From Parcubacteria group bacterium (GTDB taxonomy: Bacteria; Patescibacteriota; Minisyncoccia; Phycocordibacterales; Zambryskibacteraceae): a stretch of DNA of 42,720 nucleotides. Position numbers and translations under genes: made by a program. Positions within the stretch are counted from its first letter, which is position 1; each line of letters starts with the position of its first letter. The notes under the pieces were generated by a model, which worked only from the letters and a program-made list of their open reading frames with translations, did no database searches and was not told the DNA's origin. Location of the stretch: NCBI GenBank assembly GCA_028286465.1, contig JAQBRN010000027.1, forward strand, positions 1 to 42,720, read 5' to 3'. Of this stretch, positions 1 through 42,720 are shown one piece after another.

Positions 1-498
1 GATGATGATCGTCATGCCCTTCGGAGACTTCACCGGAGGAGTAGCGACGTTGTACTCGACGGTGAGGAGTGCAAGGAGGCGATCCATGCGGGTTTTAAGA
101 AAGTTCTGATCCAAATACTTGGCACGGCCGGGGAGGAAGAGGTCGAGTTTCACTCTGTTGCCTTCAGCGAGCCACTCTGAGGCCTTCCTTGCCTTAAGGG
201 AAAGGTCGTTCTCGCCCGTACCGAGCTTCACTTGGATGTTCTTCACTTCGACGGAGTGCGCCTTCTTCTTGGCATCCTTCTGCTTCTTGTTCTCCTCGTA
301 CATGTACTTGCCGACGTCTGTGATCTTGCAGACGGGGGGAACGGCATTCGGCGAGATCTCGATAAGGTCTAACCCGAGTTCATCGGCCTTCTTCAGAGCC
401 TCTTCGAGGGTAATGACTCCGTAATTTTCTCCGGCAGGACCGATAACGCGAAGTTCGCGTGAGCGGATCTGATGATTAGTGCGAGGGGTGATAGCCAA
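1..498 (-). CDS. infC: Translation initiation factor IF-3 (3' end at or beyond window edge; non-ATG start, TTG at 498 or nearby ATC)
   Basis: Reverse strand reads ...HQIRSRELRVIGPAGENYGVITLEEALKKADELGLDLIEISPNAVPPVCKITDVGKYMYEENKKQKDAKKK...PVKSPKGMTIII, the IF-3 signature; no in-frame ATG seen near the start. Confidence 0.93.
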   Translation of the reverse strand, partial: MAITPRTNHQIRSRELRVIGPAGENYGVITLEEALKKADELGLDLIEISPNAVPPVCKITDVGKYMYEENKKQKDAKKKAHSVEVKNIQVKLGTGENDLSLKARKASEWLAEGNRVKLDLFLPGRAKYLDQNFLKTRMDRLLALLTVEYNVATPPVKSPKGMTIII

Positions 499-543
499 TT
501 CGTTTCGTTTTATCTAGTATATCATAAGGTAGACGTAATTCAT

Positions 544-1248
544 ATGACTATTCTTGCCATCTTTACAGCGTTCCTCGGAGGCCTCGTATCCTTCCTTTCG
601 CCGTGCGTGCTGCCGATCATTCCGGGGTTTCTGGCGTACCTCGCGGGTTCGGGCACCAAAGGTGAGGTGAAGAGGAAGGACGTCTTTATGTCGAGCGTCT
701 ATTTCGTCCTTGGGTTCGCACTTGTCTTCGCTTTGCTTGGAGTGATCCTGAATCAGGTCTTGGGATCGACGGCCTTCGCCATTCAGATCTGGCTTTCGAG
801 GATCGGAGGGGTCATTATCATTTTCTTCGGCCTCTATTTGGTCGGACTTATCTCGCTGCCGTTTCTCGACAAGGAATACAAGTTCAAGACGAGTACGAAG
901 TTCTCCTCGCGGCATCTGACCTCGTTCCTTTTCGGTCTTGCTTTCGCGGCCGGATGGACGCCATGCGTGGGTCCGGTGCTCGGCGTGATTATCGGGCTTG
1001 CCGTGTCGTCACCGGGGAGCGCGTTCCTGCTTTTCCTTTCGTATGCTGTCGGGCTCGGGATACCGTTTCTCCTGGTAGGGGCGTTCGCTGCCCAAGCAAG
1101 CACGTTCATCGCGAAGTATGAGAGGATAGCTTCATATATAAATAAGATCTTCGGCGTCATTCTCATCGTTCTTGGCATTCTTGTCTTTACCGGGACGCTT
1201 GCTTCCATCGCAAGTTTCGATTTCCTTAACAGATTTATCACACGTTAA
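544..1248 (+). CDS. ccdA: CcdA/DsbD-type cytochrome c biogenesis transmembrane protein
   Basis: MTILAIFTAFLGGLVSFLSPCVLPIIPGFLAYLAG...AGWTPCVGPVLG: two Cys-Pro TM motifs; ATG at 544 preferred over upstream start. Confidence 0.9.
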   Translation: MTILAIFTAFLGGLVSFLSPCVLPIIPGFLAYLAGSGTKGEVKRKDVFMSSVYFVLGFALVFALLGVILNQVLGSTAFAIQIWLSRIGGVIIIFFGLYLVGLISLPFLDKEYKFKTSTKFSSRHLTSFLFGLAFAAGWTPCVGPVLGVIIGLAVSSPGSAFLLFLSYAVGLGIPFLLVGAFAAQASTFIAKYERIASYINKIFGVILIVLGILVFTGTLASIASFDFLNRFITR

Positions 1249-2324
1249 TGTCATATTCCCGCACCATCACGCTTGTTGTGGTTCTCGTCATGATCGCCGG
1301 CGCGATCGGCTATATCGAGTCTCATGTGGCCCGGCGCGGCGCCTCGAACATTCCCGCCGTTTCCGTCGTGCCCCGCATTTCGAGCACAGAGAAGGCGAAG
1401 ACCCTCACGCTTGCAAGCGAGCTTGCCGGTCCGACCGGATTCATCAATACGCCGGACAATGCGCCGATAACCTTGGGAAGCTATGTCGGGAACAAGGTCG
1501 TCCTTCTCGATTTCTGGACATACTCGTGCATCAACTGCCAGAGGACATTGCCGTATCTTGAAGCTTGGTACGAGAAGTACAAGGACTATGGTCTCGTCAT
1601 CGTCGGCGTGCATACGCCCGAATTCGATTTTGAAAAGGTCTACGACAATGTGGCTATGGCCGTGAAGAAATACGGATTGACCTATCCGGTCGTCCTCGAT
1701 TCGAACTACGGCACCTGGAATGCATACAACAATCAATACTGGCCTGCGGAGTATCTCATCGACATCGACGGGTACATCGCGGCGCATGACGTCGGGGAAG
1801 GTGATTATGCCGGAAGGGAAGCCGAGATCCAGAAGGCGCTTCAGGAACGATCGGATGTCTTAGGCCTCGGCCTCACTATCCCGGGCGGGACGGTCGATCC
1901 CACGAATGCGGTGAAGGTCATTGATGCCGGAAGCCCCGAGACCTACTTCGGTTCGGCCAGGAATGAATTCCTTTCGAACGGCACGGCGGGGAAGGCCGGG
2001 GTACAAAGCTTTACCCTTCCGGCGACAAGCGACACGAACAAGCTCTACCTCGGCGGTTCGTGGGATATCGAGCCTGAATACGCGACGGCAAATGACGGCG
2101 ATACGATCATGTATACCTATAATTCCAAGGTCATTTACTTCGTCGCCAGTTCTCCGCAGGGCTCGACTTTGACGCTTATCCAAGACGGGAAGACGGTAGG
2201 TACGGTCGATGTGAAGACCGCACAGCTCTACAAGCTCGTCGAGAATCCGACGAGCGGCGTGCACACGCTCGAGATCAAGGTGAAGGGAAGCGGTCTCGAG
2301 GCATTTACCTTTACCTTCGGATAG
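1248..2324 (+). CDS. Thioredoxin-family protein with DipZ-like C-terminal domain
   Basis: WTYSCINCQRTLPYL redox motif; C-terminal beta-rich domain as in DipZ; start codon overlaps ccdA stop. Confidence 0.87.
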   Translation: MSYSRTITLVVVLVMIAGAIGYIESHVARRGASNIPAVSVVPRISSTEKAKTLTLASELAGPTGFINTPDNAPITLGSYVGNKVVLLDFWTYSCINCQRTLPYLEAWYEKYKDYGLVIVGVHTPEFDFEKVYDNVAMAVKKYGLTYPVVLDSNYGTWNAYNNQYWPAEYLIDIDGYIAAHDVGEGDYAGREAEIQKALQERSDVLGLGLTIPGGTVDPTNAVKVIDAGSPETYFGSARNEFLSNGTAGKAGVQSFTLPATSDTNKLYLGGSWDIEPEYATANDGDTIMYTYNSKVIYFVASSPQGSTLTLIQDGKTVGTVDVKTAQLYKLVENPTSGVHTLEIKVKGSGLEAFTFTFG

Positions 2325-2340
2325 GTGCTAGAATTTGCCT

Positions 2341-2796
2341 ATGGAATACAGACATCATCCGCCGACGCTTGAAGAATTGAAGCTTGCAAGGAAGCCCGTG
2401 AAGAATGTCCGGAAAGAACTTCGCGATTCGCTCTCTCCGCTCGAGCACTTCGCGGTCTTCATGACCCGGAAGGTGGGCTCGATGGGATTTTTCCTTACGC
2501 TTTTCACATGGACGGCCTTGTGGCTCGGATGGAATATCCTCTCGCCTGCGAAGTATCACTTCGACCCGGCTCCGGCCTTCGTCATTTGGCTCTTCACCTC
2601 AAATATCATTCAGCTTATCCTCCTTCCGCTCATTATGGTCGGACAAAACATCGAATCTCGCGCTGCGGATAAACGCGCCCAAGAAGATTTCGAAGTCAAT
2701 CAGAAAGCCGAAAGGGAAGTAGGCGCTATTCTCGAACACTTGGAAAACCAGAACGAACTTCTGATGGAGCTTGTCCACAAGATCGATAGAAATTAG
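2341..2796 (+). CDS. DUF1003-family membrane protein
   Basis: FMTRKVGSMGFFLTLFTWTALWLGWN...FDPAPAFVIWLFTSNIIQLILLPLIMVGQN pattern; -10-like TAGAAT 6 nt before ATG. Confidence 0.8.
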   Translation: MEYRHHPPTLEELKLARKPVKNVRKELRDSLSPLEHFAVFMTRKVGSMGFFLTLFTWTALWLGWNILSPAKYHFDPAPAFVIWLFTSNIIQLILLPLIMVGQNIESRAADKRAQEDFEVNQKAEREVGAILEHLENQNELLMELVHKIDRN

Positions 2797-2824
2797 CTTT
2801 CCACATTAATATTGCTTTTCTGTT

Positions 2825-4174
2825 TTAATATTGCTTCGCAAAGAGCCTCGAGATGCGACCGAAGAATCTCGTGACGATATTCGTCTGGTACGAGCCTTTC
2901 TTGATCTCGACCGAGCGCGACTTGTCGAGTGCGAATTGCGTTTCGAGGTCCTGCGCAAGCCTCGTGTCTTCGACGGCCATTACCCCTTCGATATTGAGAG
3001 TCGAGGAACGGTTGTCGAGATTGGCGCTGCCTATAATGCTCCATGTTCCGTCTGCGGTCAGGATTTTCGAATGAAGGTGCGCCGGCTGGTATTCGTAGAT
3101 ACGGATCCCGGCATCGAGTAACTGATTGTAGAACGAGCGGCTGGCCGCCTGGACGATCCGCGAGTCGACATACGGTCCGGGCACGACGATCTCGACATCG
3201 ACTCCGGAGCGGGCCTTCTCTTCGAGCGCTTTGAGCATGTTGTCGTCGGGCAGGAGATACGGCGTTTCCATATAAATATGATCCCGGGCGCCCGACGCCG
3301 AAAGCCAGAGAAGCTGTGACAGATTCTTTTCGAGATCGGGAGTCGGAGAGTGAAAGAGGGGGACGAAGCAGGAGCCCGTGCACGGAAGCGTTGCAGTCGT
3401 GGCCGGTGCACTCTCCGGATAAAAGGCCGCACCCGAGAGAATCTCGCCGTTGGTTTGGCGCCACAGGCTGTTGAACATGTCCTGGATGCTTTGAGCTCCG
3501 AGCCCGCCCATTTTGAACATCACGTCTCTCCATTCTTCGGGCTTCGTTCCATCGCCGAGCCAGCCGTCGTCGAAGGCCATTCCTCCGATATAGCCGACCT
3601 TGCCGTCGATGACCATGGCGCGGACGTGCGAGCGCTTGTTGCCTCGGAGGATCGTACGAAGATTCCAGAGCGAACGGAAGATCTCCACCTTCCCGCCGGC
3701 TTTCTTTAAAGCATTGATCCTATCTTCTGGATTTCCGATCGAGCCCTTGCCGTCCATCAGAATGCGCACTTCGACTCCGGCCCGAGCGCGTTCCGTCAGC
3801 GCATCAAGAATGTCACCGAGCATCTTCCCATCTTTCCAGATATAGTCGGTCACGGTGATCGATTGCCGTGCGCTCTTTATCTCGCCGAGGAAATCCGGCA
3901 GGAATTCGTCGCCATTATTCAAAACAGCGATTCCATCCGGGGGAAGAGGGAGCATCGGAGAACCCGCGACGCTTGCAACAGCCGTTCTGAATTTGGACGT
4001 TCCTATGGCGAGAGGTACGCTCGATCGTGTCTCGACGTTCACGTCGCTCCAGGAGGTGAAGTAGACAATGACAGTGAGGGTAATGGCCAAGACGCCTATG
4101 ATAATGAGTGTGGTAATGAGCATAGGGTGGTCTTTGCTGTAGGCGCGGAGCTGTTTGAAATACTTCCTTTTCAT
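2825..4174 (-). CDS. Phospholipase D-like / cardiolipin synthase family protein
   Basis: N-terminal TM plus two HKD motifs (HVRAMVIDGKVGYIGG; HLHSKILTADGTWSIIGSANLD). Confidence 0.9.
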   Translation of the reverse strand: MKRKYFKQLRAYSKDHPMLITTLIIIGVLAITLTVIVYFTSWSDVNVETRSSVPLAIGTSKFRTAVASVAGSPMLPLPPDGIAVLNNGDEFLPDFLGEIKSARQSITVTDYIWKDGKMLGDILDALTERARAGVEVRILMDGKGSIGNPEDRINALKKAGGKVEIFRSLWNLRTILRGNKRSHVRAMVIDGKVGYIGGMAFDDGWLGDGTKPEEWRDVMFKMGGLGAQSIQDMFNSLWRQTNGEILSGAAFYPESAPATTATLPCTGSCFVPLFHSPTPDLEKNLSQLLWLSASGARDHIYMETPYLLPDDNMLKALEEKARSGVDVEIVVPGPYVDSRIVQAASRSFYNQLLDAGIRIYEYQPAHLHSKILTADGTWSIIGSANLDNRSSTLNIEGVMAVEDTRLAQDLETQFALDKSRSVEIKKGSYQTNIVTRFFGRISRLFAKQY

Positions 4175-4222
4175 ACCCGTGGTCTTGTCTTACATAGGAC
4201 GAAGCTCGAGAGTCTTCTTGTC

Positions 4223-4252
4223 CAAATAAAAAACCGCCCTGTGGAGAGCGGC
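4223..4252 (-). terminator. Rho-independent terminator of HD gene, adjoining its stop codon
   Basis: Reverse strand CCGCTCTCCACAGGGCGG TTTTTTATTTG. Confidence 0.75.
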
Positions 4253-4965
4253 TAGAACTGCACGGTCAAAGCGATCTTTTTGCATTCCGGGCAGTTCATG
4301 AGCGAAGTCTGGCCCGCAAGAACCGGCTTGTGTCCGAGGGGCCACTTGCTGGGTTCGGCGTCGGTGAATCCGCAGAGTACGCCGAGATGCGTCATGCCGT
4401 GGTAGAGGCCGTACTTCGAAAAGGCCTTTCGGTAGCTTTCGAAGAATTGGAATTCGAGATCATGGCAGGCGCCCATGCATGAATCGACGATGAGTCCGGC
4501 GCCCTCGATGTACTCGAGGCATTTTCGCGTGCTCCAGCCTTCCGGCGGGTCTTCGGCGACTGATCGTAGATTCGAATCCTGGTCGCCGATCTTCACCATC
4601 TTCACGCTTCGCGATTTATCGCGGATGCGTTCGGCCTGTTTCTTTTTCCTTTCGAATGTGGGCAGGCCTATGAAGCTCGGCGGATCGGTCAGGCCGTCGA
4701 CGATGTTGCCAATTTCTTGCCCGAAACCATGTACGATGTCGGCAAGAGTTCTGCTCGTATCTTCGACCACGTCGTGGAGGTAACCAGCGCTCACTTCAAT
4801 GGCGCTGCCGCCGGCATCGCGCACGAGCGTGGCTACTTCTATGGCATGGTTGATCTTCAGCTCGCGCGACTTGTTCAGCCGTCGCTGCCCATTGAGTGCC
4901 GTGGTCGCATAGGCGAGAGCCTTCGCGATCCGCTCCTCTTCTTCCATGGTGAACATCTTTCTCAT
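4252..4965 (-). CDS. HD-domain (SpoT-type fold) phosphohydrolase-like protein
   Basis: NHAIEVATLVRDAGGSAIEVSAGYLHDVVEDTS; GAGGAGA Shine-Dalgarno just upstream of ATG at 4965. Confidence 0.75.
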   Translation of the reverse strand: MRKMFTMEEEERIAKALAYATTALNGQRRLNKSRELKINHAIEVATLVRDAGGSAIEVSAGYLHDVVEDTSRTLADIVHGFGQEIGNIVDGLTDPPSFIGLPTFERKKKQAERIRDKSRSVKMVKIGDQDSNLRSVAEDPPEGWSTRKCLEYIEGAGLIVDSCMGACHDLEFQFFESYRKAFSKYGLYHGMTHLGVLCGFTDAEPSKWPLGHKPVLAGQTSLMNCPECKKIALTVQF

Positions 4966-5003
4966 GCCACTCTCCTCTGTGAACTGTACGAATATCTTTC
5001 GGT

Positions 5004-5032
5004 ACAATGCTGGAATTAAGGTGGATTGTCAA
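5004..5032 (-). promoter_or_regulatory. Sigma70-type promoter for HD gene
   Basis: Reverse strand TTGACA-17 nt-CATTGT; -35 shares 2 nt with the preceding terminator tail. Confidence 0.6.
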
Positions 5033-5058
5033 ATAAAAAACCGCACACAAATGCGGTT
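5031..5058 (-). terminator. Rho-independent terminator downstream of 5065..5874
   Basis: Reverse strand AACCGCATTTGTGTGCGG TTTTTTATTTG. Confidence 0.75.
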
Positions 5059-5064
5059 ATGTAC

Positions 5065-5874
5065 TTACACGATGCGTACAGGTGGAGCGAGCCGGGTGAT
5101 TCCCCAGTACTCGAGCATCTTCGGTTCCTGAATCCCGAAGTCGCCATTTGGCATCCTACCGTGCAACTCCGCCCCATAGACCTGTTCCGGCAGGAGACGC
5201 AAGACGTCCATTGGGATCATGCCGCGTTCCCGATAGCGTACCTGCTTGCCGCCTCTCATGTTATCGGAAGCAAGGAAGAGCCAGTGGTCGACATCAACCG
5301 GCACGCCGAGGGTTGGAACTCCGCCGGTGTGGCAATCGATGCCGGGCAAGCGATAGTTTTCTGTGCAATTCGCCGGATACCAGAGCATGATCGGCTCAGC
5401 CTGGCTCATGAAGCGGCTATTGAAGCAGCAGAGAGCCACAGCGAAATCCGGATACGCGTTCTCGTAGAAGTCGAAGAGCGCCGGATTGAGCATCGGACGC
5501 TTCGCTTCCGGGACGCGGTTGAGAGCTGCGGGTATGTCGGATGCGGACTTCGCGAGGACGACGGTATACATGCCGACGTCAAAGACTTGAACGCTCCCCA
5601 CACTCTTCGGCGCCGAGCGAAGCGCTCCGCGGTTGCGCGGCGTGTGAGCGTCCACCATGTCGTCGAGGATGTGCGGGAAGCGGCTCGTATCCACGAAGTT
5701 CTCCTGACCGATATCCTGCGTCGGGATGTGGAGCAGCATCGCATTCGGACCGGCGAAACTCACTGCTGTGTTCTGATACATGAGCACGTGGACCTGGCCG
5801 AGGCCGGGGACATTCGTGTCATTGAGGCAGATGCGCGTGCCTTTGAAGTCGGCTTTGGCCATCGAAACACACAT
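5065..5874 (-). CDS. Hypothetical protein, no family recognised
   Basis: Long ORF; GGAGG ACGTCCC ATG-type start at 5874; own promoter and terminator. Confidence 0.75.
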   Translation of the reverse strand: MCVSMAKADFKGTRICLNDTNVPGLGQVHVLMYQNTAVSFAGPNAMLLHIPTQDIGQENFVDTSRFPHILDDMVDAHTPRNRGALRSAPKSVGSVQVFDVGMYTVVLAKSASDIPAALNRVPEAKRPMLNPALFDFYENAYPDFAVALCCFNSRFMSQAEPIMLWYPANCTENYRLPGIDCHTGGVPTLGVPVDVDHWLFLASDNMRGGKQVRYRERGMIPMDVLRLLPEQVYGAELHGRMPNGDFGIQEPKMLEYWGITRLAPPVRIV

Positions 5875-5917
5875 GGGACGTCCTCCGAAAGGGAAGTAAG
5901 GAACAGCAACTGCCAGG

Positions 5918-5946
5918 ATAATGACATTAAAAATAACTAGAGTCAA
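5918..5946 (-). promoter_or_regulatory. Sigma70-type promoter for 5065..5874
   Basis: Reverse strand TTGACT-17 nt-CATTAT. Confidence 0.55.
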
Positions 5947-5976
5947 ATAAAAACGCAGAGACTAGGTCTCTGCGTT
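5945..5976 (-). terminator. Rho-independent terminator of PP2C gene
   Basis: Reverse strand AACGCAGAGACctaGTCTCTGCGTT TTTATTTG. Confidence 0.8.
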
Positions 5977-6717
5977 CGGAAGGAAGGATTTCCATAAAAG
6001 GACCGTGGCGTTGTCCGGAAGAGGTTTCCTGGCTCGGCGTTTGAGGATCTTCTCCGCATCGAGAGTCTTCCGCTGTCGCCGAAGGCCTTTGATAAATCCT
6101 TCGGCATCCTCATCGCAGGAATCAATGACGCCGTCCGTGCACACCATGACCCATCGAGGATTCTTCACGGTCTGGATCTCCGGTTCTCTGGAAAGGATGG
6201 GACCCAAGGACCTGTCTCCGAGAGAACGGCTCATTTGCAGGCCACTGTTCCCGAAGAATATGTACCGTCCGTCGCGCTCGGCCCCTCGAGCTTCGGCTGC
6301 TTCGAGTTCGGCTTTGTTGCTCGAGATGTTGTGTATGGGGCCTCGGTGGATCCTTCCTTTGTTGTCGACGATCACGATCGGGGAATCGCCGAGTACCGCA
6401 AGCGTCACTTCGTCCTTGTCTTCGAGAATGCAGGCGATAGAAAGGGTTGAGCCTGCATTGCAGTGCTCGGTGCGTCGGTTGAGCTCTTCGACGATCAATC
6501 GGAGCATGTTCTCGGTGGTTCCTTCTTTCTGGGCGAATCGAGAGACGAGCTCGTCGATGTCTTCGCTGCAGACCTCGGCGACCTCCTTACCGCCATGGCC
6601 GTCCATCAGGGCAAGAATCCATCCTCGGCGCAGCTCTCCATCGAGCTTGATGAATACGGCTCGATCCTCTTGGGCATCTCGGCCGCCCTGCTCACTGGCC
6701 CGACTGACTGTCGACAT
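5962..6717 (-). CDS. PP2C-family serine/threonine phosphatase
   Basis: LMDGHGGKEVAEVC, VLGDSPIVIVD, SRSLGDRSLGP, VCTDGVIDSC; GAGGAGATC ATG. Confidence 0.9.
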   Translation of the reverse strand: MSTVSRASEQGGRDAQEDRAVFIKLDGELRRGWILALMDGHGGKEVAEVCSEDIDELVSRFAQKEGTTENMLRLIVEELNRRTEHCNAGSTLSIACILEDKDEVTLAVLGDSPIVIVDNKGRIHRGPIHNISSNKAELEAAEARGAERDGRYIFFGNSGLQMSRSLGDRSLGPILSREPEIQTVKNPRWVMVCTDGVIDSCDEDAEGFIKGLRRQRKTLDAEKILKRRARKPLPDNATVLLWKSFLPNAET

Positions 6718-6819
6718 GATCTCCTCACGGGTGGAATATGTGCTCTAGGAGTACATTACCCCTCAGGCAGTAAATAGCAACTGGCACGAAAATGAGTGTA
6801 AGGTACGTATAGGACAAGT

Positions 6820-6853
6820 AATAAAAAACCGCAGAGAATATGTATCTCTGCGG
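6820..6853 (-). terminator. Rho-independent terminator of 6863..7912
   Basis: Reverse strand GCCGCAGAGATacatATTCTCTGCGG TTTTTTATTAC. Confidence 0.75.
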
Positions 6854-6862
6854 CTGTGTGTC

Positions 6863-7912
6863 TTACTGCACCAATTCAGGCCGGTCGGCGAAAAGGCCTT
6901 CCAAAACGCTCCCGAAGACGTCGAATCCGAAATCATCTTCGGGCGGATCGATGTCCGGCAGATTCGAGCCATTGATCGACTCGAGGAGACCATCCTGCTC
7001 TTCCTCCTTTACCTGTCCATTCTTGAGAGCGACCCCGAGCAATTCGATGCTTTTCTGCTTCGAAGCGCCGAGCCTGTAGACTCTCTTGCCGTCGGGGCCG
7101 AAGAGGCAGCCATCTCCGTCTTTCGCCGCGAAGGTGAAGGGGCCGAGGTAGGGCGGAGTCTCCGGAAGATCCGAAGCGCGCGCCTGCTCGACCAAGAGAG
7201 ATTCTTCGTCGGTGCTGACGGTGCCTGCCTCGATGTCGGGTGCAAGGACTCGCTTGAGCTGAGAGATGTCGATGATCACGTCGGACACCTGCACGCCGTT
7301 CTTGTTGTAGAGATACCCGTGTGTGAGCTCTACAGGGCAGCCAAGGCAGCGTTCGAACTTCTCGGGCTTCTGCGCTCTCGCGAGATCTTTCTCGAGAGTT
7401 GCATTGAAAGCGGAGAACAGATCTTCCAGGGTGAGATCGGGGTTCTCTTCGGGAATGTCTGCCGACTCGATCTGAGGCAGAAGCGTCTCGCGATCGGCTT
7501 CGCTGAGTTGGCCGTTCGCGATCCAAGCCTCGAGAGCTGCGCGTGCCTCGATTTTCGATTGCCCGAGAATGCGGTGGTCACCGCTGGGCTTGAGGACCAA
7601 GATCGCGAGCTTGTGCTCGCCGACGAAAGTATCCGTGGCGAATTGGTATTCGCCGAGATGCTCGTACTTCTCGGGCAGGCCGCTCACCTTGATGTCCGCG
7701 CGGATCATGCTGATGACCTCGTCCGAAACGATCTCTCGTTCCGTCAAGGCGTCAACGATCGCATTCGCTTCGCACTGGGTTTCGATTTCTGCGGCACCGA
7801 GCGGAATTCCGTCCGAAGAGATGAAGAGTCCCACCGGGGGAGTGTCTCCGTTCAGTTGGAAGGAGATCCGTCCGAGCTTGCTGCGGAAGATGTTCTGTGC
7901 TGGGCGTCGCAT
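6863..7912 (-). CDS. Hypothetical protein with four degenerate internal repeats
   Basis: Repeat core LLxxIxxSxLPE found four times (IRADIKVSGLPE, LLPQIESADIPE, LLVEQARASDLPE, LLESINGSNLPD); GGAGAAAGC ATG. Confidence 0.8.
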   Translation of the reverse strand: MRRPAQNIFRSKLGRISFQLNGDTPPVGLFISSDGIPLGAAEIETQCEANAIVDALTEREIVSDEVISMIRADIKVSGLPEKYEHLGEYQFATDTFVGEHKLAILVLKPSGDHRILGQSKIEARAALEAWIANGQLSEADRETLLPQIESADIPEENPDLTLEDLFSAFNATLEKDLARAQKPEKFERCLGCPVELTHGYLYNKNGVQVSDVIIDISQLKRVLAPDIEAGTVSTDEESLLVEQARASDLPETPPYLGPFTFAAKDGDGCLFGPDGKRVYRLGASKQKSIELLGVALKNGQVKEEEQDGLLESINGSNLPDIDPPEDDFGFDVFGSVLEGLFADRPELVQ

Positions 7913-7967
7913 GCTTTCTCCATGAGGAGGTGAAGGGTACTGCGGGAATAAATAACAATCCGTCAGT

Positions 7968-7996
7968 ACTATACTTGTTGTTTATGCGTATGTCAA
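7968..7996 (-). promoter_or_regulatory. Consensus-like sigma70 promoter for the repeat protein
   Basis: Reverse strand TTGACA-17 nt-TATAGT. Confidence 0.75.
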
Positions 7997-8007
7997 TATA
8001 CGAAGAT

Positions 8008-8066
8008 AAAATAAAAACCCGTCACCGAACTGTGCGGAAGATATCCGTAGTTCGGGGCGGGTTTAG
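8008..8066 (-). terminator. Terminator of the small gene 8063..8251
   Basis: Reverse strand AACCCG..CCGAAC...GTTCGG..CGGGTT TTTATTTTA nested hairpin. Confidence 0.6.
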
Positions 8067-8251
8067 CTCTTTGCTGATACGGGCGACTTCTGATTGGCAA
8101 CGATCTGGATTGCCTGCTCGGGAGTAAAGCCCGCCTCGATGAGAGCGTCATAGGACTTCTTCGAGAACTGGGCACCCAGTTTGAAGATCTGATCTTTCTT
8201 GAGCATGGTTTCAAGCAACTCGGTCAGCTGCTCCACTATTTCGTCGAACAT
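8063..8251 (-). CDS. Small conserved-looking hypothetical protein (62 aa)
   Basis: MFDEIVEQLTELLETMLKKDQIFKLGAQFSKKSYDALIEAGFTPEQAIQIVANQK. Confidence 0.65.
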   Translation of the reverse strand: MFDEIVEQLTELLETMLKKDQIFKLGAQFSKKSYDALIEAGFTPEQAIQIVANQKSPVSAKS

Positions 8252-8359
8252 TGATGGCTCGCTTGCGAGGGGAAAGGAACGACTCTCAGAGTAATAGCAT
8301 TAAGGCATTAATAATGTCAAATATTACTGGAGTGAATGGTTTGGTCACGAATAATTTTC

Positions 8360-8407
8360 CACTCGCACGCAAAAAGCGCCCGAAGGCGCTCTCTGTTTGT
8401 GCGAGTG
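8360..8407. repeat. Nested inverted repeat/hairpin at left end of element
   Basis: CACTCGCAC gcaaaa AGCGCC cgaa GGCGCT ctctgttt GTGCGAGTG; reverse strand reads AGCGCCTTCGGGCGCTTTTT (terminator-like). Confidence 0.7.
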
Positions 8408-8493
8408 GACATGGCGGGGGAAACGTTGAACTGGCTAAAAGACTATCTTTCTGGCTTCTGGCGTTTTTATCAGCATAGCGAGAATCTTCAAAA

Positions 8494-8754
8494 AGCCCTT
8501 AATATATAAGGATAAGGGGTGTTATAGGGGAGCACTGAGCCCGTATTTAACCCTTCCTACGTAGATAATGGCATGAGCTTGCTCATGCCCCTTTTCTTTT
8601 GCTTCTTTTCTTTTAAAACATAAGCTATACATACCCTTACCATCTTTGGTGTTTCTGACCTTAGTATCCGGATAAGCCTAAGTAGCGATATCGCGGTTAT
8701 GGTGCAAACTTTCGCAAATGTAAACCTCTTGCCAACCAGTCCTTGTGAAGGGCT
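8494..8754. repeat. Structured motif copy 1 (AGCCCTT ... TTGCCAACCAGTCCTTGTGAAGGGCT)
   Basis: 7-bp perfect inverted ends AGCCCTT/AAGGGCT; right end shared with 12245-12268. Confidence 0.5.
8570..8600 (+). terminator. Strong hairpin with T-rich tail
   Basis: GGCATGAGC TT GCTCATGCC CCTTTTCTTTT. Confidence 0.7.
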
Positions 8755-8778
8755 AATTTGAAGTAGATAATGGGCATA

Positions 8779-11229
8779 ATGTTAAATCGTATTAAGGGCT
8801 GGAATATTCCCAATAGAGTCAGAGCTTTACATCAGAGGCTGAAGGCATGGCTCGTTAAAACTTATAAACAGATAAGGTATCGATATAAACTCAGCTTCTG
8901 GGCGTGCAAAAAATTCCTAAGGCTCGGTCTGGTGATTCTTGGCAGATATATGGGGCTCGTCAGAAGAGTTCTGGTAGTGCTTGTAGCGTTGGGAGTCGGG
9001 GTGTTGGTAAATTATTTCGGAGGAGAGCATTTCACGGCTGATATTCTTAGTAATTTCTTGATTTCTGCCGGAGCGATGATTGGTGGAGTGATTGCGATAG
9101 TGTTCACTATGTCCATCTTTTTGCTTCAAAGTGCAGCTGATTTGTACTCCTCGCAATTCTTCGAGGTTTATGTGCATGATTGGAAGGAAAAGATAGTATA
9201 TTTTTTGGTCATTGTAATCACACTAGTCTTCTTTGGAGGGGGTTTATATATTGGCAGCTTAGGTGATATATCTTCTGGTATCAGCTCAAAATTTGTGCTC
9301 CTCTCCTTGCTTCTTATAGGTAGCACATTCGCGCTCATTGATTGGCAGTATAAGACTGTCCGCCAGAAAACAAATCCTGCCGAGGCCATTGCTTTCTTAG
9401 AAAGAGAGGCTACCCAGTTCCTTAAGAAACTACACTTGGATGCGCAGGCTATGGCGGGAATTATCAATGCCAGAGATGAATCGATGACACTCGAGGCCGC
9501 CTTAGCCACAACATATAACTATTTACTTCAGCCTTTTATAAAAAACTTAGATAAGCAGTTAGAAAACCTAGTAGCCATATCATTAAAGCTAGCTGATAGG
9601 CAGGAGGTGGACACGGCAAGAAGGGGATTCACTGCGGTACACAACATTTTGATAAATTTCCTTGATGTTAGAAAAACTTCATCATTGGCCATTCCTTCAG
9701 CAACGGTTTTTCTTGCCATTGAGAGCGATAGCCAAAGTTTCCTTGCCAAGAGCTTTGAACGCTTGAACAAGGCGGGAGAAAAGTTCATCCAAGAAAAGAA
9801 AGACGAAAGTGCGACATATATTCTTGATATATATAATTCTTTGGCGACAAAAGCCAAGGATATATCTTTTATCGGGCACACAAATGAGAACCCAATACTC
9901 GACCATATTATCGGCTATCTAAATTTCCTAGTAGAGATAGGTGAGCGTGCTGGAAATGTTGAGGTTGTGTATAGAGGAGCTTCTGTTTTAGGAAAGATAG
10001 CTATTATTGCTGTGAATAGTGGCTTACAGAGTACTTTATTTGGTTTACAGGAAAAGATACTGAAAATTGCCAACTTCGGTATCTTACAAAAACAGCTAGT
10101 GATTACGGATGAATGCGTTACATCTTTTCTTAACATTACAACAGCCACTTTTGGCAATGAAAGGATTATCAGGAAGCACGCCTTCGATGATTCCATAAAG
10201 AATATAGGTAAGATTTCAGCATCAATATCTCAACTGATAAGCACTCATTATTTGCCGGATGATTTCAGTAGACGGATTAGTATGAGTAAGGGCTATGACG
10301 AGTTTCCTAATCGATTAGCTGCTATTTTCAATCATTACCCGAAGGTTCAAGGTGAAAGAGAAAAAGCCCGTTATCGTAAAGACATCGTCAGCTTATTTGA
10401 GGAGATAGGAATGTCGCTGAGAAAACTTTCTGAGGACATTAAAACTTGTGACAGTACGCTTAATGATAGTGTGGGTAGGCTTATCTTTTACATTAATAAT
10501 CTCATAATTGAGCTACTGAGCGTTGATGATTTTAAGGGAGAGAAAGCTGAATTGCTGAGGCGACTTCACTGGAATATACATTTACCGTCATGGTTTGCTC
10601 ATAACGCAGAAAGTTTTGATGGAGGTTCCAATGCTTTTAATACTCTAACTGACTCAGTTGCTAAAACGGGAATCTTGGCGGCGGTGGAGCTTAAAGATAA
10701 AAAATTGGTCGAAGATTCCATTAGTTCAATTTGGTCTATAACAAAGCATGCCCTCGAGAAAACGAAAGATGGATATGGATATGATGAGCCAAGAGTGCTT
10801 GAGAAAGCGTGCTATCTAGGAATCATTGCTTTAAAAAATGGCTGGAATGATGTGGTTGAAATGCTTGGCATGCTCATATATGAATTTGAATATAAATTCT
10901 TCGAGAAATATTTAACAAACTTGCCTACAGGTATTGACCCACATAATCATCGGGTGATTGGGCTTCCGCAAGACAATCAGCTTTTTGTTGAATTATTGAG
11001 ATGGAGAAATGATTTCGAGACGGAGCGTTTTAATAGAACATTAGGAATAAGAGATGATGCGGAGGCGATGATGTATTCCGTAGTCGATGAAATAGACATT
11101 GATAGATTTATGTATGAAATCTGGGGTTCGTTTCCTGCTGATAGTAAAATCGAAGAAGAGATAGAACTTAAGCGTAAGACAAGTGCCGTTAAAAGATTTG
11201 TAGCAGTTCTGACCAAACGACCTAAATAA
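8779..11229 (+). CDS. Large membrane protein, N-terminal TM region resembling DUF2254; function unknown
   Basis: Several N-terminal TM helices then a ~600-aa soluble region; ATG 8770 also possible, but GATAAT lies 7 nt before ATG 8779. Confidence 0.75.
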   Translation: MLNRIKGWNIPNRVRALHQRLKAWLVKTYKQIRYRYKLSFWACKKFLRLGLVILGRYMGLVRRVLVVLVALGVGVLVNYFGGEHFTADILSNFLISAGAMIGGVIAIVFTMSIFLLQSAADLYSSQFFEVYVHDWKEKIVYFLVIVITLVFFGGGLYIGSLGDISSGISSKFVLLSLLLIGSTFALIDWQYKTVRQKTNPAEAIAFLEREATQFLKKLHLDAQAMAGIINARDESMTLEAALATTYNYLLQPFIKNLDKQLENLVAISLKLADRQEVDTARRGFTAVHNILINFLDVRKTSSLAIPSATVFLAIESDSQSFLAKSFERLNKAGEKFIQEKKDESATYILDIYNSLATKAKDISFIGHTNENPILDHIIGYLNFLVEIGERAGNVEVVYRGASVLGKIAIIAVNSGLQSTLFGLQEKILKIANFGILQKQLVITDECVTSFLNITTATFGNERIIRKHAFDDSIKNIGKISASISQLISTHYLPDDFSRRISMSKGYDEFPNRLAAIFNHYPKVQGEREKARYRKDIVSLFEEIGMSLRKLSEDIKTCDSTLNDSVGRLIFYINNLIIELLSVDDFKGEKAELLRRLHWNIHLPSWFAHNAESFDGGSNAFNTLTDSVAKTGILAAVELKDKKLVEDSISSIWSITKHALEKTKDGYGYDEPRVLEKACYLGIIALKNGWNDVVEMLGMLIYEFEYKFFEKYLTNLPTGIDPHNHRVIGLPQDNQLFVELLRWRNDFETERFNRTLGIRDDAEAMMYSVVDEIDIDRFMYEIWGSFPADSKIEEEIELKRKTSAVKRFVAVLTKRPK

Positions 11230-11241
11230 TAATTCATTTTT

Positions 11242-11580
11242 ATGAACCCATTTAAGACAACATCAAGGATAGTAAAACTTAGCATACTAGGCGTAATTAT
11301 GGTTATTGGAGTTATCGTTGCGCTAGGAATCAATAGTGGTGATTCATACAAGGGAGGATACGCTCCAGACGGAACATACTGTGACTACGGATATAGTCCT
11401 GATTTAAAGGCCTGTTGCGGAGATGATGATTATTCCTGTGAGGAGAGGGATTTGAAATTGGCTGGTTCGTGTTTGGACAAAGGAGCGACTGCACAATGTA
11501 ATGATGGCACTTGTAGCTACGCCAATAATCATGAGGGAGCTTGTTCTAGACATAGGGGCGTGGATTCTTTCTATAGATAG
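11242..11580 (+). CDS. Small secreted/anchored Cys-rich protein with DUF3761-like C-terminus
   Basis: N-terminal TM; ATAQCNDGTCSYANNHEGACSRHRGVDSFY. Confidence 0.7.
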   Translation: MNPFKTTSRIVKLSILGVIMVIGVIVALGINSGDSYKGGYAPDGTYCDYGYSPDLKACCGDDDYSCEERDLKLAGSCLDKGATAQCNDGTCSYANNHEGACSRHRGVDSFYR

Positions 11581-11633
11581 TTTCTCATTGCGAAAGTTTC
11601 GCCCCCTAGAGCTATATATCTAGAAGATACTCT

Positions 11634-11691
11634 CAATAGACTTCAATAGATGACAATAGATTCCCAATAGAATCCCTATAAGCTTCTATTG
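11634..11691. repeat. Phased short repeats CAATAGA x4 plus one inverted TCTATTG
   Basis: CAATAGA at 11634, 11644, 11654, 11665 (10/10/11-bp steps); TCTATTG at 11685. Confidence 0.8.
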
Positions 11692-11790
11692 AAAGTGTGA
11701 AGCAACAGAATGGTAAATACACGCTCAACAGAGAGCTTTAGGGAGAGGGCGGGCGTACAGAAGTACCCGAGCATACCCCCTCCCTTTATA

Positions 11791-12129
11791 TTAATCTTTA
11801 AGTTTCGTGGGAGCTGTTGATTTCGAGGCTGTTTTGAAGTTCGCAGGCCGAACTATGGTGAGGAGTACAAAGGCTCCTACAACCCCTCCTAACGCGCCCA
11901 GAAGCCCATCCTGTGTGTATCCATAGGCGCCTGCGCCAACTATTAATGCAAGCAGAAGTGTGTAGCCGAGCGCTTCGCCAAAGGAAAGACCCGCACTTCT
12001 TCCACCATCAATAAAAGCTCCTATTAATACAAGGACAACTGAACCCGTTAACCCGATTACCGCTCCATAAGAACCGCTTATGAAGAACCCAACACCTGTT
12101 GCTATAAAGATTGCCCAGAGATATTTCAT
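11791..12129 (-). CDS. Small membrane protein
   Basis: Three or more hydrophobic glycine-rich helices; MKYLWAIFIATGVGFFISGSYGAVIGLTGSVV. Confidence 0.65.
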   Translation of the reverse strand: MKYLWAIFIATGVGFFISGSYGAVIGLTGSVVLVLIGAFIDGGRSAGLSFGEALGYTLLLALIVGAGAYGYTQDGLLGALGGVVGAFVLLTIVRPANFKTASKSTAPTKLKD

Positions 12130-12150
12130 GTGAATTTTTTTAACGCAAAA

Positions 12151-12268
12151 AGCCCGCCACTAGGTGACCCGAAGGCCTACACCGGTTTCCCGATGCAACG
12201 TCGTAAACGACCCTAATGACGGGGTTTCTGTTTACGACGCTTTGTTGCCATGCCAGTCCTTGCGGGCT
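12151..12268. repeat. Structured motif copy 2 (AGCCCGC ... TTGCCATGCCAGTCCTTGCGGGCT), enclosing a 10-bp inverted repeat
   Basis: AGCCCGC/GCGGGCT closing helix; internal CGTCGTAAAC (12199-12208)/GTTTACGACG (12230-12239); reverse-strand end followed by TTTT. Confidence 0.6.
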
Positions 12269-12353
12269 GGTTTAGGCTCTTTCAATTTACCACATATCTA
12301 CAGCACCAAGAAGAGGGGGTTGTAGGAACATTACACTCGTGTATACTTTATAT

Positions 12354-13259
12354 ATGGTCGCTAAGAAGCAGAAACTAATGAAGGCAAAGAGCGATGAGTT
12401 TTATTACACATCGCCTGTCGAGTCTGTCCCTCCTAAAAGGTCTCCTATTAAATTCCAGCTCGCACGCTTAGAGATGGACAGCGATTTCTTCAAGAAGTAT
12501 TTCTCTCCAGAACATGAGGGCTTCAAGAGCATGAGGTTACTACTTAACAGGCGCGAATATACAGCAGGGGAAACGGGCATCAGCTCTCGGATTCTGAGTC
12601 ACTGGGCAGACAAGAGGATTCTTCCTGAGGGCTCGATGTTTTCCGGAGATAAGGTGGATTGGAAGAAGTTTTCTACTATCGAGATGGTGTGGTTAAGAGC
12701 AGTAGAGAAGATGAGGGAGTTCGGACTATCGCTCGAGAAGATAGCGAAAGTGCGGACATGGGTTATGCAGTGGCACAAAGAGAGCGAGAGCTATCCTTGG
12801 TTCGAGTACTTTGTTATCAAGTCGCAATACACGGCTGAGGATTTCAGTATTGTCATTCTGGCTGATGGTACAGCTGAGGTGGCTAGCTCATACGACCTTG
12901 AAGTAGATAAGTTTATGGAGGAGATGAGCAGGCATGTCCTTCTGATTTCACTGAAGAGCATCATGAAGGAAATAAGGTTTGGAAGCTCAGTGCCCCCTCA
13001 GGCTCTTCGGAGTCTTTCGCAGGGAGAAATTAATCTTGTGAAAGAAGCTCGAACGAGAGTGAACAAAGAAGTAAAGGCCACCGTGAGAGATGGTGAGATT
13101 CGAGAGATAGAAACAGTTCAGAACTACCCTGAGAGCCCTGATGTAAGCGAGATTACAAAGGAACTTCAGGAGTCAGGTGCATACGCAGAGGTCATTCAAT
13201 ACTTAGGAGACGGCGGAGTCCGTGGGGCGAGGGTAAGGCAAAGGAGGAGACAAAGATAG
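12354..13259 (+). CDS. MerR-like helix-turn-helix regulator
   Basis: REYTAGETGISSRILSHWADKRILPEG...WKKFSTIEMVWLRAVEKMREFGLSLEKI; TTGTAG-16-TATACT promoter, TATACT 6 nt before ATG. Confidence 0.65.
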   Translation: MVAKKQKLMKAKSDEFYYTSPVESVPPKRSPIKFQLARLEMDSDFFKKYFSPEHEGFKSMRLLLNRREYTAGETGISSRILSHWADKRILPEGSMFSGDKVDWKKFSTIEMVWLRAVEKMREFGLSLEKIAKVRTWVMQWHKESESYPWFEYFVIKSQYTAEDFSIVILADGTAEVASSYDLEVDKFMEEMSRHVLLISLKSIMKEIRFGSSVPPQALRSLSQGEINLVKEARTRVNKEVKATVRDGEIREIETVQNYPESPDVSEITKELQESGAYAEVIQYLGDGGVRGARVRQRRRQR

Positions 13260-13356
13260 TTGTTTTGGCCATCAGCAACACCAGCTGGCGCCTTTACAAA
13301 AATCGATTAAGTCATCATGCATATGCACAGGCACTCAATCACAAGCGAAATAATGA

Positions 13357-13536
13357 ATGGTTCCTATAATCTCGGTCAAAGAATACCGCAAGGTTCTCAA
13401 CGACACCGAAACTCCAGAGGAGAAGGTTCTGGAGCGTCTCTTGTTTCTCGAATCTTTGTGTCGCAACGTAACAAGAACTGAACTACAAAATTATGCTAAA
13501 GAGAAATCTAAAGGAAATAAGCATCACCTCGTATGA
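13357..13536 (+). CDS. Small ORF (59 aa) overlapping the recombinase start
   Basis: MVPIISVKEYRKVLNDTETPEEKVLERLLFLESLCRNVTRTELQNYAKEKSKGNKHHLV*, below the 60-aa track cutoff; overlaps ATG 13493. Confidence 0.6.
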   Translation: MVPIISVKEYRKVLNDTETPEEKVLERLLFLESLCRNVTRTELQNYAKEKSKGNKHHLV

Positions 13537-15103
13537 CGGTAGAGAGGGAATTGTTTATGCGCGAGTATCTAGCAAAAGCCAAGAAACTGATGGTTCAGGA
13601 CTTCAGAGTCAAGAGGGTAGATGTCTTGATAAGCTACGTTCGTTAGGCGTGCCTTACACTAGAAGTTTCCTCGACAGCTTCACTGGTGGAGGAGACTTTA
13701 TGAATCGTCCTGCCATGAAGGCTTTGCTTGAGTATATCGATGCTCACCCCAACAAGAGATATGTAGTGGTATTCGATGACTTGAAACGCTTCGCCCGCGA
13801 TGTACAGTTCCATCTTGCACTTAGGTCAACTCTCAGAGCAAGGAATGTGCTGGTCGAGTGTCTCAATTATAAATTCGATGACAGTCCTCATGGAAAATAC
13901 GTGGAAGTAATACTAGCCGGTCATGCAGAGCTCGAGAGGGATGAAAATAGACGTCAGGTGATGCAAAAAATGAGCGCTCGCTTAAAAGCAGGATACTGGC
14001 CTTTTGGTAGCAAGAAGGGGTATGAAATTAAAAAGGTTGCTGGTCATGGGAAACTCGCAGTTCCAAAAGAGCCAGAAGCTACTCTGCTGAAGACTGCCCT
14101 GGAAGGTTTCGCTTCGGGCAAGTTTCTCAGAAAGATAGACGCTTGTGAATATCTCGTGATGGAAGGTTTCTGGAAGAAACAGCACCCTTCTAAATACATT
14201 GATAGGTTTGCGACCATGTTAGAAGACCCTTTCTATGCTGGTTATATTGAGTATCTACACGAAGAATGGGATGTTGATAGATGTAAGGGTCAACATGAAC
14301 CGATTATTTCCATGGAAACCTTTGAGCTTAATCAGAAGCGTCTTGGTAAGAATGGAGTAACAAAGACTGTACGGGCTGATGCGTCCGAAGATTTCTCTCT
14401 CAGAGGCCTGTTAATTTGTGCTCATTGTGGCAAGCATCTTACTGCGGCTTGGCATAAGGGTGGGAAGTATCCGTATTACTTCTGCCAGAATGGCTACTGT
14501 ACTCATAAGAGAGAATACATACAGCGCGACCTGGTTGAAGAGAGTTTTAGAAAGCTGCTCGGTGCTCAAAAGATGAAACCTGAACTGAGGAGTTTGTTAG
14601 AAATAGTCTTTGAAAAGGTTTGGTATGAGGAAGTAGAGACTTTCGAAAAAGCACAGCGTGCTCTCCATAAGGAGAGGAAGGATATTGAAGCCAAGATAGC
14701 GCAACTCGCTGATAGCGCCGCTGAGACTGCTAACTTCGCTGTAAGGCAAGCCTATGAGAAGCGGATTCAAGTCTTCACCAAAGAGCTCGAGAAGCTTGAA
14801 GAACCTGTAGTGAAGGCTGACACCTCCATAATTTATCGAACCGCTTTCGATAAATCTGTGGCACTTCTAGAAAACCCAGTAGTTGCATGGGACAACCTGA
14901 ACTTCCTCGAGAAACAACAGCTCTTCTACTTCATCTTCCAAGAGAAAATACCCTACGACAAGAAAGAGGGTTATAGAACCAGCAATATACGAAGCACGGT
15001 AAGGTTATTTGAGGAGTTTGTTGGTACAAACTCCCACGATGTGGAGGTGGGGAGATTGAACTCCCGTGCACGAGGATACGCAGAACGGATCTACAAGGCA
15101 TAG
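13493..15103 (+). CDS. Large serine recombinase (resolvase + recombinase + zinc-ribbon domains)
   Basis: GIVYARVSSKSQETDGSGLQSQEGRCLDKL, FDDLKRFARD, LRGLLICAHCGKHLTAAWHKGGKYPYYFCQNGYC, C-terminal coiled coil. Confidence 0.95.
   Translation: MLKRNLKEISITSYDGREGIVYARVSSKSQETDGSGLQSQEGRCLDKLRSLGVPYTRSFLDSFTGGGDFMNRPAMKALLEYIDAHPNKRYVVVFDDLKRFARDVQFHLALRSTLRARNVLVECLNYKFDDSPHGKYVEVILAGHAELERDENRRQVMQKMSARLKAGYWPFGSKKGYEIKKVAGHGKLAVPKEPEATLLKTALEGFASGKFLRKIDACEYLVMEGFWKKQHPSKYIDRFATMLEDPFYAGYIEYLHEEWDVDRCKGQHEPIISMETFELNQKRLGKNGVTKTVRADASEDFSLRGLLICAHCGKHLTAAWHKGGKYPYYFCQNGYCTHKREYIQRDLVEESFRKLLGAQKMKPELRSLLEIVFEKVWYEEVETFEKAQRALHKERKDIEAKIAQLADSAAETANFAVRQAYEKRIQVFTKELEKLEEPVVKADTSIIYRTAFDKSVALLENPVVAWDNLNFLEKQQLFYFIFQEKIPYDKKEGYRTSNIRSTVRLFEEFVGTNSHDVEVGRLNSRARGYAERIYKA
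15013..15034. repeat. Perfect inverted repeat immediately 3' of tmRNA, inside the recombinase ORF
   Basis: GGAGTTTGT TGGT ACAAACTCC. Confidence 0.85.
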
Positions 15104-15432
15104 TTTCGCTTGAAGTTTAAATCATGTTGCTAAAAGCAAAACGAAACACAACATAATCGAGCTCTGATCTTAGCTTCTGAAGTGAGCAGCTAGAGAAGTG
15201 GAGTCCCGCAGATGAATCGCTTCGAACCTCGTGCCGGACGGCGAAGAGGGAAACGTTCGTTACCCGAGTTTAAGCTCTGATGGTAGCGAAAGCGAAGTCG
15301 TTCGACGCAAAATACGGCGAACGAATTGCCTGTGCAGTTTTGATTGCACGTAAAGGGTCTCACAGATTTAGGAGTTATGAGTGCTCCGCCTTGCGCGTAG
15401 AGCGCATGTCTCGTGTCGATACTGACACCCCC
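15042..15432 (-). ncRNA. ssrA: Transfer-messenger RNA (tmRNA)
   Basis: Reverse strand 5' GGGGGTGTCAGTATCGACACGAG...; 3' T-arm CGGGAGTTCAATCTCCC and acceptor CACCTCC-A pairing with GGGGGTG; adjacent to smpB; CCA not encoded. Confidence 0.9.
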
Positions 15433-15453
15433 GTATATAAATTTCAAAGGTCT

Positions 15454-15891
15454 CTACAACTTTCTTTCGAGATCGCGTTCGGTATCCCGTTTCTTCAGCG
15501 CCTGCCGCTTGTCGAATTTCTTCTTGCCGCGCACGATGGCGATGTCGAGCTTCACGAACCGTCCTTTATTATACACCGAAATAGGCACGATTGTCAATCC
15601 TTTGGTGCCCTCGGCTTTAAGGAGATTCTCGAGTTCCTGCTTCGAGAGAAGGAGTTTCCGCGCCCGGATAGAGTCGTAGTCCGCAGGAGCATTCTTCGGC
15701 TGGTAAGCCTGGATGTCGGATCCGAGCAAAAAGGCTTCGCCGCCGCGTACCGAAACGTGCGAGCCTTGGAGAGAGACCTTGCCCTCGCGGACCGACTTGA
15801 CCTCCTGACCCGTGAGCTCGAGGCCGGCGGGGATCGTCTCGAGAATCTCGTAGTCAAAGTGGGCCTTTTGATTTTTCGCGTATGTAGTCAT
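15454..15891 (-). CDS. smpB: SsrA-binding protein SmpB
   Basis: NQKAHFDYEILETIPAGLELTGQEVKSVREGKVSLQGSHVSVRGGEAFLLGSDIQAY...DKRQALKKRDTERDL. Confidence 0.97.
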   Translation of the reverse strand: MTTYAKNQKAHFDYEILETIPAGLELTGQEVKSVREGKVSLQGSHVSVRGGEAFLLGSDIQAYQPKNAPADYDSIRARKLLLSKQELENLLKAEGTKGLTIVPISVYNKGRFVKLDIAIVRGKKKFDKRQALKKRDTERDLERKL

Positions 15892-15954
15892 ACTTCTATC
15901 CGTCTATATATTAAGCATCATAGCAAATCCGCGCCTTTTAGATATAATGCATTC

Positions 15955-17928
15955 ATGGCACAGAAACCCTCACCGAAGGACAACCCTCAGAAGCAAGATA
16001 AGAACGCGAAGGATAAGGATCCGAAGAAGTCTCTAAGGGTCATCATCAGGAAAGTTCCGAAGGGCCCGAAGGGCTCGCTTTTGTCGCAGGCAGCGCTTGC
16101 GCTCCTCATCTTCCTTATCCTCGCCGGTTCGTATGCCTACCTTTCGGGCGGAGCGAAGCAAGATGAGACTATTTCGCTTTCTGAGCTTTCACAAAACGTC
16201 ACGTCCGGGAACATCACCGAGATCGACGTACGAGGCGACGACCTGACCGCCATATACAAGGACGGCACGACGAAGAAGTCGAAGAAGGAAGAGACCACCG
16301 CCCTGACCGACACACTAAAGAACTACGGCGTCTCTCCGGAAGCGCTCGGCAGGGTCAAGCTCGATATCCAGAATGCCCAAGGCTTCCTGTACTGGTTTGC
16401 GACGTTCGCACCGACGCTTCTCTCGATCATTTTCGTCATCTTCTTCTTGTGGTTCCTGACGCGCCAGGCCAAGGGTTCCGGCATGCAGGCATTCTCCTTC
16501 GGGCAGTCGAAGGCGCGCATGATCTCACCCGATGACAAGTCGCAGCGCGTCACCTTCAAGGATGTGGCCGGTGCGAAGGAAGCCAAGGAAGAATTGACGG
16601 AGATCGTCGACTTCTTAAAAAATCCTAAGAAGTTCCTCGACATAGGCGCCCGCATTCCGAAGGGTATTCTTCTCATGGGTGCGCCGGGCACGGGCAAGAC
16701 GCTTCTCGCGCGAGCCGTCGCAGGGGAGGCGGGCGTTGCGTTCTTCTCCATATCCGGATCCGAGTTCGTCGAGATGTTCGTCGGTGTCGGGGCAAGCCGC
16801 GTCCGCGACCTCTTCGATATGGCCAAGAAGAATTCTCCGGCCATTATCTTCGTTGATGAAATAGACGCCGTCGGACGCGTACGCGGAGGCGGCATGGGCG
16901 GAGGCAACGACGAGCGCGAGCAGACCTTAAACCAGATCCTCGTCGAGATGGACGGCTTCGAGCCCAATGAAAAGGTCATCGTCATGGCTGCCACCAATAG
17001 GCCAGATGTTCTCGATCCCGCGCTTCTTCGTCCGGGCCGTTTCGACCGCCGCGTGACGCTCGACCTGCCTGATCGGAGCGACCGCGAAGAAATTTTGAAG
17101 ATACATGCCAGGAAGAAACCGTTCGCCGAAGATGTGAACCTTGTCTTGATTGCAGAAAGGACTCCGGGCTTCTCCGGTGCCGATCTCTACTCGCTCATGA
17201 ACGAGGCCGCCATTCTTGCCGCCCGTGAGAATCGCACCAAGGTCTCGCAGTTCGATTTGATACGATCCATAGAAAAGGTCATGCTCGGGCCCGAAAGGCG
17301 CTCACACATTCTCTCGAAGACCGAGAAGGAGCTCACTGCCTATCACGAAGCCGGCCACGCGCTCGTCGCCTCGGTGCTTCCATATGCAGACGCGGTGCAC
17401 AAGATCTCGATCATCTCCCGCGGAAGAGCAGCCGGATACGTCTTCGCCCTTCCGGTCGAGGACAAGAAGCTTCAGTCGAAGAAGGAATTCCTCGATGACA
17501 TCGCCGTGTCGCTTGCGGGCTACGTGGTGGAGAAGATGCGCTACAATGACCTGACGACCGGCCCTTCAAACGATCTCCAGGTCTCGACCGCCCTTGCTCG
17601 CGACATGGTGACGAAGTACGGCATGTCCGAGAAGCTCGGTCCTATAGCGCTCGAAAGTTCCGGAGGCAAGCCTCTCTTCGGAGCGGGCGTCGACGGCAAG
17701 GAATACTCCGAGCGCGTCTCGGCTGAGATCGATGCGGAAGTTTCCGAGATCATGAACACGGCTATGAAGCGCGCCGAGAAGATCGTTACGGAGCATGGCA
17801 AGATCCTCGATGCCATCGCGCAGAGGCTTGTGGCAGTCGAAGTCATCGAGCAGAAGGAGTTCGAAGAGATCCTCATCGCTCACGGCATTCAGCCGAAGAG
17901 GAAGAAGGACGAGGAACTCAAGGTATAA
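15955..17928 (+). CDS. ftsH: ATP-dependent zinc metalloprotease FtsH
   Basis: [61 protein letters not shown] 6 nt before ATG 15955. Confidence 0.98.
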
Positions 17929-17936
17929 TTCGTAGC

Positions 17937-18344
17937 ATGGGATTCCGGCGCTTTTACTACCTATTTAGTTTGATATTTGTATTCGTAGCTCCCAGTGTAT
18001 TCGAATGGCGGTATGTGCAAACGCACATCTCCGCAACTAATCTGGCAGCATTTATTGTAGGAATTACTGTGATCGGCAGCCTTTGGGATATCTGGGCGAC
18101 GCGTCATGGAAGGGAAGACGCCGTCTGGCTTTGGCAATTCAATAGGAAGTGCACGCTCGGGCTAACTTTTTTCGATCTGCCTATCGAAGAATATGTATTC
18201 TATGTCGCGACGAGCGTCTATGTGATCTTTGAATGGACACTCATAAACGATCCGAGCATTGCTCCGCTCTGGATTGTTCCACTTACTACAATATGGTCAC
18301 TTTTCTTTATCGGCTTGCCCTACGTCTTCCAGCCTAAGAATTAA
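17937..18344 (+). CDS. Lycopene cyclase-domain (CrtYc/d-like) membrane protein
   Basis: WDIWATRHGREDAVWLWQFNRKCTLGLTFFDLPIEEYVFYVATS resembles the LPIEEFLFF motif. Confidence 0.7.
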   Translation: MGFRRFYYLFSLIFVFVAPSVFEWRYVQTHISATNLAAFIVGITVIGSLWDIWATRHGREDAVWLWQFNRKCTLGLTFFDLPIEEYVFYVATSVYVIFEWTLINDPSIAPLWIVPLTTIWSLFFIGLPYVFQPKN

Positions 18345-18608
18345 TTATTTACCCCATCTCCAACGTGGTCTCTCGCCTTTGCCGTAGCAGATGATGAGGA
18401 AGAGGATGGTAAGCGGGATGAAGCGAAGAGCGAAGTGGATGAGGAAGTCCGAGCCGGAATGCTCGCCGTCTGCCTGTAATGCGAAGTTCACAAGCCCGAG
18501 CACGTAAATGATGGTAATAAGCCAGCCTTCCCAAGAGATCGGATACCAGCCCCAGCCGTAGAGCTTGGCTCTGAACCAAAGTTTCTTTCCAGTTGTTTTT
18601 GATTTCAT
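18345..18608 (-). CDS. Small membrane protein, unknown
   Basis: MKSKTTGKKLWFRAKLYGWGWYPISWEGWLITIIYVLGLVNF; TATAAT 6 nt before ATG. Confidence 0.65.
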   Translation of the reverse strand: MKSKTTGKKLWFRAKLYGWGWYPISWEGWLITIIYVLGLVNFALQADGEHSGSDFLIHFALRFIPLTILFLIICYGKGERPRWRWGK

Positions 18609-18651
18609 ACTGTAATTATATATCTTTTTGGTTCGAGTATTTTTATACTTG

Positions 18652-18725
18652 TCCACCCGCTTGGATTCGAACCAAGGACCCCAGAGGTATAAGCTCTGTG
18701 CTCTAACCAGCTGAGCTACGGGTGG
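18652..18725 (-). tRNA. tRNA-Ile (anticodon UAU)
   Basis: CCACCCG/CGGGTGG acceptor; D stem GCTC/GAGC; CAGAG-CTTATAC-CTCTG anticodon arm; CTTGG-TTCGAAT-CCAAG T-arm; A73; CCA not encoded. Confidence 0.9.
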
Positions 18726-18757
18726 TTATGGACAGCTTAGCCTAATTTACATAAAGA

Positions 18758-18787
18758 AAAAAGCAGTCTCAGTGAGGCTGCTTGCTA
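18758..18787 (-). terminator. Rho-independent terminator of 18785..19090
   Basis: Reverse strand AGCAGCCTCactGAGACTGCT TTTTTCTTT. Confidence 0.75.
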
Positions 18788-19090
18788 GCGTCTGGCGCGA
18801 GTGGCGACATCCTCGGTGAGGAGGGTCACGATGCGCGATTTGAAATGGATTGCGAACTTGACATAGTCCGCATACTCGATCGAGAGGCCGGCGCCGGCTC
18901 GTGCCACGATTCCTTCCGGGGTACCGGTAGCCAAGGCGAGCTCTTCGGGAGAAAGGGGAGAGAGGCGGATAAGCGTCTCGAGGTTCTCCCTGAGGCGCGC
19001 TCGCGCTATGGGATCGTCGTAGAGCTTCAATGCGAGGCGGCGCAGGGTAATGGTACCGCCTGTCTTTCCATGACGACTAAATTCGGGCAC
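18785..19090 (-). CDS. Hypothetical helical protein (101 aa), GTG start
   Basis: GGAGAAGTGC GTG start context; own terminator. Confidence 0.6.
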   Translation of the reverse strand: MPEFSRHGKTGGTITLRRLALKLYDDPIARARLRENLETLIRLSPLSPEELALATGTPEGIVARAGAGLSIEYADYVKFAIHFKSRIVTLLTEDVATRARR

Positions 19091-19168
19091 GCACTTCTCC
19101 GTTCGGGTAAAGAACCGTAATTGCCGGGCCGTAGTATGGCATATTTTGCCTCGGTAGTAAAGAATGGC

Positions 19169-21340
19169 TTATTCGAAATGGATCTTCGCTCCGGCCGCAT
19201 CGAGTCGCGCTTTGAGGAGCGGAAAGTGCAGAAGGTCGGGGTCATTTTCGATAATGTTCGTCGCTTCCTCACGGGCGGCCTCGACCATCTTCAGATTCTT
19301 GATAGCTTCCATGGCGAGGTCCGAGACTCCCCATTGCTTGCGTCCGTAGAGTTCTCCGGCGCCACGCTGCTTCAAGTCGAATTCGGCGAGTTCGAAGCCG
19401 CTTTTCGCAGTCTTCAGTGCTTTCAATCTTTCAACGGTTTTCTCGCTTGTGGTCTCGGCGAAGACGAAGCAGTACGGCTGGTGCGTACCTCTGAGGACGC
19501 GTCCCCGAAGCTGATGCAGCTGCGAGAGGCCATAGCGCTCGGCGCCCTCGATGAGGATGACGGATGCATTCGGCACGTTCACTCCGACTTCGACGACGGA
19601 CGTGGCCACTAAGATATCGATCTCTCCCTTGGTGAAGCGGGCCATCGTCTCTTCCTTATCCTTCGGCGTCATTTTCGAATGGAGAATGTCGATCTCGTAT
19701 TCGGGAAAGACCTTTTCCTTAAGTCGTTTCGCTTCTTCCTTCACGCTCTTTGCAAGGATCGCGCCTTCTTTATCGGGATCCGGTTCATTGATGCGCGGAC
19801 AGATGACATACATTTGTCGGCCGCTTGCGAGCTCGCGGCGCATGGCGTCGTACATGCCGGCACGCTTGTCCGGCGTCACGATCTCCGTGATGATCGGCTT
19901 TCTGCCCGCGGGCATCTGATCGAGGAGAGAAATGTCGAGGTCGCCGTAGAGGGTAAGAGCGAGCGTGCGGGGGATGGGTGTCGCAGTCATCGAAAGGAGA
20001 TGCGGAGTCGTCGCATCTTTCCCTGCGAGCTTTTGCCTCTGAGCCGTGCCGAAGCGATGCTGCTCGTCGATGATGGCCAGGGCAAGATGCTTGAACTTCA
20101 CCGACTTCTGGATAAGCGCATGCGTGCCGATAACGACCGATATCTCGCCGGACGCGACCCATTTCAATAATTGCGGGCGCGAGATCTGCGTCCAGCCGTT
20201 CGGATTGACCTTCGAAGGGAATTTCCTGACGGTCGTGCCCGTGATGAGGGCGATGTTGATGGGCAAAATACTGAAATACTTTATAAAGGATTCGAAATGC
20301 TGCTGGGCCAAGATCTCGGTCGGAACCATGTACGCGGTTTGGAGCGTGCCGAAGGTTTGGAGTTCTCCCTTGGCATTACGAGGGCGGGACGTGGTCACAG
20401 CGTAGGAAATAGCGGCTGCCACGGCGGTCTTTCCCGAACCAACATCGCCTTCAAGCAAGCGCGCCATGGGGTGCCCACGTTTGAAGTCTCCGAGGATCTG
20501 CTCGATCACCTTGAGCTGCGCCTCAGTCGCCTCGAAAGGGAAGTTGTTGATGAATTTGTTCAAGCTCTCCAGATCCTTTTCTATGACGAAGGCATCGCGC
20601 TTCTTGAATTCGTGCCTTGTTTTTTGCCGTTCGAGCTGGATGAAGAAGATTTCCTCGAAGGCGAAGCGCTTGCGTGCCGCTTCCGCATGTTCTTGCTTCT
20701 GCGGAGCGTGGATCCAGACAAGCGCGCTATGGAGCGTCGGCAAACTGTATTTCTTTAAAATGTCCTCGGGTATGGGGTCGACGAGGGTGTCGAGAATTCC
20801 GGAACCAAAGATGCTTTGAATCTTATGATAGATCCAGTTCGATGTCAGTCCGCGCGTTTCGGGATAGACCGGGTAGAGTGAGTGTTCTTCCACATCGCTT
20901 GCGAAAAGGGAATTGCCGACAGCAAGCGGGATCTTCGGCACGGCTTCGACTTTTGGATTGGAGAAATACAATTCCTCTTTTCTTTCACTGACTTTTCCTT
21001 CAACGCGTACGAACGATCCTTCGCCGAGCATCTTCGCCATGTAGGCCTGATGGAACCAGACGATCTTCATCCGGCCCGTTTCGTCCGCGACCCAGGCTTC
21101 CGACATGGGAATTCTCGACTTGTAGCCCTTGCTCGTTTTCAATCCGTTGATTTGTCCGAAGACGACGGCCTCGTCACCCTTTTTCAGGATTTCGATGTGC
21201 GTCACTTGAGCCGTGTCGCCGTAGCGCGCGGGGAAGTAGTAGAGAAGGTCTTCGACCGTGACGATCCCGAGCCGCTTCAGGGCGCTTGCCTGCAAAAAGT
21301 TCAAACGGGAGATGTCTGAGAGCTTATCACTTAATTTCAT
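19169..21340 (-). CDS. recG: ATP-dependent DNA helicase RecG
   Basis: LLEGDVGSGKTAVAAAIS, AIIDEQHRFGTAQRQKL, MTATPIPRTLALTLYGDLDIS, QLRGRVLRG. Confidence 0.97.
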   Translation of the reverse strand: MKLSDKLSDISRLNFLQASALKRLGIVTVEDLLYYFPARYGDTAQVTHIEILKKGDEAVVFGQINGLKTSKGYKSRIPMSEAWVADETGRMKIVWFHQAYMAKMLGEGSFVRVEGKVSERKEELYFSNPKVEAVPKIPLAVGNSLFASDVEEHSLYPVYPETRGLTSNWIYHKIQSIFGSGILDTLVDPIPEDILKKYSLPTLHSALVWIHAPQKQEHAEAARKRFAFEEIFFIQLERQKTRHEFKKRDAFVIEKDLESLNKFINNFPFEATEAQLKVIEQILGDFKRGHPMARLLEGDVGSGKTAVAAAISYAVTTSRPRNAKGELQTFGTLQTAYMVPTEILAQQHFESFIKYFSILPINIALITGTTVRKFPSKVNPNGWTQISRPQLLKWVASGEISVVIGTHALIQKSVKFKHLALAIIDEQHRFGTAQRQKLAGKDATTPHLLSMTATPIPRTLALTLYGDLDISLLDQMPAGRKPIITEIVTPDKRAGMYDAMRRELASGRQMYVICPRINEPDPDKEGAILAKSVKEEAKRLKEKVFPEYEIDILHSKMTPKDKEETMARFTKGEIDILVATSVVEVGVNVPNASVILIEGAERYGLSQLHQLRGRVLRGTHQPYCFVFAETTSEKTVERLKALKTAKSGFELAEFDLKQRGAGELYGRKQWGVSDLAMEAIKNLKMVEAAREEATNIIENDPDLLHFPLLKARLDAAGAKIHFE

Positions 21341-21370
21341 GGCTTAAAGTATACCGTATCCTGCATTTGC

Positions 21371-21398
21371 TTGACTTTAAAAGTAGTTGTGCTATACT
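21371..21398 (+). promoter_or_regulatory. Sigma70-type promoter of structured ncRNA
   Basis: TTGACT-16 nt-TATACT; predicted TSS ~21405. Confidence 0.75.
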
Positions 21399-21404
21399 AC
21401 AAAT

Positions 21405-21691
21405 GTATCGAGCAGAGGCAAGAGACGTTAGTCGTCGAGACCCCGAACGATACCTATGAGGGATTCCTGACCACCTCATATTGCTAATCGACATGGATAG
21501 ATTCCGAAGCTGGAATCGAGGTCACATGTGTCGGGCTCGCTCCGCAAGGGTCACAGTTGCGGTGAGCTCGGAGAGGTTATAGACCATGAGTCTAGGCGAC
21601 ACGCCGGCCCCTCCGAGCAAAGTTCTTTCGTAGCTTCGGCTACTGTTGTCATATTGCATGGCACTCAGCGCTCACCTTCGGGTCGAGCGCT
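21405..21691 (+). ncRNA. Unassigned structured non-coding RNA, pseudoknot-capable
   Basis: No ORF of 60 aa or more; multiple perfect helices: GTATCG/CGATAC, TATGAGG/CCTCATA, GATTCC/GGAATC, CCGCAA/TTGCGG, GGGCTC/GAGCTC, TAGAC/GTCTA, GTGTCG/CGACAC, CTCGGAG/CTCCGAG, GTAGC-TTCG-GCTAC; ends at AGCGCTC/GAGCGCT + T-rich tail. Confidence 0.7.
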
Positions 21692-21697
21692 TTCTGT

Positions 21698-21729
21698 TTA
21701 ATAAAAACCGCCCTTACTGCTGGGCGGCG
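21698..21729 (-). terminator. Terminator overlapping stop codon of small gene
   Basis: Reverse strand CCGCCC agcagtaa GGGCGG TTTTTATT. Confidence 0.8.
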
Positions 21730-21884
21730 AGAATGCGCTTGCTGTCCTGGGCCTTCACGTTGCGGCACGGATGCTTTCGGACGAAGTCGTGGGTCTTTTG
21801 CCGCCATTTCGGCATCGTCCATGTGCGGCTGCCTGACGAGCGCTGCTTCGGCGCAGCCTTCGGTGCGGCAGCTATAACGCTCAT
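21714..21884 (-). CDS. Tiny hypothetical protein (56 aa), paralogous to 21930..22163
   Basis: MSVIAAAPKAAPKQRSSGSRTWTMPKWRQKTHDFVRKHPCRNVKAQDSKRILAAQQ*; below track cutoff; terminator overlaps stop. Confidence 0.65.
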   Translation of the reverse strand: MSVIAAAPKAAPKQRSSGSRTWTMPKWRQKTHDFVRKHPCRNVKAQDSKRILAAQQ

Positions 21885-21929
21885 GCCCGCTTGAAGTGTG
21901 ATCGAATGCTACTTCATGTTGAAGGGAAC

Positions 21930-22163
21930 TCATGCAATGCGCCTCGCGGATTGGGGAGTGGTTGCTCTCGTCGCCATTGGGTGTTCGGAACGAAACTTCT
22001 CTATAATCTTCTTCCATTCGGCATCGGTCATCCACGGCTGGCGGACCCTCGAGGCCCTGAGGCATCTGTCGGCAAGACAAATGATGCGGTCGAACAGCGC
22101 ATCGGTAGTGAAGCCTGTCCGGTCTTCGCGCACATCGTGGCAGGGCATGCTGTCGCTCAACAA
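21930..22163 (-). CDS. Small hypothetical protein (start uncertain; TTG or internal ATG)
   Basis: ...VRQPWMTDAEWKKIIEKFRSEHPMATRATTPQSARRIA*; AAGGAGG near 5' end. Confidence 0.6.
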   Translation of the reverse strand: MLSDSMPCHDVREDRTGFTTDALFDRIICLADRCLRASRVRQPWMTDAEWKKIIEKFRSEHPMATRATTPQSARRIA

Positions 22164-22210
22164 TCCTCCTTAAAAAGTCCTCTTGTAAAATATCATACCA
22201 AGCTATTCAG

Positions 22211-23020
22211 TCAACTTGTATATGTTTGTCCGTGCTTTCTAATGAGCCCTTCGCTGAGAAGCGCGAGAAGATTCTTCCGCACCGGCTCCGAGGAAGTTTC
22301 CAAAAGCTTCGTGATCTCGGCTTCAGTGCGGCGCTTATTCAAAATGAGTTTCAATATCTTACTCCGCAGTTCCCGGTTCGAACCCTTGAACTTCGACTGT
22401 TTCTTATAATGAGCGCTTTTCTTGATGTTGTTTCCATGCGCCTTCTTTAAGTACGTACCGTAATCCATAAGGGCGTAATACCAGTCTCTCGTCTGTCCAA
22501 GGCCTTGCCTTGGAAGGGTCGATTCGATTAGGGGAATAAGCTCCTTGTCCGAGACCTTGTTTTTATCTGGGAAGAAGTGATGGATGAAAACCGTGCGGAC
22601 ATTCGTCTCGATGACGATGGCGGTCTTGTTCCATGCGAAGGCGAGGAGGTCTCCGGCCGTCGCTTTACCTATGCCGGGAAGGGAGAGAAGCGCCTTTTCA
22701 TCTTTTGGAAATGTACCATTGAATTCTTTCACAATGGTTTCCGCGGCGCGTTTGAGGTTCACGGCGCGGCGATTGTATCCGAGCCCTTGCCACTGTAGTA
22801 ATACTGCTCGCAAGCTCGCAGACGAAAGTGCCTTGACCGTCGGGAACTTTTTCAAAAAGCTGTTGTACTTCGGAATGACCCGATCCACTTGCGTCTGCTG
22901 GAGCATAATCTCCGAGACGAGGATCTTGTACGGATCGCGAGTTTTTCTCCACGGCAAGGAATCTCGCCCGTGTTCTTTGTAGTAGTTCCAGACAATTCTC
23001 TTGAAGGCAGCAGGCTTCAT
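22211..23020 (-). CDS. MutY-like HhH-GPD DNA glycosylase lacking Fe-S cysteines
   Basis: LPWRKTRDPYKILVSEIMLQQTQVDRVIPKY, LPGIGKATAGDLLAFAWN; no Cys in ORF; winged-helix-like C-terminus. Confidence 0.88.
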   Translation of the reverse strand: MKPAAFKRIVWNYYKEHGRDSLPWRKTRDPYKILVSEIMLQQTQVDRVIPKYNSFLKKFPTVKALSSASLRAVLLQWQGLGYNRRAVNLKRAAETIVKEFNGTFPKDEKALLSLPGIGKATAGDLLAFAWNKTAIVIETNVRTVFIHHFFPDKNKVSDKELIPLIESTLPRQGLGQTRDWYYALMDYGTYLKKAHGNNIKKSAHYKKQSKFKGSNRELRSKILKLILNKRRTEAEITKLLETSSEPVRKNLLALLSEGLIRKHGQTYTS

Positions 23021-23038
23021 GCCCGCTACTATACATGA

Positions 23039-23344
23039 TTACTCCTCCTTCTTCTCATCAAGCCGTTCGAGATGGAATCCTTTGAAGAAGATATACACAA
23101 CGAAGGCGATGAGGATGAGGTTGATGAGAGAGGAGAGGAAGGGTCCCCAGCCGAAGGAGATGCCGAAAGCGGTCGAGGAAGCATTCTGCAGATCGCCGAT
23201 CGAGCCCGTGGCCCTGCCGACGATAGGGGTAAGGATGTTCGTCGAGAGCGACTTCACGAAGTCTTGCGCGGCCGAGCCGATGATGAAGCCGATAGCAAGC
23301 CCGGCGACGCCCTGAGTGCGGAGGAAATGTATGAAGCCTTTCAT
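23039..23344 (-). CDS. mscL: Large-conductance mechanosensitive channel
   Basis: GVAGLAIGFIIGSAAQDFVKSLSTNILTPIVGR...ISFGWGPFLSSLINLILIAFVVYIFFK. Confidence 0.88.
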   Translation of the reverse strand: MKGFIHFLRTQGVAGLAIGFIIGSAAQDFVKSLSTNILTPIVGRATGSIGDLQNASSTAFGISFGWGPFLSSLINLILIAFVVYIFFKGFHLERLDEKKEE

Positions 23345-23414
23345 GTATACGTACTGACGAGCTTCCGGAAGAAACGTTACAAGTAAAAACGCCCGAGGGC
23401 GTTTCGAATGCTCT

Positions 23415-24011
23415 TCATGAAGCGATCTTCCGCCGAAGCGGGGCGACCCTCATTCGGGCGCCGGATAGCCGCGATCTGACCGTTCCTACGGGGCAGTTCA
23501 TCGCTTCGCCGATCTCGTCGTACGAGGAGTCTTTCATTCTGAGGAGAAGCGTTTCCGAGAAAGGCGCTTCGATGCTTCGTACGGCGGCGAGCGCGGCTTC
23601 CGAAAGAAGCTTCTCATGACAGGCCATGTCCGGGCGAATCGCCCTCGTGTCCTCGATCTGAAGTTCCATGGGCTTCTCCGAACCTTCCTTCCGAAGCGCG
23701 CTGAAGTTCGAGGCGCGATCGGCTTTTCGGCGTCTGAGTTCTTTCAAGGCGTAGCTCTTCGCGATCGAGTATATCCACCCTCTGAAGCTCCCATGAACGA
23801 ACGCACCCCGGCTCCGAATGAGCTGGAAGAACGTTTCCTGGAGGACATCCTTGGTGGCATCCGCATCGTAGACGATGTTGAAGACCGTTCTTCGGAGCTT
23901 CGGGTAGTACCGCTCGTAGAGCTCGTTGAAGGCCCTTTCGTCGCCCTGGACGAACTCGAACATGAGATCGTCGTCCTTTGTCTTTGTGTACTCGTCGATG
24001 CTTATCGGCAT
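23415..24011 (-). CDS. ECF-type RNA polymerase sigma factor
   Basis: DERAFNELYERYYPKLRRTVFNIVYDADATKDVLQETFFQLI...YDEIGEAMNCPVGTVRSRLSGAR; GGAGACGT ATG. Confidence 0.9.
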   Translation of the reverse strand: MPISIDEYTKTKDDDLMFEFVQGDERAFNELYERYYPKLRRTVFNIVYDADATKDVLQETFFQLIRSRGAFVHGSFRGWIYSIAKSYALKELRRRKADRASNFSALRKEGSEKPMELQIEDTRAIRPDMACHEKLLSEAALAAVRSIEAPFSETLLLRMKDSSYDEIGEAMNCPVGTVRSRLSGARMRVAPLRRKIAS

Positions 24012-24071
24012 ACGTCTCCGTTTCGTGATCTGTGGCCTATTATTCATACTTCGCACCCGGGCGCAACACGG

Positions 24072-24094
24072 CAATAAAAAACGCCCGAAGGCGC
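24072..24094 (-). terminator. Rho-independent terminator of second ECF sigma gene
   Basis: Reverse strand GCGCCttcgGGCG TTTTTTATTGC. Confidence 0.7.
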
Positions 24095-24102
24095 AGAGAG
24101 TC

Positions 24103-24717
24103 TTAGTCGATGAAAGGCTCGATGATCGATGCGAAGGCGTTTCGTGCCCGGTTCAAGCGCGACTTCACAGTGCCGATATTGCAATCGGTGATCTCGGCAA
24201 TGTCCTCGTACTTCATGCCGTAGATTTCGCGGAGCTTGAAGACAATGCGGTGATGCTCGGGCAGCTTCGCGACCGTGTCCTCGACGAGCTTGCGCAGATG
24301 GCGCTTCCAGTACATGTCGTCAGGACGCGCTCTGGAATCTTCGAACTCGAGCGGACGATCCTCTTCTTCCCAGTTGTTCTGGATCGTCTGGAAGAGCACG
24401 AGAGGGTTGCGCGAGCGGTTGCGAAGTTCGTTCTTCGAGAGATTGTCGGCGATGGTGAAGGCCCACGTCGAGAACTTCTTCGCGGAGTCGAAGCGCGCGA
24501 TGTGCCGGTGGATGCGGATGAAGGTTTCCTGTACGAGGTCTTCCGCCTTCTCGCGATCCCTGATCTTCCAGTAGATGAAGGCCTGAAGCCGCGGGGCGTA
24601 GGAGTTGTACAAGTCAGTAAAGGCCTTTTCGTCTCCTAGGCTCGCGCGAATGGCAAGGTTTGCATCCGAGGACGGATCGAAGCTGATGCGGGTGCGGCGC
24701 CCGGCAGAGATCTTCAT
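24103..24717 (-). CDS. ECF-type RNA polymerase sigma factor
   Basis: DEKAFTDLYNSYAPRLQAFIYWKIRDREKAEDLVQETFIRIHRHI...YEDIAEITDCNIGTVKSRLNRAR; GGAGACTCC ATG. Confidence 0.93.
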   Translation of the reverse strand: MKISAGRRTRISFDPSSDANLAIRASLGDEKAFTDLYNSYAPRLQAFIYWKIRDREKAEDLVQETFIRIHRHIARFDSAKKFSTWAFTIADNLSKNELRNRSRNPLVLFQTIQNNWEEEDRPLEFEDSRARPDDMYWKRHLRKLVEDTVAKLPEHHRIVFKLREIYGMKYEDIAEITDCNIGTVKSRLNRARNAFASIIEPFID

Positions 24718-24832
24718 GGAGTCTCCATGCGTAGGAACGATCTCGGGCCATTCTGCTCCTTCTGTGGAGCTTTGCAAGTTTCGTAGTCCTGACACAATCG
24801 CGAAGCGCCGTCGTCTATGAGAAGATAGTTTT

Positions 24833-25798
24833 ATGCACGGGTTCAATTATGTCGACATCCTCATCGTCTTCGCGCTCATTGCTTATGTTCTCCTGCATGT
24901 ACGCGACGGAGTGCTTGTCTTGACGCAGCGGCTCTTGGGCCTTGTCGGAGGCGCGATACTCGCCTTTCTTTCATATACATACGTAAGCGCCTTTCTCGCT
25001 CCTCGCATCAGCGCTCCGCCCGGAGTGCTCGATGCCGCAAGCTTCGTCGTGATGTTTTTACTTCTCCAGTCGCTCGTCAAGTTCATACTGAGGAAGATCT
25101 TTCTTCTCATCCCTGAAGATATGCGCCATTCGAAATTTTCCGTCTATCTTGCGGCGGTGCCTGCGCTCATCGATGGATTGATCCTCGTTTCCCTTATCCT
25201 TTTCCTTCTGGTTGTGGCGCCGTACTTCATCGCGGCAAAGCAGCCGATAGAGGATTCGAAATTAGGAAGTGTTTTGGTGGACAGGGCGTCGGGCATCGAG
25301 ACCTATCTCGACGAGGTCTTCAGCAAGGCCACCGAGTCGACCCTCGGCTTCATGACGGTCGAGCCGCAAGAGGGCGAAAGCGTGGCGCTGCCGTTCAAGG
25401 CCACGAACCTCTCGACGGATGAGACGGCCGAAACGGAGATGCTTGCCTTGATCAATGCCGAACGCCTGAAGGCGGGCGTCGGGCCGCTCGTCATGGATGC
25501 GACGCTTCAGAAAGTGGCCCGGGCGCACTCGAGGGACATGTGGGTAAGAGCATACTTCGCCCATACCGATCCGGATGGCCTCGACCCCTTCGACCGCATG
25601 CGTGCGGGCGGTGCGAAATTCCGCACGGCGGGGGAGAATCTGGCGCTTGCCCGCACCACCGAGCGGGCTCATGAAGGCCTGATGAATTCCCCCGGGCATA
25701 AAAGAAACATTTTAGACCCCGCATTCAAACGCGTCGGCATCGGCGTCATCGACGGAGGAGTCTACGGGAAGATGTTCACTCAGGACTTTTCGGATTAA
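24833..25798 (+). CDS. CvpA-like membrane domain fused to CAP/SCP (allergen V5-like) domain
   Basis: N-terminal NYVDILIVFALIAYVLLHVRDGVLVLTQRLLGLVGG; C-terminal LINAERLKAGVGPLVMDATLQKVARAHSRDM...HTDPDGLDPFDRM...AGENLA...GLMNSPGHKRNILDPAFKRVGIGV. Confidence 0.9.
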   Translation: MHGFNYVDILIVFALIAYVLLHVRDGVLVLTQRLLGLVGGAILAFLSYTYVSAFLAPRISAPPGVLDAASFVVMFLLLQSLVKFILRKIFLLIPEDMRHSKFSVYLAAVPALIDGLILVSLILFLLVVAPYFIAAKQPIEDSKLGSVLVDRASGIETYLDEVFSKATESTLGFMTVEPQEGESVALPFKATNLSTDETAETEMLALINAERLKAGVGPLVMDATLQKVARAHSRDMWVRAYFAHTDPDGLDPFDRMRAGGAKFRTAGENLALARTTERAHEGLMNSPGHKRNILDPAFKRVGIGVIDGGVYGKMFTQDFSD

Positions 25799-25804
25799 TT
25801 TTAT

Positions 25805-25832
25805 AGAAAAGCTTCAGTACTACTGAAGCTTA
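25805..25832 (-). terminator. Hairpin terminator between convergent genes
   Basis: AAGCTTCAGtactaCTGAAGCTT with A/T-runs on both sides. Confidence 0.65.
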
Positions 25833-25841
25833 AAAAGAGAA

Positions 25842-26519
25842 CTATACAGAAACCGGTTCGTCCGCGAGCAAGAGGATCATTTCCCGCGCTTCAGCAACCT
25901 TCGCTTCAATCGCGCTTCGAGGAAATTTCTGCCTCGCCCATTCAGTCTCGAACACCAGGCCCTCATGAAAGTGCTCTTGCCGCTTGAGCACTTCGAGTGG
26001 CGGCATGCCCCATTCCTTTGAGAAGCCGAAGACTACTTGCTGGATCCAAGCCACGCTGAAGCTCTGTCCCATATCGGCATCTCTGAGTATGCGAGCCGGA
26101 AGCGACAGTGCTTCCGAGAGTTCCACATGCGGATACTCGGTAGCCTCGATGAGATCGGCAATGTTCACATGGTACGGCATGTCTTCTTCGGCGAGATGCA
26201 GGGCGAGTCCTCTCACTGCGCGCATGATGTTGTGAACATCAGGAACCGAGATACCCGTATGATCGAAGTCGTGGAAGAGCGCCGCGATCAACAGATTCCT
26301 CATCTCTCTGGGGCTGAGTCTGGTCGCATAGTAGAGGCAGGCCTCATGACAGAGCCACATCACATGCGTCAGATGCCGGAAGTTGTGATAGCCGTTGCCG
26401 AGGTTTTGAGCGTGATTGAACACTGCCCGGAAGTAATGAATGAGGTTTCCCTCATAGGTGTGGTCGTCATTCCGGATGACCGAAGCAATGGTGCCGCGAG
26501 TGAGCAGGGACGTGGTCAT
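25842..26519 (-). CDS. HD-domain protein resembling class I cyclic-nucleotide phosphodiesterase
   Basis: YHNFRHLTHVMWLCH...LFHDFDHTGISVPDVHNI; GGAGAGACGC ATG. Confidence 0.75.
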   Translation of the reverse strand: MTTSLLTRGTIASVIRNDDHTYEGNLIHYFRAVFNHAQNLGNGYHNFRHLTHVMWLCHEACLYYATRLSPREMRNLLIAALFHDFDHTGISVPDVHNIMRAVRGLALHLAEEDMPYHVNIADLIEATEYPHVELSEALSLPARILRDADMGQSFSVAWIQQVVFGFSKEWGMPPLEVLKRQEHFHEGLVFETEWARQKFPRSAIEAKVAEAREMILLLADEPVSV

Positions 26520-26560
26520 GCGTCTCTCCTGATTAGGAAGAACGAAGGAATCTGTTTCAG

Positions 26561-26589
26561 ACTATATATTGAAAAACAGTATTAGTCAA
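26561..26589 (-). promoter_or_regulatory. Sigma70-type promoter for 25842..26519
   Basis: Reverse strand TTGACT-17 nt-TATAGT. Confidence 0.7.
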
Positions 26590-26602
26590 GATATCTCTCG
26601 AA

Positions 26603-27250
26603 TTAACGATTCGTATATTGATGGAAATGCTTCCCGACGGCGAGGCCGATAGCCGTGCCGATGAGCGAGCCCGCGACGAATTCCGAGAACCAGTGCACGT
26701 TCATGGAAACGCCGATACCGATGTAGAAGGCGTAGAGAAGGGCGAACGTCGCAAGCACTTTGCTCTTCCGGTACATCACGACGAAGGTCACGGCCATGGC
26801 GAAGGCGATGGTGGTGTGCGAAGACGGCCAGCCCCAGAAGACGCCGTGCTTCAAGAATCCGAATTGGAAATCGTGACTCACGTCTATAGAGAAGCTCGCA
26901 TGCGTCGGCTGGAGGCGTCCGGTGAAGATCTTGTATAAGGAAGAGATGCCGGAGCCAAGAAGCGCGGCCTGGCCGAGCGCCCAGCCTGTCATGTGGAGCC
27001 TCTTGTCCTTCAGGCGTCCGAGGAGGACGAAGGCAAGGGGCACGAGAAGCGGAATCACCGCGCCAAGGAAGACCGCGGGGAAGAAGAATCTTTCGAACGC
27101 CGTTCCGCTCGTGTGTATGTACCACCACCAGTCGAAACCCGATTCGACGATGAAGAAGGTAAGGACGATAGCAGCGACATGAAGGTAGACGTGCTTCCCC
27201 GTGAAGCTCTTCGCGAAGTTCGGAAGCAGTGTAGAGAAAAAGTCTTTCAT
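26603..27250 (-). CDS. PAP2-superfamily phosphatase
   Basis: KIFTGRLQP, WGWPSSHTTIAFA, SMNVHWFSEFVAGSLIG. Confidence 0.88.
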   Translation of the reverse strand: MKDFFSTLLPNFAKSFTGKHVYLHVAAIVLTFFIVESGFDWWWYIHTSGTAFERFFFPAVFLGAVIPLLVPLAFVLLGRLKDKRLHMTGWALGQAALLGSGISSLYKIFTGRLQPTHASFSIDVSHDFQFGFLKHGVFWGWPSSHTTIAFAMAVTFVVMYRKSKVLATFALLYAFYIGIGVSMNVHWFSEFVAGSLIGTAIGLAVGKHFHQYTNR

Positions 27251-27298
27251 CCGTTTATGCGAGTATAATACTATTATTATCATTCAAATTCTAACCGG

Positions 27299-27634
27299 AT
27301 GAAATTCATTACGCATTTCCTTATCAGCGCCGTCGCCATTGCCGTCACGGCTTACATCCTGCCGGGTGTTTCCATTGCCGGTGTCGTGCCGCTTCTTGTC
27401 CTCGCTGTCATCCTCGGCGTCATCAATACCTTTATACGTCCGGTGCTCGTCCTCCTGACTTTGCCGCTCTCGATTCTGACCCTCGGTCTCTTCACTCTTG
27501 TCATCAATGCGCTTCTCATTCTTCTCGCCGCGGCCATCGTTCCGGGAGTGACGATCGGCGGCTTCCTCTGGGCGCTCCTCTTCGGCCTCGTCCTCTCCTT
27601 AGTATCCGCAGTGCTTCACCGGGCGGAGAAGTAG
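27299..27634 (+). CDS. Phage holin superfamily IV-like membrane protein
   Basis: AYILPGVSIAGVVPLLVLAVILGVINTFIRPVLVLLTLPLSILTLGLFTLVINALLI. Confidence 0.85.
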   Translation: MKFITHFLISAVAIAVTAYILPGVSIAGVVPLLVLAVILGVINTFIRPVLVLLTLPLSILTLGLFTLVINALLILLAAAIVPGVTIGGFLWALLFGLVLSLVSAVLHRAEK

Positions 27635-27668
27635 CAAGAACGAAAATTCGTGTTGTATACTAATTAGT

Positions 27669-28052
27669 ATGACAAAAACACAATTGTGGATCGGCAGGAT
27701 CATGAGCGGGGTGGCGGTTTTGTTCCTCGCATTTGATAGCATTACGAAGATCATGCGGGTCAAATCCGTCACGGATGCCATGGCTGCGATGGGTTTGAAT
27801 CCGAACCTGGCGCTTCCGATCGGCATCACGCTTCTGGTCTGCCTCCTTCTCTACATGATGCCTCGCACGGCCTTCTTCGGAGCGCTCCTTCTCACCGCGT
27901 ACCTCGGCGGAGCCGTGGCGACGAACGTCATCATCGCTGCACCCGCATACAATCTGATCTTCCCGGTCATCACTGCGGTCTTCGTGTGGGGCGGACTGTA
28001 TGTCACGAGTGCTCACGTGCGAGCGCTTGTAGGGAAGAGGATCAACGCGTAA
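27669..28052 (+). CDS. DoxX-like family membrane protein
   Basis: Four hydrophobic helices; MRVKSVTDAMAAMGLNPNLALPIGITLLVCLLLYMMPRTAFFGALLLTAYLGGAVATNV. Confidence 0.78.
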   Translation: MTKTQLWIGRIMSGVAVLFLAFDSITKIMRVKSVTDAMAAMGLNPNLALPIGITLLVCLLLYMMPRTAFFGALLLTAYLGGAVATNVIIAAPAYNLIFPVITAVFVWGGLYVTSAHVRALVGKRINA

Positions 28053-28082
28053 GCTATTAAGATACATAATAAATAAAACATC

Positions 28083-28502
28083 ATGGCACCTGTCAGTATT
28101 ACAGCAATAGTTCTCGCGGCCCTCGCTAGCTTTATCCTCGGATTCTTATTCCACGGCCCGCTCTTGGGGAAGTGGTGGATCAAGCTTGCCGATATCCATC
28201 CGACAGGCAATGAGAAGTTCTCGAATATGATCCCGCAGATGTTCTGGAATCTCGTAGCGAACCTTGTCACCGCATATGCGCTCGCGGTTGTGTACGCTTT
28301 CGCATCGACCTCCGCTTACACGAGCGGAGCCAGTGTCCATACGGGCATCCTCACGGGTATTCTTGTCTGGCTCGGATTCCTCGTGACATCCTCATCGATC
28401 GAGGTGATCTGGATGGGCAGAAAGAAATCTCTCTGGTTCTTCGAAGCAGCATGTTCGCTCGTGGTCATGATCGTCATGGGAGCGATCATCGCATCGTTCT
28501 AG
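28083..28502 (+). CDS. DUF1761-like membrane protein
   Basis: FILGFLFHGPLLGKWWIKLADIHP...GILTGILVWLGFLVTSSSIEVIWMGRKKSLWFFEAACSL. Confidence 0.75.
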   Translation: MAPVSITAIVLAALASFILGFLFHGPLLGKWWIKLADIHPTGNEKFSNMIPQMFWNLVANLVTAYALAVVYAFASTSAYTSGASVHTGILTGILVWLGFLVTSSSIEVIWMGRKKSLWFFEAACSLVVMIVMGAIIASF

Positions 28503-28507
28503 ATCTT

Positions 28508-28546
28508 CTAATAAAAACCGCCCGGTCTCCCGGGCGGTTTTTTTGT
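28508..28546. terminator. Bidirectional terminator between convergent genes
   Basis: AATAAAAACCGCCCGG tctc CCGGGCGGTTTTTTT. Confidence 0.9.
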
Positions 28547-28842
28547 TACCAGACCTTGTAGATCTCGCGGGAGCCGGAGATATACATGTCGTTCATATCC
28601 TTGAACTTTTCCATCTTGGCTTTGTTCTCAGGCGTGTCTGCCATTTCTGCCGCCATATCCTTCTCGTACCCTGCGAGGTCGGTATGATTCGAGATAAGGA
28701 TGACCTTGTGGAACTGGCCTGTCATGTCGGTGAGGATATACGGTCCCTTCACCGGGTCGAAGGGCATGGCCTCTTTACAGAGCTTGGCGAACTTGCCGGC
28801 GTTGCCCGGCTTACAAACGAAAATATTGTGTGCTTGGATCAT
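28546..28842 (-). CDS. Small alpha/beta-barrel-like protein (antibiotic monooxygenase/NIPSNAP-like)
   Basis: NIFVCKPGNAGKFAKLCKEAMPFDPVKGPYILTDMTGQFHKVILISNHTDLAGYEK. Confidence 0.55.
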   Translation of the reverse strand: MIQAHNIFVCKPGNAGKFAKLCKEAMPFDPVKGPYILTDMTGQFHKVILISNHTDLAGYEKDMAAEMADTPENKAKMEKFKDMNDMYISGSREIYKVW

Positions 28843-28987
28843 GTGTTTAATTTAGAAAACTATGAGCCCATTGTACACCTTGGAAGAATTATCTTGTCGA
28901 TACATTTATTGACAAATCATTAAAAGCTGATATATTTCTGGCAGATGTCATCTGGAGTTGCAGGCCACTTCTCACGCAGGAGATCTC

Positions 28988-29398
28988 ATGTCGGAACAGA
29001 ATTTGGGCGAAGCATCAGCTGCCTTCGTTCTCGGACCAGTGGTGATGGGTGGGCAAGTGAGGTGCTCAAAGTGCGGTCGTGAGTACACGCTCTCGATCAT
29101 GGACGATTACTACAGCGCCACCAACAATACTGACGGTGATTGCGAACGTTGCATGATGCGGAAGGCTTTCGCCAAGCCGGCACCCGTCGTGGTAAGCGAA
29201 GAGCATGCGGAGAAGGTATGCAAGATAGGCAATGGTGCTGCAACGTGCATCTTTGTGATGCAGTCCGGCGGTCAATGGGAGTGCGCGAAGGGTAGCGACT
29301 TCGAGCGGGCCATCAAGACCCGACGCGACGACAGCCACGGCATGGTTGCCCAGGGAGACAACTGTTCCGGACCTCCGGACTTCACGCCACTGTCGTGA
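28988..29398 (+). CDS. Hypothetical zinc-ribbon-like protein
   Basis: VRCSKCGREY...DGDCERCMMRK; GGAGATCTC ATG; TTGACA-16-TATATT upstream. Confidence 0.65.
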   Translation: MSEQNLGEASAAFVLGPVVMGGQVRCSKCGREYTLSIMDDYYSATNNTDGDCERCMMRKAFAKPAPVVVSEEHAEKVCKIGNGAATCIFVMQSGGQWECAKGSDFERAIKTRRDDSHGMVAQGDNCSGPPDFTPLS

Positions 29399-29404
29399 GA
29401 AAAC

Positions 29405-29444
29405 TACCGCATGCCACGCTAAGCGCTACATGCGGTTTTATATA
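29405..29444 (+). terminator. Rho-independent terminator
   Basis: ACCGCATG...CATGCGGT TTTATATA. Confidence 0.7.
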
Positions 29445-29782
29445 TAGTAGGCGATAACGCCGAATGCTTTGAGCTTCTCTTTGTAGCCCGGGTAGCTCTC
29501 GTTTACTCGCTTTGCAGCAGCGGCAGAAGGCTGGGAAGGCATAATCTTTTTATAATTGATTTTTCGATACATGGCATCGAGTGTTTTGAAAAGTTCCACT
29601 TTCTTTATCTTCTTTTCAAGCCTGTTCTTACCGCAGACGAAAACAAGGATATCTCCCTTCGTTATCTTTCTATACTTATCTGTGGCAGCGCGGGTCTCGA
29701 CCTTCTTCAGATCCTCGACGACTTCGTCGAAATTGAATTTGTCTCGAGCCCTGAAACGGATGATCCATTTTCTTGGTTCCAT
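29438..29782 (-). CDS. ASCH/PUA-like domain protein
   Basis: KKVETRAATDKYRKITKGDILVFVCGKNRLEKKIKKVELFKTLDAM. Confidence 0.68.
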   Translation of the reverse strand: MEPRKWIIRFRARDKFNFDEVVEDLKKVETRAATDKYRKITKGDILVFVCGKNRLEKKIKKVELFKTLDAMYRKINYKKIMPSQPSAAAAKRVNESYPGYKEKLKAFGVIAYYI

Positions 29783-29788
29783 GATCTT

Positions 29789-29880
29789 TGGCGGAGACGG
29801 ACGGATTCGAACCGTCGGTGGCTTTTAAAGGCCACACCTCTTTAGCAAAGAGGCACGATAGACCACTCTGACACGTCTCC
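29789..29880 (-). tRNA. tRNA-Ser (anticodon GCU)
   Basis: GGAGACG...CCTCT-TTGCTAA-AGAGG anticodon arm, long variable arm GTGGCCTTTAAAAGCCAC, GACGG-TTCGAAT-CCGTC, encoded GCCA end. Confidence 0.95.
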
Positions 29881-29945
29881 AGTAAGGCCAATTTAGCATA
29901 TTTGAACCCTGTTTCCTACTTCTTGATTTGGTCTATACTAAATGT

Positions 29946-30533
29946 ATGAAATATCAAAAAGGGTACTCGGTTCTGTTAACAGTTCTTGTTATCGCGGTCA
30001 TTGTCGTAGCAGCGGGAGGATACATTTATTATAAAACGACGCCGACGCCGGATACTCAAGACATCGTCCAAGCGGTCATGCCAGCCATCGATGAGCAAGG
30101 CACCTCTCCGGCTGCCAAAGCAGTAGAGGTTAAGGTGACGGAGCATGCCTCGCAGGCGGCGCTTAATTCTCTCGATACTGCACGCCAGCAAGGGAATGAT
30201 ACGCAGGTGCAATCGAATCTCGGATCCCTTCGCGCTGCTTCGCAAATCTACTCAAGCAGCCAGACTCCCAACAGCTTTGGGCCGGCTGTGACAGGTGCGA
30301 GCGGATGCACTGCCGCCGGTTCGATGTTTGCCGATTCGGGTTCGGGCATGGCGCGTGGAGTCGACATGAGCAATTACCCAAGCGGGACGCAGCTTGTCTG
30401 CAACGTCTCGGCGAATGGCAGTTCCTTTGCCGTACAGGCGAATCTTCCTTCCGGCGGATACTGGTGCGTTGATTCCGCCCTTCATTCCAAAGCTGAATCT
30501 GCGACTCTCGGCGTGCGCACAACCTGCCAGTAA
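29946..30533 (+). CDS. Type IV pilin-like/pseudopilin protein
   Basis: MKYQKGYSVLLTVLVIAVIVVAAGGYIYY N-terminus; C-terminal GASGCTAAGSMF...LPSGGYWCVDS. Confidence 0.65.
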   Translation: MKYQKGYSVLLTVLVIAVIVVAAGGYIYYKTTPTPDTQDIVQAVMPAIDEQGTSPAAKAVEVKVTEHASQAALNSLDTARQQGNDTQVQSNLGSLRAASQIYSSSQTPNSFGPAVTGASGCTAAGSMFADSGSGMARGVDMSNYPSGTQLVCNVSANGSSFAVQANLPSGGYWCVDSALHSKAESATLGVRTTCQ

Positions 30534-30560
30534 CTCGTATTCAAGTGCTAAGATAGTCGG

Positions 30561-32102
30561 ATGACTCAAGAGACCGCTCTCAATGTTTTAAAGACCGGCG
30601 CCAATGTCTTCCTCACGGGAGAGCCCGGATCGGGCAAGTCGCATACGGTCAATGCCTACGTCGCGTACCTGCGTGACCACGGCATAGAACCGGCCGTCAC
30701 GGCCTCGACCGGCATCGCGGCCACGCATATCGGCGGGCAGACCATCCACTCGTGGGCGGGGATCGGCATAGCAAGTTCACTCAGCGAGTACGACGTCGAC
30801 CGCATTGCGACGACCGAGTACATCGTGAAGCGGATCACGAAGACGAAAGTCCTCATCGTCGATGAAGTCTCGATGCTCCCGGCAGAAACGCTTAACTCTA
30901 TAGATAAAGTGTGCAAGGCGGTGAAGTTGAGTGAGGAACCCTTCGGCGGCATACAAATAGTCTTCGTCGGGGACTTCTTCCAGCTGCCGCCCGTGTCGAG
31001 GCAGAATGCGAAGATCGAATTCTCTTTCGCTGCATCGGCGTGGAAGAGTGCGAACCCTGTCGTCTGCTACCTGTCCGAACAGCATCGCCAGGAGGACCCC
31101 ATCTTCCTTGAACTTCTCACCGCTCTCCGCAGAAATGAGATCACTTCGGATCATAGAAATATATTAGACAGGCGGATCCAGGAAGACGAGACCTTCGACA
31201 TGAGCGAGGTCACGAAGCTCTTCTCGCACAACGAAGACGTCGACCGCTTGAATCACGCTGCCCTCGGCCAGGTGGAGGGGGACATGAAGGTCTTCCGCAT
31301 GGCGTCTTCCGGCCGCGATGCACTCGTCGCTCAGCTCAAGAAGGGCTGCTTGTCTCCGGAAGAACTATTCTTGAAGGTGGGAGCGATCGTGATGTTTACC
31401 AAGAACTCTCAAAACGGCTCGTATGTGAACGGTACCCTTGGAGAGGTTATAAGCTTCGACAGCGCCTCGCGCTATCCGATCGTGCGCACGCGAAACGGCG
31501 CGGAAGTCTGCGCTGAACCGGTCGAATGGGCCGTGGAAGAAAATGGTAAAGAGCTTGCATCCATTAAGCAGATCCCGCTTCGCCTGGCGTGGGCAATGAC
31601 CGTGCATAAGTCACAGGGCATGAGCCTCGATGCGGCGTATGTCGATCTTCGCTCGGCCTTCGTCGAGGGGCAAGGATACGTGGCGCTCTCACGCGTGCGC
31701 ACCTTAAACGGACTCTACCTCGCGGGCTACAACACCCGGGCCCTTGAAGTGCATCCGGAAGTGCTTGAGGAAGACGCAGAATTCAAAACATATTCAGCTG
31801 CAGTTGAAGTGCGCTTTGAAGCCATAAAGAAAGATGAATTACAAAAGCTCCATGACAACTTCGTCCTCGCATCAGGGGGTGTTATTCAGAAAAAGGAAAA
31901 GAAGATAAAGGGCCTCGATAAGAACGGCAAGCCCCTGCCCCCGAACGCCGGCAAGAAGTGGTCTGCCGAGGACGATGAGAAGCTGAAGGAAGAATTTAAG
32001 AACGGAGCTAAAATAGGCGCCCTGATGAAGCTCTTCGGGCGTAAAAGGGGAGGGATCACGATGCGGCTTGAGAAATTGGGGTTGATTGAAGTAACGGACT
32101 AG
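30561..32102 (+). CDS. PIF1/RecD-like superfamily 1 helicase with C-terminal HTH-like domain
   Basis: FLTGEPGSGKSHTVNAYV, STGIAATHIGGQTIHSW, LIVDEVSMLPAETLN, AMTVHKSQGMSLDAAYVDL. Confidence 0.92.
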   Translation: MTQETALNVLKTGANVFLTGEPGSGKSHTVNAYVAYLRDHGIEPAVTASTGIAATHIGGQTIHSWAGIGIASSLSEYDVDRIATTEYIVKRITKTKVLIVDEVSMLPAETLNSIDKVCKAVKLSEEPFGGIQIVFVGDFFQLPPVSRQNAKIEFSFAASAWKSANPVVCYLSEQHRQEDPIFLELLTALRRNEITSDHRNILDRRIQEDETFDMSEVTKLFSHNEDVDRLNHAALGQVEGDMKVFRMASSGRDALVAQLKKGCLSPEELFLKVGAIVMFTKNSQNGSYVNGTLGEVISFDSASRYPIVRTRNGAEVCAEPVEWAVEENGKELASIKQIPLRLAWAMTVHKSQGMSLDAAYVDLRSAFVEGQGYVALSRVRTLNGLYLAGYNTRALEVHPEVLEEDAEFKTYSAAVEVRFEAIKKDELQKLHDNFVLASGGVIQKKEKKIKGLDKNGKPLPPNAGKKWSAEDDEKLKEEFKNGAKIGALMKLFGRKRGGITMRLEKLGLIEVTD

Positions 32103-32120
32103 ACTTGGTATTCTGGCCAT

Positions 32121-32846
32121 ATGAAGCTTATTTGCCTCAATACCTGGGGAGCCAGAACCGGAGAGCCCTTTTTCGAATTTATCAAGAAGCACGAGGATAC
32201 GGACATCTTCTGCTTTCAGGAAATATATGAAAATGCAGCAGAAAGAATGGCTGAGCGCTATCCGCAAGTAAGACATAACCTGCTTTCAGAGTTGAAGGCT
32301 CTTATGCCCGAGTATGATAACTACTTCCGACCAGCACTCTACGGAATGTATGGTCAGGCTCTTTTTATTAAGAAAGACATCAGGGTTCTTGAAGAAGGAG
32401 AAATCAGTATTCATGTTGGCAATGATCAACTTTCTCTGAGCGGACATCATGACAGGAACTTGCAGTGGGCAACGTTCGACAAAGATGGAAAGAAGTTCAT
32501 CCTCATGAACGTGCACGGGTTGTGGAACGGCAAGGGCAAGACAGACACGCCGGAGAGGATCGCTCAGTCGAGGAGGATCAGGGAATTCATGGACAAGGCC
32601 AAAGGCTCGAAGATCGTCTGTGGAGACCTCAATCTCGAACCGGATACCGAGAGCGTACGCATCGTAGAGGAAGGCATGAGGAACCTGATCAAGGAATACA
32701 GAGTGACTTCGACGAGGACGAGTCTCTATGACAAGGCCGGCCGTTTCGCCGATTACGTCTTCACTACACCCGATATAGAGATAAGGGATTTCAAAGTCCT
32801 GCCGGACGAGGTGTCCGATCATGCTGCGTTATTGCTGGAGATCTAA
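32121..32846 (+). CDS. Endonuclease/exonuclease/phosphatase family protein
   Basis: MKLICLNTWGAR, FCFQEIYE, NVHGLWNG, CGDLNLEPDTES, DYVFTTP, SDHAAL. Confidence 0.9.
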   Translation: MKLICLNTWGARTGEPFFEFIKKHEDTDIFCFQEIYENAAERMAERYPQVRHNLLSELKALMPEYDNYFRPALYGMYGQALFIKKDIRVLEEGEISIHVGNDQLSLSGHHDRNLQWATFDKDGKKFILMNVHGLWNGKGKTDTPERIAQSRRIREFMDKAKGSKIVCGDLNLEPDTESVRIVEEGMRNLIKEYRVTSTRTSLYDKAGRFADYVFTTPDIEIRDFKVLPDEVSDHAALLLEI

Positions 32847-32882
32847 CCTTGTAATATTTCTATATTGTGGGAGAGTAAGCCC

Positions 32883-33203
32883 ATGAATAGACCGCTTCTG
32901 TATACAGCCGTAGCTCTAGTGACAGTCGGTTCTATTACTAGTATTTCTAAATCTGTAAGCACTCCTGATCCTACCGACATTGCAGTACAGCAGGCTTACG
33001 AAAATATTAATATTCTAGAGCATTCAAGGTCTCAGACTATGGATGTGGATTTGTACCACTGCAGTTTAAATTACTACAATTGCTCGGATCTCACTTCTCA
33101 GGCAGAAGCTCAAAAGGTTTTTGAAGCTTGCGGAGGTGCAATAAATGATATTCATAAACTCGACGCCGACCATGATGGAATTGCGTGTGAAAGCCTAAGG
33201 TAA
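32883..33203 (+). CDS. Secreted/anchored protein with Excalibur-like calcium-binding motif
   Basis: N-terminal hydrophobic segment; C-terminal CGGAINDIHKLDADHDGIACE. Confidence 0.75.
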   Translation: MNRPLLYTAVALVTVGSITSISKSVSTPDPTDIAVQQAYENINILEHSRSQTMDVDLYHCSLNYYNCSDLTSQAEAQKVFEACGGAINDIHKLDADHDGIACESLR

Positions 33204-33299
33204 GAAAATACTAAAACATTAGTATAATAAGTTACCGTATTTCTAATTAATCTACAGAAATGTATACCAAAGAAATTGCGGTATAGCAGTAGAAATATT

Positions 33300-33884
33300 T
33301 TAGAAAGCTTTCAAACGATCAATAGCCTTAAATAAGCTGGCCGATGATGTCTTCGCTCTCTCTGGATCCCAATGTTCGGAAACAAAACCACTCATTATAG
33401 AGTTATATAGGGGGCCCACGGAAGCTGTGCCTCCCAAGCGAGGAACCAGGTCAGTTTTCATTTTCTTTAGACGTGATTTTCTTGCGAGATTAACAATCAT
33501 CTCTTTTGGTTGTAGAATTGTGTCAGTCTGCTGTGGAAGTTTTTCAAAAGGGATTCTCAGAAAATCGGCAAAAGCCTCTCTGTCAGCTAAAATCCAAGAT
33601 TCTATTTCAGTTACGGCAAAACGAAATAGTAAGCGAGGGCCTTGTGGTGCAGACGCTAGCCAACTTGAAATTAATACCGCCGGACATTCCTGTTGATTAT
33701 CTAGGTCGGCCAACAAAAATATGTCTGTCGAGCTAGCGCTTCGATTTAGCTCAAGGGCTTTATTTTGAAGATATCCTCGACCCTTTTTGCCCAGCACTAT
33801 ACGTATGGTGATGTCAGGTCGAATAGAATTTACCAGCTTTCTGGCGACTGATTCGCTTAGAATATCTTCAACAGCAAGTATCAT
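33300..33884 (-). CDS. TOPRIM/DUF4276-like protein
   Basis: AVEDILSESVARKLV; FLLADLDNQQECP (DxD); FAVTEIESWILADREAF. Confidence 0.65.
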   Translation of the reverse strand: MILAVEDILSESVARKLVNSIRPDITIRIVLGKKGRGYLQNKALELNRSASSTDIFLLADLDNQQECPAVLISSWLASAPQGPRLLFRFAVTEIESWILADREAFADFLRIPFEKLPQQTDTILQPKEMIVNLARKSRLKKMKTDLVPRLGGTASVGPLYNSIMSGFVSEHWDPERAKTSSASLFKAIDRLKAF

Positions 33885-33889
33885 AGTAA

Positions 33890-35047
33890 TTAAAACAACG
33901 TTAATTGGGATACTTTACTAACCATTTCGGGTTTAATAGAGTCTAGTACGACCTCGCTCATTCCGAATCCTTGGCTGAGTAGGTTTCTTACGTCTGCATC
34001 ATCAGATGCTAAAATGGTCTTAGTCCCCTCAGTTTTAGGGACGAGCATTAAAACCTCTGCACCATCAATACCACCATCACTGAGAAGCGCCTCACTGTGG
34101 GTACTGATAATAAGTTGTCTTCCTTTAACACGCTGTGCCTTGTACATTAAAGGTGCCAATTGGGCGACAATCCCACTATTTAAAGAAAGTTCTGGTTCTT
34201 CAAGTAAAAGTGGGGAGTCGCCTTCAAGTAATGACCAAATGAAAGCAATTAGACGTAATGTTCCATCTGAAAACTGATCCTCTTTTTGTAATCCTGCTTT
34301 AGGTCGCCAGTGCTGATAAGTGGCCTGAAGATGAGGTTTTCCATTTGAATCTCTCATGAATTCAAGTTGTTGAAGCTGTGGGACAGCAATTTTTAGGGCC
34401 TCCTCAATTTTCTTGAGTCTAGCTCTTCTGGTTTTTTCTGGAGTCTTCGCTATTCTTTCGAGAAAACTTTGTCCAAACGGATCATCCTCAATAATTCTTC
34501 CTTGAATTCTGTCAGCATAGCGAAGTAGTTGAGGAACCAGGTGTAAATAATTAATTGATTGAAGGAATTTTGCCATAGGGCGAAATTCAGCATTAAAGCC
34601 AATCTGTTCGAGAAAGGTTTGAGTTAAGCGCTGCGGATCCTTCTTGTCCTCTGTGTTGGGTCTCTCTAGAATTAGCTTTCCATTCTGAGTTACTTTCTCG
34701 TAGCTTAGATAAGAATTTCTTGTCCCTTTATTTTCTTGTTTTATTCCAATCGCATAAATCCAAATTGTGGGTGATTCAGCATCTTTGGCAAGTTCAATCT
34801 CTATCGAAACCTCAGGATCTTTTCTTGCAGCAAAGCATCTAATTTTTGAGAGCCCACCACGATCTTTTAACGCTTTCTGCATGCCGCCGCCTTCTGTTTT
34901 CGCGACGTCTCGAAGAAAACGGAATATATCGAGAAAATTTGATTTCCCCGATGCATTGGGGCCAACTAAGAATTGTCGCTCTTGTAAGGCTGTATCAATC
35001 GACTGAAAATTTCTCCAGTTCTTGACCCTAAGGTGTTTAACAATCAT
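33890..35047 (-). CDS. AAA (ABC/SMC-like, AAA_15/21 type) ATPase
   Basis: FLVGPNASGKSNFLD Walker A; LLLEEPELSLNSGIVAQL; ISTHSEALLSD. Confidence 0.92.
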   Translation of the reverse strand: MIVKHLRVKNWRNFQSIDTALQERQFLVGPNASGKSNFLDIFRFLRDVAKTEGGGMQKALKDRGGLSKIRCFAARKDPEVSIEIELAKDAESPTIWIYAIGIKQENKGTRNSYLSYEKVTQNGKLILERPNTEDKKDPQRLTQTFLEQIGFNAEFRPMAKFLQSINYLHLVPQLLRYADRIQGRIIEDDPFGQSFLERIAKTPEKTRRARLKKIEEALKIAVPQLQQLEFMRDSNGKPHLQATYQHWRPKAGLQKEDQFSDGTLRLIAFIWSLLEGDSPLLLEEPELSLNSGIVAQLAPLMYKAQRVKGRQLIISTHSEALLSDGGIDGAEVLMLVPKTEGTKTILASDDADVRNLLSQGFGMSEVVLDSIKPEMVSKVSQLTLF

Positions 35048-35103
35048 AAACTTTTGACTCAAAATATCACAAAAAATCAAATTTTGGAAGAGCGTAACTT
35101 AGA

Positions 35104-35270
35104 ATAAATAAAGAGTGGCTATCTAGTGGATAGGGACCGCTCGATGCGTTACCGCTCCGCACTTTTCTCGGGTTTGCGGAGGTTGACGATCCCGACGCGG
35201 CTCGATTGTCCTTTGCGGGACAAGTAGCGTCAGGTGTCAGCCTCCACTCAGTTTTCTCTGACAGGTTGGT
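35104..35270 (-). ncRNA. Structured RNA or leader upstream of ATPase/TOPRIM pair
   Basis: Helices TGTCAG/CTGACA, GACGC/GCGTC + TTGTCC/GGACAA, CTCCGCA/TGCGGAG; reverse-strand 3' hairpin GAGCGG..CTATC-GATAG-CCACTC followed by TTTATTTATT. Confidence 0.5.
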
Positions 35271-35290
35271 CGTGCTTACATCCTCAACTT

Positions 35291-35336
35291 AAATAAGAAA
35301 ACCGCTCCAGAATTGCTCTGGAGCGGCGGTTTTCAA
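35291..35336 (-). terminator. Terminator of SPFH gene
   Basis: Reverse strand CCGCTCCAGagcaattCTGGAGCGG TTTTCTTATTT. Confidence 0.8.
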
Positions 35337-35344
35337 ATTCGAAC

Positions 35345-36271
35345 TTATTTCAGCGCCGGGAGTACGCCGCGCACTGCGGCCAGGGACTCCGTGAGATCCG
35401 TCGGGATGAGAACGGTGTTGTTGTTCCCCGAGCGGCACATCTCGAGCAGCGTCTCGATGCCCTTCAGCCACTTGCCGGCGTCGTTGTAGGTCGCCGCTGC
35501 CTTGTTGAGCGCTTCGGCGATCTTCACCTGCATTTCCGCGCGAACGAGTTCGGCTTGGCCTTCTTTGGCCGCACGAGCCTTCATGGCGATCGCCTTCTCG
35601 ACTTCTTCGTCGTTGATGCTGAACTCCTGGAGCTCGAACGCCTGAATGGTGACGCCCCAGTTGCTGACTCGCGAATTGAGCTTCGTCTGGATGTCCGCGC
35701 AGAACTGGTCGCGATGCTCGAGGAGGTTGTCGAGCTCCTTCGTTGCGCCGACGTCGGCGAGGGTCGAGAGCGCGCGATCGTGCGTGCTGTCGTCGACGTC
35801 TTCGACTTCGACAACGGCGTCCTTCACCCGGTCCTTGTCGATCCGGTAGGTGAGGATGCCCTTGATCGAGACGCCGACGTTGTCCTTGGTCTGCATATCC
35901 TCGACCGACACTTCGATGACAATATCCTGAACGTTAACGTCTTCGAGCGTGGTGTGGACGATCGGTTCGAGTAGGCTGAGGCCGCCGTCGAGCGTGCGGA
36001 CATACTTGCCGAAGCGCATGACGGGCCGGCGCACTCGCTGGTCAACGATGTTGATGAAGCAGAGTGCGTACCAGGTTCCGAACGCGATCAGAAGCCACGA
36101 GCGGGAGATGTGGCCCGCGCCGTCTGCCGGTGCGCTCGAAATGGGGTACGCCAGTCCGTTGATGGTCTGGGTCTGTACGATCGAGGCACCTGCTTCTGGG
36201 TGGAAGTAGTTCCATGCGAAGTAGATGATCGTGAGCAGAATGAGGCCGACGATCAGGCGAAAACGAGACAT
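35345..36271 (-). CDS. SPFH/Band-7 (stomatin-like) protein
   Basis: N-terminal TMs; VMRFGKYVRTLDGGLSLLEPIVHTTLEDVNVQDIVIEV...TKDNVGVSIKGILTYRI...GVTIQAFELQEFSI. Confidence 0.9.
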   Translation of the reverse strand: MSRFRLIVGLILLTIIYFAWNYFHPEAGASIVQTQTINGLAYPISSAPADGAGHISRSWLLIAFGTWYALCFINIVDQRVRRPVMRFGKYVRTLDGGLSLLEPIVHTTLEDVNVQDIVIEVSVEDMQTKDNVGVSIKGILTYRIDKDRVKDAVVEVEDVDDSTHDRALSTLADVGATKELDNLLEHRDQFCADIQTKLNSRVSNWGVTIQAFELQEFSINDEEVEKAIAMKARAAKEGQAELVRAEMQVKIAEALNKAAATYNDAGKWLKGIETLLEMCRSGNNNTVLIPTDLTESLAAVRGVLPALK

Positions 36272-36315
36272 GGGTTCTCCGTGGGTTGAGTTCGTAACAA
36301 TGTACAACTGGCGGA

Positions 36316-36344
36316 AGTATAGTACATTTTACCATATTTGTCAA
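36316..36344 (-). promoter_or_regulatory. Consensus sigma70 promoter for SPFH gene
   Basis: Reverse strand TTGACA-17 nt-TATACT. Confidence 0.8.
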
Positions 36345-36365
36345 TAGTAGCAAAAGATTGATATA

Positions 36366-36926
36366 ATGGCTCTCTACATGAATAAAAATACTTCGTATGA
36401 GATGAAACGTTCCGCTCGCACCCGAACCATGCGCCTGTCAGTCCATCCTGATGGATCGGTCGTGCTGACGCTCCCAACACGAGCGTCGGTTGCCGCAGGG
36501 GAAGCGTTCGTTCGGAGTAAGGAGAAGTGGGTCTTGAAGCAGCTGAAGCGCGTCGAGAAGTACAAGGGCCGAACGATGCTGCGGTCGACATCAGCAGAAT
36601 ACAAGAAGCACAAGGAAGCGGCGCGGGAGTTTATTCATGCAAGACTTCTGTACTGGAATACTTTTTATAACTTCATCTACAAGGACGTGCGGATCAAGAA
36701 CACCAAGAGCCGGTGGGGAAGCTGCTCACGGAAGGGGAATTTAAATTTTAATTACAAACTTGCCCTCATACCCGAACGACTAGCCGACTACATCATCGTC
36801 CACGAGCTCTGCCACTTGAAGGAAATGAATCACGGCCCGAAGTTCTGGAAGCAAGTAGAGCGAGCCATGCCGGATTATAAGGAGCGGAGGCGGGAACTGA
36901 AGAACGAGTACGTGAGCATATCGTAA
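36366..36926 (+). CDS. YgjP-like (DUF45) metallopeptidase-domain protein
   Basis: NTKSRWGSCSRKGNLNFNYKLALIPERLADYIIVHELCHLKEMNHGPKFWKQVE; alternate ATG at 36378. Confidence 0.92.
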   Translation: MALYMNKNTSYEMKRSARTRTMRLSVHPDGSVVLTLPTRASVAAGEAFVRSKEKWVLKQLKRVEKYKGRTMLRSTSAEYKKHKEAAREFIHARLLYWNTFYNFIYKDVRIKNTKSRWGSCSRKGNLNFNYKLALIPERLADYIIVHELCHLKEMNHGPKFWKQVERAMPDYKERRRELKNEYVSIS

Positions 36927-37016
36927 GAGCCGGCGCTTAAAGGCCATCTTGCCGGCATAATTTTGCTACATCAAAAGACCGCGCTGCTTCGCGCGGTCTG
37001 AGTGTGCCGTTCAATA

Positions 37017-37391
37017 CTATTCGATGATCCGCGGACCGGTCGCCTGGGCATCCTTGCCGCCGGCAGGAGCCCGACCGAGGACGACGATCATGACGCCGCC
37101 TCCGAAGAGCGTATCGAACAGATCTCTGTCGGCGAATTCGTCGGGGCCGCCGAAGGCTCGCCCTTCGACTGCCGGACTCCAGGCGAGGATCTCTTCCTTG
37201 ACTGCCTCGGCTCCTTCCGAGCTCATGCGGCCTTCCGCGAGGAGCGCCGCGAGCACATCGAGGCCTTCGTCCTTCGTCAGGTACGGTTCGCTCTCGGTAC
37301 CATCGGCGAGCTTGATGCTCGCATGGAGGCCGCAATTCGGGCAGACGATGTGATGGGCCGCAGCAGCGGTCACTTCGCTCTGGGTGCTCAT
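37017..37391 (-). CDS. Hypothetical protein with CxxC motif
   Basis: MSTQSEVTAAAAHHIVCPNCGLHASIKL; GGAGCCTTAC ATG; TTGACA-16-TATAAT upstream. Confidence 0.6.
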   Translation of the reverse strand: MSTQSEVTAAAAHHIVCPNCGLHASIKLADGTESEPYLTKDEGLDVLAALLAEGRMSSEGAEAVKEEILAWSPAVEGRAFGGPDEFADRDLFDTLFGGGVMIVVLGRAPAGGKDAQATGPRIIE

Positions 37392-37552
37392 GTAAGGCTC
37401 CGGGCTTCGGTGTGGGACAGCGGGGAACATCCGGAGGGAATTATAGCACTTTCTAAAATATTGTCAAATTAGACCCGGAAACGGGCTCCGGAGGGAAAAT
37501 GACGGTAAAATAAGCCCTTCCAAGCCGTCTAACTTAATGATATACATAGTCT

Positions 37553-37984
37553 ATGAAAAACTCCGGTGTAAAGAACATCGCTATAGGGATCTTCCTCATT
37601 TTGGCCATCTTCGCAGCTGCTTTCATCATTAAGAAGGCGACGACGAGCTCGACAGCACCTCATACCATCGACACGACGGACACCGTCCTTGCCCAGCCGA
37701 CCGCGAAGGAGTCGGTCATCATGGGTAAGCTGAACTGTCTCTCATTCAAGTCCGGAGAAGCAGTCACCGACGACAATTGCGTCATGGGCCTTATCTCGGA
37801 CGACGGCAAGTCGTATGCCTTGGACACGACGAAATTGACCATTATCTCGAAGACGCTTGCGGTGAAGGACGAAGTGCGGGCCGTGGGCGTGCTTTCCGCT
37901 CCGAACTCTTCGACCGATGAGGGTACGGCCTTCGCGGTGAGCGGAGTGCTCCAGGCGCGCGCCATTCAGAAGGCGACGCAGTAA
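37553..37984 (+). CDS. Hypothetical membrane-anchored protein
   Basis: N-terminal TM helix NIAIGIFLILAIFAAAFII; TATACA 6 nt before ATG. Confidence 0.65.
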   Translation: MKNSGVKNIAIGIFLILAIFAAAFIIKKATTSSTAPHTIDTTDTVLAQPTAKESVIMGKLNCLSFKSGEAVTDDNCVMGLISDDGKSYALDTTKLTIISKTLAVKDEVRAVGVLSAPNSSTDEGTAFAVSGVLQARAIQKATQ

Positions 37985-38005
37985 TTACTATTCATAAAGA
38001 TACAC

Positions 38006-38257
38006 ATGACAGATTTCAAAAGCGCCATCGAATCGAAGAAAAGGGAACTCGATAAGCTCAGACAGGAACTGATAAAGGCGAAAGAAAAAATAGAGACCGA
38101 CGTGAAGAAAGCCGAAGAAGAAGTGCGAAGCAAAGGGGAAAGGGAAGTGGAGAAGATCGAAGCCGCCATCGCCGCTCACGAAGCAGAAATAACCCAGGCC
38201 CAGAACGATCTCGCCGAAAGTCTCAAGACCGAAGAGGGAAAGGGACAAGTGAAATAA
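38006..38257 (+). CDS. Small coiled-coil protein
   Basis: Charged heptad-like sequence, 83 aa. Confidence 0.55.
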   Translation: MTDFKSAIESKKRELDKLRQELIKAKEKIETDVKKAEEEVRSKGEREVEKIEAAIAAHEAEITQAQNDLAESLKTEEGKGQVK

Positions 38258-38348
38258 TCCTCTCCTCGAGAGTGTACTACTAGAGGCAGACCGGGACCAA
38301 GCTCGTCTCTGCGCCCAAGCGCAAGGGGTTACTTCTAACGTTACTACT

Positions 38349-38795
38349 ATGAACAAGAAATTAGTGCTCCCCACAATAATGGGAGCGGCTCTCCTCGGAG
38401 GGATGGTTGCGGGCATCGCCGGCATGGCGTCTGCACAGACGACGACGGCGGCTACTCAGGCCATCACCCAGGCGGCCACGACTCAGGCTGATCCTCACGC
38501 AGGTTGGAAGGGTCACGCACCGGCAGGGCAGGATGGCAATATCACGGCTATCAGCGGTTCGACCATTACGGTCGCCGAAGAGGCCGATGAGGGCGGTACC
38601 GTCTATACGGTCGATGCCTCAGGCGCCACCTACTCGAAGGACGGAACGGCAGCGACACTCGCCGATCTGAAGATCGGAGATAAGATCTTCATCGACGGAA
38701 CGGTCAGCGGCACGAATGTCACCGCCACGAAGATCTCCTCCGGTCATCCGGATCATGGTCCTCGCGGAGCGGCCCCACAGGCTCAAATGAACTAG
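38349..38795 (+). CDS. Secreted DUF5666-like protein
   Basis: Signal-like N-terminus ending SAQ; GNITAISGSTITVAEEADEGGTVYTVDASGATYSKDG...LKIGDKIFIDGTVSGTNVTATKI. Confidence 0.75.
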   Translation: MNKKLVLPTIMGAALLGGMVAGIAGMASAQTTTAATQAITQAATTQADPHAGWKGHAPAGQDGNITAISGSTITVAEEADEGGTVYTVDASGATYSKDGTAATLADLKIGDKIFIDGTVSGTNVTATKISSGHPDHGPRGAAPQAQMN

Positions 38796-38816
38796 GAATT
38801 GAAGGCCGGATTCTCT

Positions 38817-38841
38817 CACAAACTCCCTCTGGGAGTTTGTG
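38817..38841. terminator. Strong hairpin after DUF5666-like gene
   Basis: CACAAACTCCC TCT GGGAGTTTGTG. Confidence 0.6.
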
Positions 38842-38870
38842 TTGATTGAGGAACGGAGTAAGGTACTACC

Positions 38871-39446
38871 ATGGAGGCACTCACACTCACGGACGAAGAA
38901 GCGGCGCGGCTCGTGCAGCTCGGCGAGCCCGAGATGTTCGGCGTACTTGTCGAGCGTTATGAAGAGAAGCTTCTTCGATACGGACGTCGCTTCCTTTCGA
39001 AAAGCGAAGACATAGAAGACATCGTCCAGGATGTCTTCATGAGCGCGTACGAAAACATCCAGGACTTCGACACGCATGCCCGCTTCTCTCCGTGGATCTA
39101 CCGTATCGCCCACAACGCCTTCGTTAATAAGCTTGGGAAGTCCGTACGCGACCGCTTGCGCCTGATCGACCTCGACACCCTTCTTTCGCATCCGGCATAC
39201 GAGGATCCGGACATCGAACGCCGCGAATGGAAGGAGGTGGGAAAGATGATCGATAAGGCCCTCGCGGAGGTGGCTCCGAAATACCGAGAAGTGCTCGTGC
39301 TCTACTACCTGGAAGAATTGCCCTACAAGGAGATCGCCGATGTCCTCTCTGTGCCGCAGAGCACGGTCGGGGTGCGGTTGAAACGGGGGAAGGAGGCATT
39401 GAAGCGGGCGTATGAACAATTAGAACGAGACCATGGAACACACTAA
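38871..39446 (+). CDS. ECF-type RNA polymerase sigma factor
   Basis: EMFGVLVERYEEKLLRYGRRFLSKSEDIEDIVQDVFMSAYENI...PYKEIADVLSVPQSTVGVRLKRGKEALK. Confidence 0.92.
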   Translation: MEALTLTDEEAARLVQLGEPEMFGVLVERYEEKLLRYGRRFLSKSEDIEDIVQDVFMSAYENIQDFDTHARFSPWIYRIAHNAFVNKLGKSVRDRLRLIDLDTLLSHPAYEDPDIERREWKEVGKMIDKALAEVAPKYREVLVLYYLEELPYKEIADVLSVPQSTVGVRLKRGKEALKRAYEQLERDHGTH

Positions 39447-39945
39447 AGACACCATCAAGGAGAATATCCTCCACAAGATCAAGGAGAACAAGCTTTCGAT
39501 GCGGCCGAGAGCATACTTTCTTCTGCGGATGGTGCTCGTGGCCTTGCTTGGACTCGTCATCCTTCTCGTTTCGGTCTTTCTCTTTAACCTCATCTTCTTC
39601 TCGATGCGGGTGAGCGGGCATGCGCACCTTATGAGCTACGGGCCGTCCGGGATCGCCATCTTTCTGCGCCTCTTCCCGTGGCCTTTGCTTATCGTCGATG
39701 TGCTTCTTCTTATGCTCCTCGAGCATCTTCTGCGCCGCTTCCGCTTCGCCTATAAGCAGCCGATCCTCTACTTCTTCTTCGCTATTCTTGCTCTCGCCAT
39801 TTCGGTCGGGCTCCTTATCGACAGGAGTTCTGACGTGAATGACAGGATGCTTCGTCATGCCGATGTGAACGATCTGCCCGGCCCGTTCAATAATTTCTAC
39901 GAAGGCGCGCGCCGTTTGCCCCCGCCGGAATTCAGAGTGAGATAA
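39433..39945 (+). CDS. Membrane protein co-encoded with sigma factor (possible anti-sigma)
   Basis: Three TM segments; 14-nt overlap with sigma gene end. Confidence 0.65.
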   Translation: MEHTKDTIKENILHKIKENKLSMRPRAYFLLRMVLVALLGLVILLVSVFLFNLIFFSMRVSGHAHLMSYGPSGIAIFLRLFPWPLLIVDVLLLMLLEHLLRRFRFAYKQPILYFFFAILALAISVGLLIDRSSDVNDRMLRHADVNDLPGPFNNFYEGARRLPPPEFRVR

Positions 39946-40608
39946 CTAGTGAGCGACGGCGATGCAGAGAATCTTTTTTGCTCCTGCCTCGCGCAGTGCG
40001 CGGCGGGCTTCCCTGAAGGTAGCGCCGGTCGTCGTCACGTCGTCGATGAGGATGATCGATGCGCCTTGCACCGATAAGGGATCGGGGACCGACATCGAGT
40101 GTTCGATATTTTCCAGGCGCTCCGCTTTCCTTCCGGCCACGGTTTGGGAATCGGTGTGTTTGTGCTTTCTAAGGACGTTCGGGAGATAGGCGAGTAGGTG
40201 TTCGGTATCGTGCTTCATAAGTGCTTCGCAGAGGATCTCGATCTGGTTGTAGCCGCGTTCGTTCCTCCTCTTTTTCGAAACGGGCATCGGGATGAGGAGG
40301 ATACGGCCTTGGAAATTCTCGAACAGGGCTCGTTCCGCAAGCTCTGCCTTGACGACATCCATGAGCACGACAGAGAGCGTCCGGGCCACGATGCGCGAGC
40401 CGCGGTACTTCAGCTCCCAGATCATCTCGCGCACCATTTCGTTCTTGTAATCGAAGATGGCCACGACGCTCTCATCCTTCGTGTCCGTTGCCGCGGGCAA
40501 GAGCCTGACGAGTTCTCCCGGAGTGAGCCTGTCGAGCGCGGCGACGGAAGCATTCTTCGGGAAAATAAAATCGAAAAGGATGTTCTTCGCGCTCATGAAG
40601 AGGTTCAT
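39946..40608 (-). CDS. comF: ComF-family phosphoribosyltransferase-like protein
   Basis: LIPMPVSKKRRNERGYNQIEIL...IILIDDVTTTGATFREARRALREAGAKKI. Confidence 0.9.
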   Translation of the reverse strand: MNLFMSAKNILFDFIFPKNASVAALDRLTPGELVRLLPAATDTKDESVVAIFDYKNEMVREMIWELKYRGSRIVARTLSVVLMDVVKAELAERALFENFQGRILLIPMPVSKKRRNERGYNQIEILCEALMKHDTEHLLAYLPNVLRKHKHTDSQTVAGRKAERLENIEHSMSVPDPLSVQGASIILIDDVTTTGATFREARRALREAGAKKILCIAVAH

Positions 40609-40641
40609 ATTTCAATAATACTCCGTGATATACTTTTGTTA

Positions 40642-41775
40642 ATGTCACTCTTCGGAAATCTCTTTAAAACTCGAGGAACATCGGTTCTCGGAGTCGATAT
40701 CGGTTCCTCTGCCATCAAGATCGTTCAGATCCGTAAGAAAAACGGCCAGGCCGTGCTCGAAACGTACGGGGAACTTTCCCTCGGACCCTATGGCAATGCC
40801 GTTATCGGCCAGGCCGTGCAGATTCCGCCGGAGAAGATCGCCGAAGCGCTCTCGGATCTTATGAAAGAGAAGGAGGTCAACGTCACGACCAGGGTCTCGG
40901 GACTTTCCATACCCTTCGCCTCATCCCTCATGACCGAAATAGAGCTGCCCGCAGTGTCCTTGAAGCAGCTCGGCACCATGGTGCCGATCGAAGCTCGGAA
41001 ATATATCCCGGTACCGATAAGCGAGGTGCAGCTCGATTGGTCCGTCATCCCGAAGACCGACATGAAGCCCGTTGCCGAAGCAGAAAAGGGCCCGCCCGCG
41101 CTCGTCGATCCGGGGAAGCCCGTGCCGGTCAATATTCCGAAACTCGACATCTTGGTCGTCGCCATACATAACGACACGATTTCGAAGTATCAGACGATCG
41201 TCACGAGGGCGGAACTCCAGGCGAAGTTCTTCGAGATCGAGCTCTTCTCGACCATGCGCGCCATCGTCGACGAGCCGCTGCGCCCCGTCATGATCATGGA
41301 TATCGGCGCAGCTTCGACGAAGATCTACGTGGTCGAGCGCGGGATCGTGAAGGCCTCGCATACCGTCAATCGCGGCGCCCAGGATATTACGAAGACGATC
41401 TCCCAGTCCCTCGGCCTGACCGTCGAGAAGGCCGAAGTAGCCAAGCGGGAATTCGGCCTGACCGGAGACAAGCAGCTCGCCGACGTCATCAAGCTCTCCC
41501 TCGACTATATTTTCTCCGAAGCCAACCGTGCCCTTCTCTCGTATGAGAAGAAGTCGAACAGGGCAGTGGGGAAGGTCTATCTTATCGGCGGCGGTGCGGC
41601 GCTCAAGGGGCTTGTCGATGTGGCCAAGGAGAACTTCAAGACGGAAGTGGTGGCCGGAGATCCGTTCGGCAAGCTTTCGACGCCGGCATTCCTGACACAG
41701 GTTCTTCGGGAGACCGGACCCGAGTTCGCCGTGGCTATCGGCCTGGCTCTCCGCATGCTCGTCGAGATGGAGTAG
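40642..41775 (+). CDS. pilM: Type IV pilus assembly protein PilM
   Basis: SVLGVDIGSSAIKIVQIRKKNGQAVLETYGEL...VMIMDIGAASTKIYVVERG...LIGGGAALKGL. Confidence 0.92.
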   Translation: MSLFGNLFKTRGTSVLGVDIGSSAIKIVQIRKKNGQAVLETYGELSLGPYGNAVIGQAVQIPPEKIAEALSDLMKEKEVNVTTRVSGLSIPFASSLMTEIELPAVSLKQLGTMVPIEARKYIPVPISEVQLDWSVIPKTDMKPVAEAEKGPPALVDPGKPVPVNIPKLDILVVAIHNDTISKYQTIVTRAELQAKFFEIELFSTMRAIVDEPLRPVMIMDIGAASTKIYVVERGIVKASHTVNRGAQDITKTISQSLGLTVEKAEVAKREFGLTGDKQLADVIKLSLDYIFSEANRALLSYEKKSNRAVGKVYLIGGGAALKGLVDVAKENFKTEVVAGDPFGKLSTPAFLTQVLRETGPEFAVAIGLALRMLVEME

Positions 41776-41847
41776 AAGAAGGTTATAAACACTTAGAATG
41801 GGAATTTTCTTTCTCTTCCGCGCATTCTCCTTTATACTATTATAAGA

Positions 41848-42576
41848 ATGGAACCACGCTTCCAATCCTCATTCATACCGAAAGGTCCTGTTTCAACGGC
41901 AGGCCCGCTTTCCGATACGCAGGTGCATCAGAAAACCACGTTCTTCGGCTTGGTCGCCACCGTGCTTTTCATTGTAAGCCTCGTTCTTGCCGCGGGCTCC
42001 TTCGGCTATGACCGCTATCTTCTTGCGCACATCGGCACGCTCGGCACGGATCTCGCTTCGGCTCGCGCCACCATGCAGCCGGACACCATCAATGAACTGG
42101 TGCGGGCGAACCAGCGCATCATTTCGACGAAAAGTCTGTTGACGACTCACACCGCGCTCTCACCTTTCTTCGATTATCTCGAGCTCTCGACATTAAAGAA
42201 CGTCCGCTTCACGCAATTTTTGTATCAAGTGACGGATAACGGCCTCGCGCTCACCATGCACGGTCAGGCCAAGAGCTACACCGATGTCGCCCTGCAGTCC
42301 GACGCGTTCAATAAGGCGGGATTCTTCAAGGGACCCGTTTTCTCGGACCTCGATCTCGATGCCAAGGGCAACGTGATCTTCACCTTCAAAGCCACTCTCG
42401 ACCCGTCCATCGTTTCTTATAAGAAGCGCCTCGAAGGCGTCATTATTCCTGCGGTGACAACGGCTTCGACGACTCCGGCCGCTCTTCAGGCGACGACGAC
42501 GCAAAAGACCGTAACGCCTGTCGTGAAGACAACCGCAACGACCACGCAGAAGACTGCAACGACCACACCCCACTAA
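41848..42576 (+). CDS. PilN-like type IV pilus assembly protein
   Basis: Single TM then coil, downstream of pilM; Thr-rich C-terminus. Confidence 0.65.
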   Translation: MEPRFQSSFIPKGPVSTAGPLSDTQVHQKTTFFGLVATVLFIVSLVLAAGSFGYDRYLLAHIGTLGTDLASARATMQPDTINELVRANQRIISTKSLLTTHTALSPFFDYLELSTLKNVRFTQFLYQVTDNGLALTMHGQAKSYTDVALQSDAFNKAGFFKGPVFSDLDLDAKGNVIFTFKATLDPSIVSYKKRLEGVIIPAVTTASTTPAALQATTTQKTVTPVVKTTATTTQKTATTTPH

Positions 42577-42577
42577 T

Positions 42578-42720
42578 ATGAAAAATTCCACCGCAGTCAT
42601 CCTCGTTTTGATCTCCGTCGGCCTCGTCTACACCTTTATCATGCCCGAATACGGCAAGATCCAGTCCCTTCGTGCGGAAGCTGCGGCGTACAACGGCGTC
42701 ATTGCGAACGTGTCCGACCT
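42578..42720 (+). CDS. PilO-like protein (truncated by window)
   Basis: MKNSTAVILVLISVGLVYTFIMPEYGKIQSLRAEAAAYNGVIANVSD. Confidence 0.55.
   Translation, partial: MKNSTAVILVLISVGLVYTFIMPEYGKIQSLRAEAAAYNGVIANVSD

Follow-up and report, generated by a model that had tools for sequence, protein, structure and literature searches.

Among stand-alone RNAs, the closest described systems are OLE, ROOL, and GOLLD, non-coding molecules of several hundred nucleotides with an elaborate fold, a poorly understood function, and a sporadic distribution (PMC12286853). ROOL and GOLLD sit in phages or prophages, often near tRNA islands (PMC12286853). The RNA gene described here lies in a 42,720-nucleotide stretch of Parcubacteria DNA, hereafter the window, and is predicted to resemble these systems in all of the general respects just listed. 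It is shorter, however, and no sequence or covariance-model match connects it to any of the three. We define the E1 RNAs by a hairpin, E1, carried within a promoter-to-terminator non-coding transcript, and predicted transcripts of this kind were found in four species. Unlike ROOL and GOLLD, E1 RNA loci have housekeeping neighbors where the neighbors could be identified. In the collections searched, the putative family has so far been found in only one Parcubacteria genus.

The promoter-RNA-terminator cassette occupies window positions 21371-21699, as checked letter by letter in a Parcubacteria-type genome of 0.73 Mb. It is bordered by recG on one side and by a small open reading frame (ORF) and mutY on the other, both on the minus strand, and no same-strand gene lies downstream. 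The features of the locus are as follows.

19169..21340, minus strand: recG, neighboring gene on the opposite strand
21371..21398, plus strand: sigma-70-type promoter TTGACT-16-TATACT (TTGACT at 21371, TATACT at 21398, spacing 16) with an extended -10 (TGC); direct reading, scan, and shuffles
21405..21691, plus strand: structured non-coding RNA body, from promoter start to terminator stem; fold z -2.8, homologous to the RNA at locus L036, no Rfam family
21405..21453, plus strand: E1 hairpin, with outer stem GTATCG/CGATAC (21405-10/21448-53), GAGG/CCCC, internal loop CAAGA/GAGA, and inner stem GACG/CGTC (21424-27/21433-36); stems by direct reading, covariance model R2 50.8 bits, E 3.4e-11
21455..21480, plus strand: hairpin c, TATGAGG/CCTCATA (21455-61/21474-80); direct reading
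21500..21517, plus strand: hairpin GATTCC/GGAATC (21500-05/21512-17); fold and direct reading
21528-21533 and 21597-21602, plus strand: crossing pair GTGTCG/CGACAC; read in the letters
21542..21562, plus strand: hairpin CCGCAA/TTGCGG (21542-47/21557-62); fold and direct reading
21566..21618, plus strand: helix f, GCTCGGAG/CTCCGAGC (21566-73/21611-18), enclosing the next hairpin; letters and alignment with L036
21580-84/21590-94, plus strand: hairpin TAGAC/GTCTA; direct reading
21621..21629, plus strand: conserved 3' element AGTTCTTTC, common to L036 and directly 3' of helix f; local alignment 36 versus shuffled maximum 29
21630..21643, plus strand: UUCG-capped hairpin GTAGC-TTCG-GCTAC; direct reading
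21667..21699, plus strand: intrinsic-terminator-like hairpin with a bulge (21667-21691), then TTTCTGTTT; direct reading

The original prediction, made from the letters of the window, had placed this promoter upstream of a transcription start near 21405. Our reading agreed with its coordinates and with the promoter, and the start site is plausible. The exact motif TTGACT-N15-18-TATACT occurs once in the window, with 0 occurrences expected in shuffles, and a TTGACA promoter lies at the equivalent position in all three relatives described below. Because almost identical promoters (TTGACTT-TGCTATACT) are found ahead of other genes in the order, this one looks like the lineage's standard strong promoter. 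The claim that the RNA has its own terminator stood in part: a hairpin (AGCGCTCACC-TTCG-GGT-C-GAGCGCT) and a tail (TTTCTGTTT) are present, but the hairpin is bulged, the T-run is broken, and a terminator scan of the window did not call a plus-strand terminator for the RNA. Clean terminators end the RNAs of the three relatives. On the minus strand, the small ORF has its terminator at 21707-21728, set back to back against the end of the RNA. Two neighboring small ORFs at 21700-22163 (minus strand) carry a C-x4-C ... W ... HP pattern that also occurs in the recG-adjacent small ORFs of three congeners (G004, G006, and G007). Of the two window ORFs, the RNA-proximal one seems to contain a one-base frameshift or a sequencing error, and the intact one lacks a Pfam match.

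The body was found to contain eight perfect local helices in addition to the terminator-like hairpin, in keeping with the predicted set of helices that included GTAGC-TTCG-GCTAC. The expected lack of a long ORF was also borne out, in that the ORFs within E1 RNAs are short and not conserved and none is convincingly ribosome bound. The window RNA folds at -110.6 kcal/mol, compared with -96.0 ± 5.3 in dinucleotide shuffles (z -2.8; 1 of 200 shuffles as good), and z-scores of all members range from -2.4 to -5.1. Since the fold of the opposite strand is about as good (z -2.9), folding energy alone is weak evidence and does not fix the strand, which is set by promoter, terminator, and homologs. A pseudoknot or switch had been proposed from the crossing pair. 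This proposal fared poorly: the pair is present in the letters, but no counterpart was found at the matching place in L036, and CGACAC has an alternative local hairpin, GGCG-ACA-CGCC. The 5' arm of hairpin c can likewise pair alternatively with 21625-21634; at the place of this hairpin, L036 has CCTTTGG/CCAAAGG. Another candidate pseudoknot, between the E1 loop and a downstream segment (TTAGT 21428/GCTAA 21483), could form in the window and also in species G007, where the letters differ; it was dropped because the other two RNAs offer no clear counterpart.

The Rfam search that the original prediction had proposed (cmscan, 4227 families, Rfam 15) returned nothing at gathering score for the window RNA. 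A looser scan, up to E = 10, gave only RAGATH-21 (E 6.9, 15 of 70 bits, across the terminator), and the E1 homologs were unmatched too. In line with the original prediction, the RNA could not be matched to tmRNA, SRP RNA, or RNase P RNA: the match to the RNase P model RF00010 is on another contig (C14), the tmRNA (RF00023) is located at window 15039-15432 (minus strand), and the SRP RNA models RF00169 and RF01854 do not match the window RNA. More broadly, RF00169 was negative in 41 genomes of the order (the window genome, G000, and 40 relatives) and RF01854 was negative in G000, with matches in control genomes; a possible divergence or loss of SRP RNA in this order would be worth its own study. 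Another stand-alone structured RNA of the same genome, LOOT (RF03000), lies at window 12166-12278 (minus strand; 69.8 bits, fold z -4.5). It differs from the E1 RNA in sequence, in its length of 113 nt, and in being recognized by Rfam, and no relation between the two was detected.

The window RNA was searched by blastn against sets of 61 and 397 genomes as well as phages and plasmids, and nothing significant came up except the RNA itself. One weak match (E 0.015) in congener G005 (L036) was judged real on inspection. It shares with the window RNA the promoter position, the arrangement GAGGCAWGAGACG-N5/6-CGTCGAGACCCCG, and a 3' block, CCTCSGARC..AGTTCTTTC. Outside E1, the two RNAs align with a score of 36, against a maximum of 29 in 100 shuffles, over a block of ∼90 nt at the 3' end. 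Helix f, read as GCTCGGAG/CTCCGAGC in the window and GTTCCGAG/CTCGGAAC in L036, shows two double changes that are compensatory, and every pair is kept. A third species, G007 (L073), came from a pattern scan of 85,462 species' genomes, and a fourth, G001 (L093), from a covariance model of the E1 hairpin, so that the homolog collection suggested at the outset yielded three further species with compensatory stem changes in E1. In the RNAs of G007 and G001, E1 is followed by a second shared block (score 35 versus shuffled maximum 29), and the remaining pairs among the four show no alignment beyond E1. The motif CCGTGAACAYTCCGG, common to G007 and G001, was uninformative elsewhere, where viral matches were not read individually. 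Other weak blast matches that were read turned out to be shared promoters, terminators, or coding sequence. The 45 pattern matches in the 85,462 species' genomes were judged to be chance apart from two Parcubacteria records, as were those in viral contigs (1 and 107), the best-looking of which lies inside a coding frame. No real relative was found in phages, plasmids, or viral contigs. With Rfam negative, homologs bearing compensatory changes, and transcription predicted, the description of an unassigned, structured, stand-alone non-coding RNA is supported.

E1 itself is a 41-nt hairpin, (stem)GAGG-CAWGA-GACG-loop-CGUC-GAGA-CCCC(stem), of the window species and three more species of its genus. 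The internal loop CAWGA/GAGA is of purine type and invariant except for W. Changes on both sides were seen in 3 of the 10 stem pairs, a level reached by 10 of 500 shuffles, while slid structures show no such change at all; the sample of four sequences is small; in the G001 copy, the usual A.C mismatch is replaced by U-A. E1 has the same orientation within its predicted transcript at 4 of 4 loci; three of the RNAs carry it close to the 5' end, the G007 RNA in its 3' half. The predicted transcripts are about 300, 575, 321, and 516 nt long (321-575 nt in the three relatives). Against the four-sequence model, members score 50-62 bits, a match that holds by construction, and nothing else in the 31 family genomes reaches 20 bits; G001 had been found independently at 25.5 bits before joining the model. 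Among 397 genomes of the order, only congeners matched. Within the genus, E1 was detected in 4 of 9 sampled species, the other 5 being without a detectable copy. Paralogs in the window genome were sought by model and pattern only.

Three familiar RNA elements were compared with E1. Like a k-turn, E1 has, at the level of its letters, a bulge of 3 nt (CAW) that precedes tandem G.A pairs on the inner stem. In k-turns, the C-stem on the unbulged strand adjoins the G.A pairs without a gap, whereas all four E1 sequences have two extra nucleotides (GA) at that point. Because of this extra GA opposite the bulge, E1 as read here is not a standard k-turn. The series CAUGA-stem-GAGA superficially resembles the CUGAUGA-stem-GAAA of the hammerhead core, but E1 is a two-way internal loop without a three-way junction or cleavage site, and no Rfam ribozyme matched. 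Mimicry of rRNA was rejected, the best match to E. coli rrn (9.9 bits) being at chance level.

The four E1 RNA loci are unrelated, and the flanking genes differ in all four species. The window RNA lies in the recG/mutY gap, the G001 RNA in the prfA-rpsB region, the G005 RNA between two genes without a Pfam match, and the G007 RNA between an RNase J-like and a transporter-like gene (names from reading translations). In G004, G006, and G007, a small CxxxxC-type ORF is directly next to recG with no RNA between them; therefore, either the window lineage acquired the cassette or repeated losses occurred. G001 has two tandem cassettes whose promoter and terminator flanks are 81% and 87% identical and whose bodies, of 291 and 516 nt, do not align, so that either the bodies were exchanged or they diverge far faster than the flanks. 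These tandem RNAs (L106, G001:C4:36000-55000) are on the minus strand, at contig positions of about 45.9-45.6 kb and 45.4-44.9 kb, and the first holds a 32-codon ORF with a Shine-Dalgarno-like AGAGG. In the recG-mutY gap of G003 (L109, G003:C13:8000-20000, about 6250-6530), a 279-nt non-coding candidate (z -4.5) has its own promoter and terminator and the same position as the window RNA, without E1.

The locus has its own promoter, a folded non-coding body, and E1 homologs in three congeners at differing loci, with E1 restricted to the genus in the collections searched; it is apparently a new RNA gene that evolves rapidly. Regulation of a neighbor in cis is unlikely, because no same-strand gene lies downstream and the flanking genes differ in the four species. 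Our leading interpretation, held tentatively and at somewhat below an even chance, is a stand-alone, trans-acting structured RNA gene whose product serves as a ribonucleoprotein (RNP) scaffold or decoy. On the model of OLE, 6S, or CsrB, the RNA would act in trans and not as a cis-regulator; the E1 purine loop (CAWGA/GAGA), whose adjoining stem ends in tandem G.A, would dock a protein or RNA common to the genus, and the remainder of the molecule would be a fast-changing scaffold. The pattern of E1, conserved in all four RNAs with an invariant loop and covarying stems in bodies that are mostly unalignable, fits a binding module. Counting against the scaffold or decoy reading are the shifted position of E1 in G007, unexpected for a single fixed architecture, the thin covariation among only four members, and the 5 of 9 species in which E1 was undetected.

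Another explanation could be that the sequence, transcribed or not, is functionless and folds by chance, as the modest z-score and the similar score of the opposite strand would allow. This is very improbable given that E1 is conserved between species (50-60 bits) and shows compensatory changes, and that a significant second block is shared with L036. The empty SRP scans of the order would favor a highly diverged housekeeping RNA, above all an SRP RNA. Such an RNA would be expected in every relative and in conserved form, whereas E1 was detected in 4 of 9 species and the body evolves more rapidly than the protein genes beside it. A complete SRP domain IV motif was not seen, and RNase P and tmRNA are already accounted for. 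The window RNA varies too much and occurs too rarely for the missing SRP RNA, an identity that we regard as highly improbable.

A base-pairing (antisense) small RNA acting on mRNAs, with E1 as a chaperone site, would also be a stand-alone gene with promoter and terminator, and rapid evolution is usual for such RNAs. At 300-575 nt and tightly folded, however, the E1 RNAs are larger and more structured than usual base-pairing RNAs, and conservation is highest in a structured internal loop rather than in a single-stranded seed, so we consider this explanation unlikely. Several features would suit a mobile or phage- or defense-derived cassette, with units gained, lost, duplicated, and given new bodies: E1 RNAs occupy unrelated sites in four species, the recG gap of three congeners lacks the cassette, and the G001 tandem units combine similar flanks with unrelated bodies. 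Among the immediate window neighbors, however, there is no transposase, integrase, or reverse transcriptase, flanking repeats of note are absent, and phages, plasmids, and viral contigs held no real relative. We therefore treat mobility as a possibility, though a rather improbable one.

Returning to the reading of E1 as a docking site on a trans-acting RNA, a bolder version, which we put forward as doubtful speculation, is a modular RNA gene system in which promoter and terminator flanks persist, the body is exchanged or remodeled, and the constant E1 would be a handle for a shared partner; its function would be species specific, and possibly conflict driven, in an ultrasmall lineage. Although candidate phyla radiation genomes are tiny, this genus retains RNA genes of 300-575 nt outside known families. 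From one species to the next, these RNAs change almost beyond recognition, but a single hairpin remains constant. E1 may serve as a probe for the whole genus, as bait in finding its binding partner, and as a means of testing whether RNAs of this kind are arms-race elements or housekeeping scaffolds.
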